From the NCBI RefSeq assembly GCF_011492945.1, contig NZ_CP045119.1, positions 3,596,001 to 3,660,000 on the forward strand: a stretch of DNA of 64,000 nucleotides. Direction: 5' to 3'. This document shows, in pieces, positions 1 to 64,000 of this stretch. Both the position numbers and the translations under genes were made by a program. This stretch comes from Rubrobacter tropicus (lineage in GTDB: Bacteria; Actinomycetota; Rubrobacteria; Rubrobacterales; Rubrobacteraceae). The notes under the pieces were generated by a model that had not been told where the DNA came from, ran no database searches, and worked only from the letters and a program-made list of their open reading frames with translations. Positions within the stretch are counted from its first letter, which is position 1, and every line of letters begins with the position of its first letter.

Positions 1-287
1 CGTCTCCCCGTGCCGCCAAGGACGTTCCAGATCAGGTAGACGGCGCCAAGCAGAGACGCCATGGCAAACGCCTCCCCCACGAACCCCGGCACCTCCGCGA
101 GCAGCAGCACCACCGGATCTACGTAGAACGAGTCCCCCAGGATAGCCCGCCGAATCGTGCCGAGAAGGCCGAGCCCGGCCCCCAAGAAAGCGGCCAGGGC
201 GCCCCAGGAAAGCGGCTCTCTCAGCAGCTTCGCGCGGGGCCAGCCCGCTGCGGATACCCCGGCATGCACGACCCTGGTAACCTCCAT
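1..287 (-). CDS. Membrane protein, partial (C-terminus off the window)
   Basis: The minus-strand frame opens at an ATG at 287 and is still open at base 1, giving 95 residues of an incomplete protein. After a polar N-terminus (MEVTRVVHAGVSAAG) there is a Gly/Ala/Leu-rich hydrophobic stretch (about residues 27-45). A short loop with the charged IRRAILGD segment follows, then a second long hydrophobic region (about residues 58-92), so at least two membrane segments are present. The N-terminus resembles YIP1-type small integral membrane proteins, but I cannot assign a family. Function unknown. Confidence 0.55.
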   Translation of the reverse strand, partial: MEVTRVVHAGVSAAGWPRAKLLREPLSWGALAAFLGAGLGLLGTIRRAILGDSFYVDPVVLLLAEVPGFVGEAFAMASLLGAVYLIWNVLGGTGR

Positions 288-398
288 TCCAAGAGTCTAC
301 CCGGGACGCGGACCACGTTCACCCCCGTCCGGGCGCCCCCGGCCAGAAGCGCATCCCCGGGATCGCCACGAGTTTCTCCACCAGTACGGTAGCGTGGT

Positions 399-1445
399 CT
401 ATCTCTCCGCCAGTACGACGAAGCGCGTGGGGAGGGGCTGTTCTGCCGCGCGAACGTTCGAGAACCCGGTCTCCACGAGCAAGCCGAGGAGCTGGCCCTT
501 GGTGATCATGCCGCAGCCGACCACGGCCTCGTGCAACTGCACCCCGGCCAGCGCCTTGTAGACCGGCGACCTTCGGTATTCGTCGGGCGTATCCGGGTAG
601 GGCAACTCAGAGACCGCCAGGGTCCCCCCCGGCTTGAGCGCGCGGCGCACCCGCCCCAGCACGTTCCGGTACTCCGGCGGACCGCCCGTCTCGTGCAGCG
701 AGATGCTCATGGTGACCAGGTCGTAAGCGTCCTCCTCGGCAAGCTCGTTGGCATCGCCGTGGCGAACCTCGACCCTCCCACCCAGGCCGGCCTCCGAGAT
801 GGTGCGCCGGGCCAGATCCAGGCTCGGGCCGTCTATCTCCATGCCGACGATCCGGGCGTCGGGGAACCTCCCGGCGTAGTGCGCGAGGTGGTACCCGCCA
901 CCGGCACCGACGTCGAGCATCGTACCGCCCCGCTCCAGGCTCGCGAGCGCCTCGGGAGCCTGCGGCAGCACGTGCTCGGTGAGCACGACGCAATCGGGTT
1001 TCGTAAGGTTCTTGAGCGCCTCTATAAGGAAGGGATCGTGGTCGCCGCGCGGCCAGATCTCGCCCGCGCGCAAGAGCTCGGGGAAGGCCGCATAGTCTTC
1101 GAAGAGGGCGGCGTAGAACTGTATGCGGCCTCCCATGAAGTGCGGGTCCTCGGGATCCAGCAGCAGCGTTTCCATGTGCGGCGCCAGCCTGTAACCTGTC
1201 TGCTCGTCCCAGTCCAAGAACTCGAAGGCGTAGGCCCCCCGGCACCAGACCAGGACGTAGCGTTGGTCGAAGCCGAGTTTCTCCGACAACGCCCCCTCGG
1301 TAATTCCCCTTTCCCCGGCGTCGGCGATGGCGCGGAACAGCCCGGCTTTCAGGCCGATGTCCGCGATCCAGGTCGCCTGGTTGCCCAGGACGTGGTCGAA
1401 AAGCCTCTGCCACTGTTCTCGTTTGGCCGTGACCTCGGTGGACAC
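399..1445 (-). CDS. Class I SAM-dependent methyltransferase (O-methyltransferase-like)
   Basis: A 348-residue protein with the two-part layout of small-molecule O-methyltransferases. Residues ~15-100 form a winged-helix dimerisation-like domain (ATWIADIGLKAGLFRAIAD, EGALSEKLGF). The SAM-binding Rossmann fold starts at MLDVGAGGGYHLAHYA (motif I), followed by an acidic residue ending strand 2 (IVGMEIDGPS) and motif III/IV-like LVTMSISLHE and LKPGGTLAVSELP. The start is a GTG at 1445 preceded by AGGAGG about 8 nt upstream. The substrate cannot be told from sequence. The gene stands alone between the partial membrane gene and a hydrolase in the same orientation. Confidence 0.8.
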   Translation of the reverse strand: MSTEVTAKREQWQRLFDHVLGNQATWIADIGLKAGLFRAIADAGERGITEGALSEKLGFDQRYVLVWCRGAYAFEFLDWDEQTGYRLAPHMETLLLDPEDPHFMGGRIQFYAALFEDYAAFPELLRAGEIWPRGDHDPFLIEALKNLTKPDCVVLTEHVLPQAPEALASLERGGTMLDVGAGGGYHLAHYAGRFPDARIVGMEIDGPSLDLARRTISEAGLGGRVEVRHGDANELAEEDAYDLVTMSISLHETGGPPEYRNVLGRVRRALKPGGTLAVSELPYPDTPDEYRRSPVYKALAGVQLHEAVVGCGMITKGQLLGLLVETGFSNVRAAEQPLPTRFVVLAER

Positions 1446-1562
1446 GCTCTACCTCCTGACCGCGACTTCGGTGTTTGGCGATGACGCTCTGTTCCGGATC
1501 GGACGTCCCGGCGAAGCGCCCGTGGCGGCCCATCCGTCAGCTTGGGCCGGCATGACACGCCC

Positions 1563-2351
1563 CTAAAGCGTCTCGATGAACTTCAAGACCTCGCCGACGA
1601 ACAACTCCGGCGCGGTGAGTATGGCCGCGTGCCCCTGGCCGGCCAGGATAGTGATGCTGGCATTCGGCAGGGTTCGGGCCAACGTCTCAGCATCCGCCCT
1701 CTCGTGGTCGGGGCTCTCACCGCCGACGAGCAGCAGGGTCGGCGACGCCAGCCCCTCGAAGCGAGGAGCTTCGAAGACGTAGTCGCGGTTGGCCCGAACC
1801 TCCCGGGGCACCGTGTGCGCGTTCGCCAGCCGTCTCTCCCAGGACGGTTGCGACCTCAGGTGCGAGATCTCCTCGGGGGACAGGCCCGCGAGCTCCAGAA
1901 GGGATGTTATTACCCCGTCCCGATCGTCCTCCGCAAGGAGGGCCTCCATCCTCTCCACGGCTTCGAGGGGGAGGATCCGGGCGTTGGGCGTGCTGATGTC
2001 GCCTTCGTAGAGAATCAGACCGCGAACTTTGTCGGTGAGGAGAGCGGCTTCGAGGGCACAAAGGGCCCCATACGAATGACCGAGCAGGTCGACCGCTCCG
2101 CCGATGGAGTCGACGACGGCGGCGATGTCTTCGAACTCGCGCTCGATCGAGTAGTTCGCGGAATCGGCGCTCTCCCCCCGCCCCCGGCGGTCGACCGCAT
2201 AGACGGCGCAGCGCTCTTCGAGGGCGGGGAGGACGAAAGGCCAGGTGGTGGTATGGTCGGAGGAGGTTCCGTGCACGAGAACCAACGGCGTTCCCTCGCC
2301 GCCGCGCTCGTAGGCGATGGGGGTTCCGTCTTTGGAGGCTATCTTCTCCAC
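1563..2351 (-). CDS. Alpha/beta hydrolase
   Basis: An alpha/beta-hydrolase-fold protein of about 262 residues. Visible elements are the oxyanion-hole motif LVHGTSSD, the nucleophile elbow GHSYG (Ser), an acid candidate after strand 7 (LLLVGGESPDHE) and the catalytic-His region AGQGHAAI near the C-terminus. The cap is short. The frame extends to an ATG at 2414, but that start has no ribosome-binding site. The GTG at 2351 is preceded by GGGAGAAG and matches the usual N-terminus of the family, so I prefer it. It could be an esterase or C-C hydrolase. It is divergent from trpB2 across a 418-bp regulatory region. Confidence 0.8.
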   Translation of the reverse strand: MEKIASKDGTPIAYERGGEGTPLVLVHGTSSDHTTTWPFVLPALEERCAVYAVDRRGRGESADSANYSIEREFEDIAAVVDSIGGAVDLLGHSYGALCALEAALLTDKVRGLILYEGDISTPNARILPLEAVERMEALLAEDDRDGVITSLLELAGLSPEEISHLRSQPSWERRLANAHTVPREVRANRDYVFEAPRFEGLASPTLLLVGGESPDHERADAETLARTLPNASITILAGQGHAAILTAPELFVGEVLKFIETL

Positions 2352-2477
2352 GGAGGTTCTTCTCCCGTGATTGGCGAGGCCGAACGGCACAACCCGAGCA
2401 GCGGCGGCGCCCATGGAGTCTGTTGGACTACCGGGTACGCCCCAGCGCCCTCAGATATCGCCGCTCCTGGGACGTCT

Positions 2478-2492
2478 TACACTATATGTGTA
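2478..2492. promoter_or_regulatory. Palindrome TACAC-N5-GTGTA, candidate operator
   Basis: Perfect 5-bp inverted repeat with an AT-rich centre (TATAT) in the divergent region between the hydrolase and trpB2 starts. Its form fits a dimeric helix-turn-helix repressor site. No regulator gene is adjacent. Confidence 0.3.
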
Positions 2493-2620
2493 GTAGTTGC
2501 TCGCGCCGAAAAACATGCCTTCGTCGGAGGCTTTGTGCAACGCGCCGGCCTCCGCCTCGGTCATCGCCCCGGACTTCGGCGCGAGCCCCTCGAACTCCGC
2601 AACACCACACGGGTCTCTTT

Positions 2621-2643
2621 TTGTTACATTCGTATCTTAACAA
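2621..2643. promoter_or_regulatory. Inverted repeat TTGTTA-N11-TAACAA, candidate operator
   Basis: A 6-bp inverted repeat in an unusually AT-rich patch of an otherwise GC-rich divergent intergenic region. It lies 12 bp from a longer palindrome, so it may belong to the same control region for trpB2 or the hydrolase. Confidence 0.3.
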
Positions 2644-2654
2644 GGCAGTCTTCC

Positions 2655-2684
2655 CCCGATATCACGCAAATGAGTGATATCGGG
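2655..2684. promoter_or_regulatory. Perfect 11-bp palindrome upstream of trpB2, candidate operator
   Basis: CCCGATATCAC and GTGATATCGGG form a perfect 11-bp inverted repeat around an 8-nt centre, 86 bp upstream of the trpB2 start. There is no T-run after it and the arms are AT-rich in the middle, so a protein-binding site is more likely than a terminator. The binding protein is unknown. Confidence 0.45.
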
Positions 2685-2710
2685 CGGCGGTCGGCCGGGG
2701 GTGCGGGGTC

Positions 2711-2753
2711 TCCAAAAGCTGTAAGCTGACAGGCTGAAGTGCTGACCGGCTAG
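2711..2753. repeat. Copy of interspersed CTGA-rich intergenic repeat
   Basis: Short tandemly arranged units of the GCTGACAGGCTGAAG type lie just before the trpB2 ribosome-binding site. The same vocabulary recurs between many genes of the window (around 8.2, 11.7, 21.7, 29.0, 29.8 and 45.9 kb). Confidence 0.5.
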
Positions 2754-2769
2754 AAAACCGGAGGTTTTC

Positions 2770-4122
2770 GTGCAACAGACAAAGTTCCTTCTCGACGAGA
2801 AGCGCATCCCCGAGTCCTGGTACAACCTAGTGCCGGACCTGCCGTTCCAGTTGGAGCCGCCGCTCAACCCGGCGACCAGGGAGCCGGTGGGGCCCGAGGC
2901 CTTCGCGCCGATCTTCCCCGAGGAGATCATCCGCCAGGAAGTAACGGCCGAGCCCTACGTGCCGATCCCGGAAGAGGTGCGTGAGATCTACGCCCTCTGG
3001 CGCCCGACCCCCCTGTTCCGCGCCCGCCGCCTCGAAAAGCTCCTCGACACCCCCGCCCACATCTACTACAAGTACGAGGGTGTGAGCCCGTCCGGGAGCC
3101 ACAAGCCGAACACGGCCGTCCCCCAGGCCTTCTACAACAAGCAGGAGGGCGTCCGCCGCCTGACGACGGAGACGGGCGCGGGCCAGTGGGGCTCCTCCCT
3201 CGCCTTCGCCTGCGAGACTTTGGGCCTCGACTGCACCGTGTACATGGTAAAGGTCTCGTACGGCCAGAAGCCCTACCGCCGGATCATGATGGAGACCTAC
3301 GGCGCCGAGGTCCACGCGAGCCCGACGGACCTTACGCAGGCTGGCCGCGACATCCTCGAACAAGACCCCGACTCCCCGGGCTCCCTCGGCATCGCCATCT
3401 CGGAGGCCGTCGAGGACGCCGTAAAGAACGACGACGCGAAGTACTCCCTGGGCAGCGTGCTCAACCACGTCCTGCTCCACCAGACCGTGATCGGCCAGGA
3501 GGCCCTCGAACAGATGGAGCTGGCGGGCGAGTACCCCGACGTGGTGGTCGGCTGCGTCGGCGGCGGCTCGAACTTCGGCGGCATAGCCTTCCCCTTTATC
3601 CGGGAGAACCTCAAGGGCAACAAGGACACCCGCATCATCGGCGTCGAGCCCGCCTCGTGCCCGACGCTCACGAAGGGTCGCTACGTCTACGATTTCGGCG
3701 ACACCGCGGGCACTACCCCAATGATGAAGATGTACACCCTCGGCCACTCCTTCGTGCCTAGCGGCATCCACGCGGGCGGCCTCCGCTACCACGGCGACTC
3801 GCCCATCGTCTCAGCGCTCGTCCACGAGGGCCTCGTCGAGGCGCGGGCCTACGCCCAGAACCCTACCTTCGAGGCCGGCGTCGCCTTCGCCCGGGCGGAG
3901 GGCATCGTGCCGGCGCCCGAGGTAACGCACGCCATAAAGGCGACCATGGACCTGGCCCTCGAAGCCAGGGAGGCCGGCGAGGAGAAGACCATCCTCTTCA
4001 ACCTCTGCGGCCACGGCCACTTCGACTTCTCGGCCTACGAACAGTACCTGGCCGGCGGCCTCGTCAACCTGGAGCACTCGGACGAGGAGATAGAGAGGGC
4101 GGTCGCGGGGATACCGGGCTGA
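2770..4122 (+). CDS. trpB: TrpB2-type tryptophan synthase beta chain
   Basis: A 450-residue PLP enzyme of the TrpB2 branch, which condenses indole (or a related nucleophile) with serine. It starts at a GTG with GGAGG 8 nt upstream. The PLP lysine lies in SGSHKPNTA, and the cofactor phosphate loop is [11 protein letters not shown]. The N-terminal extension ahead of the barrel (about 80 residues, ending [18 protein letters not shown]) and the C-terminal NLCGHGHFD segment are typical of TrpB2 rather than the canonical ~400-residue TrpB1. No trpA or other trp gene is nearby, as is usual for TrpB2. It lies alone downstream of three palindromes that may control it. Confidence 0.9.
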
Positions 4123-4125
4123 GGG

Positions 4126-4221
4126 AGAGGCTTCAGGTTACAGGTCGCCTCCTTCGGAGGCTCTCAGGCTTCAGGGGCGCGAAGTCGGGAGCCGCCGACC
4201 ATCCCTGATGCCTGAAACCTC
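4126..4221. repeat. Interspersed intergenic repeat, TTCAGG type
   Basis: Begins GAGGCTTCAGGTTACAGG and ends in the complementary CCTGATGCCTGAAACCTC, so the element is an imperfect large inverted repeat. It contains an internal small hairpin (GCCTCC-TTC-GGAGGC). The same core, including the internal hairpin, recurs around 15.7 kb. It may act as a transcription stop after trpB2. Confidence 0.5.
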
Positions 4222-4222
4222 T

Positions 4223-4253
4223 TTTTAAACCCGAATTTACCCTCCCTAAACCA
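4223..4253 (+). promoter_or_regulatory. Candidate PHO box (tandem repeats) upstream of the 5'-nucleotidase
   Basis: Three consecutive 10-11-bp units, each ending in ACCC or AACC (TTTTAAACCC, GAATTTACCC, TCCCTAAACCA). A possible -10 (TATCCT, 4273-4278) follows 20 bp downstream. Tandem 11-bp direct repeats are the known form of PhoP sites in actinobacteria. A closer match precedes the other phosphatase gene at 6155, which supports phosphate control of both. Spacing here is a little less regular (10 then 11). Confidence 0.5.
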
Positions 4254-4284
4254 TACGGTTCGGGCACGCTGCTATCCTCCGGCG

Positions 4285-4503
4285 CGGATGGAATCTGCAC
4301 CCGTTTTCGGCGCAGAGAGAGGCCTTCCCGGAGACGGGCCGGGCCTGACCTACCCGGATCCGGAACACCCCGGCGCTCCGACCCCGGGCAGGCGCCTTGC
4401 GTAGGAGAACCGGCCCGGCGGCCGGAAGGGCCGCGAACCTCCGGAGGGACCCGCAGGCGCGGGTCCCTCTTTTTTTGGCCGGGCCGTTTTCGGGGAGACG
4501 GGC
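4285..4503 (+). ncRNA. Structured leader ending in a terminator, unidentified class
   Basis: From the likely transcription start (about 4285) to the 5'-nucleotidase start lie about 220 bases with no gene. They are very GC-rich with several self-complementary stretches (for example CCGGCCCGGCGGCCGG), and end in a strong hairpin plus T-run at 4444-4476, only 27 nt before the start codon. A terminator inside a leader suggests attenuation or a riboswitch, or else a separate small RNA. I compared it by eye with cobalamin and ydaO-type leaders and found no convincing match. Confidence 0.35.
4444..4476 (+). terminator. Rho-independent terminator within the 5'-nucleotidase leader
   Basis: GAGGGACCCGC and GCGGGTCCCTC form a perfect 11-bp stem around a 4-nt loop (AGGC), directly followed by seven T. 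This is the clearest textbook terminator in the window. Confidence 0.85.
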
Positions 4504-6147
4504 TTGAGGCGCGGGCGAAGGGCCGCGGCGGTCACGGCGCTTGTCCTCCTCGTTTCGTTGACGCCGCTCCTGATCTCCCTGACGGCCGAGGAATCTCGTC
4601 TGGAAGACCGCAAATCGGACGCGGTGCCGGCACGGGGGGAGCCCAGACCACGCGGCACAGCCGAGATACGGCTGCTCGGCGTCAACGATTTTCACGGATA
4701 CCTCGAACGTTCCGCGGAGAGCGCCGGCGCGGCGTACCTCGCGGCACAGTTGGACCGACACGAGCGCGGGAGCACCATCAGGGTTCACGCGGGCGACATG
4801 GTAAGCGCCTCACCGCTCGTCTCGGCCCGCTTCCACGACGAGCCGACCGTGCTCGCCATGAACGAGATGGGCTTCGACGTCGGCACTTTGGGCAACCACG
4901 AGTTCGACGAGGGCAAAGAAGAGATGCTCCGTCTCATAGACGGCGGTCAACGGGCAGGGAGCGAAGACACCTCCGATGCGAGATTCCCGGGGGCGGGGTT
5001 TCCGTACGTGGCCGCCAACACGCTCGACCGAGAGACGGGCAGGCCAGTCCTGCCACCGTTCACCGTGGTCCGGCGGGCCGGGGTGAAGGTCGGCTTCATA
5101 GGGGTGACGACGCTCGAGACGCCGGAGATCGTAATCCCCGCCGCGGCCGACGATTTCCGGTTCGCGGACATCTCGGAGACAGTAAACCGCCACGCCGCCG
5201 AACTCGAAGCCAGGGGCGTTCGGGCCATAGTGGTGCTCGCCCACTCCGGGGCGCTGGACACCGACCGCGGGGGGACGGCGGACGAGATCGTCACGGAGAC
5301 GAGGCAGATGAGCGGCAGCGTGGACGCCGTCTTCTCGGGCCACACCCACAACCGCCTGAACCTCGAAGTAGAGGACAGGCCCATCATCCAGGCTGAGGAG
5401 TACGGCAACGCCTTCGGGATCCTGGACCTCGAGGTCGCCCGCGCGAACGGCGAAGTCACAAGTTCGAAGGCCCGCGTGGTGACCACCAAGGACGACGGGG
5501 CAGGCCCGGACCCGGAGGTCGCCGCCCTGGTGAAGAGATACAGTAGACGGGTGGCGCCGCTCTCGGACCGCGTGGTCGGCAGGGCGTCCGAAGCCGTAAC
5601 CCCGACGCCGACGGCGGCCGGGGAGAGCCCTCTGGGCGACTTCGTTGCCGACGGCCAGCGGGACCTCGCCGGCACGGATTTCGCCCTCGTTCCGACGGGC
5701 GGGCTCAGGACCGGCATCGCCGCGGGCCCCGTGACTTACGGTGAGCTCTTCTCAGTGCAACCGTCGGGCCGGGACCTCGTAAAGATGGAGTTGACCGGGG
5801 AGCAAGTCCGGCGCGCGCTCGAGGAGCAGTACAGGCAGGACGGCAGGGACCACCGGCTCGCCGTCAGCGGCCTCCGCTACGAGTACGACCCGTCAGGGCC
5901 CCTCGGAGGGCGGGTCACGGCCCTGACCTTCCCGGACGGAGATCCCCTGCAGGCCGGCGGGAGGTACTCCGTCGCGGTAAACGGTTTCCTTGCTGCGGGC
6001 GGCGGAGATTTCGAGGTCTTCACGGAGGGCGAGAGCAGGCGGACCGTCGGCACGGACATCGGGGCCCTCGCGAGGCACGCGGGAGAACTGGCCCAACCCT
6101 TCGTCGCCCCGGACCCGAGACGTCCGCGCGTCAGGCTGGAGCCCTGA
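4504..6147 (+). CDS. Secreted 5'-nucleotidase/metallophosphatase (UshA/YfkN-like)
   Basis: A 547-residue exported phosphoesterase. The N-terminus (RRGRRAAAV followed by a Leu/Val run) is a signal peptide or anchor. The calcineurin-like metal-binding set is complete: NDFHG, GDM, GNHEFDEG, the HSG motif (LAHSGALD) and SGHTHN. The C-terminal half is the 5'-nucleotidase substrate domain (SPLGDFVADGQRDLAGTDFALVPTGG, with the aromatic-rich LRYEYDP region). It probably hydrolyses extracellular nucleotides or other phosphate esters to release phosphate. The start is a TTG; GGGGAGACGGGC upstream gives the ribosome-binding site. A PHO-box-like repeat, a structured leader and a terminator precede it. 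phoD follows 130 bp downstream. Confidence 0.85.
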   Translation: MRRGRRAAAVTALVLLVSLTPLLISLTAEESRLEDRKSDAVPARGEPRPRGTAEIRLLGVNDFHGYLERSAESAGAAYLAAQLDRHERGSTIRVHAGDMVSASPLVSARFHDEPTVLAMNEMGFDVGTLGNHEFDEGKEEMLRLIDGGQRAGSEDTSDARFPGAGFPYVAANTLDRETGRPVLPPFTVVRRAGVKVGFIGVTTLETPEIVIPAAADDFRFADISETVNRHAAELEARGVRAIVVLAHSGALDTDRGGTADEIVTETRQMSGSVDAVFSGHTHNRLNLEVEDRPIIQAEEYGNAFGILDLEVARANGEVTSSKARVVTTKDDGAGPDPEVAALVKRYSRRVAPLSDRVVGRASEAVTPTPTAAGESPLGDFVADGQRDLAGTDFALVPTGGLRTGIAAGPVTYGELFSVQPSGRDLVKMELTGEQVRRALEEQYRQDGRDHRLAVSGLRYEYDPSGPLGGRVTALTFPDGDPLQAGGRYSVAVNGFLAAGGGDFEVFTEGESRRTVGTDIGALARHAGELAQPFVAPDPRRPRVRLEP

Positions 6148-6154
6148 TCCCGTC

Positions 6155-6222
6155 AGTTTCACGTCCATTTAACCCGCGATTATCCCGCGTTTAACCCAAA
6201 AGTCGGACGGTGTCCCTAGAAT
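6155..6222 (+). promoter_or_regulatory. PHO box (four 11-bp direct repeats) and -10 element upstream of phoD
   Basis: Four consecutive 11-bp units run from 6155 to 6198: AGTTTCACGTC, CATTTAACCCG, CGATTATCCCG, CGTTTAACCCA. The first resembles and the rest vary on the actinobacterial PhoP repeat (GTTCACC-like). A TAGAAT -10 hexamer (6217-6222) lies 18 bp after the last unit, so the repeats occupy the -35 region, as at PhoP-activated promoters. Phosphate-starvation control is inferred. Confidence 0.65.
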
Positions 6223-6280
6223 CTTGGGGTCTGGATCTTTGCGCACGCCCCGGCCGTCCGGGGTGGAAAAGGAGCGTGTC

Positions 6281-8158
6281 ATGGGAGAGAGAAACGTGTT
6301 CGATGAGTTTCACGTGAACCGGTTGGACTTCCTGAAGTACTCGTTCGCGACGAGCGTGGCCGTCTGGGCCGGTTCGGTGGTGCCCGGTGGGATCGGGATC
6401 GACGAGGCCGAGGCGCAGGAGCTCTTCACGGTGCGCCGCGTCAACCCACAGCGTTTCCCGCAGAGCGTGGCCTCGGGGGATCCGAGGCCGAACGGCATCG
6501 TGCTCTGGACCCGCGTCGCCTGGAACCGGCCGGAGCCCTTGCGGGTGGCGTACCAGATCTCCCCCGAGGCCGACACGGGGTTCCAGCGGCCCGTCTTGCA
6601 AGGGGTGGTCGAGACCAACGCGGAACGGGACTTCACCGTCAAGATCCAGCTAAACCGTCCGCAGCTCAGGCCCTTCACGAAATACCGCTACCGCTTCATC
6701 TTCAACGGCCAGGCGACCCGCACGGGCCACTTCAAGACGCTCCCGGCGGCGGGGGCGGACGTCTCGAAGGTCCGTTTCGGCTACATCTCCTGCCAGGACT
6801 ACACAAACGGCTACTACAACGCCCTCTACCACCTCGCCCGCGAGGGCGAACTCGACTTCGTGGCGCACCTCGGCGACTACATGTACGAGACGGTCGCCTC
6901 CGACAGCTTCCAGGGGGGCGGTCCCGAGGAGCGGCAGTTCCGTTTCCCCGACGGCGGCGCGGAGTGCCTGACATACAAGGACTACCGCACGGCCTACAAA
7001 AAGTACAAGCAGGACAGGAACCTGCAGGCGCTGCACGAAAAATGCGCCTTCATCATGATCTGGGACGACCACGAGTTCGCCAACGACGCGTACCAGGTCT
7101 TCGCCCCGGATGAGGGCGGCACGGACGCGACGCCGGGCAACAACCCGTCCAGACGCCAGGCGGCGAGCCGGGCGTGGGCCCAGTTCAACCCGGTCGGCGT
7201 CCCGTTCGACGCGGCAAAGGGGCCGCTGGAGGAGATCCGGCTTTACCGCTCCTTCGAGTTCGGCAACCTGATGCAGCTCGTCATGACGGACCAGCGCCTC
7301 TACCGCGACGGCCCCCCCGCCGGCAACGAGACCCAGGACCGCTACGTCACCCCCGGCACGGGCGCCGAGGAGGCCCCAGGCCGCACGATGCTCGGCGACG
7401 GGACGGCGGGCGTGGGCAGCCTGCCCCGCCCCGACCAGCTCGGCTATTTCCTGGACAAGATGCTGAACTCCACGAGGACCTGGAAGATGTGGGGCAACGA
7501 GGTCACCTTCGGGCAGATCAAGGTGGCAAACAGCTTCCTGGGCCCCGGCAACGCGCTCCCGACCATCGACCCGTCCACGGCGCCCGAGGGCGTCTACATC
7601 ACGCTGGATCAGTGGGACGGCTACCAGGCTGAGCGGCGCGAGATCACGCGCGCCATCAGGGACGCGAACGCCGGCCAGGGCATAGACAACTTCGTCACCC
7701 TCACGGGCGACATCCACTCCTACATAGCGGGATACATCAAGGACGACTACGACAACCCCGTGAGCACCGGCGAGAACCGCCCCGTCGGCGTCGAGCTCGT
7801 CTGCGGCTCCGTGACCTCCTCGAACCTCTCGGAGATAGCATCCTTAGGCTTCGGCGCGGCCCCGGCCCCCGACGCAGGTCAGTTCACCGCGGCCGTCACC
7901 GCGAGCAACCCGCACATAAAGTACTTCAACTCGAACGACCACGGCTACAACGTCGTAGAGGTAACGCCAGCTTCTGTCGTCTGCACCATGAAGCGCGTGG
8001 TCCCAACGACGGCGACCCCCCAGAACCGCGGCAGCGGCATAAGAGAGCCCCAGCCCACGAACACCCGCAAGGAGACGCTCAGAAAGTTCAGGATAAACGC
8101 CGGAGAGGTGCTCCTCTTCGACGAAACGAACGGCGCCCCGGTGCCTCTGCCGGCGTAG
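6281..8158 (+). CDS. phoD: PhoD-type alkaline phosphatase
   Basis: A 625-residue secreted alkaline phosphatase/phosphodiesterase. The ATG at 6281 has AAAGGAG upstream. An in-frame TTG at 6224 is rejected because it sits 2 bp after the -10 box. An N-terminal segment (NRLDFLKYSFATSVAVWAGSVVPGG) resembles a Tat-type export signal with a degenerate motif. It is followed by a beta-sandwich domain (FPQSVASGDPRPNGIVLWTR) and the metallophosphatase core: ISCQDY, HLGDYMYE, WDDHEFANDAY and LTGDIHSY, which supply the Fe/Ca ligands. It is typical of PhoD in length and order. The PHO box upstream supports a phosphate-scavenging role next to the secreted 5'-nucleotidase. Confidence 0.9.
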   Translation: MGERNVFDEFHVNRLDFLKYSFATSVAVWAGSVVPGGIGIDEAEAQELFTVRRVNPQRFPQSVASGDPRPNGIVLWTRVAWNRPEPLRVAYQISPEADTGFQRPVLQGVVETNAERDFTVKIQLNRPQLRPFTKYRYRFIFNGQATRTGHFKTLPAAGADVSKVRFGYISCQDYTNGYYNALYHLAREGELDFVAHLGDYMYETVASDSFQGGGPEERQFRFPDGGAECLTYKDYRTAYKKYKQDRNLQALHEKCAFIMIWDDHEFANDAYQVFAPDEGGTDATPGNNPSRRQAASRAWAQFNPVGVPFDAAKGPLEEIRLYRSFEFGNLMQLVMTDQRLYRDGPPAGNETQDRYVTPGTGAEEAPGRTMLGDGTAGVGSLPRPDQLGYFLDKMLNSTRTWKMWGNEVTFGQIKVANSFLGPGNALPTIDPSTAPEGVYITLDQWDGYQAERREITRAIRDANAGQGIDNFVTLTGDIHSYIAGYIKDDYDNPVSTGENRPVGVELVCGSVTSSNLSEIASLGFGAAPAPDAGQFTAAVTASNPHIKYFNSNDHGYNVVEVTPASVVCTMKRVVPTTATPQNRGSGIREPQPTNTRKETLRKFRINAGEVLLFDETNGAPVPLPA

Positions 8159-8179
8159 GCGGTGGGCTTTGCCCACCGC
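8159..8179 (+). terminator. Hairpin immediately after phoD, probable terminator
   Basis: GCGGTGGGC and GCCCACCGC form a perfect 9-bp stem around TTT, starting at the base after the stop codon. A short T-run (GCTTTC) follows. Confidence 0.6.
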
Positions 8180-8181
8180 GC

Positions 8182-8336
8182 TTTCAGCTATCAGCTATCA
8201 GCTTTCTTATGGAACCCGGCTCGCGGAACGTGAGCCGGGTCGTGATCGCCCAGGGGACTGCCCGGACCGACGAGCTCGGACTACTGCTACGCCCTATAAA
8301 GGAAGGCTGACAGCTGAATGCTGATAGCTATCCTCG
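8182..8336. repeat. Intergenic repeat element with internal hairpin
   Basis: Starts with three TCAGCTATCAGC-type units and ends with the complementary GCTGACAGCTGAATGCTGATAGC, so the flanks can pair. Between them is a 9-bp hairpin (ACCCGGCTC / GAGCCGGGT, 8214-8240). It sits between the convergent phoD and DUF3105 genes and overlaps the restored 3' end of the latter. Confidence 0.5.
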
Positions 8337-8380
8337 CGGGTTTCCCACGCCCAGAGTGCAGCGGTTGCCGGAGAGGGGGG

Positions 8381-9094
8381 CTATCTCGGAGTTGCGGAAA
8401 CCGTCGACGAACTGGCGCAGCCTGGGTCGTTTGCGTCTTCGAGCTTCAGTTGGACGCGCCAGGAGGTTACGGTTACGGGGGCGTCCTGGCCCGGGTAGGG
8501 GCTGACTATCACGTTGTCTTCGGCGCCGTAGGAGCGGAGCTTCTCCGTCTGGTTCGCGGGGAGGTCCGGCTGGTGCGTGATCCAGACGACGCCGTGGTCC
8601 AGGCTGTGGACGGCGTGGCGGTCCTTTATGGGCTTCTCGTAGACGCCGCAGTTTTGCCACAGGGGATCGTGCCTGCCGTTTGTCGGCGGGCTCCGGTCGT
8701 ACTTTATCGGCCCTTCCGAGAGCTCGTTGGTGGTTGGCGGGTAGACCTCTATGCCCTCGGGCGGGTCTTCTGGCAGCGGCCTCGCCGGGTCGGGCTTCTT
8801 GCCGTCGGCGGGGAGCATGTTCTGGATCTCCCGCGGGCTTGGTTTTGCTTTCGCGAGCTCCGCGGCCTCGCCCGAGGGAGCGCCGGCGGCGGTGGTCTCT
8901 TCCGGCGAAACGGTGGTCTGCTCCGATGCCGGCGTCCCCGTCGCGGCTTCTTCCCGCGCTTTTTCGTCCGATCCCCCCTGCGTGCCGCCGGACGTCTCCC
9001 CGCCGCACGCCGCCGGGAGGAACGCGAAAACGCAGGCGAGGATGAGGAGCCTCCACCCGCCGCCGCGCCTTGCTTTCGAACTTTCGATGCCCAA
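8381..9094 (-). CDS. DUF3105 lipoprotein, 3' end frameshifted
   Basis: A 237-residue exported protein with a lipobox (LPAACGG), a long disordered Thr/Ser/Pro/Glu linker and a DUF3105 domain. The domain carries the family signature HDPLWQNCGVYEKPI and AVHSLDHGVVWITHQPD, with a conserved Cys and two His. In the read frame the tail turns into ANDPGCASSSTVSATPR. One base more in the C-run (GGG at 8424-8426 on the plus strand) would instead give NDPRLRQFVDGFRNSEIAPL and a stop at 8328, which is how the family ends. The gene is therefore probably 8328-9094 with one missing base. Function of DUF3105 is unknown. Confidence 0.8.
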   Translation of the reverse strand: MGIESSKARRGGGWRLLILACVFAFLPAACGGETSGGTQGGSDEKAREEAATGTPASEQTTVSPEETTAAGAPSGEAAELAKAKPSPREIQNMLPADGKKPDPARPLPEDPPEGIEVYPPTTNELSEGPIKYDRSPPTNGRHDPLWQNCGVYEKPIKDRHAVHSLDHGVVWITHQPDLPANQTEKLRSYGAEDNVIVSPYPGQDAPVTVTSWRVQLKLEDANDPGCASSSTVSATPR

Positions 9095-9229
9095 TTCAAC
9101 GACCTTCCGTCAGGTTCTCGCAAAGCTTCCTACGGGCCAGAAGGTACTACGGATGTACCCTGGGGCGCTGTGTGCGGCATCATGCCTCGCACCGCTCCCG
9201 GTCGGAAGGCCGCGTTCGTGCAGACCGTA

Positions 9230-10120
9230 TCAGGCTTCGGGACGGGCACCGACACGCCCGACGGCCCGGGCGGCGGTCTCGGCGCCCCGGCGCATCGTCC
9301 CCGCGGGCTGTTCTTTGTCGAGCCAGGCCGCGAGAAAACCCGCGCTGAAGGCGTCCCCCGCGCCCGTGGTGTCCTCCGCCCGGTCCGCCGTCGCCGGCAC
9401 CCGGAGAGACGCCCCGGTCCCGTCGGCGTACACGGCGCCCTCGGGGCCGAGCTTGAGCACGACGGCCGGGTAGAGGGAGAGCAGCTTCTTCAGGATGAGG
9501 TCGGGGTCTTGCTCCCCGGTAAGGGTCTCCCCCTCCGTCAGGTTCGGGAAGAGAAGGTCGGCGCCGCGGGTCCAATCCAGGAAGCGTTCGGGCCCGACGG
9601 ACCGGAGCAGGGGCGCGGATGACGGGTCTACCGAGACGGTCATGCCGGCTTCACGGGCGAGGCGCAAGGCCTCCAGCGCGGTCCGTCGGCGGCTGCCGCC
9701 CGAGAGGGTGTAGCCCGAGAGGTGGAGGTGGCCTTCGGTGAAGAGGGTTCTCGGAAGGTCGTTCGGGTTCAGGGCCTCGCTGGCTCCCCTGTCCGTGATC
9801 ATGGTCCTCTCCCCCGCCCCGTCCACGAGCACGAAGACCTTGCCGGTCGCAAGGGAAGCGTCTCGGGCGAGGTGCGAAGCCACGCCGGCCCGTTCCATCT
9901 CACCCTCCAGAAACGCGCCGAAGACGTCGTCGCCCACCCTGCCGACAAAATGGGTCTCGACACCGGAAGAGGCCAGCCAGGCGGCCGCGTTCGCGCCCGA
10001 GCCCCCGGCGGCGACCCGGATCGGGACGAAGGTGTCCGTCCCGAACACTATCTCGCCCTCGGCCTTCGCGAGCAGGTCGTAGAGAAGGTCCCCGACGACG
10101 AGGACGCGAGGGGCCCGCAA
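9230..10120 (-). CDS. psuK: PfkB-family kinase, probable pseudouridine kinase
   Basis: A 296-residue ribokinase-family sugar kinase. The N-terminal signature is AAGGSGANAAAWLASSG, and the C-terminal ATP/catalytic signature is DTTGAGDAFSAGF with the catalytic Asp. The TTG start lies 3 bp after the stop of the pseudouridine-5'-phosphate glycosidase gene, so the two are co-transcribed. In this pairing the kinase phosphorylates pseudouridine and the glycosidase splits the product into uracil and ribose-5-phosphate. The substrate is inferred from the neighbour; a nucleoside or sugar kinase of other specificity is possible. Confidence 0.75.
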   Translation of the reverse strand: MRAPRVLVVGDLLYDLLAKAEGEIVFGTDTFVPIRVAAGGSGANAAAWLASSGVETHFVGRVGDDVFGAFLEGEMERAGVASHLARDASLATGKVFVLVDGAGERTMITDRGASEALNPNDLPRTLFTEGHLHLSGYTLSGGSRRRTALEALRLAREAGMTVSVDPSSAPLLRSVGPERFLDWTRGADLLFPNLTEGETLTGEQDPDLILKKLLSLYPAVVLKLGPEGAVYADGTGASLRVPATADRAEDTTGAGDAFSAGFLAAWLDKEQPAGTMRRGAETAARAVGRVGARPEA

Positions 10121-10123
10121 GGA

Positions 10124-11034
10124 TCAGGGCTTCCCGGCGAGCGCGACCGCGATGCGGGCGGCGAGGCGGGCGTTGCCGAGTATGATCTTCTTGTTCACCC
10201 GCAGGCTCTCGCCTTTGGTCTCCGCCGCGAAGCGGTCGAGCAGGAAGGGCGTAACCTCCCCGCCCCGCACTCCCAGCCTCCCCATCTCCTCGAGGCCGGC
10301 GCGCAGGGCGCGGTCGTGCAGGCCCGGGTCGAGCTGATCCTCTTCCGCCAGAGGGTTGGCGATGACGAGCCCCGAGTCCCCGAGGCCGAGGTCCGTCACG
10401 GCCCGTACGAGGCGCGCGGCCTCCCCTTCGTTCTCCACCGACCAGCCGAGCGGGCTGCCCGAGTCGGCCAGGTAGAAGCCGGGGAACCGCGGGGTGCGAA
10501 ACCCGACGACGGGGACGCCGAGGGTCTCCAGGTACTCGAGCGTGGCCGGCACGTCGAGGATGGACTTCACGCCGGAGCAGACGACGGCGACCGGCGTCCT
10601 GGTGAGGGCGGCCAGGTCGGCCGAGACGTCCCAGCTCTCCCGCGCCCCCCTGTGCACGCCCCCGAGGCCCCGGTAGCGAAGAGCCTTATCCCCGCGAGCG
10701 CCGCCAGGTGCGCCGTGGCGGCCACCGTCGTCGCCCCGTGGAGACCTTTGGCGGCCGCCACCGGAAGATCCCGGGAGGAGAGCTTCTCGATCCCCTCGGC
10801 GGTCGCCATGAGCTCCAGCCCGGCACCGTCGAGCCCGATCTTCGGCGTCCCGTCTATGACGCCTATCGTCGCGGGGACGGCGCCTTCTTCGCGGACCACA
10901 CGTTCGGACTCGCGGGCCACTTCGAGGTTGTCGGGGTGGGGCAGGCCGTGTGAGATCAGGGTGGACTCCAACGCCACCACGGGACCTTTCCTTTCGATGG
11001 CCGCCCTTACCTCGGGCCCGACCTCCAGGCTCAA
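10124..11034 (-). pseudogene. psuG: Pseudouridine-5'-phosphate glycosidase, one-base frameshift
   Basis: The N-terminal half (from a TTG at 11034) reads [19 protein letters not shown] and AATIGVIDG-like [14 protein letters not shown], and the C-terminal half reads [23 protein letters not shown] and [18 protein letters not shown]: a complete PsuG in two frames. The break is in the C-run at 10668-10671. One extra base there restores [23 protein letters not shown], the family consensus across the site. It may be a true mutation or a homopolymer sequencing error; I favour error because four other genes show the same type of fault. The start overlaps the SRAP gene stop (TTGA). Confidence 0.85.
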
Positions 11035-11687
11035 GCCGCGGGCTCTACGCAGCGTTCGTCGTTGTTGCGGGGGCTGTTGACGAAGCGGCTTACGGGGAAG
11101 GTCTCGAGGTCGTCCCCCTCGTATGGCCTGAGCAGCGAGACGAGCTCTTCCCTCTCGGCCTCCGGGTCGAGCCAGGCCTCGCGTTCTTCGGCCGGCAGGA
11201 TCACGGGCATCCTCTCGTGGACCTCCCCGACGAGCGCGTTGGCCGAGGTCGTCAGGATGGTGCAGGACAGGATCTCACCGTCGTTCCAGCTCTCCCAGAG
11301 CCCGGCGAAGGCGAAGGGGCGCCCGTCGTTCATGTGTATGTAGAACGGCTGCTTGCCACCCTCCTCCCGCTTCCACTCGTAGAAGCCGTCGGCGGGTATG
11401 AGGCACCGGCGGTGGCGGAAGGCGCTGCGGAAGGACGGCTTCTCCGGGGCCGTCTCGCTGCGGGCGTTTATCATGCGGGCCCCGATCTCCGGATCCTTGG
11501 CCCACGAGGGGACTAGCCCCCACCTCAGCGTCTCCAGCCTGCGGCTTCCGTTCTCGGCCAGGATCGCCGCGACGCCCTGGGTCGGCGCGACGTTGAAGTT
11601 CGGCGAGAGCTCCGCCCGAACTTCATCGAGATCGAACTCAGCAGCCAGCCGGTCGACTGGAACCGTCAACGTATACCTGCCACACAT
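11031..11687 (-). CDS. yedK: SRAP-domain protein (YedK/HMCES family)
   Basis: A 218-residue SOS response-associated peptidase-type protein that crosslinks to abasic sites in single-stranded DNA. The catalytic Cys2 is exposed by loss of Met1 (MCGRYTL). Other conserved parts are [37 protein letters not shown] and the catalytic His in HERMPVIL. Length and order are standard. It is upstream of and overlaps psuG by 4 nt, which puts a DNA-repair protein in front of a nucleoside salvage pair. Confidence 0.92.
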
Positions 11688-11701
11688 GTTTCACCCCTTC
11701 G

Positions 11702-11735
11702 GGGAGCTTGTCAGCTAGTCAGCCTGTCAGCCCTT
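11702..11735. repeat. Copy of interspersed CTGA-rich repeat
   Basis: Units GCTTGTCAGCTAGTCAGCCTGTCAGC, about 9 bp apart, lie between the SRAP start and the phosphoribosyltransferase end. They match the unit type seen near 29.0 and 29.8 kb. Confidence 0.5.
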
Positions 11736-11781
11736 TTATTGTACCGGGTGAGGCGGTTCCTCCCACCGGTCTGTTGGCGGG

Positions 11782-12463
11782 TCAGGGGGCTTCCCGGCGG
11801 CGCCGGGAGGCTTCGAGCAGGCTGATGACTTCTTCGTCGGGGGTCTGGTCGAAGTCGCGGTACCAGAAGCCGATGGCGCCGAGGTCCGGCGGGCATTTGA
11901 GGCAGACGAGGTCGTCCACCTCGGACCGGAACATCCCCGCCGTCTGGGCGGCGCAGACGGGGGCGGCGAGCACTATGCGTGCAGGTACACGGAGGCGCAG
12001 CGCCTCGACGGCCGCGCTGGCCGTCACGCCGGTGGCGAGGCCGTCGTCGACGAGGATGGCGGTTTGGCCCGAGACGTCGGCCTCCGGTCTGCCCCCCCTG
12101 AAGTGGCGGAGGCGCCGCTCGACCTCGGCGGTCTCCTGGCGCGTGACCCCGTCGAGGTAGTCTTCCGGGATACCGAGCCGCCTGACGGCGTCCTCGTTGA
12201 GGACGCGTACCCCGCCGGGGCCACGGCCCCGATGCCGAACTCGGGCTGGTCGGGGCGCCGAGCTTTCGGGCGACGACCACGTCGAGCGGGGCGTCGAGGG
12301 CGAGCGCGACCTCGTAGGCGACGGGGACGCCCCCCCTGGGCAGGGCGAAGACGACGGAACGCGCTTCGCGGTAACGCATCAGGCGCGATGCCAGCTTCTT
12401 GCCCGCGTCCCTCCGGTCCTTGAAGGGCGGCCCCGCGCCGAGCATCCCGGCCAGCTTCCTCAT
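11782..12463 (-). pseudogene. Phosphoribosyltransferase-domain protein, one-base frameshift
   Basis: Starts at ATG 12463, eight bases after the histone-deacetylase-family stop, with TAGGA as ribosome-binding site. The first frame gives ALPRGGVPVAYEVALALDAP and VVARKLGAP. The second frame gives LNEDAVRRLGIPEDYLDG, the PRPP-binding loop ILVDDGLATGVTASAA (type I PRTase signature) and a C-terminus ending GAIGFWYRDFDQTPDEEV. The break is at the G-run 12252-12255, where one more base restores KLGAPDQPEFGIGAVAPGG. This family (ComF-like, often beside stress genes) acts on unknown substrates. Likely an intact gene with a homopolymer error. Confidence 0.85.
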
Positions 12464-12470
12464 AGCGGTC

Positions 12471-13480
12471 CTACCGGAGGCTCTTCCAGAAGGGGGCCAA
12501 CGCCGCGCGGCCCTCGTCCACCTGCCGCACCCCGCCCTCGTACTCCCAGCCCGGCGGGTCTTCGTAGGCCCCGCGCACGGTCGCGGCGACGCATTGCGCG
12601 AGGGCGTCGAGGTCGTAGCCGCCCTCGAGCACGAACGCCGGCGGGGGCGCCCCCGACTCGCGGGCGACGGCGGAGACGAGGGCGGCGAAACGCCCGAACG
12701 AACCCGCGTCCAACCCCATGCCCCGAGCGGGTCGGCCGCGTGGGCGTCGTATCCTGCGGAGACGATCACGAGCCCGGGCTCGAACTCCCGCAACACCGGA
12801 ACGAGAACCCCCGCGAACGCCGCGGCGTAGACGTCCTCCCCCGACCGCGCCGGGAGCGGGACGTTGGCCGTGAAGCCGCGTCCCAGGCCGTCCCCAACCT
12901 CATACACCTCGCCCGTACCGGGATAAAAGGGGCTCCTGTGGGCGGAGAGGTAGAGCACGGTTTCGTCGGAGAAAAAGATGTCCTGGGTGCCGTTGCCGTG
13001 GTGGACGTCCCAGTCGAGGACGGCGACCCTCTCGACACCGCTGGATCTTGCGTAAGCGGCGGCGACCGCCGCGTGGTTGAGGAGGCAGAAGCCCATCGCG
13101 TAACCCGCGCCCGCGTGGTGACCCGGCGGCCTGACGACGGCGAAGGACGGCTCCCCGCCGAGGGCGCTCTCGACGGCCCCGCAGGCCGCCCCGCTCGCGA
13201 GCTCCGCGACCTCGAAGGAGCCGGGCCCGAGCGCCGTGTCCGGGTCGAGGTAGCCGCCCCCGGAATCGGAAAGCTCCCGCAACCGGTCCACGTAATCCGC
13301 GGTGTGGACGCGCAGGAGTGCCTCTCTGCCGGCGGGTTCGCAGGGGCGTCGTTCCACGCGCGCGCCCGAACGTTCGGCGGCCTCGATCCCGGCCACGGCG
13401 GCCGGAAACCTCGGCGGGACCTCGACGCCCGAGAGGTCGTTGACGTGGCGTTCCAGGGCCGGGTCGCTGTATACGTGCAA
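12471..13480 (-). pseudogene. Histone-deacetylase-family (AcuC-like) amidohydrolase, one-base frameshift
   Basis: The class II-type deacetylase fold is clear. VRPPGHHAG, GFCLLNHAAVAA, VLDWDVHHGNGTQDIF (Zn-binding Asp and His), YLSAHRSPFYPGTGE and VSAGYDAHAADPLG are in frame from a TTG at 13480. The tail (MGLDAGSFGRFAAL ... FVLEGGYDLDALA) is in another frame ending at 12471. The shift is at the C-run 12721-12724; one extra base gives DPLGGMGLDAG, matching the family. It probably deacetylates acetyl-lysine or acetylpolyamines. It lies in an operon with the phosphoribosyltransferase gene. Confidence 0.88.
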
Positions 13481-13606
13481 ACCTCACGCTCCATGACTTT
13501 TCGCCTCCGCTACGACGCCCATTATCCGGCGTGAGGCTCTCCGGGGGCAAGGCCATCCACGCCGCGCCCGTCGCACCGTCCCCTCCCCCTCTTCCAAAAA
13601 AGTTCC

Positions 13607-13634
13607 TTGAAGGCCCGCAGATCCCTGGTAACAT
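13607..13634 (+). promoter_or_regulatory. Candidate promoter for the NlpC/P60 gene
   Basis: TTGAAG (13607-13612) and TAACAT (13629-13634) with a 16-bp spacer, 57 bp upstream of the start codon. Reasonable sigma-70-type spacing but imperfect hexamers. Confidence 0.35.
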
Positions 13635-13690
13635 CGCCCGCTTGAAGTAGCAAGTAGTTGCAAGCAAGGATATTGGAGGGGGATCTCCAC

Positions 13691-14116
13691 ATGCGCAAGT
13701 TTGTTGTTGCCCTGTTCTCGTGCGCCGTGCTTTCGGCGGTGATCGTCGCGAACTCGCCTTCCGAGGCGTCGGCGCAGACGCTCTCCGGCGAGGCGGTCGT
13801 CGCCGAGGCGCAGTCCTACATCGGCACGCCCTACGGAGCCGGCGGCCTCGACTGCTCGGGCTTTACCTCGGCCGTCTACGCCAACCTAGGCGTCTCGCTT
13901 CCGGACGACCCGGTCGCCCAGTACGGCTACGGCGTGCCGTCGGAAGGCGCCGCCGGCGACCTCGTCTTCTTCGACGAGGCCGGCTACGGCATCTCGCACG
14001 TCGGAATAGCCACGGGCTACGGCACCGTCATCCACGCCTCGACCTACTACGGGACGATAACCGAGACCCCGATCTCGCAGGTTCCCGGCTACGTGGGCGC
14101 TGTGGATCCGGCGTAG
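13691..14116 (+). CDS. Secreted NlpC/P60 peptidoglycan endopeptidase
   Basis: A 141-residue exported cysteine peptidase. The signal peptide (MRKFVVALFSCAVLSAVIVA ending near ASAQT) leads straight into a single NlpC/P60 domain. The domain has the catalytic Cys in GLDCSGFTSAVY, the His in ISHVGIATGYG and the third residue at VIHAS. There is no cell-wall binding domain. The ATG at 13691 has GGAGGGGG 9 nt upstream; an in-frame start at 13658 lacks one. It likely cleaves stem peptides during wall turnover. A strong hairpin follows. Confidence 0.9.
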   Translation: MRKFVVALFSCAVLSAVIVANSPSEASAQTLSGEAVVAEAQSYIGTPYGAGGLDCSGFTSAVYANLGVSLPDDPVAQYGYGVPSEGAAGDLVFFDEAGYGISHVGIATGYGTVIHASTYYGTITETPISQVPGYVGAVDPA

Positions 14117-14120
14117 GAAA

Positions 14121-14282
14121 GGCTTCAGGTTACAGGCTTCAGCTTTTTGGTTGATCGCCGATAGCTTCTCGAATAGGGGGCCGGGACAAAAGCCCCGGCC
14201 CCCTATTCGCTGTTTGGCTCACGCCCGGAAGCCAAAAGCTCGCCGCCAACGTCGAGATCCTGATGCCCGTAACCTGAAGCCT
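14121..14282. repeat. TTCAGG-type repeat arms flanking the terminator
   Basis: GGCTTCAGGTTACAGGCTTCAGC at 14121-14143 has its counterpart CCCGTAACCTGAAGCC at 14265-14281, so the two arms enclose the 16-bp hairpin at 14170-14209. The arms match the elements near 4.1 and 15.7 kb. The distal arm runs into the last codons of the MFS gene. Confidence 0.5.
14170..14209. terminator. Strong bidirectional terminator hairpin
   Basis: CGAATAGGGGGCCGGG and CCCGGCCCCCTATTCG form a perfect 16-bp stem with an 8-nt loop, between the convergent NlpC/P60 and MFS genes. There is no long T-run on either side, but stem strength and position support a two-way stop. Confidence 0.65.
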
Positions 14283-15609
14283 ATCTGGTAATGCTGGCGA
14301 TCAGCGCTTTCCAGGCCGCGGTTGCCTTGCCGGTACGTGGGGCGTAGGCGATTACGAGGGCTACGGCGAGGGCCAGGAGTAGGACGCCGGGGACGAGGAA
14401 GGCGGACCAGAAGCCGAGGGACGCGGCGAGCAGGCCCCCGCCCACGGGGCCTAGGGCGAAGCCGGCGGATGTGGCCGAGGAGGCCACGCCGAAGGCCTCC
14501 CCCTGGCGACCGGCGGGGGCGGCGGACTTTATCGCTAGGTTCGCGACGGGGATGGCGCAACCTATGAAGAGGCTGGCGAGGAGGCGCAGGATCCAGAGCT
14601 GGGGTACGTTTTCGGAGAGGGCCTGGGGGAGCGCGGCGGCGCCCGCGAGGGCGAGGGAGACGACCATGACGCGGCGGGCGCCGAAGCGGGCGGCCAGGCG
14701 TCCACCGAGGAGGGAGCCGAGCGAGGCAACGAGGGCCCCGGTGCCGATGATCCAACCCGCCTGGCTCGCCACCCTGTCGGCCGCCCCGGCCAGCGCGCCG
14801 ACGAAACCGGGCAACGCGACGGCGGCGCTGGTGATCGACACGTGTACCGCGAACAACGTGAGCAACCCGGGCAACAGCAGCTTGTAAGGAAGGGAAGCGC
14901 GCTCCGGCTCGCCTTCGTCTCCGGTGTTCTCCGCCTCTTCCACGACCGGCTTGTTCTCCCTCACGCCGAGGAGGACTACAACGGACGAGACCACCAGCAG
15001 GGCCGAGGCTATGAAGAAGGAGGCCCTGAGGCCCGCCGAGTCGGCGCTGATCCCACCGAGCGCGGGCCCAACCCCGGCCGCCACGAATATGACGGTCTGA
15101 AGCGCCCCGAGCCTCCATCCGGCTTTCTCCGCCGGCGCGGTCGCGGCAACCAGCGAGGTGGCCGCGGGCACGGTCCCCGTCAGCGTCCCCTGCAAGAGCC
15201 TCAACACGAGCAACTGCCACGGCCCCGTAACGAAGGCCATGGACCCGACGACCACCACCGCGGCGATCGTCGCCCGCAGCAGCATGAGCTTGCGCCCCAT
15301 CCGATCCGAGAGCCTCCCCCACAATGGCGCCACCAGCGCCATCGTGGCCCCCGACGCGCCGTTTATTACCCCGGCCCACGCCGCGGCGTGCCCGACGTCC
15401 TCGACCCCCAACGCCTGCACGTACAACGGCATGAACGGCACCACGAACATGAAGGCCGTGGTCCCCAGAAGCTGCGAGAAAAGCAGCGCAAGAAAGGACG
15501 CGGTACCCTCCTCCTGAGAGTGGTCGCGCGAGCCCTCTGCTGTTTCCGTCCGCCGGAACCTCGCGCGCGCCACAGCGCCCACGCCCCGAAACCGTTCTCG
15601 TAACGCCAT
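14281..15609 (-). CDS. MFS multidrug-type exporter
   Basis: An integral membrane protein of about 442 residues with 12 predicted helices. The motif-A-type loop between helices 2 and 3 is GRLSDRMGRKLM. It resembles DHA1 drug exporters (TetA/Bmr-like). The frame has an ATG at 15624 and another at 15609. The palindrome at 15627-15642 and a possible -10 (TATGTT) overlap the first, so I prefer 15609. A MerR-type regulator lies just upstream in the same direction, the usual arrangement for an inducible efflux pump. The substrate is unknown. Confidence 0.85.
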   Translation of the reverse strand: MALRERFRGVGAVARARFRRTETAEGSRDHSQEEGTASFLALLFSQLLGTTAFMFVVPFMPLYVQALGVEDVGHAAAWAGVINGASGATMALVAPLWGRLSDRMGRKLMLLRATIAAVVVVGSMAFVTGPWQLLVLRLLQGTLTGTVPAATSLVAATAPAEKAGWRLGALQTVIFVAAGVGPALGGISADSAGLRASFFIASALLVVSSVVVLLGVRENKPVVEEAENTGDEGEPERASLPYKLLLPGLLTLFAVHVSITSAAVALPGFVGALAGAADRVASQAGWIIGTGALVASLGSLLGGRLAARFGARRVMVVSLALAGAAALPQALSENVPQLWILRLLASLFIGCAIPVANLAIKSAAPAGRQGEAFGVASSATSAGFALGPVGGGLLAASLGFWSAFLVPGVLLLALAVALVIAYAPRTGKATAAWKALIASITR

Positions 15610-15626
15610 ACCCTGTACAAACATAC

Positions 15627-15642
15627 CGTACGTGTACGTACG
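15627..15642. promoter_or_regulatory. GTAC-rich palindrome at the MFS promoter, candidate MerR operator
   Basis: CGTACGTGTACGTACG lies directly upstream of the MFS exporter. On the minus strand it falls between a -35-like TGGACT and a -10-like TATGTT about 17 bp apart, where MerR-family activators bind. The adjacent merR gene is the obvious candidate. Confidence 0.45.
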
Positions 15643-15669
15643 AGTCCAGTTGAGGGCGTTAAAGCGTTC

Positions 15670-15760
15670 ACCCGAGAGGCTACAGGCATCAGGTTGCGGG
15701 TCGCCTCCTTCGGAGGCTTTCAGGTTCTCAGGTTTTCAGGGGTGGAGGGCCGGGGCCTGC
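15670..15760. repeat. TTCAGG-type repeat copy
   Basis: Contains GGCTACAGGCATCAGGTTGC, then the small hairpin GCCTCC-TTC-GGAGGC and TTTCAGG units. It is nearly the same as the element at 4126-4221, including the internal hairpin. It lies between merR and the MFS gene. Confidence 0.5.
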
Positions 15761-15814
15761 TCGTGGCTTTCGTAACGCGCCCTTCAAAACCTTATAGCCT
15801 AAATGCCTCAAGAC

Positions 15815-16237
15815 CTACTTCCCCAGTTCGCGCATCCTGGCTTCGCAGAGGGAGATGTCGCGTTGGAGTTCCTGGCGCAGGGCTTCGGCGCCCTTGAGGT
15901 CTTCGCGGGTCTTGGCTATATATTCCGTCACTTCGCGTTCGCGGGAGCGCAGGTGTTCGGTCGTTTCGGCCAGCACGGCTTCGCGGGTTGCCTCCTGGGC
16001 CGCGTCACGGACGGAGAGGAACTCCCGGATGGCGGCGAGGGAGAAACCCATCCCCTTCAGGCGCAGGATGCGCTCCAGGCGCTCGACGTCCGAGGCGTTG
16101 TAGAGGCGGAAGCCGCCGGGGGATCGGTTCTCGGGGGAGACGAGGCCCAGCTCTTCGTAGTACTTGATGGTGCGCGTGCTCACGCCAAGCCGTTCCGCGA
16201 CGCCGCCTATCTGGGAGAGATCTCCGGGCTCCTGCAA
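15815..16237 (-). CDS. MerR-family transcriptional regulator
   Basis: A 140-residue regulator. The winged helix-turn-helix is at the N-terminus (IGGVAERLGVSTRTIKYYEELGLVSPENRS, with the family wing GFRLYNASDVERL). A long helix follows (about residues 75-135) for antiparallel dimerisation. No Cys cluster typical of metal sensors is present (a single Cys near the end, DISLCEARM), so a drug or organic effector is more likely. The TTG start has GGAAAGG upstream. It precedes the MFS exporter with a palindrome between them. Confidence 0.88.
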   Translation of the reverse strand: MQEPGDLSQIGGVAERLGVSTRTIKYYEELGLVSPENRSPGGFRLYNASDVERLERILRLKGMGFSLAAIREFLSVRDAAQEATREAVLAETTEHLRSREREVTEYIAKTREDLKGAEALRQELQRDISLCEARMRELGK

Positions 16238-16477
16238 ACGAACAGCCTTTCCGCGTTCTAGGAGCCGTCAGGCTAAACCCCGAACCCCGGGCCGTCAATC
16301 CGGGCGGGGACTCGGGCTATCGGCGGGGGCTTTCAAGCCCAGCTCTTCGGCCGAGACGTCCCCCGGGGTGCGGGATGCGGTCGCGAGGCCGAAGAACATT
16401 GTGCGGCGAGGACTCCCGCTCTACCGGGACGGCCCCCGTCATCGCGATGCCCGGCGCGTCGGCCGTGGGGGTCGCTA

Positions 16478-16909
16478 TCAGGCCGTGTTTCTCGCCGGGC
16501 GGCCCGTTCGCGGGTTGGGGCGCGTAGCTTCGAACCATCCCCGTCCTCTACCCAGAAGGGAGTCGAGGAAGACCTGCCGGCCGACGCCGATCAGGCCCAG
16601 AAACGCCTCATCCATGGCCCCCGGCGGTGGGTCGAGTACCACGCGCTCGGCATCTCTGTAAGGGTCGGACAAGAGGGAGATCAGCTCGCCGACGCCGGTC
16701 TGCCTGACCTCCCACCCCCCGGCCGTGTAGGATCGGAGAAAAGACTCGGCCTTCTCCCTCGAACTGAAGATCGGCAACGCGTTGCCGCCGCCGACCTGGG
16801 CCGTGAGAACGTCGAGCCGGCTGTGCCGGTGGCGGGCGATCGCCCAGTACATCGTCCGGTAGCTCCGTACGCCACCCGGTCTCGTGTTGGGTCGGGTCGT
16901 GGTATCCAT
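16478..16909 (-). CDS. Hypothetical protein
   Basis: A 143-residue protein of unknown function. It starts at ATG 16909 with AAGGAG 8 nt upstream, which makes it credible as a gene. The central part is predicted mixed alpha/beta (NALPIFSSREKAESFLRSYTAGGWEVRQTGVGELISLLS), resembling the short conserved module found in small actinobacterial proteins that compare an entry to a threshold. The ends are Arg/Pro rich and probably disordered. No membrane segment or signal. Same strand as its neighbours, with about 130 bp to the next gene upstream. Confidence 0.6.
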   Translation of the reverse strand: MDTTTRPNTRPGGVRSYRTMYWAIARHRHSRLDVLTAQVGGGNALPIFSSREKAESFLRSYTAGGWEVRQTGVGELISLLSDPYRDAERVVLDPPPGAMDEAFLGLIGVGRQVFLDSLLGRGRGWFEATRPNPRTGRPARNTA

Positions 16910-17042
16910 CTATGCCGCTCCTTCCGAAAACGCCTGGCAGATAGGGTTCACCGAGACCCCGCGCCGGGCCTCGAACCGGAACGCGGGGGCGTGAGGAGGC
17001 TCCCGCGCTGCTTCGGCATCCCTATCTGTCCTACCCGGCCCA

Positions 17043-17486
17043 TCAGACAAGGCAACGGTCCATCCGCTCCACCAGGACGGGCCGGTTCTTGTGATGCTTC
17101 TCGTATTCCTCCAGTTTTTCGACCTCGCGGGCGGTCAGCCCTTCGAGCCTGCGAACTACCTCCTCGACGTCCAACTGGTCGTAGTCGGCGACCGGCAGGT
17201 CTCTACCCTTCTCGTCGCCTCCATCCGCGCCGCGAGGACCCGACCCCGAAGCGTAGTAGAACGGCGCCCAGGAGAGGGCGACGCACATCCGGACGGACTC
17301 TTCGACCATGGCCGAGGAGATCTCGGTCCAGTCCTGGTAGAGCTTCGCGTTCTGCCGCTGAACGGCCAACGCGCCGCCGGCGAGCGCGCGCAAAGACTCC
17401 TGGTTCGCCCTCGCCAACCTCTCAGCCGCGCGGTTCATCTCGAACTCCAGCATCGACCCGTACCCCTCCTCGACCTCACGGTTCAT
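17043..17486 (-). CDS. Helical protein, phasin-like layout, unknown function
   Basis: A 147-residue soluble protein. Residues 1-75 are amphipathic helices rich in Ala, Arg, Glu and Gln (AAERLARANQESLRALAGGALAVQ), which recalls phasins or other granule-coating proteins. A Gly-rich linker follows. The C-terminal 45 residues (YDQLDVEEVVRRLEGLTAREV and LEEYEKHHKNRPVLVERMDR) form a compact helical module that I recall at the ends of various actinobacterial proteins. ATG at 17486 with GGGAAGGG upstream. No PHA genes are nearby, so the phasin idea is weak. Confidence 0.6.
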   Translation of the reverse strand: MNREVEEGYGSMLEFEMNRAAERLARANQESLRALAGGALAVQRQNAKLYQDWTEISSAMVEESVRMCVALSWAPFYYASGSGPRGADGGDEKGRDLPVADYDQLDVEEVVRRLEGLTAREVEKLEEYEKHHKNRPVLVERMDRCLV

Positions 17487-17705
17487 TTATCCCTTCCCCG
17501 TTCCGGGGTGGCAAGGGCCGCGACTCCCGTGGTGTGCAAACCGGCCCCGCCCGTTCCCCTCGAACCTATTCCCCAGCCTTATCCACAACGGTAAGGCAAT
17601 GCCATGTTAACCGACGCCCGTAGGCCGGCGTATCGTCTGATTGTCCCAATTTCTTGTAGGACATTTCTCCCAGTTCCGGCCTTCCGGACGAGCCCCGGAC
17701 CCGGT

Positions 17706-17876
17706 TTACCGGGCTTCGGCGACGAGGTCGTGGTCGCCTTCGGCTGCCCGGGGGGAACGGAGGTTGCCGCGGCGCATGTGGGTGGTTGCGGCGGTTCCCT
17801 CGGCCCTGCCTTCCAGCGCGCGGTTGACGGCGCGGATGTAGGCCTCGTGCTGGTGACCGGCGTCGCCGCCGGGTCT
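17706..17876 (-). pseudogene. Decayed MetE-like methionine synthase fragment
   Basis: A 56-codon stretch reads YIRAVNRALEGRAEG then THMRRGNLRSPRAAEGDHDLVAEAR before a TAA. It resembles the catalytic-barrel segment of cobalamin-independent methionine synthase-like proteins (pattern H-x-x-RGN-x-RS ... AEG-x-x-D-x-VAEA). The usual HLCRGN has become HMRRGN, so the Zn-binding Cys is lost, and neither start nor the rest of the gene is present. It lies directly downstream of pcaC. It looks like the leftover of a deleted gene. Confidence 0.5.
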
Positions 17877-17899
17877 TGCTGAGGGCTAAAAGCCGACGG

Positions 17900-18274
17900 C
17901 TATCTGTTCTCCAGTACCCGGCGGGCCACGGCGAAGGCGGTGTTGGCGGCGGGGACGCCGCAGTAGATGGCCCCGTGCAGGAGGACTTCTTTGATCTCGT
18001 CTTCGGTGAGGCCGTTTCTGAGGGCGCCCTCGACGTGCGTGGCCAGCTCTTCGTGGTGGCCGCGGGCCATGAGGGCTGTGAGGGTAATGCAACTTCGGGT
18101 CTTGCGGTCGAGGGCGGGTCGCGTCCAGACCTCGCCCCACGCGTAGCGCGTTATGAAGTCCTGGAAGTCGGCGGTGAAAGGGGTGGTCTTCTCCACCGCC
18201 GCGTCCACGTACTCGTCGCCGAGGACTTCGCGGCGGACTTTCATGCCGTCGTCGTGGGTCTCGTTCGGTGTCAC
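17900..18274 (-). CDS. pcaC: 4-carboxymuconolactone decarboxylase
   Basis: A 124-residue AhpD-like enzyme that decarboxylates 4-carboxymuconolactone to the enol-lactone in the protocatechuate branch. Family hallmarks are present: RREVLGDEYVDAA, the ITRYAWGEVWTRPALDRKTRS segment and HVEGALRNGLTEDEIKEVLLH, with the catalytic-site His and the CGVPAAN stretch. The GTG start overlaps the pcaD stop (GTGA). It is the last gene of the aromatic operon. A second possible start, ATG 18244, would shorten the N-terminus by 10 residues. Confidence 0.92.
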   Translation of the reverse strand: MTPNETHDDGMKVRREVLGDEYVDAAVEKTTPFTADFQDFITRYAWGEVWTRPALDRKTRSCITLTALMARGHHEELATHVEGALRNGLTEDEIKEVLLHGAIYCGVPAANTAFAVARRVLENR

Positions 18275-19050
18275 GTTGCCTCCAGGTGGGTCAGGATGAG
18301 TTGGGTGACGGTCTCCGGCTGCTCCACGTTGGCGATGTGGGCGGCTTCCGGGACTACCTCGAAGCGGGCGCCGGGTATGGCGCCCGCTATGAGCCTGCCG
18401 TGATCCGGCGGGGTCGCGGGGTCGTCGGCGCCGGAGACGACCAGGGTTGGGGACCGGATGGAGGGGAGCCGGTCGCGCAGGTCCATGTCCCTGATGGCGG
18501 CGCAGCAGCCGGCGTAGCCCTCGGGGTCCGTGCCGCGCAGGGTGCGGGCCATCGTCTCGACGGCCTCGGGGTTCTCCGAGCGGAAAGCGGGGGTGAACCA
18601 GCGTTCGATCACGCCGTCCACGAGGGCCGCCATGCCCTTTTCCGTGGCCGTCTGGATGCGCTCGTCCCAGACGCTCTTCGGGCCGAGCAGGGCCGAGGTG
18701 CAGCAGAGCACGAGACTTTCGACCCTTTCGGGCGCTTCGGACGCGAGCCACATCCCGGTCATGCCGCCGATGGAGAGGCCGCAGAACGAGGCGCGCTCTA
18801 CGCCGATGTGGTCGAGGAGCGAGAGGACGTCCCGGCCAAGGTCTTCTATGGCGTACGGGCCGGGGGGCGCGGGGGATTCTCCGTGGCCCCTGGTGTCGTA
18901 GCGGAGCACCCTGAAACGCTCCCGCAACGCGGGTGCCTGGTCGTCCCACATCTCGAGCGCCGTCCCGAGAGAGTTGGAGAGCACGAGTACCGGCGCGTCC
19001 TCGGGTCCTTCGAGCCTGTAGTTCAGGTCGGTGGCGCCTCCCGTCGTCAA
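18271..19050 (-). CDS. pcaD: 3-oxoadipate enol-lactonase
   Basis: A 259-residue alpha/beta hydrolase that opens 3-oxoadipate enol-lactone to 3-oxoadipate. The oxyanion region is LSNSLGTALEMWDDQ, the nucleophile elbow CGLSIGGMTG, the acid SGADDPATPPDHG and the His EAAHIANVEQP. It also carries the RYDTRGHGESPAPPGPY segment typical of PcaD. The TTG start overlaps the pcaB stop (TTGA) and the stop overlaps pcaC (GTGA). Here PcaD and PcaC are separate, not fused as PcaL as in many actinobacteria. Confidence 0.93.
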   Translation of the reverse strand: MTTGGATDLNYRLEGPEDAPVLVLSNSLGTALEMWDDQAPALRERFRVLRYDTRGHGESPAPPGPYAIEDLGRDVLSLLDHIGVERASFCGLSIGGMTGMWLASEAPERVESLVLCCTSALLGPKSVWDERIQTATEKGMAALVDGVIERWFTPAFRSENPEAVETMARTLRGTDPEGYAGCCAAIRDMDLRDRLPSIRSPTLVVSGADDPATPPDHGRLIAGAIPGARFEVVPEAAHIANVEQPETVTQLILTHLEAT

Positions 19051-20405
19051 GAGGGTTCCTCCTCGCGGTAGAGTTCCAGGGCCCGGTCCACGAATGCCCC
19101 CGCGGATCCGAGGTAGCCGGCCGGGTCGAGCGCGGCGTCTATCTCCGCTTCGGTGAGCACCCGGCCGATTCGTTCGTCTTGTACCAGCTCTTCCCGCAGG
19201 TGCCTGTTCTCGGCGAGGGCCCTGCGGCAGGCGGCCTCGACGAGGCCGTGGGCTTCGAGGCGCCCGAGCCTCTCCGAGAGGACCGTGGCGGCGTTCTCCG
19301 CGAGGAGCATCCCCCTCGTCGCGCCGAGGTTCTCCCGCATCTTCTCCTGGTGGACCTCCAGGCCCTCTACCACCTCGCGGACGTTGGCGGCGGCACCCCC
19401 GGCGAGGGCGAGGGCTTCCGAGAGGGCCTCCCATTCCGAGTGCCAGGCGCCGGCGGCCCGCTCGTGCTCCTGGGCCATCGCGGCCTGGAGGGTGTGCGCC
19501 AGGTTCTGGACGCGGCAGGCGTTGGCGGCGGCGGTCACGGAGAGGACGGGATTGCGTTTGTGGGGAAGCGTCGAGGAGCCGCCGCGTCCCTCGCCGGCGG
19601 GTTCTGACACCTCGCCCACCTCCGTCTGGGCCATGAGGATGACGTCGTGCGAGATCTTCGCTAGCACGCCCGCCAAAAGCGATAAGGTGGTGCCGATCTC
19701 GGAGATCCTGGTCCGGTCAGTGTGCCAGGGTACGGGCGCCTCGGCGAGGCCAAGCTCCAGCGCGAACTCCCGCAACACGGGTAGTCCGGAGTCCCCGAGC
19801 GAGGCGAGCGTCCCGGCGGCCCCCCCGAGCTGCGCGGCGAGCCCGGAGGCGCGCAGCTCGCTGAGCCTCCGCCGCGCCTCGAGCACGGAGACGAGCCAGC
19901 CGGCCGCCTTGAGGCCGAAGGTCGTGGGGAGGGCCTGCTGCAGGAGCGTCCGACCCGCCATCAAGGTATCCCTGTGGTCCCTAGCGAGCGTGGCGCACGC
20001 GTCCGAGATCCCGTCCACCTCGCCGAGGATGAGGTCGAGCGCCCGGCGCGAGACGAGCATGGCCGCGGTGTCCGTGATGTCCTGGCTCGTGGCGCCCCTG
20101 TGAACGTGGCGGGCGGCGTCTTCGGAGACCTTCGAGACTTCTTCGGTCAGCGCCCGGACGAGGGCCGGGGCGGGGTTGCCGGCCGGGCGTCCTTCCCGCC
20201 CGAGCTTTGCGGGGTCGAAAAGGTCCGCGTCGCAGCAGCGAACTATGGCCTCCGCCGCTTCCGTGGGGATCAGGCCGGCGCGCGCCCCCGCGACCGCGAG
20301 CGCCGCCTCCGCGTCGAGCATCGCCCGCATCCAGGCCCTTCCACAGACGGCCGCCCGGAGGGCGTCGGGAACGAAAATCGGGCCGAACAGGTCCCCGCTC
20401 ATCAC
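19047..20405 (-). CDS. pcaB: 3-carboxy-cis,cis-muconate cycloisomerase
   Basis: A 452-residue fumarase/aspartase-superfamily enzyme that cyclises 3-carboxymuconate to 4-carboxymuconolactone. The superfamily signature is GSSTLPHKRNP. It also has the helix-bundle motif RGATSQDITDTA, typical of PcaB/adenylosuccinate lyase. The length fits PcaB. Start ATG overlaps the pcaG stop (ATGA), and the stop overlaps pcaD. Position in the pca operon makes the assignment firm over purB or argH. Confidence 0.92.
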   Translation of the reverse strand: MMSGDLFGPIFVPDALRAAVCGRAWMRAMLDAEAALAVAGARAGLIPTEAAEAIVRCCDADLFDPAKLGREGRPAGNPAPALVRALTEEVSKVSEDAARHVHRGATSQDITDTAAMLVSRRALDLILGEVDGISDACATLARDHRDTLMAGRTLLQQALPTTFGLKAAGWLVSVLEARRRLSELRASGLAAQLGGAAGTLASLGDSGLPVLREFALELGLAEAPVPWHTDRTRISEIGTTLSLLAGVLAKISHDVILMAQTEVGEVSEPAGEGRGGSSTLPHKRNPVLSVTAAANACRVQNLAHTLQAAMAQEHERAAGAWHSEWEALSEALALAGGAAANVREVVEGLEVHQEKMRENLGATRGMLLAENAATVLSERLGRLEAHGLVEAACRRALAENRHLREELVQDERIGRVLTEAEIDAALDPAGYLGSAGAFVDRALELYREEEPS

Positions 20406-20953
20406 TCGAACCCGAAGAAGGCCGTCTGCCCCTCGCCCTGGAGACGAACGTCGAAGCGGAGGGCCCCTCCCTCGTTGCGGGCGACGAGGGTCCGTCGAAG
20501 CACCGGGGTCGATATCGACGCGAGGACCGGATCCGCGGCGTTCGCCTCTTCTTCGTCCGGGAAGTACAGGCGGGTCGCGACCGGTTTGAGCAGGCCGCGG
20601 GCGAAGACCAGGACGTCGACGTGGGGGGCCTGACGTGTTCCATCGGGCGTGAGGACGGGATCTGGCTTCGAGGTGACGAACGAGAAGCGTCCGCCGTCCA
20701 CGGTACCGGAGCGCCCCCAGCCGGAGAAACCACCGTCGGGGGAGTTGGGGTTAGCCCGGAATCCGGTTGGCGTGGAGTGCGAGATCTCGACCATCGCGTC
20801 GGTCACGGGCTCGCCCGCGCCGTCGTACACGACGCCCGTGATCCTTACGGCCCCCGGCTCGTCCGGTGGGACCAACTCCGTCAGGTCTCGCCCGAGAAGC
20901 GCGTCGTGGAAGAACGGGCCTATGGTCTGGGAGGGCGTGGGTTCGAGGCTCAC
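20402..20953 (-). CDS. pcaG: Protocatechuate 3,4-dioxygenase alpha subunit
   Basis: A 183-residue subunit of the intradiol dioxygenase. It keeps the family frame (PSQTIGPFFHDALL, ITGVVYDGAGEPVTDAMVEI, TRQAPHVDVLVFARGLL, TRLYFPDE) but lacks the full set of iron ligands, as expected for the alpha chain. Iron is held by the beta subunit encoded just upstream. GTG start overlaps the pcaH stop (GTGA). Confidence 0.94.
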   Translation of the reverse strand: MSLEPTPSQTIGPFFHDALLGRDLTELVPPDEPGAVRITGVVYDGAGEPVTDAMVEISHSTPTGFRANPNSPDGGFSGWGRSGTVDGGRFSFVTSKPDPVLTPDGTRQAPHVDVLVFARGLLKPVATRLYFPDEEEANAADPVLASISTPVLRRTLVARNEGGALRFDVRLQGEGQTAFFGFE

Positions 20954-21654
20954 GCGTGCGGCCTCTCGAACGGGGTCTTATTGTGGCCTTCGAGAACGAT
21001 GTCGAAGCGGTAGCCGAGGGCCCACTCCGGCTCGGTGGTTTCGAGGTCGAAGCGGGAGATCAGGCGCCGCCTGGCTCCCGGGTCCCCCACGGACCGGAAG
21101 ATGGGGTCGTGCTCGAAGAGCGGGTCGCCCGGGAAGTACATCTGGGTGATGAGCCTGCTCCTGAAGGCGGAACCGAAGACCGAGAAGTGTATGTGGGCCG
21201 GGCGCCAGGCGTTGTCGTGGTTCTTCCACGGGTAAGCCCCCGGCTTCACCGTGACGAAGCGGTAGCGGCCTTCCTCATCCGTCAGGCACCGGCCCGCGCC
21301 GGAGAAGTTCGGGTCGAGCGGCGCGGGGTGCTGGTCGTTGTGGTGGGTGTAGCGGCCCGCGGCGTTCGCCTGCCAGACCTCGACGAGGCTGTTCCGCACC
21401 GGGCGCCCGTCGCCGCTCAGGACGCGGCCGGTTACGATGATCCTCTCCCCGAGAGGCTCCCCGTCGTGCTGACGGGTAAGGTCGTCGTCCGCCTCCCCGA
21501 TCCTGCCATGCCCGTAGACCGGCCCGGAGGCATCAGCCAGAGCCCCCGGCAGGATAACCAGCGGCTCCTTCGGCGCCCGCAGGCGCGTGGACCTGTAATC
21601 CGGGTAGGAGTAAGGCGGCTGCCCGGCGCCCTCACCCGTAGTCTGCTGCGTCAT
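20950..21654 (-). CDS. pcaH: Protocatechuate 3,4-dioxygenase beta subunit
   Basis: A 234-residue catalytic subunit that cleaves protocatechuate between the two hydroxyls using non-haem Fe(III). The iron ligands are seen as Tyr in GRYTHHND, Tyr in AYPWKNHDNAW and the two His in RPAHIHFSVFG. The intradiol signature VEVWQANAAGRY is intact. Start ATG has GGGGATGGAGAC upstream. A short CTGA-type repeat separates it from pcaF, otherwise the genes are contiguous. Confidence 0.95.
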   Translation of the reverse strand: MTQQTTGEGAGQPPYSYPDYRSTRLRAPKEPLVILPGALADASGPVYGHGRIGEADDDLTRQHDGEPLGERIIVTGRVLSGDGRPVRNSLVEVWQANAAGRYTHHNDQHPAPLDPNFSGAGRCLTDEEGRYRFVTVKPGAYPWKNHDNAWRPAHIHFSVFGSAFRSRLITQMYFPGDPLFEHDPIFRSVGDPGARRRLISRFDLETTEPEWALGYRFDIVLEGHNKTPFERPHA

Positions 21655-21686
21655 GTCTCCATCCCCTCGCTCCTCGACCGCGGCCC

Positions 21687-21722
21687 CTAATAGCTGAGAG
21701 CTGACGGCTGACAGCTAATAGC
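21687..21722. repeat. CTGA-type repeat between pcaF and pcaH
   Basis: Units TAGCTGAGAGCTGACGGCTGACAGCTAATAG are tandem ~10-bp variants of the interspersed repeat. They sit inside the presumed pca operon, so they are probably transcribed. Confidence 0.5.
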
Positions 21723-21723
21723 C

Positions 21724-23037
21724 CTACCCAACCTTCTCGACGACCATCGCGATCCCCTGCCCCACGCCGATGCACATGGTCGCGAGGCCTAGCCCGGTCC
21801 CTTCCCTCCGGCCCAACTCGTGTACCAGCGTGGTAAGTATCCTCGCCCCGGAACACCCGAGGGGATGACCGAGCGCGATGGCGCCCCCGTTCGGGTTCAG
21901 CCGTTCGTCCTCGGCCTCCATCCCCCACTCGTGCAGGACCGCGAGCGATTGCGCCGCGAACGCCTCGTTCAACTCGACGAGGTCGATATCCCCGAAGGAC
22001 ACCCCGGCTCTGGAGAGCGCTTTCTCCGTGGCCGGCACGGGGCCTATCCCCATTACCCGCGGCGGGACGCCTGCGGTCGCCATGCTCCTTATCCTGGCGA
22101 GGGGCGCCAGCCCGTGCGCCTCCGCGTACTCTTTCGAGACCACGAGCACAGCCGCGGCGCCGTCGTTGAGCGAGCTGGAGTTACCGGCCGTTACCGAGCC
22201 GTCACCCTTGAAGGCGGGACGGAGCTTGCCTAGCTTCTCGAGAGTGGTGTCGCGCCTCGGGCCCTCGTCGGCCTCGACGACGGTGTCCACCTTGCGCCCC
22301 GCGACTCTGACCGGCACGGTCTCGTCCCTAAACCGCTTACCGTCCTGGGCGGCGACGGCTTTCTCGTGGCTCAGGAGCGCGAAGCGGTCCTGTTTCCCGC
22401 GCGATATATCGTAAGTGCGGGCGAGTTCCTCTGGCTTTTGCTCCTCGGCGGTCGTCTCGAAGCGCTCCTGGGCGAGGTTCTCGGCCGTGACGCCCAGAGA
22501 GTCGGTGTGTCCCATCTCCTCCATCCTCGGGTTGACCATGCGCCAGCCAAGGGTGGTGTCGTACATGGTGGCTTGGCCCGTCGGGAAGGCGCGCTCCGGC
22601 TTCGGTACGGCCCACGGGGCGCGGCTCATGGACTCGACCCCGCCACCTATGTAGACGTCCGCCTCGCCGAGCATGACCGACCGGGCGGCCTGGGAGACGG
22701 CTTCCAGGCCAGATCCGCAGAGCCTGTTCACGGTGGCGCCCGCCACGGTCTCGGGGAGGCCGGCCAGGAGCAGGCTCATCCTGGCGACGTTGCGGTTGTC
22801 CTCGCCGGCCCCGTTGGCGCAGCCGAAGTACACGTCCTCAACCTCGGAGGCGGGGACACCGGTCCTCTCCATCAGGGCTTCGAGGACTAGCGCCCCGAGG
22901 TCGTCGGGACGGACGGGGCTCAAAGCGCCGCCGTGGCGGCCGATAGGGGTGCGGACGGCGCCCACGATCCAGGCCTCTGTCGCGCCTTCGTAGGGCATGG
23001 GGTTACGCGCTCCTTTCTTTGGCGAACTCGTGGTCAT
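21724..23037 (-). CDS. pcaF: Acetyl-CoA acetyltransferase, probable 3-oxoadipyl-CoA thiolase
   Basis: A 437-residue thiolase. The nucleophilic Cys is in VNRLCGSGLEA. Conserved motifs include GGGVESMSRAPWA, NSSSLNDGAAA, NEAFAAQSLAVL and NPNGGAIALGHPLGCSG, with a second active Cys in TMCIGVGQG. In this operon its job is to split 3-oxoadipyl-CoA into acetyl-CoA and succinyl-CoA. Start ATG 23037 overlaps the upstream stop (ATGA). The in-frame ATG 22998, with GGAG 11 nt upstream, could instead be used and would give 424 residues. Confidence 0.9.
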   Translation of the reverse strand: MTTSSPKKGARNPMPYEGATEAWIVGAVRTPIGRHGGALSPVRPDDLGALVLEALMERTGVPASEVEDVYFGCANGAGEDNRNVARMSLLLAGLPETVAGATVNRLCGSGLEAVSQAARSVMLGEADVYIGGGVESMSRAPWAVPKPERAFPTGQATMYDTTLGWRMVNPRMEEMGHTDSLGVTAENLAQERFETTAEEQKPEELARTYDISRGKQDRFALLSHEKAVAAQDGKRFRDETVPVRVAGRKVDTVVEADEGPRRDTTLEKLGKLRPAFKGDGSVTAGNSSSLNDGAAAVLVVSKEYAEAHGLAPLARIRSMATAGVPPRVMGIGPVPATEKALSRAGVSFGDIDLVELNEAFAAQSLAVLHEWGMEAEDERLNPNGGAIALGHPLGCSGARILTTLVHELGRREGTGLGLATMCIGVGQGIAMVVEKVG

Positions 23038-23579
23038 GCGACGTCATCTAGTACCTCGTACTCTGATTGCACCAGACCGTTCTCGAATTGCCGGGTCTCC
23101 ACGTGGCGCAGCCGGACGTCGTGGGGAAGCGGTCCGAAGAGCGGGATTCCGGTGCCGATAAGGACGGGGATCCTCGTGATGATCAGGCGCTGGATCAAGC
23201 CTTCCCCGAGAAACCCCTGAATAGTCTTCCCACCATCCACGTATAGATGCCCGAATCCACGCTCCGCGAGACGCCGAACCACCTCCCGCGGCTCCGCGGG
23301 CATGGACTCGACGGTCTCCGCGATGGCGTCTGGAATGTCCACCCGCCGGCTACTAAGAACGACCACGGGCTTACCACCATACGGCCACGAACCGAAGGAC
23401 GACGCCAACTCGTAGGTGTTCCGACCCATGACGATCGCGTCCACGGTATCTATGAACTCTTGATACCCGTAGTCCTCGCCTTCCTGCGCGTCTTCCTCAC
23501 CGGGGAGCCAGTCGATGCCGCCGTCCTCCCGCGCTATGAAGCCATCGAGGCTCGTCGCGATGTACACGGTAGCTTTCAT
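23034..23579 (-). CDS. Dihydrofolate-reductase-like (RibD C-terminal family) protein
   Basis: A 181-residue reductase-fold protein: MKATVYIATSLDGFIA at the N-terminus, then AIVMGRNTYE, PVVVLSSR, GHLYVDGGKTIQGFL and PVLIGTGIPLF. It is close to the YyaP/YwjB-type dihydrofolate-reductase-like proteins, whose substrates are unknown. It is inserted in the aromatic operon with 4-nt overlaps on both sides (ATGA with the CoA transferase stop and ATGA with pcaF). It is therefore co-expressed and unlikely to be a chance neighbour. Its role in aromatic catabolism is unexplained. Confidence 0.85.
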   Translation of the reverse strand: MKATVYIATSLDGFIAREDGGIDWLPGEEDAQEGEDYGYQEFIDTVDAIVMGRNTYELASSFGSWPYGGKPVVVLSSRRVDIPDAIAETVESMPAEPREVVRRLAERGFGHLYVDGGKTIQGFLGEGLIQRLIITRIPVLIGTGIPLFGPLPHDVRLRHVETRQFENGLVQSEYEVLDDVA

Positions 23580-24361
23580 GCTTTCTTCGCCTCCTCTGTC
23601 CTGGCTCGCAGGTCGCGCAGGACGCGCAGCTCTTCTTCCGTGGGCTGGTCGGTGGTAGTCGTCTCGTCCGCCACCCTCAGGTCCCAGCCGGTCGCTTCGC
23701 GGGCCCGGTCGGCCGTCGCGCCGGGGTGGAGGGAGACGAGGGTGAGCTCTCTCGTCTCGGGGTCGGGGCGCAGGACGCCGAGGTCGGTGATGAGGGCGGT
23801 GGGGCCGGCGCCGGTGTAGCCGAGCTCTTTCCGGGAATCGCCGCCGGCGCCGTGGCCGACGGAGGTGACGAAGGAGAGTTCTTCGACGAAGGCGCGCGGT
23901 TTGTGTCGGAGCATGATGATGACCTCCTTCGCGGAGGCGGCGATCTCGGGCGCCCCGCCCGCGCCGGGCAGGCGCACCTTCGGGGAGTCGTACGGCCCCA
24001 CCACCGTGGTGTTTATGTTGCCGAAGCGGTCGACCTGGGCGGCTCCGAGGAAGCCGACGTCCACGCGGCCGGCCTGGAGCCAGTAGTTGAAGATCTCCGG
24101 CACGGACACGACCGAGTCGGCGTGCTCGGCGAGCACCCCGTCGCCGATGGAGAGGGGCAGCACGTCCGGTTTCGCGCCCACGGTGCCCGACTCGTAGATC
24201 AGGACGCACCCCGGCGCGTGCGTGGCCCTCGCCAGGTTCGCGGCCTCGCTCGGAAGCCCGATACCCACGAAGCAGACGGACCCGTCTTTTAGCTCGCGGC
24301 TGGCGGCCACGGTCATCATCTCGTCCGTGGTGTAGGAGGCTCCCCCTCCGTCCGCCTTCAC
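23576..24361 (-). CDS. pcaJ: CoA transferase beta subunit (3-oxoadipate CoA-transferase, CatJ-like)
   Basis: A 261-residue family I CoA-transferase subunit of the glutaconate CoA-transferase type. Seen are VCFVGIGLPSEAANLAR, ESGTVGAKP with the catalytic-Glu region, GAAQVDRFGNIN and FVTSVGHG. The GTG start overlaps the subunit-A stop (GTGA), so the two are coupled. In this operon the pair should activate 3-oxoadipate with succinyl-CoA for PcaF. The fold is nearer CatIJ/Gct than the shorter classical PcaIJ, so substrate assignment rests on context. Confidence 0.85.
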   Translation of the reverse strand: MKADGGGASYTTDEMMTVAASRELKDGSVCFVGIGLPSEAANLARATHAPGCVLIYESGTVGAKPDVLPLSIGDGVLAEHADSVVSVPEIFNYWLQAGRVDVGFLGAAQVDRFGNINTTVVGPYDSPKVRLPGAGGAPEIAASAKEVIIMLRHKPRAFVEELSFVTSVGHGAGGDSRKELGYTGAGPTALITDLGVLRPDPETRELTLVSLHPGATADRAREATGWDLRVADETTTTDQPTEEELRVLRDLRARTEEAKKA

Positions 24362-25211
24362 TTCGCGACCATCCCTTCTCGCCGGACGCCCTCCAGGTAC
24401 TCGCCGAAACCCTCCGTCCCGAGGACGTGCCTCTCCATCCAGGAACGGAACTCCCCCCTGTCCCGGCTGATGGGGTCCCACGCCTCGTAGAAGACGTTGT
24501 CCCTGTCGTAGTAACCGTCGGCGTAGGAAGGGTGCGCCCCCTTGGGCTCGACCGCAATAGCGTCCACGGCCACCGCGGGCAGGACCACCTGGAAGGGGTG
24601 CGGCGTAAGCTCCTCCACGACCTCCTCCACGGTTACGATGGCCCGGCGGGCTGAGAGCACCGCCTCCTTCTGGATGCCCGAGATGCCCCAGATCGCGACG
24701 TTTCCCCGGCTATCCGCCTGCTGGGCGTGGATGATCGAGACGTCCGGGTTCAAAGCCGGCACCGCCATAAGCTCCTCGCCGGTAAAGGGACATTTTATGG
24801 GGGCGATGGTCTTCGTTACCTTGGGAAGGTCCGTGCCGACGTAGCCGCGGAGGGCGGCGAAGGGGAGGCCCGAGGCGCCCGCGACGTAGCGGTTCGCCAT
24901 GCCCGCGTGGGAGTGCTCTTCGATCTCTAAAGGGTTGGGCCAGGCGTTCTCGACGGCGTCCCTGAAACGGTGCAACGACCCGACGCCCGGGTTGCCGCCC
25001 CAGGAGAAGACCAGTTTCGACGCTGCGCCCATGCCGATCATCTGGTCGTAGACGAGGTCCGGCGTCATCCTGATAAGGGTCAAATCTTTTCGCCCCTGGC
25101 GAATGATCTCGTGCGCCGCGGCCGTCGGTATGAGGTGCGTGAAGCCTTCGAGCGCGACGGCGTCTCCGTCCCGCACGAACTCCGCGACCGCCTCGCGCAG
25201 GCCTACCTCTC

Positions 25212-25215
<4 letters not shown>
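24358..25215 (-). CDS. pcaI: CoA transferase alpha subunit (3-oxoadipate CoA-transferase, CatI-like)
   Basis: A 285-residue alpha subunit paired with the beta subunit downstream. It has the family opening REAVAEFVRDGDAVALEGFTH, GGNPGVGSLHRFRDAVE, CPFTGEELMAVPALNPDVSI, HAQQADSRGNVAIWG and the C-terminal GAHPSYADGYYDRDN. The GTG start overlaps the alcohol dehydrogenase stop (GTGA). Like its partner it resembles CatI and glutaconate CoA-transferase A. The 3-oxoadipate role is inferred from the surrounding pca genes. Confidence 0.85.
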
Positions 25216-28889
<3,674 letters not shown>

Positions 28890-28974
28890 CCCCAACCCCC
28901 TTCCCTGACCGACCTCTCCCTATCCGGCATTCTGACCACCACAGCCGCACATGTCCAATGCAGCACGCTCCGGC

Positions 28975-29215
28975 CTGCTACGAGCAGGCCTCGCTCTCAG
29001 CCTGTCAGCTTTCTTGCCGCCCATAGCCCGACCGGGCAGCGCATGGCGAAGAGGTCCGAGTCCCCGGAGGCGCAGCGTGTACAGACGACCGGCTGACAGC
29101 TGAAAGCGAGGGCCGCAAGGCCCCAAGCGGGCTGACGAGGCGCGAAGCGCCGGGCTGACAAGCGGAGGCGAAGCCGGAGCGTGCGCGACGACCGAAGGGA
29201 GGAGCCCAGCGTGCT
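28975..29215. repeat. Long compound CTGA-type repeat element
   Basis: The 400-bp gap between the divergent pcaK and uspA genes is mostly repeat: CTCAGCCTGTCAGC arms, the block TTGCCGCCCATAGCCCGACC with GGGCAGCGC following, and several small hairpins (GGCC-GCAA-GGCC, GGCG-CGAA-GCGCC), ending GGAGGCGAAGCCGGAGCG. The TTGCCGCC...CGACCGGGCAGCGC block recurs at 29830-29862, showing two copies of one element on either side of uspA. Confidence 0.6.
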
Positions 29216-29293
29216 TTGTTCACACTGGCGGCTTGCAGTACGCTCCGCAGGGTTTAGTCTCTAGGTGTATTTTGCATCTAGTGAGGCGGTGTT

Positions 29294-29767
29294 GTGTTTC
29301 CGACAAGAATACTGGTAGCCACTAATGGGTCGCGGGAGGCGGAGCGGGCGTTGGAGGCTGCGGTGGATCTGGCGACCGGCACGGGGTCGGAGTTGGAGAT
29401 AGCGTACGTCGTCTCCACGGTGACCGGGCCGCCCCACCCCAGCGCCGGGGTCGGGGTGAGCAAGGAGGCCCACCTGGAGCGGAAGAGGCTGCTAGGCTTC
29501 AGGCTCCTCGAAGACCAGAAGCGGCGCGTGGAGGATCTCGGCGGAAGCGTGGCCGCTTCCCACTACAGGGAAGGAAAGCCCGAAAAAGAGGTGGTCGAGC
29601 TCGCCAGGGAGATCGAGGCGGGCCTGATCGTAACCGGCGGCAACCGCCGCCCCTGGTTCGCGCGCGTCTTCGGCGCCGGTTTTTCCACGACGGTCCTCCG
29701 CAAGGCAGACCGTCCGGTCCTCGTGGTCGGCAAGCGGGAGACGCAAGGTTCGACGGTACCGAAGTAG
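29294..29767 (+). CDS. Universal stress protein (UspA family)
   Basis: A 157-residue single Usp domain starting at a GTG with GAGG upstream. The start RILVATNGSREAERALEAAVDLA is typical. The nucleotide loop normally written G-x2-G-x9-G(S/T) appears as TGGNRRPWFARVFGAGFSTTVLR, where the spacing is kept only loosely. ATP binding is therefore uncertain. It stands alone between two copies of the repeat element. Confidence 0.85.
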   Translation: MFPTRILVATNGSREAERALEAAVDLATGTGSELEIAYVVSTVTGPPHPSAGVGVSKEAHLERKRLLGFRLLEDQKRRVEDLGGSVAASHYREGKPEKEVVELAREIEAGLIVTGGNRRPWFARVFGAGFSTTVLRKADRPVLVVGKRETQGSTVPK

Positions 29768-29985
29768 CTTGTCAGCCTGTCGGCACGCGTCGGCCCGCTT
29801 CGCGGGCCTCGCTTTCAGCTTGTCAGCTTCTTGCCGCCGAGGACCGACCGGGCAGCGCCGTTCGCCGCGTTTTGAGTAACGGATGGTGCGACGGATCGAG
29901 ACGACTCGCTGACGGGCTGAGAGCGAGCTTTGCGGAGGCGAAGCCGGAGCAAGGCGAAGCGTGCCGACAGGCTGACAAGCTTCAC
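29768..29985. repeat. Second compound CTGA-type repeat element beside uspA
   Basis: Opens with TTGTCAGCCTGTCGGCACGC, contains the shared block around CGACCGGGCAGCGCC and closes with GCCGACAGGCTGACAAGC, an inverted match to its own start. It therefore forms a large inverted repeat between uspA and the convergent aroE, and could serve as their shared stop. Confidence 0.6.
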
Positions 29986-30818
29986 AAGAGCGCCCTGTTC
30001 ATGGCTTCCACGTTCGGCTGCTTTCCGGTCCACAGCTTCTGGGCGAGGACGCCCTGGTAGAGGAGCATCCGCTGGCCGGTGACGACGGTCGCGCCGCGCT
30101 CGCGGGCGTGACGGATCAGCGGCGTCTCAAGGCCGGGCCGGTAGACCGCGTCGATCACGGCCCGGCCTTCGTCGAGGTAAGCGGGGGGCAGCGGCAGAGG
30201 GTCGCCGTCCCTCATACCGAGGGGTGTGGTGTTGACGATCACCGCCGCGTCGAGCGCTTCTTCCTCCAGGGCGTCCGGGGCGTGGACCTCCACCTCGGCC
30301 CTCTTGCCCACTTCGCGCAGTTTCTCCGAGAGGTCTCTTGCCCGCTCGACGTTTCGGTTGACGATCCGCAACCGTTCTATCCCCGCGTCGCAGAAGGCGG
30401 CGGCGATGGAGGCCGCGGCGCCCCCGGCCCCGAGGAGCAGTACCCGTCGGCCAGCTAGACGGATACCGGCTTCCCGGCACGCCTCCACCAGGCCGGGGCC
30501 ATCGGTGTTGAAACCGCACAGCCTTGAGTCCTCGATCACGACGGTGTTCACCGCGCCTGAGACCCGCGAACCCTCGTCGAGCTCGTCCATCAGCGGGAGC
30601 ACGGCCCGCTTGTGGGGCATCGTAACGTTGAGGCCCCTGAAACCCAGGGCCGCGGCGCCCCGGACCGCGGCGGGCACGTCTTCGGCCTTGACCTCCAGGG
30701 CGACGTAGACGTAGTCCAGGCCCTCGGCGGCGAATGAGGCGTTGTGCATCGCCGGGCTCAGGCTGTGCCCGATGGGGTCCCCGATCACGGCCAAGAGCTT
30801 CGTCTTTCCGCCGATCAT
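29982..30818 (-). CDS. aroE: Shikimate dehydrogenase
   Basis: A 278-residue enzyme reducing 3-dehydroshikimate with NADPH. Substrate-site motifs are DPIGHSLSPAMHN, the catalytic Lys in NVTMPHKRAV and NTDGPGL. The cofactor motif is LLLGAGGAAAS with NR following (IVNRNVERA), which is the NADP-type signature. I chose ATG 30818. The longer frame to 30878 would overlap the end of the upstream restriction gene and has no better ribosome site. In some actinobacteria such genes serve quinate or shikimate catabolism into protocatechuate, which the pca cluster nearby would allow. Confidence 0.9.
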   Translation of the reverse strand: MIGGKTKLLAVIGDPIGHSLSPAMHNASFAAEGLDYVYVALEVKAEDVPAAVRGAAALGFRGLNVTMPHKRAVLPLMDELDEGSRVSGAVNTVVIEDSRLCGFNTDGPGLVEACREAGIRLAGRRVLLLGAGGAAASIAAAFCDAGIERLRIVNRNVERARDLSEKLREVGKRAEVEVHAPDALEEEALDAAVIVNTTPLGMRDGDPLPLPPAYLDEGRAVIDAVYRPGLETPLIRHARERGATVVTGQRMLLYQGVLAQKLWTGKQPNVEAMNRALL

Positions 30819-30864
30819 GCCCGCGCTTTCGTCGGATCGTACCTTTCGTCCGGCACGCGAGCCA

Positions 30865-33800
30865 TCAACCACAGCCAAGGATGCGTTCGAGCATGGTCCT
30901 GACGTACGTGTACTTGTCTTCTTCCTGAAAGAGCACGTGGCGGTCCTCGAACTCTTCCTTGCTGTAGCCCCAGAAGGAGACTTCGCCGTATGAAGTGTTG
31001 GAGATGATGAAGGAGTTCAGGACGACCTCCGGGTCTCCGAGGCGCTTCTCTATGCCCTTGATGGTTTCGTGGAAGCGGATCTTGGGGTCGTCCGCGCCTT
31101 GCAGGTTGCGCACGCCTTTGGGGTCCACGAAAGTGACGTACTGGCGATCCCCGACCACGAGCCACAGCAGGAAGTCCGGGTAGAAGTTGCCGGCCTCGAA
31201 GAAGCCTATGCCCTTGCCCTTGCTCAGGTTGCGCAGCAGGAAGAGATCTACGCCCTCGAAAAAACCGGTATGCCCCTCGTAGAAGATCTTGAGGTCACGT
31301 ACGAACCGTTGCTCGCCCTCATTGAGGGCGACGGGCTTGACAGTCAAGATGTCTTTGTTGCCCAAATGGACGAGCGGGTTATATAGGTGTCGGCCGAAGG
31401 GGAAAACGTCGAGGCCGTTCCAGCTTTCTTCCAGCGCCCCCCAGTCCACCGGCTTCAGACGTCCGTCTTCTATGACCGTCTTGAGGTCCCCGAGCTTCTT
31501 GAGAACGGTCTCGTTGGAGGAGACGAAGCTGTACTCCCGCAACACGTTGGGGTCCTCGTCGGTTAGCTCACGGTACTCCAGAAAGTCCGCCTCGTAGGCG
31601 GCTTTACTTGTCTCGACGTATTTCGTGGCGTAGGCCTTGAGCAGCGAGGCGGCTATCTCCTGCCAGACACGTGCCCGCTGCAAGGGGTCGCCGCCACCGA
31701 ACTCCAGGTCTTCGGGCGGGATGGAGAGCTCGTACCAGGTAGGGTCCTCCAAGAGAGCGGGGATCACGGCTCTCGGTACTGTGAGGTTGTGCCAGCCGCG
31801 CTCTTCTTTGTGACGCACGACCTCGAAGTAGAGGGCGTCCCGGTCCAGGAACGCCAGGTGCCGCTCTTCCAGCTTGCCGGTCTTGCGCTGGGCCGCAAGC
31901 GTCCTGTCGCGGCTGCTCATTGCCTGGACCTTCGGATACCAGTCAAGCCTGACCTTGATCTTGCCGGAAGCCGGCCCGCCTAGAGATGCGGGAGGCCCGA
32001 GCACGGGCTTCGGGCCGTTCTCCTTGAAGTCGCCGCCCTTGCCGACGCGAACGGTCTTGAGCTTCTTGTTGGCGAGATCCGTGATGGTCGGCAGCACGAC
32101 CTCTACCTTGTTGCCGGAGGGAAGGCCCTCTTCTTCGAGGTGCTCCTGGAACTGCTTCATGTAGTCGGCCTTCACGCCGAAGACGTCGAGGGTCTCGAGG
32201 ATGCCGATGTGGCGGGGGTGCGGCGTGCCCGTGATAGCGGAGCTCCGTTTCAGGCTGCGGCCGAGGCCCTTCAGGCGGACGCCGCGGCCGAAGAGCTGGA
32301 TGATCTGGGACCCCTCGCTCTTACCGACCCGCATCAAACCCACGCTGCTGACCCGCCAACTGCTCCAACCCTCGGCGAACTTCCTCGCCCCGACCAGCAC
32401 GTTTACCGTCGAGTCCCTCCCGTTGAGCCCCTCGAAGAGCGAGGGCGAGAGGCTGTTCTCGGAGACTACTACGTCCTCCCGGTCCTCCAACGACTTCGCG
32501 AGCTCCGTGGCCTTGCCCACGTTAACGACGCCGAAGGGCTCGTTGTTCCCCAGCCGTAAAGAGATCTCGCCCTCGGCCCCCTTGAGGACCTCGGCCCGCA
32601 TCACCGCCGGGCCTGGTGAGTTGAAGAAGCCGCGCAAGATGGAATCGTAAAGCTCGTCGGCCCCGAAACCCCTCTCCTGCAAATATCCGAACTCGTCGGC
32701 GAAGAGGTCGCGGGTCTTGTCCAAAAGGCCGGTATTGCCGCTGAGGAGGCGAGAGATGTTCTCGACGCTTTCGGCCCGGCGGTCCAAAAAGCGGGAGAAA
32801 AAGAGCAGGATCTCCGCGACGTCCGTCTTCTCGTCGCCCGCGACGCCGCCCGTCACCCGCGAGCCTACGAACATCCACAGCGGACGCTCGATACCGTAGG
32901 CCGCGAACGCGGGTCCGCCCTCCTCGAAGAGGAGCTGCTGCTGGTGGAAGGAGAGCAGCGCCGCCGTCAGGTAGCGGCGGCGGACGGACTCGTCCGCCCC
33001 GACGCCGTCCTGGAGGTTGAGGATCTGGTAGTCCTTGCCGTACCCGTCGTCGTAAAAGTACCTGTACGAGTAATCGAAGAGGACGCACTTCGCGTACTCG
33101 TCGGATAAACCCTTGTCCTTGGCGGACTTCATCGCCTGGCCGAAGGTGGCCGAGTACTCGAAGGAGAAGCCGCCCTCGCACAGACGGTCGCGCCGCTCCT
33201 TCCACTTCTTCGTCTCCTTGACGGTCTTCGCCGTGGACATCCCCCTGTGCCCCTCGTCCACCAGGACCAGGTTGTTGCCCTCGAAGGCTTCCACAGCCAC
33301 CGTCGTTGCACCCGAGTCGTCGGCTAGCTTGGTCACCTCCAGGATCTCGATCCGGTCGCCCGTGAATAGGCCCTCCCCGCCCTTGGAGAAGAGCGCCGCG
33401 TCGAGGCCCGACCCCTCGAACTCCGCGAGGTGCTGGCGGGAGAGACCCTCGTTCGGGGTGAGGAGCAATATGCGGTCGAGCTCGCGCCTCCTGCCGTGTT
33501 TGTCCAGGTAGTGCAGGTACTGGAGGACGTTGACGTGCATGATGAGCGTCTTGCCCGAGCCGGTCGCCATCCAGAAAGCCAGCTTGCGCAGGTCGTCCGG
33601 GGCGTAGTCGGGGACCTGATCCGCCTCCCCCCTGCCCTCGTTGAAGCGGCGGACGTGGGCGCCCAGCGCGGCGAGTAGCCCATCGGGGTCGGCGAAGAAG
33701 CGGTCGAGGAAGACCTCGGCAAAGAGCAGCGAGAGGTACTGGAAGTACTTCCAGCGGATGCGTTCGTCGCGTCTGGCGCCGATCCTCGCGGTGTGCCGCA

Positions 33801-34053
33801 CGATGTTCCCATCGTAGCGGAGCAGGTCGTCCACAGACGGTCCGCCGGTACGCCCCGGCAGGTCGTGGAAGCGTCCCGCGAGCAGGTGGTGGATGCCCGA
33901 GACGTTGTTCGCGTCCCACTCCTCGTACCTGGGGTCTTTGATCTCCTCGTCCGCCAACCCCTCGAAGCCCTCGACCCCGAACAGCCCGAGCATCCACTGG
34001 TTCAGCACGAGCCGCTGCTCGAACCGCAGCGCGGATTTCTGTCTCCGTCCCAC
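30865..34053 (-). CDS. res: Type III-like restriction enzyme, helicase-nuclease (Res) subunit
   Basis: A 1062-residue SF2 helicase with a C-terminal nuclease. Motif I is MATGSGKTL (about residues 160-168), motif II is VDEGH (about 265), motif III is YSATFG and motif VI is QLFGRGVR (about 585). Near residues 960-980 FYPDFLLWLVVGD and FVDPKGV form a PD-(D/E)XK nuclease site, as in Res subunits of type III R-M. GTG start with GGAGGGCG upstream. It is the last gene of the mod-higB-higA-unknown-res series, 37 bp after the small unknown gene. It should cut DNA lacking the Mod methylation after ATP-driven translocation or switching. Confidence 0.9.
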   Translation of the reverse strand: MGRRQKSALRFEQRLVLNQWMLGLFGVEGFEGLADEEIKDPRYEEWDANNVSGIHHLLAGRFHDLPGRTGGPSVDDLLRYDGNIVRHTARIGARRDERIRWKYFQYLSLLFAEVFLDRFFADPDGLLAALGAHVRRFNEGRGEADQVPDYAPDDLRKLAFWMATGSGKTLIMHVNVLQYLHYLDKHGRRRELDRILLLTPNEGLSRQHLAEFEGSGLDAALFSKGGEGLFTGDRIEILEVTKLADDSGATTVAVEAFEGNNLVLVDEGHRGMSTAKTVKETKKWKERRDRLCEGGFSFEYSATFGQAMKSAKDKGLSDEYAKCVLFDYSYRYFYDDGYGKDYQILNLQDGVGADESVRRRYLTAALLSFHQQQLLFEEGGPAFAAYGIERPLWMFVGSRVTGGVAGDEKTDVAEILLFFSRFLDRRAESVENISRLLSGNTGLLDKTRDLFADEFGYLQERGFGADELYDSILRGFFNSPGPAVMRAEVLKGAEGEISLRLGNNEPFGVVNVGKATELAKSLEDREDVVVSENSLSPSLFEGLNGRDSTVNVLVGARKFAEGWSSWRVSSVGLMRVGKSEGSQIIQLFGRGVRLKGLGRSLKRSSAITGTPHPRHIGILETLDVFGVKADYMKQFQEHLEEEGLPSGNKVEVVLPTITDLANKKLKTVRVGKGGDFKENGPKPVLGPPASLGGPASGKIKVRLDWYPKVQAMSSRDRTLAAQRKTGKLEERHLAFLDRDALYFEVVRHKEERGWHNLTVPRAVIPALLEDPTWYELSIPPEDLEFGGGDPLQRARVWQEIAASLLKAYATKYVETSKAAYEADFLEYRELTDEDPNVLREYSFVSSNETVLKKLGDLKTVIEDGRLKPVDWGALEESWNGLDVFPFGRHLYNPLVHLGNKDILTVKPVALNEGEQRFVRDLKIFYEGHTGFFEGVDLFLLRNLSKGKGIGFFEAGNFYPDFLLWLVVGDRQYVTFVDPKGVRNLQGADDPKIRFHETIKGIEKRLGDPEVVLNSFIISNTSYGEVSFWGYSKEEFEDRHVLFQEEDKYTYVRTMLERILGCG

Positions 34054-34090
34054 TAGACGCCCTCCGCGCTCGAACCGAGCACCACCCGGA

Positions 34091-34492
34091 TTATGTCGTC
34101 ACCCGGCGCTCTCGTCTCATGGCGTGCAGTTCCTCGTTCGCCAGGCGTACCGCTTCGTCCTCGCGGAGCGGTTCCACGTTGTCGTCGCGACGGCGGCGTT
34201 CCAGGCATTCGAAGAACTCTTGGAGGCTGCCGTACCGGAGACCCGCCCCGCCGATCCGATGGCCTGCCCGATAGCCGACGCGCATGATGTGGAAGAGCCC
34301 CTCAGTGTTTCTTTCCTCCATGCGGCCCAACGCCTCGCCGTCGTCCGCTCCCACGGCGTAGTTGCCGGTGGTTACGTCCACCACCAGGAACTCGCCGTCG
34401 TGCTCGCGGTCGAACTCTTCGGAGCGGATGTACCACTCGTAGATCTCGCGCCCCTGCCAGGCTATCTCTTCCGCCTTCTGCTTCGCGTCCAT
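34091..34492 (-). CDS. Small hypothetical protein between higA and res
   Basis: A 133-residue soluble protein starting at ATG 34492 (AGGAGG 5 nt upstream). The first part reads GREIYEWYIRSEEFDREHDGEFLVVDVTTGNYAVG and the middle HIMRVGYRAGHRIGG, a small alpha+beta fold with acidic and basic patches. The same kind of protein occurs as an antitoxin-like or toxin-associated hypothetical in other actinobacteria, from memory only. The last 40 residues are charged helix. Its position inside the R-M operon suggests a defence or TA role, but function is unknown. Confidence 0.65.
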   Translation of the reverse strand: MDAKQKAEEIAWQGREIYEWYIRSEEFDREHDGEFLVVDVTTGNYAVGADDGEALGRMEERNTEGLFHIMRVGYRAGHRIGGAGLRYGSLQEFFECLERRRRDDNVEPLREDEAVRLANEELHAMRRERRVTT

Positions 34493-34516
34493 ACGCCTCC
34501 TGTTCCGGGCCCTCGG

Positions 34517-34849
34517 CTAACCCGCGGTGACCAACGGCTCCACCTGTTCGGCTATCTCGTCGCCGCGCTCCCACTCGGCCATCTGGAGGTCGTAGTCGGC
34601 CTGCAAGCCGAGCCAGAATCCCGGTCGCATCCCGGACCAGCGCCCGAGCCTGAGCGCCATATCCGCGCTCACCGCACGCCTGCCGTGTACGATCTCGTAG
34701 ACGTTCTGACGGTCCACGCCCAGGGCCTTCGCCAGCCGGTTGGGGTTCATCTCCAGCGGCTCCAGCCACTCCTGCCTGAGCACCTCCCCCGGATGAACCG
34801 GAGGATAGACCCTCTCCTCCGCGCTTATCTCTTTTTCCCACTCGCCCAA
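34517..34849 (-). CDS. higA: HigA-family antitoxin (XRE-type)
   Basis: A 110-residue protein with the HigA opening VHPGEVLRQEWLEPLEMNPNRLAKALGVDRQNVYEIVHGRRAVSADMALRLGR, a helix-turn-helix that binds the operon promoter and a dimerisation helix. The C-terminus (GFWLGLQADYDLQMAEWER) is the HigA-type tail. It is 10 bp after higB, in the toxin-first order characteristic of higBA. It should neutralise HigB and repress the promoter at 35148-35176. Confidence 0.9.
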   Translation of the reverse strand: MGEWEKEISAEERVYPPVHPGEVLRQEWLEPLEMNPNRLAKALGVDRQNVYEIVHGRRAVSADMALRLGRWSGMRPGFWLGLQADYDLQMAEWERGDEIAEQVEPLVTAG

Positions 34850-34859
34850 TGTTTCTCCT

Positions 34860-35141
34860 CTAATGGTAGTCGGTGACCTCGACGTCGTGCGCGTCCCCGT
34901 CCTCGAACAGGAAGCAGATCCTGTACCGAGCGTTGATGCTCACGGACCACTGACCCTCTCTGTCCCCGCTCAACTTGTGCAACCTGTTGCCCGGAGGCCT
35001 GGCAAGCTCCTCCACGCTCTCCACCCGGTTCAACTGCGCCAGCTTTACCTGCGCCCGCCGCCTGGCCTGCTCCGGAATTGCCCGCGATTTTCGTCCCATA
35101 AAGAGCCTCTCCGTATCCCGGTCCGCGAAGCTCTTTATCAC
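34860..35141 (-). CDS. higB: HigB-family toxin (RelE-like mRNA interferase)
   Basis: A 93-residue RelE/HigB-fold protein. MIKSFADRDTERLF at the start, then LAQLNRVESVEELARPPGNRLHKLSG, GQWSVSINARYRICF and DVEVTDYH at the end match the Plasmid maintenance (HigB) family. The Arg/Tyr residues in INARYRI and the C-terminal Tyr-His are the usual active-site region. It probably cleaves mRNA at the ribosome. The GTG start is only 6 bp from the -10 box of its own promoter, so the transcript may be leaderless. Confidence 0.92.
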   Translation of the reverse strand: MIKSFADRDTERLFMGRKSRAIPEQARRRAQVKLAQLNRVESVEELARPPGNRLHKLSGDREGQWSVSINARYRICFLFEDGDAHDVEVTDYH

Positions 35142-35147
35142 AGCAAG

Positions 35148-35176
35148 ATTATGTCACGCATCGGATGACACGTCAA
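35148..35176 (-). promoter_or_regulatory. Strong higB promoter with overlapping TGTCA operator
   Basis: On the minus strand TTGACG and CATAAT are separated by exactly 17 bp, a near-consensus promoter. TGTCA-N9-TGACA (35152-35170) forms an inverted repeat between the hexamers and a further TGACA is at 35185-35189. A HigA dimer binding there would block it. The -10 lies so close to the GTG at 35141 that the mRNA would start at or near it. Confidence 0.75.
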
Positions 35177-35193
35177 TGGTCGCATGACATAGT

Positions 35194-38136
35194 TCACACG
35201 CCTTCCACCTCGAACATGAGGCGCCGGAACTCCTCCTCGATGAGGTGAACCGAAGGTCCGCCCTCCCCCGTCCTTAGCGCCAGCGTGTTGTCCCCGTTGG
35301 CGTAGACGCGGTCGAAGGAGCGTCCGGCGAAGCCCTGGGCCTCGAAGAAGGCGTCGAGGTCGTCGTTGGACTTCTCCCTCGTGTTGCGCCAGATCACGAG
35401 CACTTCATCGCCAGCCGGGTCCGTCCCCTCCGCCACCCGGAAACCGTCAACTGCGTAGCGCCGGCGGACGGCGAGGCCAAGCAGGTAGCCGAAAGTCTCC
35501 ACCAGGTCCACCGTCTCGGCGCATGTCTCGTCGCCGCGCGTAACGTCCAGCGTGTACGAGAACGGGTCCTCGAAGGCGTCCAGGTCAAGCAGCGACGGAC
35601 TCCCCTTCGTCTCGAAGTCCATCATGTACGAGATCGTGTACCCCTCCCGCAGCGCACGGTTCGTCCGAATGAGGTCGTCCTGCACATCCGTCCGGCGCAG
35701 CGACAGGTTGTTAAGCGTGTCCTCATAGGACTCCAGCCTCACGTACTTGAAGATGTGACTTACGCCCTCGCGCGAGACGGGCTTCCCATCCTTCCAGTCC
35801 TTGGAGTAGACGATCTTCTGGATGCGCGGCTTCAGCACCGAGTCGAAGTACCCGCCCATCTCCACCAGCACGTACTTCCGGTTGCCGCCGTCCTCCCGGT
35901 TCAGGTTGATGACCGCGTGGCCTGTGGTGCCAGAGCCGGCGAAGAAGTCCATCACGCAACCGTCGTATGCAGACGTTGTCAATTCCATCATCCGTTTTAC
36001 AAGCCTAGTCGGTTTCGGGTTGGCAAACGGGTTGCTTGGAAACAGCGATTTCAGTTCATCAGATGCTTCGTGATTGTGTCCAACTTCATCATAGGACCAG
36101 AGCGTAGTGGGAGTTACACCCGCCTTAACCTCAGATAAGAAGCTCTTGCGTGAAGGCGTGGATTTGCCATTCTTACCGAACCAAATTTCACCGTTCTCAT
36201 CCATCCTGCGCAGACTCTCAGCACTGAATCGAGGATATGTTCCAGGAGGTGGATTCCAAGAAACTCCGTTCTGAAACGTATAGCCAAAGGCTCTTTCTGT
36301 ACCGCTTTTTGCATGGAGAGGTGTCGCTTTCCACAATCCTTTCGGATGATTATCGGGGTTGCCATACGCTGCTGTCTGTTCCTCAGAGCGCGGAATCAGA
36401 TTGAATTCGACCGCCTCTTTCGTCCGCGCAGCTACGAGTATATGATCGTGGTTATCGGAAAAGTATCTGGCATCGTTCGCGCGAGTATACTTCTTCTGCC
36501 ACACGACATTCGCAATGAAATTTTCTGCCTGGAACACCTTGCTCGTCAACATCCTCAGGTTGTGCACTTCATCATCATCGATGCTAACGAAGAACACTCC
36601 GCTATCAGACAACATCTCTCGACCCAGGTTCATCCTGTCTTGCACCATCGCAAGCCAGCTAGAGTGCTGATACTGGTCCTTGTATAGAAACCCATCCCCA
36701 CCCGTGTTGTACGGCGGGTCTATGTAGATGCACTTGACGCGCTCGCGGTAGCGGGCCTGGAGCAGGTTGAGGGCCTGGAAGTTCTCGCTCTCGACGAGGA
36801 GGCCGTCGGTCTTCTCGTCCAGGTCCTCGATGCTCGCCAGCAGCCGATCCTTGAAATCGCCGCCGAAGAACTTTGTGTCGAGGACGAGGTGGGGGTTTGC
36901 CTTGATCCAATCGGCGCTGCGATTATCGCCGCCGTTCTCCAGGTTGGCTTCGATGGCGCTTATAGAGAAGAGCTTCTCCCACTCGTCGTACTGGGCGTCG
37001 TTGGCGGAGATTTCTTCGTACATCTCCTCCGGCACGTGGTCGAGGGTGAGGCAGTAGTCGGAGGAGACTACGAACTTCTTTTTGAGGAAGAGCTTTTTCT
37101 GGAAGTCTTCGATCTGGGCGAGGAAGGCTATGATCTTGCGCCCGATCCGCTTTATGACCCTCAGCCTGGACAGGTACTGCCCCACCCGCCGCTCGTCGTC
37201 GGTGTCCAGGTCGTCCACGTGCAGGACCTCGTTTTTGAGGAAGAAGTCGAGCTCCCGGTTCAGGAACCGTCCCAGGTCCTTGTGTACGAAGTAGTCGAAG
37301 GTGTTGCGCGCCGTGTACTCGTCCAGGTGCTTCTCCAGCACCGTCCTCTCCGGCCGGCTCTCCGTCGGCGCGGGCTCCGCCAGCCGCGTCTTCCAGCCGC
37401 CCGGCGCGTGGCCGAGGATCTTCGCGACGGCGCTCCTGTTCAGGTCGGCCTGCTTGTCCGGGTGCGGGCGGTACTCGAAGGAGACGCGAAGCTCGCCGTC
37501 AATCCCCTCTACGGGATCTTCCTCGCGCGGCACGAAGCGGCGCTCCCTGCCGCTCGCGGCCTTGTTGTTGTCCCGCTCGGTGGCGGCGGAGACGAGTTCA
37601 AAGCCGACGCGCCCGCCGTCTTTCAGCCCGAAGCGGTAGCGGCGGAAGTTCTCCGCGGTCTTGACGTAGTACTGGTCCGCGTTGGCCCAGTGCAGCTTCA
37701 CCTCCTCGCCCTCGTAGGGGAGCGCGTAGACGCCCTCCTTGTAGCGGCGCAGGCTCAGGAAGTCCCCGTTCTTGTAGTAGCGGCGAAAGAACGTGTACAG
37801 GTCCGAGTACACCTCGTTCTCCAGCGCGGCCACGCTCTCAGACGCCGCGAGCTTCTCCTTCAAGGCGACGTACTTGGGCGAAGACTCGGCCGTAACCCCC
37901 GCGTCCCCGAGGGTCTTCTCCAGGCTCGCCAGCTCCCGGCGCGCGCCCTCCTCGTCCTCGTTCCGGTACTCCCTGAAAGCCTCCCGCACCTGTGGCAGCA
38001 AGTCTTCGTTCAGAAACGTCGAGACCTCGTCCCGCTTCTGGTTCATGATCCGGTAGATGCCGAAATCCAGGTCCTCGCGGTCGAACTGGAAAAGTTCCGC
38101 GAGAAGGGCCTTCAACCTGTCGTATGCCTGCGTCAC
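35194..38136 (-). CDS. mod: Type III-like DNA methyltransferase (Mod) with long N-terminal domain
   Basis: A 980-residue adenine methyltransferase of the beta class. Catalytic motif IV DPPYNTG lies at about residue 471, and the SAM-binding FAGSGTTGHA follows at about 731. The ~250 residues between are the presumed target-recognition domain. The first ~450 residues (FGIYRIMNQKRDEVSTFLNEDLLP ... LHVDDLDTDDERRVGQYLSRLRVI) form an extra domain seen in the large Mod type. The DNA for the recognition region (about 35990-36700) is clearly more AT-rich than the rest, suggesting a swapped segment. GTG start with GGGGAGGAG upstream. It should methylate host sites and guide Res. Confidence 0.92.
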   Translation of the reverse strand: MTQAYDRLKALLAELFQFDREDLDFGIYRIMNQKRDEVSTFLNEDLLPQVREAFREYRNEDEEGARRELASLEKTLGDAGVTAESSPKYVALKEKLAASESVAALENEVYSDLYTFFRRYYKNGDFLSLRRYKEGVYALPYEGEEVKLHWANADQYYVKTAENFRRYRFGLKDGGRVGFELVSAATERDNNKAASGRERRFVPREEDPVEGIDGELRVSFEYRPHPDKQADLNRSAVAKILGHAPGGWKTRLAEPAPTESRPERTVLEKHLDEYTARNTFDYFVHKDLGRFLNRELDFFLKNEVLHVDDLDTDDERRVGQYLSRLRVIKRIGRKIIAFLAQIEDFQKKLFLKKKFVVSSDYCLTLDHVPEEMYEEISANDAQYDEWEKLFSISAIEANLENGGDNRSADWIKANPHLVLDTKFFGGDFKDRLLASIEDLDEKTDGLLVESENFQALNLLQARYRERVKCIYIDPPYNTGGDGFLYKDQYQHSSWLAMVQDRMNLGREMLSDSGVFFVSIDDDEVHNLRMLTSKVFQAENFIANVVWQKKYTRANDARYFSDNHDHILVAARTKEAVEFNLIPRSEEQTAAYGNPDNHPKGLWKATPLHAKSGTERAFGYTFQNGVSWNPPPGTYPRFSAESLRRMDENGEIWFGKNGKSTPSRKSFLSEVKAGVTPTTLWSYDEVGHNHEASDELKSLFPSNPFANPKPTRLVKRMMELTTSAYDGCVMDFFAGSGTTGHAVINLNREDGGNRKYVLVEMGGYFDSVLKPRIQKIVYSKDWKDGKPVSREGVSHIFKYVRLESYEDTLNNLSLRRTDVQDDLIRTNRALREGYTISYMMDFETKGSPSLLDLDAFEDPFSYTLDVTRGDETCAETVDLVETFGYLLGLAVRRRYAVDGFRVAEGTDPAGDEVLVIWRNTREKSNDDLDAFFEAQGFAGRSFDRVYANGDNTLALRTGEGGPSVHLIEEEFRRLMFEVEGV

Positions 38137-38178
38137 CCCGGCTCCTCCCCAAATTCCAAGCGTTCCACCGATGTCTCA

Positions 38179-38184
38179 AGTATA
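38179..38184 (-). promoter_or_regulatory. Possible -10 box (TATACT) for mod
   Basis: TATACT is the best -10 candidate in the 119-bp gap before mod, about 43 bp upstream of the start. No convincing -35 is present 17 bp away (GTGGTG), so the call is tentative. Confidence 0.3.
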
Positions 38185-38255
38185 GCGACCGTAACCGGCG
38201 GCACCACACCTGAAGAGTTTCACCACGCGCGCCTTCGTGTTCCGTTTCCTGGTAG

Positions 38256-39020
38256 CTACTTCAGGATCAGGCCGGAGAGCCAGAAGGTGCCGCGCACCAC
38301 CGCCCCGGGCTCAAGAGGGGCTTCGGTGGGGGCGTCGGGGAAGATCACGACGTCTACCTCGCCGCCGAGCGTCTTGATCTTCGCGTGCTCGAAGTCCAAG
38401 GCCGTGTCGGCGTTGGTGATCCTGCTCATCTCCCGGACGAGGCCGCTGAAGATGGCCTCCGCGACGGGCGGCTCTATGCTCTCTCCTCCCGGCCTGAAGG
38501 TGCCCGATGGGATGAACGACTCGACGGCCATGAGGGGGCCGTCTTCCTGGGAAGCCAGGTACTCGTCTTCGGAGGGGTAGACCTCCATGTGGTGCGGGAA
38601 GGCCGCGATCTGGACGTCGCAGACCCGCGGAAGTTCCAACCCGTCGAGCATGGCGTAGTTGGGCGCATCGAAGACGACGGGGCACCAGCCGCTCTCCGGG
38701 TTCTCGTCCGACTCTGGATCGAGCCACCCGTAGAAAGCGCCGTCGAGTGACCCCTCGTATGGCGGCGGAATCCTCCTCGTGATGCCGACGCGCATCCGCG
38801 CCCTGCCGAAGAAGTGGGGGTTCAGCCCGAGGATGCTCTCCCCCTCCGGCGCGACCTGGCTCCACAGTTCTACGCCGTTCCCGACCCGCCAGACGAAGAG
38901 GTAGCAACCGTCTCTCGCCCGGTACGCCTTCCCGTGTTCGAGGACGGCACGCCGGGCGAGCTCCAGAAACTCCTCCTGCGCCTGAACGTCGAACCCGATA
39001 CATCTCATATGATTGGGCAT
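38256..39020 (-). CDS. Hypothetical protein
   Basis: A 254-residue soluble protein of unknown function. It is predicted mainly beta with segments such as CYLFVWRVGNGVELWSQV, GLNPHFFGRARMRVGITRRI, WCPVVFDAPNYAML and EAPLEPGAVVRGTFWLSG. The last reads like the middle-end of a small OB- or jelly-roll-like module. No motif I recognise. The start could be the ATG at 39020 or the ATG four codons on (MRCIGFD). It is upstream of the R-M operon in the same direction, separated by 119 bp, and may belong to the same island. Confidence 0.65.
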   Translation of the reverse strand: MPNHMRCIGFDVQAQEEFLELARRAVLEHGKAYRARDGCYLFVWRVGNGVELWSQVAPEGESILGLNPHFFGRARMRVGITRRIPPPYEGSLDGAFYGWLDPESDENPESGWCPVVFDAPNYAMLDGLELPRVCDVQIAAFPHHMEVYPSEDEYLASQEDGPLMAVESFIPSGTFRPGGESIEPPVAEAIFSGLVREMSRITNADTALDFEHAKIKTLGGEVDVVIFPDAPTEAPLEPGAVVRGTFWLSGLILK

Positions 39021-39207
39021 TCTTGATTCTCTCCGTGGCAGTGAATCCGTATCGCACCGACTGTCCGCGCTTTGTCGCTACTCTCACTCGCGTAAACGAG
39101 GCCGACACTCATTAACGAAAGGCTGGCAATCCGTCAGTAGTGTATCCCGGTGTTTTCGAGGGCGGCAGCCGCCAAGCATCCATCATCCTGGCGGCTGCAG
39201 CACAACT

Positions 39208-39705
39208 CTAGTTGTATCTGTAGGGGATCGTGACCTTCGGGTCGTTGCGCCAGAGCCATCCGTAGACGGTCTTCTCGGCGACAGAGAAGGGACCGCTCGG
39301 CTGCTCGGGCGGCGCGGTCTGGCCGGGGAGCGGCGTGATCACCGGCGTACCGATGCTCATGCCGGCTTCCCACTGCGGCGGGAACGTCACCGTGACGCTC
39401 ATCGGGGACTGACCAGGCGCGAGAACGAAACCTGCCAGTGGAGCGAAGAACTCGACCTCGAATGAGCGAGGGTCTCCAGCCACGGGACGGAGGATCTGGC
39501 GAGCGTGAAACCTCAGCACCTGCGTGCCGGCCGGGATCTCGACCTCCGCCACCCGGTAGTATTTGATGAGGTCCAAGAGCGTGCGGAGCATGGGCTCCTG
39601 ATCCACCGGGATCTCTCCAATGGTCTTCAGAAATTCCTCGCACTGCGACGCCTTGCCATCGCGCTTGCGAAAGTCGGTCCGCTCGCCGGTCGAGACAACG
39701 CGCAC
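39208..39705 (-). CDS. Hypothetical protein
   Basis: A 165-residue protein of unknown function, GTG start at 39705. After a charged start (TGERTDFRKRDGKASQCEEF) it is predicted largely beta (VEIPAGTQVLRFHARQILRP, SFEVEFFAPLAGFVLAPGQ, PMSVTVTFPPQWE), ending in KVTIPYRYN. It suggests a small beta-sandwich. The upstream DNA is a remnant of a VOC gene reading in another frame, and the true start could lie further in that overlap (for example near WAFLPFPTEE). No neighbours suggest a role. Confidence 0.5.
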   Translation of the reverse strand: MRVVSTGERTDFRKRDGKASQCEEFLKTIGEIPVDQEPMLRTLLDLIKYYRVAEVEIPAGTQVLRFHARQILRPVAGDPRSFEVEFFAPLAGFVLAPGQSPMSVTVTFPPQWEAGMSIGTPVITPLPGQTAPPEQPSGPFSVAEKTVYGWLWRNDPKVTIPYRYN

Positions 39706-39715
39706 CTCGGCGCTG

Positions 39716-39931
39716 GACTCCTCCGTCGGGAATGGGAGGAAGGCCCAGCGTGTTCGGCGGTGCGATCGCCGGTTCGATCTCGACCAGTTTTGGATTGCGA
39801 AACTTCGTCAGCTCAAGCCGCCCGTGCCCATCTGGGGTCCGCATCATAACGATGTCGACTTGGACACTTTCGAGCCCGTTGACGCGGTCCACCCACGGGC
39901 CCTCGACCGGAATCTCGCCTTCGAGCGTCAT
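39716..39931 (-). pseudogene. Truncated glyoxalase/bleomycin-resistance (VOC) fragment
   Basis: About 70 codons read TLEGEIPVEGPWVDRVNGL, MMRTPDGHGRLELTKF and PAIAPPNTLG, the central part of a VOC-family protein. The first beta-alpha module and everything after APPNTLG are missing, and the frame runs on into unrelated sequence. The join to the next gene at about 39735 suggests deletion of the rest. Confidence 0.6.
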
Positions 39932-40063
39932 GTCTCTGACCGTAGCATTCCCAACACATTCCGGTCGTAATGCTGGCGAGAAGGGCGGCGAGGTCCGGTG
40001 TGGCGGACCCTACTCATCCTTCCGCCAGGGCCGGGCTCGGCGATGAGCGGGGATAGTTTGCAT

Positions 40064-40564
40064 TCATTTATCTGCTTCGCTTTGACGAACGATTTCGTCA
40101 ACGACGCGCGCGACCGATGCGGTGGCGTCGATTGAAATGCCGTTCTTCGGAATGTCTTCTTTCGTCTGATGCAATCGCGCAATGAGCTCCCGTTCCGTTG
40201 GCTTTCCGCCGCCCCACTCAGAGTCCGGTCGCTCGTCAAGCCGCCGATTCAATGTGTCAAGGTCGACTTCAAGGACAAAAACGCCGTCGAATAAATCTAT
40301 AAACTTTGCGAAATTTCTTGAACCACCGCAGAAGAATGTCACCGCTTCATCCTGGTTGGCGACCAAGGCTCTTACTTTATCCACATGCCAAATGTGGTGC
40401 TCGTGAGCGGAGCCATCCGTCGGTTCACCAGTTTCCGGATCGCCTTGATAAGCCAATTCGCGGTCACCATGAATGGCATGGTAGCCGCGCCGCTGCAATT
40501 CATTGCAGACCGAAGTTTTGCCGGTGCCGGAAACGCCTTCAATCAGATAATTTCTGATGCCCAT
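40064..40564 (-). CDS. P-loop kinase-like ATPase (AAA_33 type), low-GC
   Basis: A 166-residue single-domain protein with a Walker A GVSGTGKTS at the very start and a Walker-B-like FVLEVDLDTLNRRLDERP. The rest resembles adenylate-kinase or nucleotide-kinase-like proteins of the AAA_33 family. The DNA is markedly lower in GC and uses different codons from the neighbours, so it was probably acquired. Flanked by hypothetical genes and the IS remnant. The substrate is unknown; such proteins can be nucleoside or antibiotic kinases. Confidence 0.75.
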   Translation of the reverse strand: MGIRNYLIEGVSGTGKTSVCNELQRRGYHAIHGDRELAYQGDPETGEPTDGSAHEHHIWHVDKVRALVANQDEAVTFFCGGSRNFAKFIDLFDGVFVLEVDLDTLNRRLDERPDSEWGGGKPTERELIARLHQTKEDIPKNGISIDATASVARVVDEIVRQSEADK

Positions 40565-40794
40565 TGCTAGATGATAAAGAACAATACGTGAGACGAGATG
40601 CTGTCTCTCACGGCTGTCGTGGCGGCGCCTGCGACAAGCCCCTTTGCCCGTCCTCTTGTCGCCAGTGTCACGACACGTATGTGCCGGGTATGTTGTGGCT
40701 AGGTGTGACCGTCATGTCCCTAGTAAAGCAGAGGCAGTGCGCGGCGGTCCAGGCCGACCGTTCTCGCGAGTTGGACGTGGTTAGCCGAGGGAAC

Positions 40795-41631
40795 GCAGGG
40801 AGATGAGGGCGCAGCCAAGCTACAAGAAGGCCAGATGGATGTCAGCCCGGAGCTCGTAGCGGATCTTCAGGCGCCGGAAGCGGTTGAGCCAGGAGAGCGT
40901 CCGTTCGACCACCCACCGGTAGCGTCCCAGGCGGTTCTTGGGCTCGACACCACAGCGGGCGATGCGGGGGATGACGCGGCGCTTGCGCAGGGCCAGAAGG
41001 GAGGTGACGGTAGTCGTAACCCTTGTCGGCATGGAGCTTGTGCGGTCGGCGACGGGGCCTGCCGCGCGTCTTGGCGCGGATGGGCTCGATGGCGTCGACG
41101 GTAGCGAGCATCATCTTTGAATCGTGCACGTTCGCGGCGCTCACCAGGACCGCGAGCGGGATGCCGTGGGCGTCGACCACAAGATGGCGCTTCGTGCCCT
41201 GTTTGCCGCGATCCGTTGGTTTCTTACCCGTTTCTTGGCCCCCCCGGGGCCGGCACCGCGGCGGAGTCCAGCGCGACCCGGTCCCAGTCGATGCGATCGG
41301 CCTGGGCCAGCTCTTCGAGATGCACCTGGTGCAGCCTGCGCCAGACGCCCGCTTGGTACCAGTCTCGCAGCCTGCGCCAGCACGTCATCCCGCTCCCACG
41401 CCCCATCTCAGCAGGCAAGTACTCCCAGGGGATGCCCGTCTTCACCACGAACAGGATCTCCCTCAGCGCCGCCCGGTCCGACACCCGGGGCCGTCCGTCC
41501 TTGGGCTTCGGCGGCTCCGGCGGGAGCAGCGGCGCGATCCGCGCCCACAGCGCATCAGGCAACAGTTCCTTCGCCATGGCACCCTCCTCGATGGCTCCTA
41601 TTCTGCTTCCTTGGCTGCTTACGCGACGGTT
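40795..41631 (-). mobile_element. Decayed IS5-family insertion sequence
   Basis: A single IS5-type element carries the transposase pseudogene described separately. Its right end falls at or just before 41631, directly against the PIN-domain frame. The left end, in the 255-bp stretch after the kinase-like gene, is not recognisable as a matching terminal repeat, so the boundaries are approximate. Nothing else is seen in 40565-40795 apart from a short imperfect inverted repeat (CGTGAGA / TCTCACG). Confidence 0.7.
40820..41577 (-). pseudogene. IS5-family transposase, frameshifts and internal stop
   Basis: The N-terminus (from ATG 41577) reads PKPKDGRPRVSDRAALREILFV, WEYLPAEMGRGSGM and WDRVALDSAAVPAPGG with the first catalytic Asp. 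A second frame gives GKQGTKRHLVVDAHGIPLAV and LHADKGYD (second Asp). A third gives ALRKRRVIPRIARCGVEP and YRWVVERTLSWLNRF (catalytic Glu). Two frame changes, one in a run of seven G near 41240-41246, and a TAG at 40820 in place of a Ser codon before LGCALI make it inactive. Some IS5 relatives use a programmed frameshift, but not two plus a stop. Confidence 0.85.
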
Positions 41632-42258
41632 TTGTTAGGCGTACTAAACCGTCCCTGCATAGCCGACACGAGCCTGCTCAACAATTTCGTCCACAGCAGC
41701 GCGTACATGCTGGAACGCATCCTTCGAAGACCGATCCGTCTCTCCCCCACAGTGCTGGACGCGCGCGAGACGCGGTTACCCGAGTTTCCACGCGTTCAGC
41801 CCTCCTTCTACATGTCGAGATCGACCGAGCACGCGGCTTACGGGGAGATAGCTCCGTTCATACAGTCCTTCGCCCTTGGCGTCGGAGACAGGTGGGAGCC
41901 GGTCGAGCCCGACAGCAACGAGTTGGCCCTGGCATCACGGTTGAGTAGCAGGGAGATACGTGAAGAAGTGCGGACTGTTTGTCCCGGGATCAGCCGCAAG
42001 AAGGTGGAGCTAGATTCCGGGGAGGCCGAGGCCGCCGCCATCGCCGCGACTCGCGGTTGGACCTTCCTGACAGACGATCAAGCCTCGGTAGAATTTCTGC
42101 GTTGTCTCTATCCGAACATTCCCATCCAAAGAACCTGCACACTCCTGCTCTACGCTGTCGAGCGGGAAGTTCTCTCCTGCGAAGAAGCCGCGGATCGCTT
42201 CAATCGCCGCATCGTAGAAGAACTCGGCTTCTGGGCTTTCCGCAGATTGGCCAAGTGA
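41632..42258 (+). CDS. PIN-domain protein, N-terminus at the IS boundary
   Basis: Reads CIADTSLLNNFVHSSAYML at the start, with the first PIN Asp in ADTS. Later it has ELDSGEAEAAAIAATRGWTFLTDD, giving the conserved Glu and Asp pair, and ends in ELGFWAFRRLAK: a PIN-type ribonuclease fold as in VapC toxins. 208 residues is longer than a typical VapC (about 130). The TTG at 41632 lies at the IS edge with no ribosome-binding site, so the original start may have been cut off by the insertion. No antitoxin gene is seen next to it. Confidence 0.65.
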   Translation: MLGVLNRPCIADTSLLNNFVHSSAYMLERILRRPIRLSPTVLDARETRLPEFPRVQPSFYMSRSTEHAAYGEIAPFIQSFALGVGDRWEPVEPDSNELALASRLSSREIREEVRTVCPGISRKKVELDSGEAEAAAIAATRGWTFLTDDQASVEFLRCLYPNIPIQRTCTLLLYAVEREVLSCEEAADRFNRRIVEELGFWAFRRLAK

Positions 42259-42350
42259 GACAGCGCCTCTGGCTCCGCTGCGATCCTCCAAAATGGACCT
42301 GGGAACCATAGACTCTCGACCTCAACGCGTCGTCTTCGGGATCAGTAAAC

Positions 42351-44087
42351 TCAAGGACCGAGAAGCACCCCGCGCTGCACATCGAACATCTCCTGGTACA
42401 GACCATGGCAGTTCAGCAACTCTTCGTGCGTGCCGCGCTCTACGATTCGCCCTCCATCGAGGACCAGGATCTCGTCCATCTCCTCCATCCGAACGAGCCG
42501 GTGGGTGATGACGAGCGTGGCCCGCTCACGCATGAGGTCGTAGGTGGCGTCGAGCACGCCGACTTCCGTCTCGGGGTCGAGGTTGGCCGTGGGCTCGTCG
42601 AGGACGAGGATGGGCGCGTCTTTGAGGAGAGCGCGGGCTATCGAGAGGCGCTGGCGCTCGCCGCCGGAAAGCCTGAGCCCCTGCTCACCGAGGGGGGTGT
42701 CTAGTCCGTTCGGGAGGTGTTCGACGAGGTCGGAGAGCCGGGCGCGGGCCAGGGCGCCGTGCAGGTCTTTGTCGGTTGCTTGCGGTTTCGCCACGAGCAG
42801 GTTGCCGCGCAGGGTGTCGGTGAAGACGTGGGTGTCCTGGGAGACGACGCCGACGAGGGCCCGCAGGTCTTGCTGGGCGAGATCTCGGAGGTCGCGGCCG
42901 CCGAGGGTTACGCGGCCCGAGGTCGGGTCCCAGAAGCGGAGGGCGAGGTCGGCGAGCGTGCTCTTTCCCGCGCCGCTCGGGCCGACCACAGCCACGCGTC
43001 TGCCCGGTTCGAGCGCGAGGGAGACGTCCTTGAGGACGGGCGAGCCTCCGGGCTCGTAGCGGAAGGTCACGTCGTCGAAGCGGAGGGCGTGGTTCGTGGG
43101 AAGGGGAGCAGGGTTTGCGGAGTCCGTAACCTCCGGTCTTGCATCCACTATTTCGAAGAGGCGCTCGCCGGCGTTTACGGAGCGGCCGAGGAACTGGAAC
43201 GCCCTGCCCAGAGGTTGGACGGCCTCGAAGGAGCCGAGCATGACGAGCGCCAGGAAGGCAAGATAGACGCCCCGGATCTCCCCCGCCGAGACGAGCGGTA
43301 CGGCGAGGGCGAGGACGGAAATGACGGCGAGGTTCATCATCAAATCGGAGAGCGAATCCTGAAGCCCCGTGATAAACGCCATCTTCTTCTGCACGCGCCC
43401 GAGCCTCCGGTCGAGTTCGGCGACCTCGCGCCGCTCGTCCCCCTCCCGGCCGAAGGCGAGCAAATCCTGCACGCCCCGCACGCCGTCCACGATCTTCGCG
43501 TTGAGCTCGGCCCGAATCTCCAGTTGCCGCCGACCGAGGCCGCGCGCCAGCCGCGCAACCAGGAGCGGGACGCCCACGCCCGTCGCCACGAGAAAGGCCA
43601 GGGCGACGAGGGCCAGCGTCGGGTCGAAGGCGTAGAAGATGAGGGAGGTGAAGAGGGTCACGAGCGCGGCGACCGCGATGGGGGACGAGATCCTCAGGTA
43701 CAGGTTTTCGAGCTCCTCGACGTCCTTGATGACGCGCGAGAGGAGATCCCCCGAGCGGTGGCGCAGGAGGCGGGCTGGGGCCAGCGGTTCGAGGCGTTCG
43801 TAGAACCGGGTCCTCACGTTGGAGAGCAGGCGGAAGGTCAAATCGTGGGAGACCATGCGCTCGGCGTAGCGGGCGCCGGCGCGCGAGATGCCGAGTAGCC
43901 TGACGAAGTAGCTCGGCAGGACCAGGTAGCCTAAAAGCGGCACTATCGCGGCGGCGGAGATCACGTACGCCGCCACCGCGAGCAGCCCGACGTTCGAGGC
44001 GACCGTCGCCACCCCGAGCAACACGGCGAGCCCCACCCGCGGCAGATACGGCCTCAAGAAACCGAGCAGGCGCCCGAAGGTCCTCAC
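42351..44087 (-). CDS. cydC: ABC exporter CydC
   Basis: A 578-residue half-transporter: six-helix membrane domain (residues about 1-300) and nucleotide-binding domain with Walker A GPSGAGKST, signature LSGGERQRLS and Walker B PILVLDEPTANLDPE. With CydD it forms the cysteine/glutathione exporter needed to build cytochrome bd. GTG start overlaps the CydD stop (GTGA). It is co-directional with cydAB, which supports CydC over other ABC families. Confidence 0.9.
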   Translation of the reverse strand: MRTFGRLLGFLRPYLPRVGLAVLLGVATVASNVGLLAVAAYVISAAAIVPLLGYLVLPSYFVRLLGISRAGARYAERMVSHDLTFRLLSNVRTRFYERLEPLAPARLLRHRSGDLLSRVIKDVEELENLYLRISSPIAVAALVTLFTSLIFYAFDPTLALVALAFLVATGVGVPLLVARLARGLGRRQLEIRAELNAKIVDGVRGVQDLLAFGREGDERREVAELDRRLGRVQKKMAFITGLQDSLSDLMMNLAVISVLALAVPLVSAGEIRGVYLAFLALVMLGSFEAVQPLGRAFQFLGRSVNAGERLFEIVDARPEVTDSANPAPLPTNHALRFDDVTFRYEPGGSPVLKDVSLALEPGRRVAVVGPSGAGKSTLADLALRFWDPTSGRVTLGGRDLRDLAQQDLRALVGVVSQDTHVFTDTLRGNLLVAKPQATDKDLHGALARARLSDLVEHLPNGLDTPLGEQGLRLSGGERQRLSIARALLKDAPILVLDEPTANLDPETEVGVLDATYDLMRERATLVITHRLVRMEEMDEILVLDGGRIVERGTHEELLNCHGLYQEMFDVQRGVLLGP

Positions 44088-45804
44088 ACCGTCACGCCCC
44101 GGTCGGCCCGTACCAGCCGGGCGTAGGGTCCATCCTCGCGGACGAGCTCCTCGTGCGTGCCGGCCTCCACCAGCCGGCCTTCGTCGAGGACGGCTATGCG
44201 GTCGGCGCCGCGGGCGGTGTTCAGGCGGTGGGCGACGACGAGCACCGTCCGGCCGCGGGCCAGGCGACCCAGGGCGGCCCGGATCTCACGCTCGCTCTCC
44301 GGGTCCAGGCTCGACGTCGGCTCGTCCATGACGAGGATCGGGGCGTCCTTCAAGAACGCCCGCGCGATGGCGACCCGCTGGGCCTCCCCACCACTCAGAC
44401 GCGCTCCCCGCTCCCCGACGGGCGTCTCGTATCCTTGCGGAAGGTTCCGGATAAAGGCGTCGGCCCCCGCCATCTCGGCCGCCCGACCGACCTCCTCGCG
44501 CGTGGCGTCCGGGCGGGCGAGACGGATGTTCTCGAGCACGCTCCCGTAGAACAGGTGCGGACGCTGCGGCACCAGCGCCAGGTTTTCGCGCCACTTCTCC
44601 ACGGGCAGGTCGGCTATGGGGACGCCGTTCGCCAGGATCTCCCCTTGCTGCGGCTCCACGAAGCGCAGGAGCAGGTTGACGAGCGTGCTCTTGCCGGCCC
44701 CGCTCTTTCCGACGAGCGCGGTGATGGTCCCTGCTTCGAGCGTCAGCGTGAGGTCCGAGAGCGCCGGACGGCCGCCCCCGGGGTACGAATAACCGACGCC
44801 GGAGAACCCGACGTCCGGGCCGCCGGGGGCCATCTCTTGCGTGCCTCCGTCTACTGGCGCGGGCGTGTTCAGCACCTCGAAGATCCTGTCGGCCGCGGCC
44901 TTCCCCTCCATCCCGGCGTGCCTGTGGACGCCCAACTCGCGCAGGGGCTTGTAGAACTCGGGCGCGAGCAGGAGAACCAGGAACGCTTCCTCGAAAGGCA
45001 TGCTGCCCGAGACGACCCGCACCCCAAGCGTCACCGCGACGAGGGCTATCGCCATCGCGGTCATGAACTCGAGCACCAACCCCGACAGGAAGGCGTAGCG
45101 CAGCACCTTCATCGTGCGCACCCGGAACCCCTCGCTCGCCGCCGCGACCTTCTCCGCTTCCGCCGCGCTGCGCCCGAACATCTTGAGCGTCGGCAGACCC
45201 TGAACCGCGTCCAGAAAGCCGGCCCCGAGCCGCGAGAGCGCCGTCCACTGGCGCTTCATGTGGTCCTCGGCGTAGCTTCCGACCAGGATCATCATCACCG
45301 GAATAACCGGCGCCGTAAGGAGAAGCAGCACCGCGCTGGACCGGTCCAGAGGAAAGACGCAGACCAGGATCAGCACCGGAACCAGGACGCTCAACGAGAC
45401 CTGCGGCAAATACCGCGCAAAGTAAGCGTCAAGCTTCTCTACGCCCTCCGTCGCCGTCGTCGCGAGCTCCCCCGTCCGCTCCCCCTTGGCGTAAGCCGGC
45501 CCCAGCCCCAAAACGTGCCCAACGAGCCGCCCCCGCAACTCGGACTTCACCCGCACCGCCCCCGCTGCGCCGTGACCTCCCGCCCCCACAACAACCCCGA
45601 CCGCAAAACAGAAGCCCCGACCAACAGCAACAGGAGCCTCCCAACCTCGGAGAGCCCCGCGCCCCCCACAAAGACCCGGTCGACCACCCCGGCAAGAAGC
45701 ACCATCTGCGCGATCGTCGCCCCCGCGACCAGAACCCCGAGCCCAACCGTCGCCCCGAGAAAAACCCGCGCCGACCCAACGCACCGAAACAGGTCCCTAT
45801 TCAC
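44084..45804 (-). pseudogene. cydD: ABC exporter CydD, one-base frameshift near the N-terminus
   Basis: The N-terminus MNRDLFRCVGSARVFLGATV with transmembrane segments runs from ATG 45804 to VTAQRGRCG and stops. The main frame resumes as GAVRVKSELRGRLVGHVLGLG and continues with membrane helices, the Walker A VGKSGAGKST and signature LSGGEAQRVA to the stop at 44084. The shift is in the C-run 45559-45563, where one more base gives AQRGAVRVK, the CydD consensus. A homopolymer error is the likely cause, since CydC and cydAB are intact and need it. Confidence 0.85.
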
Positions 45805-45867
45805 GCACCGACCCCGTAGGGACGGGTTTCAAACCCGCCCGCGCGCCCACACGGACCCCAAAAAAGC

Positions 45868-45980
45868 CGAAAGGCGCGAAGCGCCGTGCTGAGAGCGAGG
45901 ACTGCGGAGCAGGCCGAAGCGTGCTGAGAGCGGAGCCCCCAGGGCGGAGCGTGCTGAGAGCCCCCGAAGGGGGCGTGCTA
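45868..45980. repeat. CTGA-type repeat between cydB and cydD
   Basis: GCGAAGCGCCGTGCTGAGAGCG, GCCGAAGCGTGCTGAGAGCGG and GCGTGCTGAGAGC repeat as about three 28-40-bp units, ending CCCCCGAAGGGGG (hairpin). It belongs to the same family as the elements near 29 kb. It splits the cydAB-cydDC series. Confidence 0.5.
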
Positions 45981-45981
45981 C

Positions 45982-47022
45982 TCAATACCCCTCGTCTTCG
46001 AGCCGCACCTTCCCGCGGAACATGCGGTAGATGAGGACGAAGTAGAAGGTGGCGAACACGATGCCGATGCTCCACCAGATCAGGCCGACCGCCTGGCCGT
46101 AGTCCGAGGCGGCGGCGTTCTGGATGGTGAGGCTGTTCTCGGGGTTCACGGCGGGCAGGACCCGCGGGTAAACGCCGAAGACCGTGCTCGTGAGCATGCC
46201 GAGGATAAAGGCGCCCGAGGAGAGGAAGGCCGGCCGGTCGCGCTCGGTGAAGCTGAAGAAGATCATACCGGCCAGGCCCACGATGGCGATCAGGGGCAAC
46301 ACGAACCCATAGGGCCTCTGCAGAAAGCTCTCGAACATCCACGGGCTAACCCAGAAGGTGAACGGGGTGGCGATCAAGGTGAGGACGAGGGTGGCTATGG
46401 AGAAGGTGCGAGAGATCCTGTGCGACCGCGAGTTCAGCACGCCCTCGGTCTTCAACGCTATCCAGTTCGCGCCGTGCGTGATCAGGGTGACGAACGCGAG
46501 AAGACCCACGATGATGGTGTAGGGATCGAGAATTCCGGGGGTCTGGGAGAACGGGCTGAAGTCCGTCCACAGGGGCTGGAAGAAGTACCCGTCCTCGTTT
46601 AGCGGGACGCCGCGCACGACGTTTCCCAAAGCCGCGCCGTAGAAGATGATGAGCAGCGAGCTCCCGAAAAAGAACATCCCGTCCCAGAAGGAGGCCCACA
46701 TCGGGTCGTCTATGTGGGCGCGCAGCTCTATGGAGAGGCCCCTGGCCACGAGCAGCCACAGCACGATGATGAGTGGCAGGTAGAAGCCGGAGAACCCGGC
46801 GGCGTAGAGCAGGGGGAAGGCGAAGAACAGCGTGCCGCCGGCGGCGATGATCCAGACCTCGTTACCGTCCCACACGGGCCCTATGGCCCGGAGTATCGTG
46901 CGCCGCTCGCGGTCGTTCTTGGCGGCGACGAGGTGGATGGCGCCGGCGCCCAAATCGAAGCCGTCGAGCAGGACGTAGACGGCGATCATGAACGCCACCG
47001 CCATGAACCAGAAGGTCTCCAC
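45982..47022 (-). CDS. cydB: Cytochrome bd quinol oxidase subunit II
   Basis: A 346-residue subunit with eight to nine predicted membrane helices. The family opening FWFMAVAFMIAVYVLLDGFDLGAGA, PVWDGNEVWIIAAGGTLFFAFP and FSFTERDRPAFL are typical. It pairs with CydA as the terminal oxidase that reduces O2 without pumping protons. Start ATG 47022 is 13 bp after the cydA stop. Acts in the cytoplasmic membrane. Confidence 0.94.
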   Translation of the reverse strand: METFWFMAVAFMIAVYVLLDGFDLGAGAIHLVAAKNDRERRTILRAIGPVWDGNEVWIIAAGGTLFFAFPLLYAAGFSGFYLPLIIVLWLLVARGLSIELRAHIDDPMWASFWDGMFFFGSSLLIIFYGAALGNVVRGVPLNEDGYFFQPLWTDFSPFSQTPGILDPYTIIVGLLAFVTLITHGANWIALKTEGVLNSRSHRISRTFSIATLVLTLIATPFTFWVSPWMFESFLQRPYGFVLPLIAIVGLAGMIFFSFTERDRPAFLSSGAFILGMLTSTVFGVYPRVLPAVNPENSLTIQNAAASDYGQAVGLIWWSIGIVFATFYFVLIYRMFRGKVRLEDEGY

Positions 47023-47035
47023 GGGCTTCTCCTCT

Positions 47036-48394
47036 CTAGGCCGTGAGGCCTTCGGACGCTTCCAGCGACTCTTCCTCGTGGTCGGGGCCGTGGTTGATCT
47101 CGCGCACCATCACGAGCACGTAGAGGAGGCCCATAATGAGGTACAGCCCCATGAACCCGATGAGCGTGAAGAGCACGCTGCCGGACGAGACGAGCGGCGA
47201 GACGCCCTCTTCTGTTCGAAACAACCCGTAGGCGAGCCACGGCTGCCGCCCGAGCTCCGCGCTGAACCACCCGGCCGTGTTCGCGATAAACGGGAAGGGA
47301 AGCGCGAGCATGATCGCCCACAGCATCGGCCTGAAGGTGTACAGCCACCCCCGCCACAGCATGAACGCCGCCAAAACCGTTATCCCTATAAATATGGTCC
47401 CGAGCCCCACCATGACGTGGTATGAGTAGTACAGGAGCGGGATGTTGTCGGGCCAGTTCTTCTGGGGGAACTCTTCCAGGGATTTAACGTCGCCCCCGGC
47501 GGGGCCGTAGACGAGCAGGCTCAGGCCGCCGGGAAGTACTATGGGGTTGTCTATCTCCAACGTCTCCATGTTCGGCTGCCCGATAAAGACCAGGTCCGCC
47601 CGGTCGGAGTCCTTGAAGTGTCCCTCCATCGCGGCGAGGGCGACGGGCTGGTGCTCGGCGACCTGGTCGCTGGACATGTGCCCGCTCGGGAAGAGCATCC
47701 AGACGCTCGCGATGACGCTCGCTATGACCCCGACTTTGAGGAAGATCTTCCCGTACTCCACGTCCCTGCGCGCGAGCAGGTAGTACGCCCCAAGCCCGGC
47801 CATCACGAAAGACCCGCAGACGACGGCCCCGCCCATGTTGTGCGCGTACTGCGCGAACATCCACGGGTTCAACAGGACGGCCCAGTAGTCGTCGAGCTGT
47901 ATGTTGCCGTTCTCGAGCACCCTGTAGCCGACCGGGTTCTGCATCCAGGAGTTCGTGGTGATGATGAAGTAGCCGGACGCCCACGTCCCCAGGAAGACCA
48001 TGAGCGAGGAGAACCAGTGGACCCTCTGCCCGAAGCGGCGCTCCCCGAACAAAAAGAGCCCCACGAAGGCGCTCTCGAGGAAGAAGGCGAAAGCGCCCTC
48101 CATCGCCAGAGTCTGGGCGATGATGTCGCCGGTGAAGGCGGAGAACGCCGCCCAGTTGGTGCCGAACTGGAACTCCATCGGGATGCCGGTGACGACCCCG
48201 AAGACGAAGGTTACCGCGAAGATCTTGCCCCAGAACCGCGCGGACTTGTTGTACAACTCGTTGCCGCTCCTCATGTAGATGCTCTTCAAGACGAAGACGA
48301 GCAGCGCGAGCCCCATCGTGAACATGGGAAAGAGGTAGTGGTAGGTTATGGTGAAGGCGAACTGCATGCGCGAAACGGTCAGCGCGTCTTCCAC
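47036..48394 (-). CDS. cydA: Cytochrome bd quinol oxidase subunit I
   Basis: A 452-residue catalytic subunit carrying haems b558, b595 and d. SRMQFAFTITYHYLFPMFTMG contains the conserved His ligand region, GRQPWLAYGLFRTEEGVSP is the family signature, and the Q-loop is of the short type (cyanide-insensitive-oxidase-like). GTG start with AGGAGG 6 nt upstream. The 185 bp before it hold no clear Rex-type site. It heads the cyd operon. Confidence 0.94.
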   Translation of the reverse strand: MEDALTVSRMQFAFTITYHYLFPMFTMGLALLVFVLKSIYMRSGNELYNKSARFWGKIFAVTFVFGVVTGIPMEFQFGTNWAAFSAFTGDIIAQTLAMEGAFAFFLESAFVGLFLFGERRFGQRVHWFSSLMVFLGTWASGYFIITTNSWMQNPVGYRVLENGNIQLDDYWAVLLNPWMFAQYAHNMGGAVVCGSFVMAGLGAYYLLARRDVEYGKIFLKVGVIASVIASVWMLFPSGHMSSDQVAEHQPVALAAMEGHFKDSDRADLVFIGQPNMETLEIDNPIVLPGGLSLLVYGPAGGDVKSLEEFPQKNWPDNIPLLYYSYHVMVGLGTIFIGITVLAAFMLWRGWLYTFRPMLWAIMLALPFPFIANTAGWFSAELGRQPWLAYGLFRTEEGVSPLVSSGSVLFTLIGFMGLYLIMGLLYVLVMVREINHGPDHEEESLEASEGLTA

Positions 48395-48580
48395 GGCCTA
48401 CCTCCTCGGGATCTCTGTTCTAGCACGGCATCGTACCCCTCCCCGGTCCGACTCCGCACCCCGGGTGTGTGTTTTCTTTCACCCCGTCGGCGTGCGGCGT
48501 CAACGACCCGGCCAGTTTGTCCCGGCGCGGGCCGGATCGCCTGGTCTGATTTGACCGTTGAACTGGTTCAGATTGCCCGA

Positions 48581-48874
48581 TTAGCGGCTGGCGGCCCTCT
48601 CGGCGCGGCGACGGGGGGAGGCGAGGGTCATGCCCAGGATCACGCACCCCGAGACGACCATCACCAGGCCCCACCAGAGGTTGATGTTGAAGCCGACGTT
48701 CCCCTGGGCCTGCTGACCGGAGGAGATCAACCCCGTCAGGACGAGCGTGACGCCGAAGATCAGGACGATGGCCGCTATGTAGAAGCCTATCGCCATGGAG
48801 TGGTTGGTGCCCGAGTGCTCCGGAACCCGCTCTTCTTCCATGTACTCGTGGCGCTCGCGGTTCTCTTCGGTCAT
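48581..48874 (-). CDS. Small two-helix membrane protein
   Basis: A 97-residue protein: a polar, acidic N-terminal 35 residues (ENRERHEYMEEERVPEHSG), then two hydrophobic helices (SMAIGFYIAAIVLIFGVTLV and NINLWWGLVMVVSGCVILG) and a basic tail (RRRAERAASR). ATG 48874 is chosen because GGAGG lies 6 nt upstream. Function unknown. It follows the symporter gene on the same strand with a repeat between, and may be an accessory of the symporter or of the cytochrome bd genes downstream. Confidence 0.7.
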   Translation of the reverse strand: MTEENRERHEYMEEERVPEHSGTNHSMAIGFYIAAIVLIFGVTLVLTGLISSGQQAQGNVGFNINLWWGLVMVVSGCVILGMTLASPRRRAERAASR

Positions 48875-48894
48875 TAGAAACCTCCGTTCTTGGG

Positions 48895-49008
48895 TTTCAG
48901 GCAACAGGCTTCAGGGGCGACGTTCGGGGTCCGGTGGCGACGACCGCCCCTGAAGCCTGAGAGCGAGGGCCGAAGGCCCGAAGCGCCCTGCAGCCTGACA
49001 CCTCTCAA
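48895..49008. repeat. TTCAGG/CTGA mixed repeat element
   Basis: TTCAGGCAACAGGCTTCAGGGGC is mirrored at the other end by CCCCTGAAGCCTGAGAGCG, then GGGCCGAAGGCCCGAAGCGCCC and a final CCTGACACCTC. It combines the two sub-types of the interspersed family, and its outer parts can pair. Confidence 0.5.
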
Positions 49009-49012
49009 ATGG

Positions 49013-50632
49013 CTACCAGAAATAGACATTCAGTGCCAACGTCATGGCGAGAACGATGACCGCGAGGATCCACGGCTTCTTGTACCAGGCCTCCTCCCTG
49101 ACCTCCTTCTGCTCGGTCAGGCCCCAGACTATGCCGCGCAGCTCCGAGTCGGGCTTGGGTTGGGTGACGAGGGAGACGGCGATCGTCACGACGACGCAGG
49201 CGATCCAGGCCCAGATGGCGCGGTACATGGAGGCGCCTACCGAGCTGTCGAGCGAGATGAGGTAAAGGATCACGCCGGTCGCCGTCCCCGTGACGAGACC
49301 GAAGAAGCCGCCCCAGCCCGTCGAGCGGCGCCAGAACATGCCCAGAAGGAACGTCCCGAAGAGCGGCGCCAGGAAGATGCCGTGCAGGAGCTGCACGTAG
49401 TCGATGATGCTCGCGAAGCCGAGTACCAGGTAGGCCGCGAGCACGCTCAGGGCGACGCCCGCCACGGTCGCGATGCGGCCCACGTTGAGGTAGTGGCGGT
49501 CCGGGGCGTCCCGGTTTATGTACGCCTTGTAGATGTCGTAGGTCCATACGGTGTTGAAGGCCGTCACGTTGCCCGCCATCCCGCTCATGAACGCGGCGAG
49601 CAGCGCCGTCAGGCCGACGCCAAGCATCCCGGTCGGGAAGTAGTAGGCCATCGCGTAGGGGACGGCCATGTTGTAGTTGTCCTCGCCGAGGTTCGGGAGG
49701 ATGGACAGGATGATCAGGCCAGGGAAGATCGCGAGCACCCCGTACATCAGCTTCGGGAACGCCGCGATGAGCGGGGTCCGCTGCGCCGCCGCCTCGTCCT
49801 CGGCGGCCAGGGCTCGCTGGACCACCAGAAAGTCCGTGCACCAGTAGCCGAACGATTGCACGAACCCGAGGCCGAACACGATGGCGAACCAGTGCACGGC
49901 CATCGGGTTGTCCGCAGATCCCGTGTTGGACCACGCGTGGAAGAAGTCCGCGCGGCCGATGGACTCCCGCAGGCCGGAGAGGCCGCCGACGTCTATCAGG
50001 CCGAAGAGCACGAGCGGCACCAGCCCGAGCGTTATAAGGAAGAACTGCAAGACCTCGTTGTAGATCGAGGACGAGAGGCCGCCTAAAGTCACGTACCCGA
50101 GCACTATTCCGGCGGACAAGATGATGCTCGCGGTCAGGCTCCATCCCAGGAGCAATTGGAACACTATCGCCATCGCGTACATGTTTATGCCTGAGAGCAG
50201 GATCATGAAGATGGCGAACAGGATGGCGTTGAACCCGCGCGTCGCCTCGTTGTAGCGGAGCTTCAGGAAGCCGGGGACGGAGTGGACCCGGCTCGCGTAG
50301 TAGAAGGGGATCATGAACAGGGCCACGAAGACCATCGCGGGTATCGCGCCGATCCAGTAGTAGTGGGACTGCATGATCCCGTACTGCGCCGCCCCCGCGC
50401 CCATCCCCAGGATCTCCAAAGCCCCCAGGTTCGCCCCCAGGAAGGCGAGGCCCGTGATCCAGCTCGGCAGGGACCGGCCCGAGAGAAAGTAATCTTCTGA
50501 AGTCTGCATCTTCGTCCTGAGCACGGCACCTATGCCTAGCACGAACACGAAGTACACCCCGATGATGAAGTAGTCCAGCCATGTGTCGTTGACCTCAACC
50601 ATCGACTGGAGGAACGCCAGATCTCCCACCAT
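49013..50632 (-). CDS. Sodium:solute symporter (SSS family)
   Basis: A 539-residue permease with about 13-14 helices. GRSLPSWITGLAFLGANLGA, RVHSVPGFLKLRYN, YVTLGGLSSSIYNEVLQFF and AFMSGMAGNVTAFNTVWTYDIY (with the helix-8-type Ser/Thr that coordinates sodium) are typical of SSS proteins such as sugar or myo-inositol symporters. ATG with GGGAGAGGCAT upstream. Its position before the inositol region makes a sugar or polyol substrate plausible, but the sequence does not prove it. Confidence 0.87.
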   Translation of the reverse strand: MVGDLAFLQSMVEVNDTWLDYFIIGVYFVFVLGIGAVLRTKMQTSEDYFLSGRSLPSWITGLAFLGANLGALEILGMGAGAAQYGIMQSHYYWIGAIPAMVFVALFMIPFYYASRVHSVPGFLKLRYNEATRGFNAILFAIFMILLSGINMYAMAIVFQLLLGWSLTASIILSAGIVLGYVTLGGLSSSIYNEVLQFFLITLGLVPLVLFGLIDVGGLSGLRESIGRADFFHAWSNTGSADNPMAVHWFAIVFGLGFVQSFGYWCTDFLVVQRALAAEDEAAAQRTPLIAAFPKLMYGVLAIFPGLIILSILPNLGEDNYNMAVPYAMAYYFPTGMLGVGLTALLAAFMSGMAGNVTAFNTVWTYDIYKAYINRDAPDRHYLNVGRIATVAGVALSVLAAYLVLGFASIIDYVQLLHGIFLAPLFGTFLLGMFWRRSTGWGGFFGLVTGTATGVILYLISLDSSVGASMYRAIWAWIACVVVTIAVSLVTQPKPDSELRGIVWGLTEQKEVREEAWYKKPWILAVIVLAMTLALNVYFW

Positions 50633-50737
50633 ATGCCTCTCCCCTCTCGACGCGGCTTCCCGTCCGCGATCCCTCTATGAACGGCACATTACACCGTCCC
50701 CGGGACCGGTACAACCCCTCACCGAAGGCGGCCCGAT

Positions 50738-51754
50738 TTAGGTTAGATCTGGCGGATCTCCTTCTATCTCGGCGACCTTTACGGGCCTCCCCTCCGTACG
50801 CGACACCTCGCAGGCGACCGCGACCCTCAAGGCCTCCATCGCCGCGGCGGGGGGCGACGGGTTTTCGCGTTCGCCCTTCATCACCCCTATGAACGCTTTG
50901 GTCTCTTCCCTGAGGCTGTCCCCGAACCTCTCCATGAAGTCCCTGTACGGGCCCCTGGTCGGAGGAACCTCGTCCGGCTCCACGGGGCGGGGCTGGCTCA
51001 GGCTGTTGTCCCCAACGGAGAGGCTGTCTTCCGAGCCGAAGACCTCCAGGCGGAAGTCGTGGCCGCGGGCGTTGTGGCGGGTGCCGGTGACGATCACGGG
51101 CAGGCCGTCGGACATGGTCATAAGGATGGCCGCGTTGTCCACGTCGCCGAACTTCGCGTAGCGGTCGAAGCCCCTGACGCTTCCCGTGGCGTAGACCTGA
51201 TCCACGTCGAGACCGGTCAGCCAGCGCGCCAGGTCGAAGTCGTGGATGTGCAGGTCACGGTAGGTCCCGCCGCTGAGTTCTATGAATTCCTCCGGGGCGG
51301 GCTCGGCGTCGTGGGCCGTGATCCTGAGGCTGTAGAGGGTCCCCAGGGTCCCGTCTCTTACCGCCTGATAAGCTCGTAGATAATCCGGGTCGAGGCGGCG
51401 CTGGAAGGCGATCTGGAGCACGTTGCCCCCCCTCTCGGCGTGCTCGATCACCGCAGCCGTATCCCGCAGCGTCAAGGCTATCGGCTTTTCGCAGAAGATG
51501 GGCAAACCTGCGTCTATGCAACGGTGCAACGCCTCCGCGTGAAGCCCCGTCGCCAGCGACACGAAGACCGCGTCGGGCTCGGAGTCGATGGCTTCATCTA
51601 TAGTTCCAGCCGTCCCGCCCACCTCCCGGGCCAACTCTTCCGCCCGCCCGCCCGTCCGGTTGCCTATGAAGATCTCGTCAACCTCGGGCAACCCGCCCAA
51701 CACCCTGGCCCGGAACGAACCGATACGACCGGCCCCAAGCACGGCTATTCTCAT
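50738..51754 (-). CDS. iolG: Gfo/Idh/MocA-family dehydrogenase (inositol 2-dehydrogenase-like)
   Basis: A 338-residue NAD-dependent oxidoreductase. The cofactor site is VLGAGRIGSFRAR, the catalytic Lys sits in CEKPIALTLRD and the conserved HIHDFDLARWLTG is typical of inositol dehydrogenases. It likely oxidises myo-inositol or scyllo-inositol to inosose, in line with the iol genes upstream on this strand. Start ATG 51754. At least two more Gfo/Idh/MocA genes lie in the region, so which one is the main IolG is uncertain. Confidence 0.87.
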   Translation of the reverse strand: MRIAVLGAGRIGSFRARVLGGLPEVDEIFIGNRTGGRAEELAREVGGTAGTIDEAIDSEPDAVFVSLATGLHAEALHRCIDAGLPIFCEKPIALTLRDTAAVIEHAERGGNVLQIAFQRRLDPDYLRAYQAVRDGTLGTLYSLRITAHDAEPAPEEFIELSGGTYRDLHIHDFDLARWLTGLDVDQVYATGSVRGFDRYAKFGDVDNAAILMTMSDGLPVIVTGTRHNARGHDFRLEVFGSEDSLSVGDNSLSQPRPVEPDEVPPTRGPYRDFMERFGDSLREETKAFIGVMKGERENPSPPAAAMEALRVAVACEVSRTEGRPVKVAEIEGDPPDLT

Positions 51755-51778
51755 CAGAGACCTCCCACGTTCGAATCC

Positions 51779-52600
51779 TTATCCTTCACAAAGCGGTAGC
51801 AGGCTCTCGTAGCAACGCCGCGCCGCCTCTTTGGTCGGCAGTTGCCAGAGGCCCGCGTTGAACAGCTCTATCGCGAAGAAGCCGCCGTAGCCGTTCCGTT
51901 CGAGCGCCGAGATGATCCCTGCCAGGTCCAACACGCCCTCGCCGGGGAGGACCCTGTCGAAGTCGCGGTGGGTCAGGTCGGCGGGCGTGTTTGGCATGTC
52001 GTTGAGGTGGACGTGCTTGACCCACTTGACGGAATCGCTGTTTATGTCCGAGAGCTTGGTGGGCGTCACGTGGTAGTGGGCCGTGTCGAAGAGGACGCCT
52101 ACTCTTGGATGGTCCGCGATCTCTGCCACCCGCACGCCACTCTGCAAGCTCCTGACGACGGGCGAGGCGTTGAACTCCACGGCGATGTCCACGTCCGTCT
52201 CTTCCGTGGCCTCGGCGAGGTCGACCAGGGCGCGGGCTATTGGGTCGAGGCTTTCGGGGGTCACCAGCTCGGGGCCGTCGGTGTGGACGATCATGGCGCT
52301 TCCGCCAAGCTCGCTTATCAGCCGGACGTTCTCGGCGTTTGCCCTGAGGTTGGGAAGAAGCACGTCGGAGGCGTGGAAGCACTCGACCGCCAGTTCCGAA
52401 CTGGCGATGATCCGGAGCCCGAGAGAATCAAGAAGCGCCCGCGTCTCTTCGACCGTGTGGCCGTCCTCGAGCCAGGCTTTGACTAGTGGCAGGTAGGGTT
52501 CCACGTAACGGAAACCGGCGGTGGAATATGCCTCCAGCGCTTCTTCGAGGTTGCGGTGTTTCGTGGTCAGCGAGTGGATGGCGAGTTGTTCGGTTCTCAG
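51779..52600 (-). CDS. Sugar phosphate isomerase/epimerase-type TIM barrel (IolE/IolI-like), probable CTG start
   Basis: A 273-residue AP endonuclease-2-type barrel. The reading frame extends past the first GTG (52504, EPYLPLVK) through NLEEALEAYSTAGFRYVEP to a CTG at 52600. The paralogue 2.5 kb away starts MRAEQLTINS at exactly this point (here LRTEQLAIHS), and GAGAGAGG lies just upstream, so CTG is the likely start. Starting later would remove the first strand of the barrel. Metal-ligand candidates are DTAHYHVTPT and KHVHLNDMP. Probably acts on an inosose or related ketose. Confidence 0.8.
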   Translation of the reverse strand: MRTEQLAIHSLTTKHRNLEEALEAYSTAGFRYVEPYLPLVKAWLEDGHTVEETRALLDSLGLRIIASSELAVECFHASDVLLPNLRANAENVRLISELGGSAMIVHTDGPELVTPESLDPIARALVDLAEATEETDVDIAVEFNASPVVRSLQSGVRVAEIADHPRVGVLFDTAHYHVTPTKLSDINSDSVKWVKHVHLNDMPNTPADLTHRDFDRVLPGEGVLDLAGIISALERNGYGGFFAIELFNAGLWQLPTKEAARRCYESLLPLCEG

Positions 52601-52620
52601 CCTGGGCCGCCTCTCTCGAA

Positions 52621-52651
52621 CGGGAACCGGACCGATGCGGCCCGGTTCCCG
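52621..52651 (-). terminator. Hairpin between the sugar porter and the TIM-barrel gene
   Basis: CGGGAACCGG and CCGGTTCCCG form a perfect 10-bp stem with an 11-nt loop. There is no T-run, so it may be a partial stop or an mRNA-stability element rather than a full terminator. Confidence 0.4.
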
Positions 52652-52689
52652 AGAATCCTCGATTAGCAGAGGACTACTTTAGTTGCGTC

Positions 52690-54138
52690 TTACGTGGTTG
52701 CCTCGACGGGGTCGCCGTGCGTGCGGAAGTCCTCTTCGAGTTGTTCGAGGGAGCGTCCGCGGGTTTCGGGGACCATCGTCTTCACGAAGAGGATGGAGAC
52801 GACACCGACGGCGGCGAACAGGAAGAACGTGTACGAGATGCCTATGCCGGCGACCAGCGAGGGGAAGAACAGGCCGACGAAGAAGTTCGTGATCCAGAGC
52901 AAGAAGACCGAGAGGCCGATGGCGAAGCCGCGCATCTCGAGCGGGAAGATCTCGGCCAGCATCAGCCAGACGAGGGGCCCTATCGTGCCCTGCATGATGA
53001 AGACGAACGCTATGACGAAGAACAGGATCATGTACGCCCGCAGAAGGCCCTCGGGCAAAACCAGGGAGGAGACGCCGATCAGCAAGTGCGCCGTAGTCGT
53101 CCCTATAAAACCGAACAGGAGCATCGGGCGCCGGTTCACGCGGTTCATAAGCGCCAGGCCGACGAGGAGGCCCGAGATGGAGAAGACGCCGTTGAGGATG
53201 TTGAGTATGATCGCCGCGTTGTCCGAGAACCCGGCCTCCTGCAAGAGCTCGGTACCGTAGTACATGACCGAGTTGATCCCGGTCAGCTGCTGCACGATGG
53301 CGAGCCCGATGCCTATGAAGAGCAGGCGCCGGATCCAGGGCACCGCAAGGTCGGCCCAGCCCCCCGTCTGCGACGCCCGCTCCTCCTCGGCGAGCGCGTG
53401 AACTTCGGCAAGCTCGGCCTCGGCCCGCTCGGGCGACCTGACCTGCCGCAGCACGCCGAGCGCGTCCTGGTCGCGCCCCTTGGAGACGAGCCAGCGCGGG
53501 CTCTCTGGCATCCTGAGCATCCCGACGAACAGGGCTATGGCCGGGAGCGCCGCGACGAGGAGCATGTAGCGCCACACGCTCGGCTGCTCGCCCCAGATGT
53601 TGAAGATGATCGCGTTGATCGCGAACGCCGCGAACTGGCCGGAGACGATCATTAGCTCGTTGCGCGTAACCAACCCGCCGCGCCTCTCGGCCGGGGAGAT
53701 CTCAGCGAGGTACACCGGAACCGTCACCGACGCGCCGCCGACCGCGAGCCCGAGCACGAACCGGAAGAACGCAAGCACCCCGTAGTTGGGCGCGAGGACG
53801 CAGCCCATCGTACCCACAAAGAAGATGACGGCGAGCAGGATGATGTTTTTGCGCCGCCCCTGGTAGTCGGAGAGCCTGCCCCCGATGGCGGCCCCCACCG
53901 CAGCACCCAGCAGCAGGATGGCCGCGACGACGCCAGTCCTGAACGGCGTGAGGCCGAGGCCCTCCTGCATGGGCGTCAGCGCGCCGTTGATGACTCCTGT
54001 GTCGTAGCCGAAGAGCAGGCCGCCGAACGTGGCGATCACGGCCACGAGGCCGAGCCGCTTGCTGTGCGGCCCAGGGGTATCCGGCGGCATGGTCGTCGTC
54101 GTGGTCGTCGTGCCCTCTACGGGTGGTGATTGGGACAT
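52690..54138 (-). CDS. iolT: MFS sugar porter, probable inositol transporter (IolT-like)
   Basis: A 482-residue sugar porter with 12 predicted helices. Signatures of the family are FGGLLFGYDTGVINGAL, GGRLSDYQGRRKN, VPVYLAEISPAERRG, the second-half GFIGTTTAHLL with RRP, and the final VPETRGRSLEQLEEDF. This is the sugar porter layout of IolT, XylE and GalP. ATG start with GAAAGGTAACCTTC upstream. Position between the two TIM-barrel paralogues within the inositol cluster points to inositol uptake. Confidence 0.87.
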   Translation of the reverse strand: MSQSPPVEGTTTTTTTMPPDTPGPHSKRLGLVAVIATFGGLLFGYDTGVINGALTPMQEGLGLTPFRTGVVAAILLLGAAVGAAIGGRLSDYQGRRKNIILLAVIFFVGTMGCVLAPNYGVLAFFRFVLGLAVGGASVTVPVYLAEISPAERRGGLVTRNELMIVSGQFAAFAINAIIFNIWGEQPSVWRYMLLVAALPAIALFVGMLRMPESPRWLVSKGRDQDALGVLRQVRSPERAEAELAEVHALAEEERASQTGGWADLAVPWIRRLLFIGIGLAIVQQLTGINSVMYYGTELLQEAGFSDNAAIILNILNGVFSISGLLVGLALMNRVNRRPMLLFGFIGTTTAHLLIGVSSLVLPEGLLRAYMILFFVIAFVFIMQGTIGPLVWLMLAEIFPLEMRGFAIGLSVFLLWITNFFVGLFFPSLVAGIGISYTFFLFAAVGVVSILFVKTMVPETRGRSLEQLEEDFRTHGDPVEATT

Positions 54139-54291
54139 GAAGGTTACCTTTCTTTCGAGTGGGCTACTGGCGGCGTCAGGTAGGGCCGCCCCGGGTAAAG
54201 CCCACGGTCACAGATGGGCCGTAAGCGCCAGGCCCCACCTCCTCCGCACCCGGATAACAGCCCGTCCGGCAAACCCGCTAGGCACGACCCC

Positions 54292-55119
54292 TCACCCCTC
54301 CCGCTCGCACAGCGGCAAGAGGCTCTCGTAGCAACGCCGCGCCGCCTCTTTGGTCGGCAGTTGCCAGAGGTCCTTGCTGAACATCTCGATGGAGAAGTAG
54401 CCGTCGTAACCATTCCGTTCGAGGGTGCCGATGGTCCCCGTCAGGTCGAGCACGCCCTCTCCCGGCAGCACCCGGTCATCGTCACGATGGGTAAGGTCTG
54501 CCGGTGTGTCGGGCATGTCGTTGAGGTGGACGTGCTTGATCCACTTGACCGATCCCTCGTTTACGTCCGAGAGCTTGGTGGGCGTGACGTGGTAGTGGGC
54601 CGTGTCGAAGAGGACGCCTACTCTTGGATGGTCGGCGATCTCGGCGACCCGAATGGCGCTTCCGAGGCTCTTGACGAGCGGCGACCAGTTGAACTCGATT
54701 GCGATGTCCACGCCGAGGTCGTCGGTGAACTCGGCCAGGTTGTGCATCGCGCGGGCCACGGCGTCCAGGGCCTCGACGGAGTTCCGCTCGGGGCCGTCGG
54801 TGCCGACGATCATCTTGTCGGCACCGAGCTCCCGTATGAGCCCGACGTTCTCGGCGTTCGCCTTCAGGTTGGAGATGCGCGCGTCGGGCGAGCCGAAGCA
54901 CGCAACCTCCAACTGCGAACTGGCGACGACGGCGAGGCCCCGCGACGCGAAGAGCTCCCGCGTCTCGTCCACCGTGTGGCCGTCCCCCAGCCATTCCTTG
55001 ACGAGGTTCAGGTGCGGCTCGACGTTACGGAATCCTGCGGCGGCGTAGGCGTCCAACGCCTCTTCGAGGTTCCAGTGGAAAGTACACTGCGAGTTTATGG
55101 TGAGCTGTTCGGCCCTCAT
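54292..55119 (-). CDS. Sugar phosphate isomerase/epimerase-type TIM barrel (IolE/IolI-like), second copy
   Basis: A 275-residue barrel starting MRAEQLTINSQCTFHWN at ATG 55119, a close paralogue of the gene at 51779-52600. It carries the same metal-site stretch LFDTAHYHVTPTKLS and VHLNDMPDTPADLTH. The C-terminal half is nearly identical to the paralogue, including stretches of 47-51 identical bases, so the pair shows recent duplication or gene conversion. It lies after iolA and before the transporter. Likely substrate is an inosose-type ketose. Confidence 0.85.
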   Translation of the reverse strand: MRAEQLTINSQCTFHWNLEEALDAYAAAGFRNVEPHLNLVKEWLGDGHTVDETRELFASRGLAVVASSQLEVACFGSPDARISNLKANAENVGLIRELGADKMIVGTDGPERNSVEALDAVARAMHNLAEFTDDLGVDIAIEFNWSPLVKSLGSAIRVAEIADHPRVGVLFDTAHYHVTPTKLSDVNEGSVKWIKHVHLNDMPDTPADLTHRDDDRVLPGEGVLDLTGTIGTLERNGYDGYFSIEMFSKDLWQLPTKEAARRCYESLLPLCEREG

Positions 55120-55150
55120 ACTGTTCGACGTTCTCCTCTCCCATATGTTT

Positions 55151-55199
55151 CGCCCGCGCCGGCTGAGTCCGGTGGTCCCCACCACCGGGGGCGCGGGCG
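55151..55199 (-). terminator. Nested hairpin after iolA
   Basis: CGCCCGCGCC pairs with GGCGCGGGCG at the ends, enclosing a second hairpin GGTGGT-CCCC-ACCACC. It lies between iolA and the next gene. No T-run is seen, so its termination role is uncertain. Confidence 0.4.
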
Positions 55200-55231
55200 C
55201 CCCTGACTTTGCGTTTGGGCCTATCTCTGCA

Positions 55232-56734
55232 TCATGGACCGGCCTCGGTGGGCATCTTTACGGCCTCGGCGGTCTCGGGCTCCGAGAGGAAGCGGGCGAT
55301 CTCCACCTTGTTCTCGGTGAAGAACCTCACCCCGTCTTTGCCCGTGGCGTGCAGATCCCCGTAGAAAGAGTTCTTTATCCCGTTGAACGGGAAGAACGCC
55401 ATCGGCGCCGCGACCCCTACGTTCACCCCGAGCATCCCGGCTTCGACGTTCTCCCGCCAGTAGCGAACCGCCGCGCCGTTCTCCGTGTAGATCGAACAGG
55501 CGTTGCCGAACGAGGAGCCGTTCGTGAAATCCACCGCCTCCTTTAGGCTCTCCACCCTGACCACCGAGAGGACGGGGCCGAAGATCTCCTCCCGGGCTAC
55601 CCGCATGTTTTCGGTGATGTTGTCGAGGATGGTGGGACCGAAGAAGAAGCCGTCTTCGAGCGGTGGTTCGCGGCCGTCGAGCGCGACAGTCGCACCCTCG
55701 CTCTCGCCGAGGTCCACGTAGTCTTTGACCCTATCCCGGTGGGAGTCCCGTATCAAGGGCGTCAGTTCAGAACCTTCTTCGTACCCCGGCCCGACCTTCA
55801 TCTTCTCGGCGGCCTCCTTTACCGCCTCGACTACCCGGTCCCCCGCCTCGCCGACGGCCACCAGCACGCTCCCCGCGAGGCACCGCTCGCCTGCATTCCC
55901 ATAAGCGCTGGAGACTATGTTCGGCACGGCCTTCTCAAGAACCGCGTCTGGCATCACTATCATGGAGTTCTTGGCGCCGGCCAGGGCCTGAACCCGCTTT
56001 CCGTGCGCGGCGCCGTGGCGGTAGACGTGCTCGGCGACGGGCTGGCTCCCCACGAAGGAGACGGCCTCGATACCCGGGTGCTCCAGTATTCCGTTCACCG
56101 CGTCGTGGGCGCCGTTGACGATGTTCACCACGCCCTCCGGCAGGCCGGCCTCGATCAGAAGCTCGACCAGGCGCTGCGAGGTTAGCGGGGTCCGCTCCGA
56201 AGGCTTCAAGATATAAGTGTTCCCCGCCCCGATGGCGACGGGCATGGTCCATAGCGGGATCATGCAAGGGAAGTTGAAGGGCGTGATCGCGGCGACCACC
56301 CCGAGCGGGAACCGGTGGGAGACGTTGTCTATGCCCCTCGCCACGTCCCTGACGGACTCTCCCATAAGCAGGCTAGGCATCCCGCAGGCGAACTCGACGA
56401 CCTCTATGCCCCGGCGGACCTCGCCTCCGGCGTCCTTGGCGTCCTTGCCGTTCTCAAGGGTCACGAGGTCCCGCAACTCCTCGAAGTGCTCCTCCAGCAG
56501 CATCTTGTACCGAAAGAGCACCTGGATGCGCTGAACCACCGGTGTCTTCGACCAGTCGGCGAACGCCGCCCCGGCTGCCTTGACGGCCCGGTCGACATCC
56601 TCTTTCGTGGAGAGGGGGGTCTCGGCTATCGTCTCGCCGGTGGCCGGGTCGTAGACGGGTTCGGTCTCGCGGCCGTTTCCTTCGACCCATTCTCCGCCTA
56701 TAAAGTTGCGGACCTGCCTGCGCGTCTTCTGCAT
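55232..56734 (-). CDS. iolA: Methylmalonate-semialdehyde dehydrogenase (acylating)
   Basis: A 500-residue CoA-acylating aldehyde dehydrogenase, last step of inositol breakdown (malonate semialdehyde to acetyl-CoA and CO2). NAD site segment TPFNFPCMIPLWTMPVAI, catalytic Cys in NAGERCLAGSV and the MMSDH-type FGNACSIYTENG and NGIKNSFYGDLHATGKDGV are present. Start ATG 56734 has GGAGAGACG upstream. The longer frame to 56800 overlaps iolB and is less likely. Follows iolB after 23 bp. Confidence 0.94.
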   Translation of the reverse strand: MQKTRRQVRNFIGGEWVEGNGRETEPVYDPATGETIAETPLSTKEDVDRAVKAAGAAFADWSKTPVVQRIQVLFRYKMLLEEHFEELRDLVTLENGKDAKDAGGEVRRGIEVVEFACGMPSLLMGESVRDVARGIDNVSHRFPLGVVAAITPFNFPCMIPLWTMPVAIGAGNTYILKPSERTPLTSQRLVELLIEAGLPEGVVNIVNGAHDAVNGILEHPGIEAVSFVGSQPVAEHVYRHGAAHGKRVQALAGAKNSMIVMPDAVLEKAVPNIVSSAYGNAGERCLAGSVLVAVGEAGDRVVEAVKEAAEKMKVGPGYEEGSELTPLIRDSHRDRVKDYVDLGESEGATVALDGREPPLEDGFFFGPTILDNITENMRVAREEIFGPVLSVVRVESLKEAVDFTNGSSFGNACSIYTENGAAVRYWRENVEAGMLGVNVGVAAPMAFFPFNGIKNSFYGDLHATGKDGVRFFTENKVEIARFLSEPETAEAVKMPTEAGP

Positions 56735-56757
56735 CGTCTCTCCTCGGTCTTGCGTGG

Positions 56758-57597
56758 CTAGAAGAGCCACTCGTGGTCGGGGTCGTTCTTGAACTTCCAC
56801 TCGCGTATTGGTCCGGCCATCACGTTCAGGTAGTAGAGGTCGTAGCCCGGAGGCGCCGAGACCGGGTGGTAGCCCTTCGGGACGAGCACGACGTCCCCGT
56901 CGCGGACGGCGAGCGTCTCGTCCAGCGAACGGTCGTCTGTGTAGACCCGTTGGACGGCGAAGCCCCTCTGCGGCCGTATTCGGTGGTAGTAGGTCTCTTC
57001 GAGGTAGGTCTCGTCGGGCGGGGCGTCCCTGTCGTGCTTGTGCGGCGGGTAGCTCGACCAGTGCCCGTTCGGGGTGAGGACCTCGACCACGAGCAGGCGT
57101 TCGACCTCCCTTTCGGCCATGAGGATGGGCCGCACCTCGCGCTCCATGTTCCCCGAGCCGCGCATCTCCGCCTCGATCTCCTCGGGCCGCACCAGGAATG
57201 GCTCGACGCCCCTCTCGGCGGGCGCGGTACAGACCGCAAGCTCGAGCCCGCTCGTGGCCTCCACCCGGTAGTCAACGCCGGGCGGCAGATACAGGGCGTG
57301 GGGCGGACCGTCGAACGGGCCTTCCCGTCCCCCGAACTCCCACCCGCCGGAGTCCGAAGAGACCGAGCAGGTGCCCGAGACCGGAACCAGGCAGACCTCC
57401 TCCCCGCCGGTGCGGCGTTCCACGGTCTCTCCGGCGGCGAGCTTCAGCACCTCGAAGCCGACGTACTCCCAGCCGGCCGATTCAGGAGTTACCCTTACAA
57501 CGCTCCCCTGCTCGTCCGGTTCGTCCTTGCTCTTCACGATGAGATCTGACACCCTCTCAACCCCTTCCTGATGCTTGAAACCCGATGCCTCCATCAC
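56758..57597 (-). CDS. iolB: 5-deoxy-glucuronate isomerase
   Basis: A 279-residue double-cupin that converts 5-deoxy-glucuronate to 2-deoxy-5-keto-gluconate. Metal ligands are suggested by SYPPHKHDRDAPPDETYLEE and the later YHPVSAPPG. The GTG at 57597 overlaps the iolD stop (GTGA), but GTG 57552 (VSDLIVKSK) matches the usual IolB start and would give 264 residues. It is part of the series iolC-iolG-iolE-iolD-iolB-iolA. Confidence 0.9.
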   Translation of the reverse strand: MMEASGFKHQEGVERVSDLIVKSKDEPDEQGSVVRVTPESAGWEYVGFEVLKLAAGETVERRTGGEEVCLVPVSGTCSVSSDSGGWEFGGREGPFDGPPHALYLPPGVDYRVEATSGLELAVCTAPAERGVEPFLVRPEEIEAEMRGSGNMEREVRPILMAEREVERLLVVEVLTPNGHWSSYPPHKHDRDAPPDETYLEETYYHRIRPQRGFAVQRVYTDDRSLDETLAVRDGDVVLVPKGYHPVSAPPGYDLYYLNVMAGPIREWKFKNDPDHEWLF

Positions 57598-59471
57598 AGG
57601 TAACGGCGCTCCGCCCGCCTGTTGCGCGCGTACTCCTCACGCGCCGCCTTCACCGTCTCCATCTCCGAAACCTCGGCAACGGGCACGTCCCAGAACGACT
57701 CATAGTCGGGGACCCCCTCGTACCGGTCCACCGGGATGTGGATGACCACCGTCCGGTTTACACCCTTGGCCTCGGACAGGGCGCCTTTGAGGTCGCCGAC
57801 GCTCTTCGCCCGGATGACGTGGGCCCCGAGGCTCTCGGCGTTGGTCGCGAGGTCAACGGGCAGCGTTTCGCCCGGGCTCTCCTCGGTATCCAGGCCTATG
57901 GAGCCGTTCTTTCTGTACCTGTACTGGGTGCCGAAGCCTTTCGTGCCGACGGACCGGGAGAGGGCGCCGATTGAGGCAAAGCCCGAGTTGTCCACGAGGA
58001 CTATCGTTAGTTTGTGATCCTCCTGGACGGAGGTGATGATCTCGGCGCTCATCATCAGGTACGAGCCGTCGCCGACCATTACGTAGACCTCGCGCTCGGG
58101 CGCGGCCATCTTGATGCCGAGGCCGCCCGAGATCTCGTACCCCATGCAAGAGTACCCGTACTCGACGTGGTACCCCTTCGGGTCCCGCGTCCGCCAGAGC
58201 TTGTGAAGGTCACCGGGCATGGAACCCGCCGCGCAGACGACCACGTCCTCGGGCTCCGAGAACGAGTTGACGGCCCCGATCACCGCGCTCTGCGCCGGCA
58301 AAGGCTCATGCTCCAGCGTATACAGCCGCTGAACCTCCGCGTCCCACTCCGCGCTTGCCTTCCCGCTCTCCTCCCGATACGCCGCCTCCACCTCGTAACC
58401 GGCCAGGGCAACGTCGAGGGCTTCCAGCGTTGCCCTCGCGTCCCCGACGAGCCCGACGCCGGCGTGCTTCACCGCGTCGAGGTCGGCGACGTTCACGTTG
58501 ACGAAGCGCACGTCCGGGTTCTGGAAGGCGGTCTTGGAGGCGGTCGTGAAGTCGCTCCAGCGAGTCCCAACCCCGATGACCAGGTCCGCTCCTCGGGCGG
58601 CCCGGTTCGCGGCGAAGGTCCCCGTCGCGCCAACGGCCCCGAGGGCGAGCGGGTGGTCGTAGGGCATCGAGCCCTTGCCGGCCTGGGTCTCGCCGACCGG
58701 GATGCCCGTACGTTCGACGAAACCGCGCAGGGCTTCTGTGGCTTCGGAGTAGATCGTGCCGCCGCCCGAGACGATCATGGGCCGCGTGGAGGCGCGGATC
58801 AGGTCCGCCGCCCGCTCGAGCTCCGCGGCGTCGGGCACCGGGCGCGTCACGCGCCAGACGCGCTTCTGGAAGAATTCTTCGGGATAGTCGTAGGCCTCCG
58901 CCTGGACGTCCTGGGGCAGGGAGAGGGTCACGGCGCCCGTCTCGGCCGGGTTCGTGAGGACGCGCATGGCGGCCAGGGCCGCCGGGATGATCTGCTCCGG
59001 GCGGTTGATCCTGTCCCAGTACTTCGACACGGGACGGAAGGCGTCGTTGACCGACTGGTCCCCGTCGTGCGGCGCCTCCAGTTGCTGCAGCACCGGGTCA
59101 GGCCCGCGCGAGGCGAAGACGTCCCCGGGCAGCAGCAGGACGGGAAGCCGGTTTATCGTGGCCAGGGCCGCCCCGGTGACCATGTTCGTAGCACCCGGTC
59201 CTATGGATGAGGTGCAGGCAAAGGCCTGGAGGCGGTTCTTCTGGCGGGCGTAGGCGGTGGCGGTGTGGACCATCGCCTGCTCGTTGCGCGACTGGTAGTA
59301 GGTGAGGTCGTCCTCGTACTCCAGGAGCGCCTGGCCGATGCCCGCGACGTTGCCGTGCCCGAAGATGCCGAAGCATCCGGCGAAGAAGCGCCGTTCCTCG
59401 CCATCGCGCTCTACGTACTGGCCCGCCAGGAAGCGGACCAGCGCCTGGGCCATCGTCAACCGAACCGTCAT
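57594..59471 (-). CDS. iolD: 3D-(3,5/4)-trihydroxycyclohexane-1,2-dione hydrolase
   Basis: A 625-residue thiamine-diphosphate enzyme that hydrolyses the ring of trihydroxycyclohexanedione to 5-deoxy-glucuronate. The N-terminal PYR-domain stretch FGIFGHGNVAGIGQALLEY and the C-terminal ThDP motif VGDGSYLMMSAEIITSVQED are clear. ACTSSIGPGATNMVTGAA is the conserved catalytic segment. ATG 59471 with GGAGG 5 nt upstream. It follows iolE after 22 bp. The much longer upstream frame overlapping iolE is a shadow. Confidence 0.94.
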   Translation of the reverse strand: MTVRLTMAQALVRFLAGQYVERDGEERRFFAGCFGIFGHGNVAGIGQALLEYEDDLTYYQSRNEQAMVHTATAYARQKNRLQAFACTSSIGPGATNMVTGAALATINRLPVLLLPGDVFASRGPDPVLQQLEAPHDGDQSVNDAFRPVSKYWDRINRPEQIIPAALAAMRVLTNPAETGAVTLSLPQDVQAEAYDYPEEFFQKRVWRVTRPVPDAAELERAADLIRASTRPMIVSGGGTIYSEATEALRGFVERTGIPVGETQAGKGSMPYDHPLALGAVGATGTFAANRAARGADLVIGVGTRWSDFTTASKTAFQNPDVRFVNVNVADLDAVKHAGVGLVGDARATLEALDVALAGYEVEAAYREESGKASAEWDAEVQRLYTLEHEPLPAQSAVIGAVNSFSEPEDVVVCAAGSMPGDLHKLWRTRDPKGYHVEYGYSCMGYEISGGLGIKMAAPEREVYVMVGDGSYLMMSAEIITSVQEDHKLTIVLVDNSGFASIGALSRSVGTKGFGTQYRYRKNGSIGLDTEESPGETLPVDLATNAESLGAHVIRAKSVGDLKGALSEAKGVNRTVVIHIPVDRYEGVPDYESFWDVPVAEVSEMETVKAAREEYARNRRAERRYL

Positions 59472-59493
59472 CGGGCCTCCTCTCGGTCTGCGC

Positions 59494-60369
59494 TCACAAC
59501 TTCCCGCCCAGGTAATCCAGGCTCTTGCGCACCTCGGCGACGGGGCCTTCGCCCTCCGGCGGCTCGGCCTCGACCACGGAGTCCTGCTCCAGCACGTACC
59601 AGCCCGAATAGCCCGAGTCTTCGAGCCGGTCCAGAAGACCCTCGACGTCCACGTCGCCCTCACCCAGGGGCCTGAAGGCGTTCTTCCCGGCCGCTTCCTT
59701 GAAGCTGAGTTCCCGCGCGGCGAGCCTCCCCGCCACTTCCAGGTCCACGTCTTTGAGGTGGACGTGGTTGACCCTCGGGCCCGCGAGGTCCGCGATCTCG
59801 ACGGGATCGCTCCCCCCGATGACGAGGTGCCCCGTGTCCAGACAAAGCCCCATCTCCGAGCCATCCAAAAAGCGCTTGACCTGTTCGTCGCTTTCAATGA
59901 CGGTCCCATAATGGTGGTGCAGCGAGACGGAGATGCCGTGCCGGGCGCAGATCTCCTCAACGGATTTCAGCGATTCGAAAAGCTCCCGCCACGAGTCCTC
60001 GCCAAGCTCGACGAACGGCCCGAAGTCGTCGGAGGCCGGCATCGCGGCCAGCACGACCACGTCGGCCCCGGCGGCGGCGAAGAACGCGGCCCGCCTCTCG
60101 ACGAGCGCCAGCTCCTCCCCGCGCCTGGCGGGTTCGTGCAGCACAGCCGGCACGAACCCGCCGACGAGACCCAGGCCGTACCCGGCCAGCAGGTCCGAGA
60201 CTTCGGAGGGGTCGGACGGCAGCAGCTCCTCGGGGCCCGCTTCGACGGCCTTCAGGCCGAGCGAGGACGCCTCTTTCAGCACCCTGTCTGCTGGCATCTG
60301 GTAGCCCCAGTCCGGGATCTCGATAACCCCCCACGAGACCGGGGCGCCCGCGATACGCTCTGCGCTCAC
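59494..60369 (-). CDS. iolE: Inosose dehydratase
   Basis: A 291-residue TIM barrel that dehydrates 2-keto-myo-inositol. The N-terminus IAGAPVSWGVIEIPDWGYQM is the IolE signature. Metal and acid-base residues lie in SLHHHYGTVIES, CLDTGHLVIGG and NHVHLKDVDL, with WYVLEQDSV at the end. The GTG start overlaps the stop of the dehydrogenase upstream (GTGA). The gene order with iolD next fits the pathway. Confidence 0.93.
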   Translation of the reverse strand: MSAERIAGAPVSWGVIEIPDWGYQMPADRVLKEASSLGLKAVEAGPEELLPSDPSEVSDLLAGYGLGLVGGFVPAVLHEPARRGEELALVERRAAFFAAAGADVVVLAAMPASDDFGPFVELGEDSWRELFESLKSVEEICARHGISVSLHHHYGTVIESDEQVKRFLDGSEMGLCLDTGHLVIGGSDPVEIADLAGPRVNHVHLKDVDLEVAGRLAARELSFKEAAGKNAFRPLGEGDVDVEGLLDRLEDSGYSGWYVLEQDSVVEAEPPEGEGPVAEVRKSLDYLGGKL

Positions 60370-61421
60370 CGGGCCACCGACCCTTCTTTCTCGTAGAGCG
60401 CCGGCTTCTCGGGCACCGCGACGCCCTCGGGGTTCCCGGACCGTATGGACGCTATGCACGCCCCGGCTACAACGAGCGAGGCGTAGCCGTCCCAGGCGTC
60501 CGGCGTGGGCGGCCTTCCGCCGTCTATGGACTCGACCCACTCCTGAAGCTCGATGGTGTAGGCCGGCTCGAACCGGTCCAGCCAGTCGCCGTCGACCTTC
60601 TGGGTGAAACCCCGGTTTAGGCGCACCGTGGCGCCAGACGGGGGCGCCGTGTGGGCCGTGCCGTTCACGCCGACCACCTCGACGCCGACCTCGTAGCCGA
60701 AGCCCGCGTCCACGTTGACCTCTATCGTGGCGAGGCGACCATCGGCGAAGGTGAGCTGTATAAGTTGCAGGTCGAACTCGCCCTCAGGGGACCCGGTCGT
60801 GTTCAGGCCGCGGACGAAGACCTCCTCTACCTCGGCGTCCAGCATCCAGCGGGCCGAGTCGAGGTCGTGGATGGCGGCGTTTATGACTACCCACTCCGAG
60901 TCCACGCCGGGCGGTATCTGGGCGTTCCTGTGCCACCCCTTAAAGAGCACCGGCTCCCCGATATCTCCCGAGGCCGCGACGTTCTTGACGTCCACGTGCT
61001 GCGGGTCGTAGCGGCGCATAAAACCGACCTGCACGAGCTTTTGGCCGGCCTCCACCTCGGCCTCCACGATCCCGAGCGCCTCCTCCGGGCTCGTCGCGAG
61101 CGGCTTCTCGCACAGGACCGGCTTTCCGAGGCGCAGGCATTCGAGGACCAGTTCGGCGTGCGTCGGGTCGGGGGAGGCTATAACGACGGCCTCTACCCGC
61201 TCGTCCCGGATCATCTCGACCGCGTCACCAAACACGGCCGCGCCCCCGCACTCCCTGGCGACCTTTCCGGCTCTATCCGCGTCGACGTCGGAGACGGCCG
61301 CCACGCGCGCCCCGGCCACCTTCCGATGCAGGCAGTGGGCGTGCATACCGCCCATGCCGCCCGTCCCGACCACGCCGACGGGGATCCTGCCGTCGCTACC
61401 ACGCTTCCCGTTGTTCTCCAC
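60366..61421 (-). CDS. iolG: Gfo/Idh/MocA-family dehydrogenase, probable inositol 2-dehydrogenase
   Basis: A 351-residue oxidoreductase. The cofactor site is VVGTGGMGGMHAH, the catalytic Lys is in CEKPLATSPEE and the substrate helix motif is IHDLDSARWML. GTG 61421 has GAGGAGGAG upstream; a longer frame reaches far into iolC and is rejected. It is the dehydrogenase of the core iolC-iolG-iolE-iolD run and so the best candidate for the pathway IolG, oxidising myo-inositol at C2. Confidence 0.9.
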   Translation of the reverse strand: MENNGKRGSDGRIPVGVVGTGGMGGMHAHCLHRKVAGARVAAVSDVDADRAGKVARECGGAAVFGDAVEMIRDERVEAVVIASPDPTHAELVLECLRLGKPVLCEKPLATSPEEALGIVEAEVEAGQKLVQVGFMRRYDPQHVDVKNVAASGDIGEPVLFKGWHRNAQIPPGVDSEWVVINAAIHDLDSARWMLDAEVEEVFVRGLNTTGSPEGEFDLQLIQLTFADGRLATIEVNVDAGFGYEVGVEVVGVNGTAHTAPPSGATVRLNRGFTQKVDGDWLDRFEPAYTIELQEWVESIDGGRPPTPDAWDGYASLVVAGACIASIRSGNPEGVAVPEKPALYEKEGSVAR

Positions 61422-61459
61422 CTTGTTCTCCTCCTCGATACGTTTGCCTGGCGGGGCCT

Positions 61460-63379
61460 TTAGCCCGCCGCGCCCTGCCGGGCGTGTTGCTCGTTCCTGT
61501 TCTGCCAGAGCGCGTTCATGCGCCCGTACCTCTCGGCCACGGAGGACATGAGCCCCTCGTCGTCCATCTCGCCGGCCAGCCAGCGTCGTGCTGGCTCGCC
61601 GTAAATCGAGCGCCCGATGGCGAAGCCGCGGCACAGGGGCTCGGAGGCCGCGGCGGCGAAGCTCTCGGCGAGCTTCTCCTCTTCCATCGCCTGGCCGAGG
61701 ACGAGCAGGCCCGCGCAGTACGGGTCGTGCTCGCGGACCACGCTCCCGATCCTGGCCCACACCGCCGGGTCGGGGTTTGGTGGGATCTTCCACCACTCGG
61801 GACGCACCCCGATCTCGTAGAACCTGCCGATCAAACCCGCCACGCTCTCCCCGTCGTAGCTCGTCCCGGGCGCGGGCTGGACCTCGAGCAGCAGCCGCCG
61901 GTCGTTGACCAGGCAGGCGTCGTAGAGTTGTAGGACCCTCTCTTCCTGGACCTTCTGTATCTCTCCGTCGTCCCCCGGGTGCATGTACAGGTTGCACTTG
62001 ACGACGTGCTCCTCGGGCCAGGCGCGAAGGGTGGCCGCGACGTTCGGGCCGCCGACGAACTCGACGGGCCGGCTCTTCGCCACCTCGACGGCGCGCGAGA
62101 TCCAGGCCCCGCTCCCCGTGAGTTCCTCCAGCGCCTCGCCCCCGTAGACGTCGTCGATCAGGACGCCGGCCGCCTCGTCGTCCCCGGCCACCCGCCGGAA
62201 CGCCCGCCCGAGCAGCACCTTCAACTCGCGCAACCGCCCGCGCTCCACCCCGAGCTCGTCGGCCAGCTCCTCGAGCTGCCAGCGGTGGTCCACGGCCAGA
62301 ATCCGCAACTCCTCCGGGTCGTTGCGGGTCGTGGCCCGGTGCAGGTGCTCCAGCCACCCGTCGTCCCGCAACCGCCTGGGTTTCTCATCCAGCGCCAGGA
62401 AGTACTCCAGCTCCTCCGTCGTGGCCATCGCCGGGGAGCACCCGTGCCTGGAGACGACGATGGCGCCGCAGGCGTTCCCGAGCCGCAGGCACTCCTCCAG
62501 CGGCTCCTCGCGCAGCCAGCCGCTCAGGAAACCGCTCATGAACGCGTCGCCCGCCCCGACGGAGTTGAAGACCTCGACCGGGAAGCCGGGCACCCGCACC
62601 CCGTTTTCGACGTCATCCGGTATGTCGCCGGGGAAGACTATGGCCCCCATCGCTCCCACCTTGAGGACGATGGTCGCCCCGGAGAGGCCGCGGATGTTCA
62701 GGAGCGCCTCGCGGGTGTCGGTCGAACCGCCGGCTATCCTTACCTCCTCTTCGGTCCCCACGACGAGGTCGCAGTCGGGCAGCGCGGAGCGGTAGACCTC
62801 GGTCACCTCTTCGCTCGCGACGAACATCTCGCCGCCCTGCTCGTGGGGGGCGACGCCCCAGAAGACGGGCCGGTAGTCCAGGTCGAAGACTACCTGCGTT
62901 CCGCCCCGCCGCGCCGCCTCTACGGCTTTTACGGAGGCCGCCCTGGCGCCCGGGCGGGAGAGGGGCGTGCCCGTGATCAGGAGCGCCTTGGACGAGGCTA
63001 TAAACTCCGGGTCCACGTCCTCTTCTTCTATGGCAAGGTCGGCCGCGTCGCCGTAGGCGAAGAGCCTCGGGAAGTCGTCTATCGCGCGGACGGCGAGCAG
63101 GACGTAGGGGGTGAGCTTCTCCGGGTCGGGCCTGACCTGGCTCGTGTCCACCCCGTTCTCGGCGAGGGTCTTCCTCACGAAGCGCCCCATCTGCTCGTCC
63201 CCGACGCGGGTGAGCATGGCGCTCCTCACCCCGAGCCTGGCCGTGCCGACGGCTATGTTCGTGGCGCTCCCGCCGACGTACTTGCGGAAGGACTGGACGT
63301 CTTCGAGCTTGGAGCCGTCCTGCTCGGCGTAGAGGTCGACGCTCGTGCGGCCGATACAGACGAGGTCGGGCCCGCTCAT
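61460..63379 (-). CDS. iolC: 5-dehydro-2-deoxygluconokinase fused to a DUF2090 domain
   Basis: A 639-residue protein. Residues ~1-320 form a PfkB kinase (GGSATNIAVGTARLG, FNSVGAGDAFMSGF with the catalytic Asp), which phosphorylates 2-deoxy-5-keto-gluconate. The C-terminal ~310 residues (ILAVDHRWQLEELADELG ... KCNLYMHPGDD ... VQPAPGTSYDG ... WWKIPP) are a DUF2090 domain, a class I aldolase-like barrel that often supplies the IolJ step (cleavage to DHAP and malonate semialdehyde). No separate iolJ is in the window, which fits. ATGA overlap with the dehydrogenase gene upstream. Confidence 0.93.
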   Translation of the reverse strand: MSGPDLVCIGRTSVDLYAEQDGSKLEDVQSFRKYVGGSATNIAVGTARLGVRSAMLTRVGDEQMGRFVRKTLAENGVDTSQVRPDPEKLTPYVLLAVRAIDDFPRLFAYGDAADLAIEEEDVDPEFIASSKALLITGTPLSRPGARAASVKAVEAARRGGTQVVFDLDYRPVFWGVAPHEQGGEMFVASEEVTEVYRSALPDCDLVVGTEEEVRIAGGSTDTREALLNIRGLSGATIVLKVGAMGAIVFPGDIPDDVENGVRVPGFPVEVFNSVGAGDAFMSGFLSGWLREEPLEECLRLGNACGAIVVSRHGCSPAMATTEELEYFLALDEKPRRLRDDGWLEHLHRATTRNDPEELRILAVDHRWQLEELADELGVERGRLRELKVLLGRAFRRVAGDDEAAGVLIDDVYGGEALEELTGSGAWISRAVEVAKSRPVEFVGGPNVAATLRAWPEEHVVKCNLYMHPGDDGEIQKVQEERVLQLYDACLVNDRRLLLEVQPAPGTSYDGESVAGLIGRFYEIGVRPEWWKIPPNPDPAVWARIGSVVREHDPYCAGLLVLGQAMEEEKLAESFAAAASEPLCRGFAIGRSIYGEPARRWLAGEMDDEGLMSSVAERYGRMNALWQNRNEQHARQGAAG

Positions 63380-64000
63380 TCGTCGCCCCCCATCCTGCGC
63401 TCGCCGGTCGCGACGCGCGGGTCGGGCGCTCTTGCGGGTTTTGGCTCCTCGACCTTCTCCCAGCGGCCCGTATTACAAGAGCGGTCCATCGCGTCGACGA
63501 CCCGCATGGTCGAGACGATGTCGCGGATGCTCGCCGGCCTCTGACGGCCGTCGGCTATGGAGGAGAGGAACCGCTCGGCCTCGGCGACCTTCAGGTCGTC
63601 GTAGCCCATCGAGATCCCGGCCCCCGGCTGGAACCTGTCGAAATCTCCCATGCCGGGTGCGGCGTGGACCTTGCGGTAACCCCTATCTCCGGTTCCGTCC
63701 GTCCTGTACAACTGCAGTTCGTTGAGGCGCTGGAAGTCCCAGGAGAGGGCGCCGCGCGTGCCGTTCACCTCGAAGCTCATCCGGACGTGGGGGCCTACGC
63801 AGGTCCTGCTGTTCTCGATGGTCCCGCGGACGCCGCTCTCGAACCGGAGGAGGCCGCCCACGTAGTCCTCGTTCTCGACTTCCCCCATGTCGCCGCCCTC
63901 GACGACGAAGTGGCCCGTGCCCATGCCCTCGGGCACCTCCGGCCTCTGCCGGATAAACGTCTCCCGCTGGGCCGAGACGCTCTCGATGGGGCCGAGGAGG
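63376..64000 (-). CDS. Gfo/Idh/MocA-family dehydrogenase, partial (N-terminus off the window)
   Basis: The C-terminal 207 residues of an oxidoreductase still open at base 64000 (LLGPIESVSAQRETFIRQRP at the window end). It includes MGEVENEDYVGGLLRFESGVRGTIENSR, the beta-sheet domain, and DFQRLNELQLYRTDGTGDRG. The Rossmann part is beyond the window. The stop overlaps iolC by ATGA, so it is the upstream member of the same inositol operon. Substrate could be another inositol isomer or a related sugar. Confidence 0.87.
   Translation of the reverse strand, partial: LLGPIESVSAQRETFIRQRPEVPEGMGTGHFVVEGGDMGEVENEDYVGGLLRFESGVRGTIENSRTCVGPHVRMSFEVNGTRGALSWDFQRLNELQLYRTDGTGDRGYRKVHAAPGMGDFDRFQPGAGISMGYDDLKVAEAERFLSSIADGRQRPASIRDIVSTMRVVDAMDRSCNTGRWEKVEEPKPARAPDPRVATGERRMGGDE

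Follow-up and report, generated by a model that had tools for sequence, protein, structure and literature searches.

PHO boxes, the sites that mark genes of the Pho regulon, have been described as 11-nt direct repeats (PMC4415409). Leader attenuation that involves small ORFs has been described in mycobacteria, as for ilvB1 of Mycobacterium tuberculosis, whose 166-nt leader yields a terminated RNA of ~120 nt (PMC13236596). PMC12810186 and PMC4633059 also deal with regulation by leaders that carry small ORFs or leaderless ORFs. Among the titles and abstract openings listed from the open-licence PMC literature, we found neither a Pho-regulated leader terminator nor an account of Rubrobacter leaders.

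Here we describe a 5'-nucleotidase gene that combines elements of both kinds of system within a 64 kb stretch of DNA from Rubrobacter tropicus (the whole stretch is called the window below). Sequence comparison suggests, with a probability that we put at about 0.58, that a Pho-type transcript of this gene is attenuated by a read-through terminator, perhaps in connection with translation of a small ORF. In some bacteria of one family, premature termination of the nucleotidase mRNA would thus probably keep expression of the gene low.

A predicted Pho-type promoter upstream of a 5'-nucleotidase

The gene encodes a 547-aa protein that matches PF02872 (1.2e-37) and PF00149 and starts with TTG (4504–6147, on the + strand, as are the upstream gene, promoter elements, small ORF, Shine-Dalgarno-like stretches and terminator described below). 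Directly before the start codon, inspection of the sequence by eye identifies the Shine-Dalgarno-like stretch GGGGAGACGGGC (4492–4503). The upstream gene encodes a TrpB-like enzyme (2770–4122; NF009057, TIGR01415; tblastn), and tblastn places a TrpB-like neighbour upstream of the nucleotidase in the related genomes G002, G011 and G013 as well. In G016 this gene lies upstream of the promoter in pieces, and it was not found in the ~1.5 kb flanks of G028 and G038. In G022 and G023, a TrpB-like gene sits downstream of nucleotidases of a second clade. The fragmentation in G016 (locus L174) reflects either an assembly error or a pseudogene.

The downstream neighbour of the nucleotidase is PhoD, and a Pho-type cluster lies just upstream of the window, in a stretch that ends inside it (L161, G000:C1:3580001-3600000). 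The products of this cluster are PhoX, GDPD, two phytase-like proteins, nuclease-type proteins and a second 5'-nucleotidase. Five PHO-box-like sites occur there, one each ahead of PhoX, the nucleotidase, one of the phytase-like genes and two of the nuclease-type genes.

A PHO box with 11-nt-spaced repeats (TTTTAAAC / TTTACC / TAAACC) was identified at 4223–4255 by both a matrix and an IUPAC pattern. The matrix, whose training set comprised seven nucleotidase promoters from relatives and excluded the window and G002, scores 28.2 at this site, which is the only match of at least 9 in the 64 kb window; at a threshold of 11, a 400 kb sample contains seven matches, five of them within L161. The IUPAC pattern was drawn up by eye from nucleotidase promoters, which biases it toward such genes, and matches at 32 places spread over 21 of the 39 related genomes (reversed control, 0). 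A -10-like hexamer, TATCCT (4273–4278), follows at an offset from the PHO box that is identical in the window, G002, G013, G011, G028 and G038, where the hexamer reads TATCCT, TAGCCT or TATTCT. A generic sigma-70 scan of 3000–6500 found no promoter, so that the promoter assignment is a comparative one. The arrangement of a PHO box of 11-nt repeats upstream of a promoter agrees with the description of the Pho regulon in PMC4415409. PhoP/PhoB would bind at the PHO box, and transcription is predicted to start near 4284–4287.

A separate observation concerns the intergenic DNA directly upstream of the PHO box (4123–4220), which is a ~98-bp element with imperfect inverted repeats. Partial matches occur in the window at 15684–15732, 48905–49006, 14116–14136 and 45954–45975, and the 400 kb sample contains one full-length match (L163:11720-11818, 78% over 99). 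By eye, similar word-like palindromes are present upstream of nucleotidases in L044 and L050.

An intrinsic terminator and its recurrence in one nucleotidase clade

The initial annotation had pointed to a strong terminator, with an 11-bp stem and seven T, 27 nt before the start codon, and reading the sequence bears this out. The stem is perfect, with a 5' arm GAGGGACCCGC (4444–4454), the loop AGGC and a 3' arm GCGGGTCCCTC (4459–4469), and it is followed by a T7 tract (4470–4476) and 27 nt that lead to the TTG at 4504; the hairpin has a predicted energy of -24.0 kcal/mol. A strict scan (stem of at least 7, at least 5 T of 8) also recovered the whole element (4444–4476), and no other site in the 64 kb window passed it on either strand. 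By sequence, the leader ahead of the gene thus holds the intrinsic terminator that is expected of a classical transcription attenuator. Its rarity alone proves nothing, since three first-order random sequences of 64 kb gave 0, 3 and 3 strict sites on one strand. Loose criteria likewise carry little information: applied to 3.5 kb in a simple scan, they yield 2 terminator-like sites compared to 1.7 in shuffles. In 400 kb sampled from the same genome, 32 sites on both strands pass the strict criteria, and none of them has 7 T of 8.

On present comparisons, what raises the window terminator above chance is that three other genera also have one ahead of a nucleotidase of this clade. Terminator-like sites lie within 330 nt of 5 of 28 readable PHO-box sites: L172 (G011), L173 (G013), L184 (the window), L187 (G028) and L192, a weaker 8-bp example that is the second G013 site and precedes another gene. 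The 28 derive from the 32 pattern matches, which make up 30 loci without G030:C280 and G034:C203, 29 once the identical G026/G027 sites are counted once, and 28 after removal of L174 (G016), which ends 136 nt after the match and whose promoter presumably belongs to the G016 nucleotidase located on another contig. The four strong terminators have stems of 9–12 bp and 4-nt loops, begin 165–209 nt past the PHO box and lie 34–52 nt, counted from the hairpin, before the start codon; in folds of all four leaders (window, G011, G013, G028) the inner pairs have a probability of 1.0. All four precede 5'-nucleotidases of one clade. Of the 6 readable sites that belong to this clade, 4 have a terminator-like site within 330 nt, versus 1 of 22 others (one-sided Fisher about 0.003). 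The comparison was picked after the data were seen, and some of the 22 are perhaps not Pho promoters (L177 and L178 resemble coding DNA).

A tree of 18 nucleotidases places the window, G011, G013, G028, G002, G038 and G016 in a seven-member clade (95/93) beside a clade of eight. Second-clade nucleotidases that have a PHO-box match (G004, G005 and the second copy of G013) have short leaders with no terminator, and inspection by eye showed none in the leader that precedes the window genome's second nucleotidase. Within the seven-member clade, G002 and G038 lack the terminator yet keep the promoter, which indicates that the terminator is dispensable; the G038 leader is short, and that of G002 carries a 40-codon ORF whose stop codon is separated by six nt from the GTG of the nucleotidase. 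The terminator maps to the tree with four changes, and 500 of 500 shuffled labelings require as few. With the clade order weakly defined and the terminator label unclustered, a single origin with losses and several gains fit equally. A different hairpin was noted in G038 (L042), within 93 nt before the chosen TTG: a 13-bp stem (GGGTTTCCGGGGC / GCCCCGGAAACCC) that has no T tract and lies right before GGGGAGGAG. This is perhaps a translational rather than a transcriptional block, in a gene with an uncertain start codon.

The position of the terminator also bears on the possibility that it ends transcripts from upstream, with the nucleotidase promoter overlapping or following the hairpin. The TrpB-like gene does end about 320 nt upstream on the same strand, and the sigma-70 scan does not detect the PHO-box promoter either. 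We nevertheless regard such an arrangement as very improbable, as the PHO-box promoter sits between the upstream gene and the terminator, the gap from hairpin to start codon measures just 34–52 nt in four genomes, and the window has no promoter-like site there. The initial annotation held that expression must pass the terminator. This is probably right: the 27 nt that follow leave hardly any room for a promoter, the promoter evidence that we have (PHO box and -10-like hexamer) is upstream, and three other genera share the arrangement.

A variable leader with a small ORF

The DNA between promoter and terminator had been characterized as structured and non-coding. The terminator is indeed structured, but the leader body folds like shuffled sequence and 4288–4404 is an open reading frame. 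Relative to dinucleotide shuffles, folding z is -0.33 for the window (the 165 nt before the terminator), 1.04 for G002, 0.14 for G013, 0.12 for G011 and -0.5 for G028; the value of -3.2 obtained for 4285–4477 loses its excess once the terminator is excluded. Absence of conserved structure had been named in the initial annotation as grounds for abandoning a regulatory reading. Such absence describes the leader body and does not extend to the terminator.

The putative ORF (MESAPVFGAERGLPGDGPGLTYPDPEHPGAPTPGRRLA) has 38 codons, starts with ATG at 4288, would be leaderless or nearly so given the predicted transcription start, and ends 39 nt before the terminator stem; its counterpart is the 40-codon ORF of G002. 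It may be translated. The peptide has no Pfam or NCBIfam match at E <= 0.001, and a search over 39 genomes found one clear relative, that of G002 (3.4e-10). Further matches at E 0.012–1, which bring the tally to 37 of 39 genomes, were taken as chance. Over the first 18 codons, the window and G002 differ by two synonymous and two amino-acid changes, a count from two sequences only.

Each of the four terminator leaders contains a small ORF, of 19–43 codons, that ends 12–44 nt before the hairpin. In the other genera the ORF starts later in the leader than in the window: after a Shine-Dalgarno-like stretch at TTGAGC in G013 (30 codons) and G028 (43 codons), and at ATGAGC in G011 (19 codons); the cut-off G016 sequence has TTGAGA. 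When the leaders are compared by eye, GAGAGAGG (4315–4322) in the window takes the place that is occupied in G013, G028 and G016 by the Shine-Dalgarno-like GAGGGAGG/GAGGAGG preceding their small ORFs; in the window, no ATG, GTG or TTG follows it closely. The peptides are dissimilar between genera, and by eye neither conserved sensor codons nor a shared codon run is evident. The start region of the G013 ORF is identical in 23 of 24 bases to a start site in G038, which, as read by eye, belongs to a biotin-carboxylase-like gene.

Leader DNA is similarly variable. G002 is the only close relative of the window leader, at 84% over 166 columns (4209 to 4372) that cover the promoter and about 85 nt at the start of the leader. 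Three queries, the first part of the window leader and the leaders of G028 and G013, were run against 39 genomes and found only G002 clearly, as did the complete window leader when run against nine genomes of its genus. Ten of the weaker matches were checked and rejected; all lie over open frames of at least 247 codons, which in GC-rich DNA fits chance. Two of at least 80 nucleotidase loci of named genomes were examined, and neither has a leader of the window type; the nearest named-genome match among the matches listed is a Rubrobacter MAG (L059, 51%). An alignment of six leaders has no common core besides the terminator, and for covariation the two sequences that align well, the window and G002, are too few.

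These comparisons have a bearing on whether the unit at about 4285–4476 could be a gene in itself, a Pho-induced small RNA or small protein with its own terminator, from which the nucleotidase is expressed by accidental read-through. The combination of promoter, small ORF and terminator in four genera is compatible with such a gene, as is the similarity of window and G002 over the promoter and the start of the leader. The unit was found before this nucleotidase only, though, the leader and ORF-peptide searches returned one clear relative, and the leader is unconserved between genera, unlike most functional RNAs or proteins. We consider an independent gene unlikely.

A second possibility is a classical regulated attenuator. 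This could be a riboswitch that binds a ligand, or a leader-peptide system in which terminator and antiterminator exclude each other. In its favor, the terminator immediately precedes the gene and the leader holds a small ORF, as is reported for ilvB1 and whiB7 of M. tuberculosis (PMC13236596). The remaining evidence points the other way and makes this reading decidedly doubtful. An Rfam search of the window and six related loci produced nothing that reached a gathering score, and at a loose threshold six sub-threshold matches (best E 1.4; best inside the leader, E 1.8). A search for sequence upstream of the terminator 5' arm that could pair with it found no partner better than chance in four leaders; among 100 shuffles, 98 matched or beat the pairing in the window, 87 in G013, 96 in G011 and 25 in G028. 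To this may be added the five leader bodies that fold like shuffles and the small ORFs that, by eye, share no run of one amino acid. The folding and antiterminator tests apply an energy model to single sequences, and pseudoknots and protein binding are outside their reach. Repeated 10-mers within the leader (4301/4484 and 4330/4494) were given no weight, since 83 of 1000 random sequences equal them.

Among the regulatory classes offered by the initial annotation, the riboswitch is disfavored by the lack of an Rfam family, excess folding, a competing antiterminator and a cross-genus leader core. An attenuator remains likely on the strength of the upstream promoter and the recurrence in three other genera, albeit one in which an antiterminator of the classical type was not found. 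A separate small RNA that ends near 4476 would be compatible with these observations.

A proposed second brake and its relation to described systems

The reading that we favor, attenuation of a Pho-type transcript by a read-through terminator, would operate as follows. A phosphate-starvation promoter of the PhoP/PhoB type would give rise to a transcript from near 4285 that carries the small ORF in its first part. Many polymerases would halt at 4444–4476, a degree of termination that we infer, so that a short RNA some 190 nt long is released, while transcripts that read through would supply the 5'-nucleotidase. The terminator would thereby act as a second brake on a gene that is already under Pho-type control.

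Read-through may be set by the position of a ribosome on the small ORF, by a protein factor or by plain leakiness. Pairing of the terminator arm is no better than in shuffles, and a mechanism for regulated read-through is therefore missing. Coupling to the ribosome is a fair guess, based on the small ORF that ends 12–44 nt before the hairpin in four leaders and on the mycobacterial precedents of leader attenuation. More tentatively, and at a likelihood that we consider low, the gene may be secured by two locks, with PhoP-type activation followed by release from an intrinsic terminator without base-paired antitermination, for example through a ribosome on a fast-changing and sometimes leaderless small ORF. 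Two such locks would restrict the enzyme to conditions in which phosphate scarcity coincides with a second condition.

If attenuation by read-through is correct, phosphate scavenging in this family is also limited after initiation, in a gene class that is usually described as promoter-controlled. A terminator that recurs while the leader changes, with no visible antiterminator, would provide a clean natural case for what sets read-through at a lone terminator. G002, which has the promoter and small ORF without the terminator, is a ready-made comparison.

The locus resembles three described systems in part. With Pho regulon genes, including 5'-nucleotidases (UshA), it shares 11-nt direct repeats before a 5'-nucleotidase; the control described in PMC4415409 is regulator binding to DNA, and a leader terminator does not figure in that account. 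With the mycobacterial leaderless polycysteine short ORFs (cysteine attenuators; Canestrari 2020) it shares the placement of a leaderless small ORF ahead of a gene under regulation, whereas the window ORF has no cysteine run and the polycysteine ORFs are, according to PMC13236596, translation attenuators. Closest in layout are the actinobacterial leader-peptide attenuators of ilvB1NC and whiB7, which, as outlined in PMC13236596, likewise have a long leader that contains a small ORF and, ahead of the structural gene, an intrinsic terminator. Compared to these the window leader has no antiterminator that we could find and no run of sensor codons, and its attenuator-like working combined with the negative antiterminator search leads us not to place it in the classical class. 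The systems also differ in what they control: ilvB1NC and whiB7 serve amino-acid synthesis or drug tolerance, whereas the window leader joins a Pho-type promoter to a scavenging enzyme.
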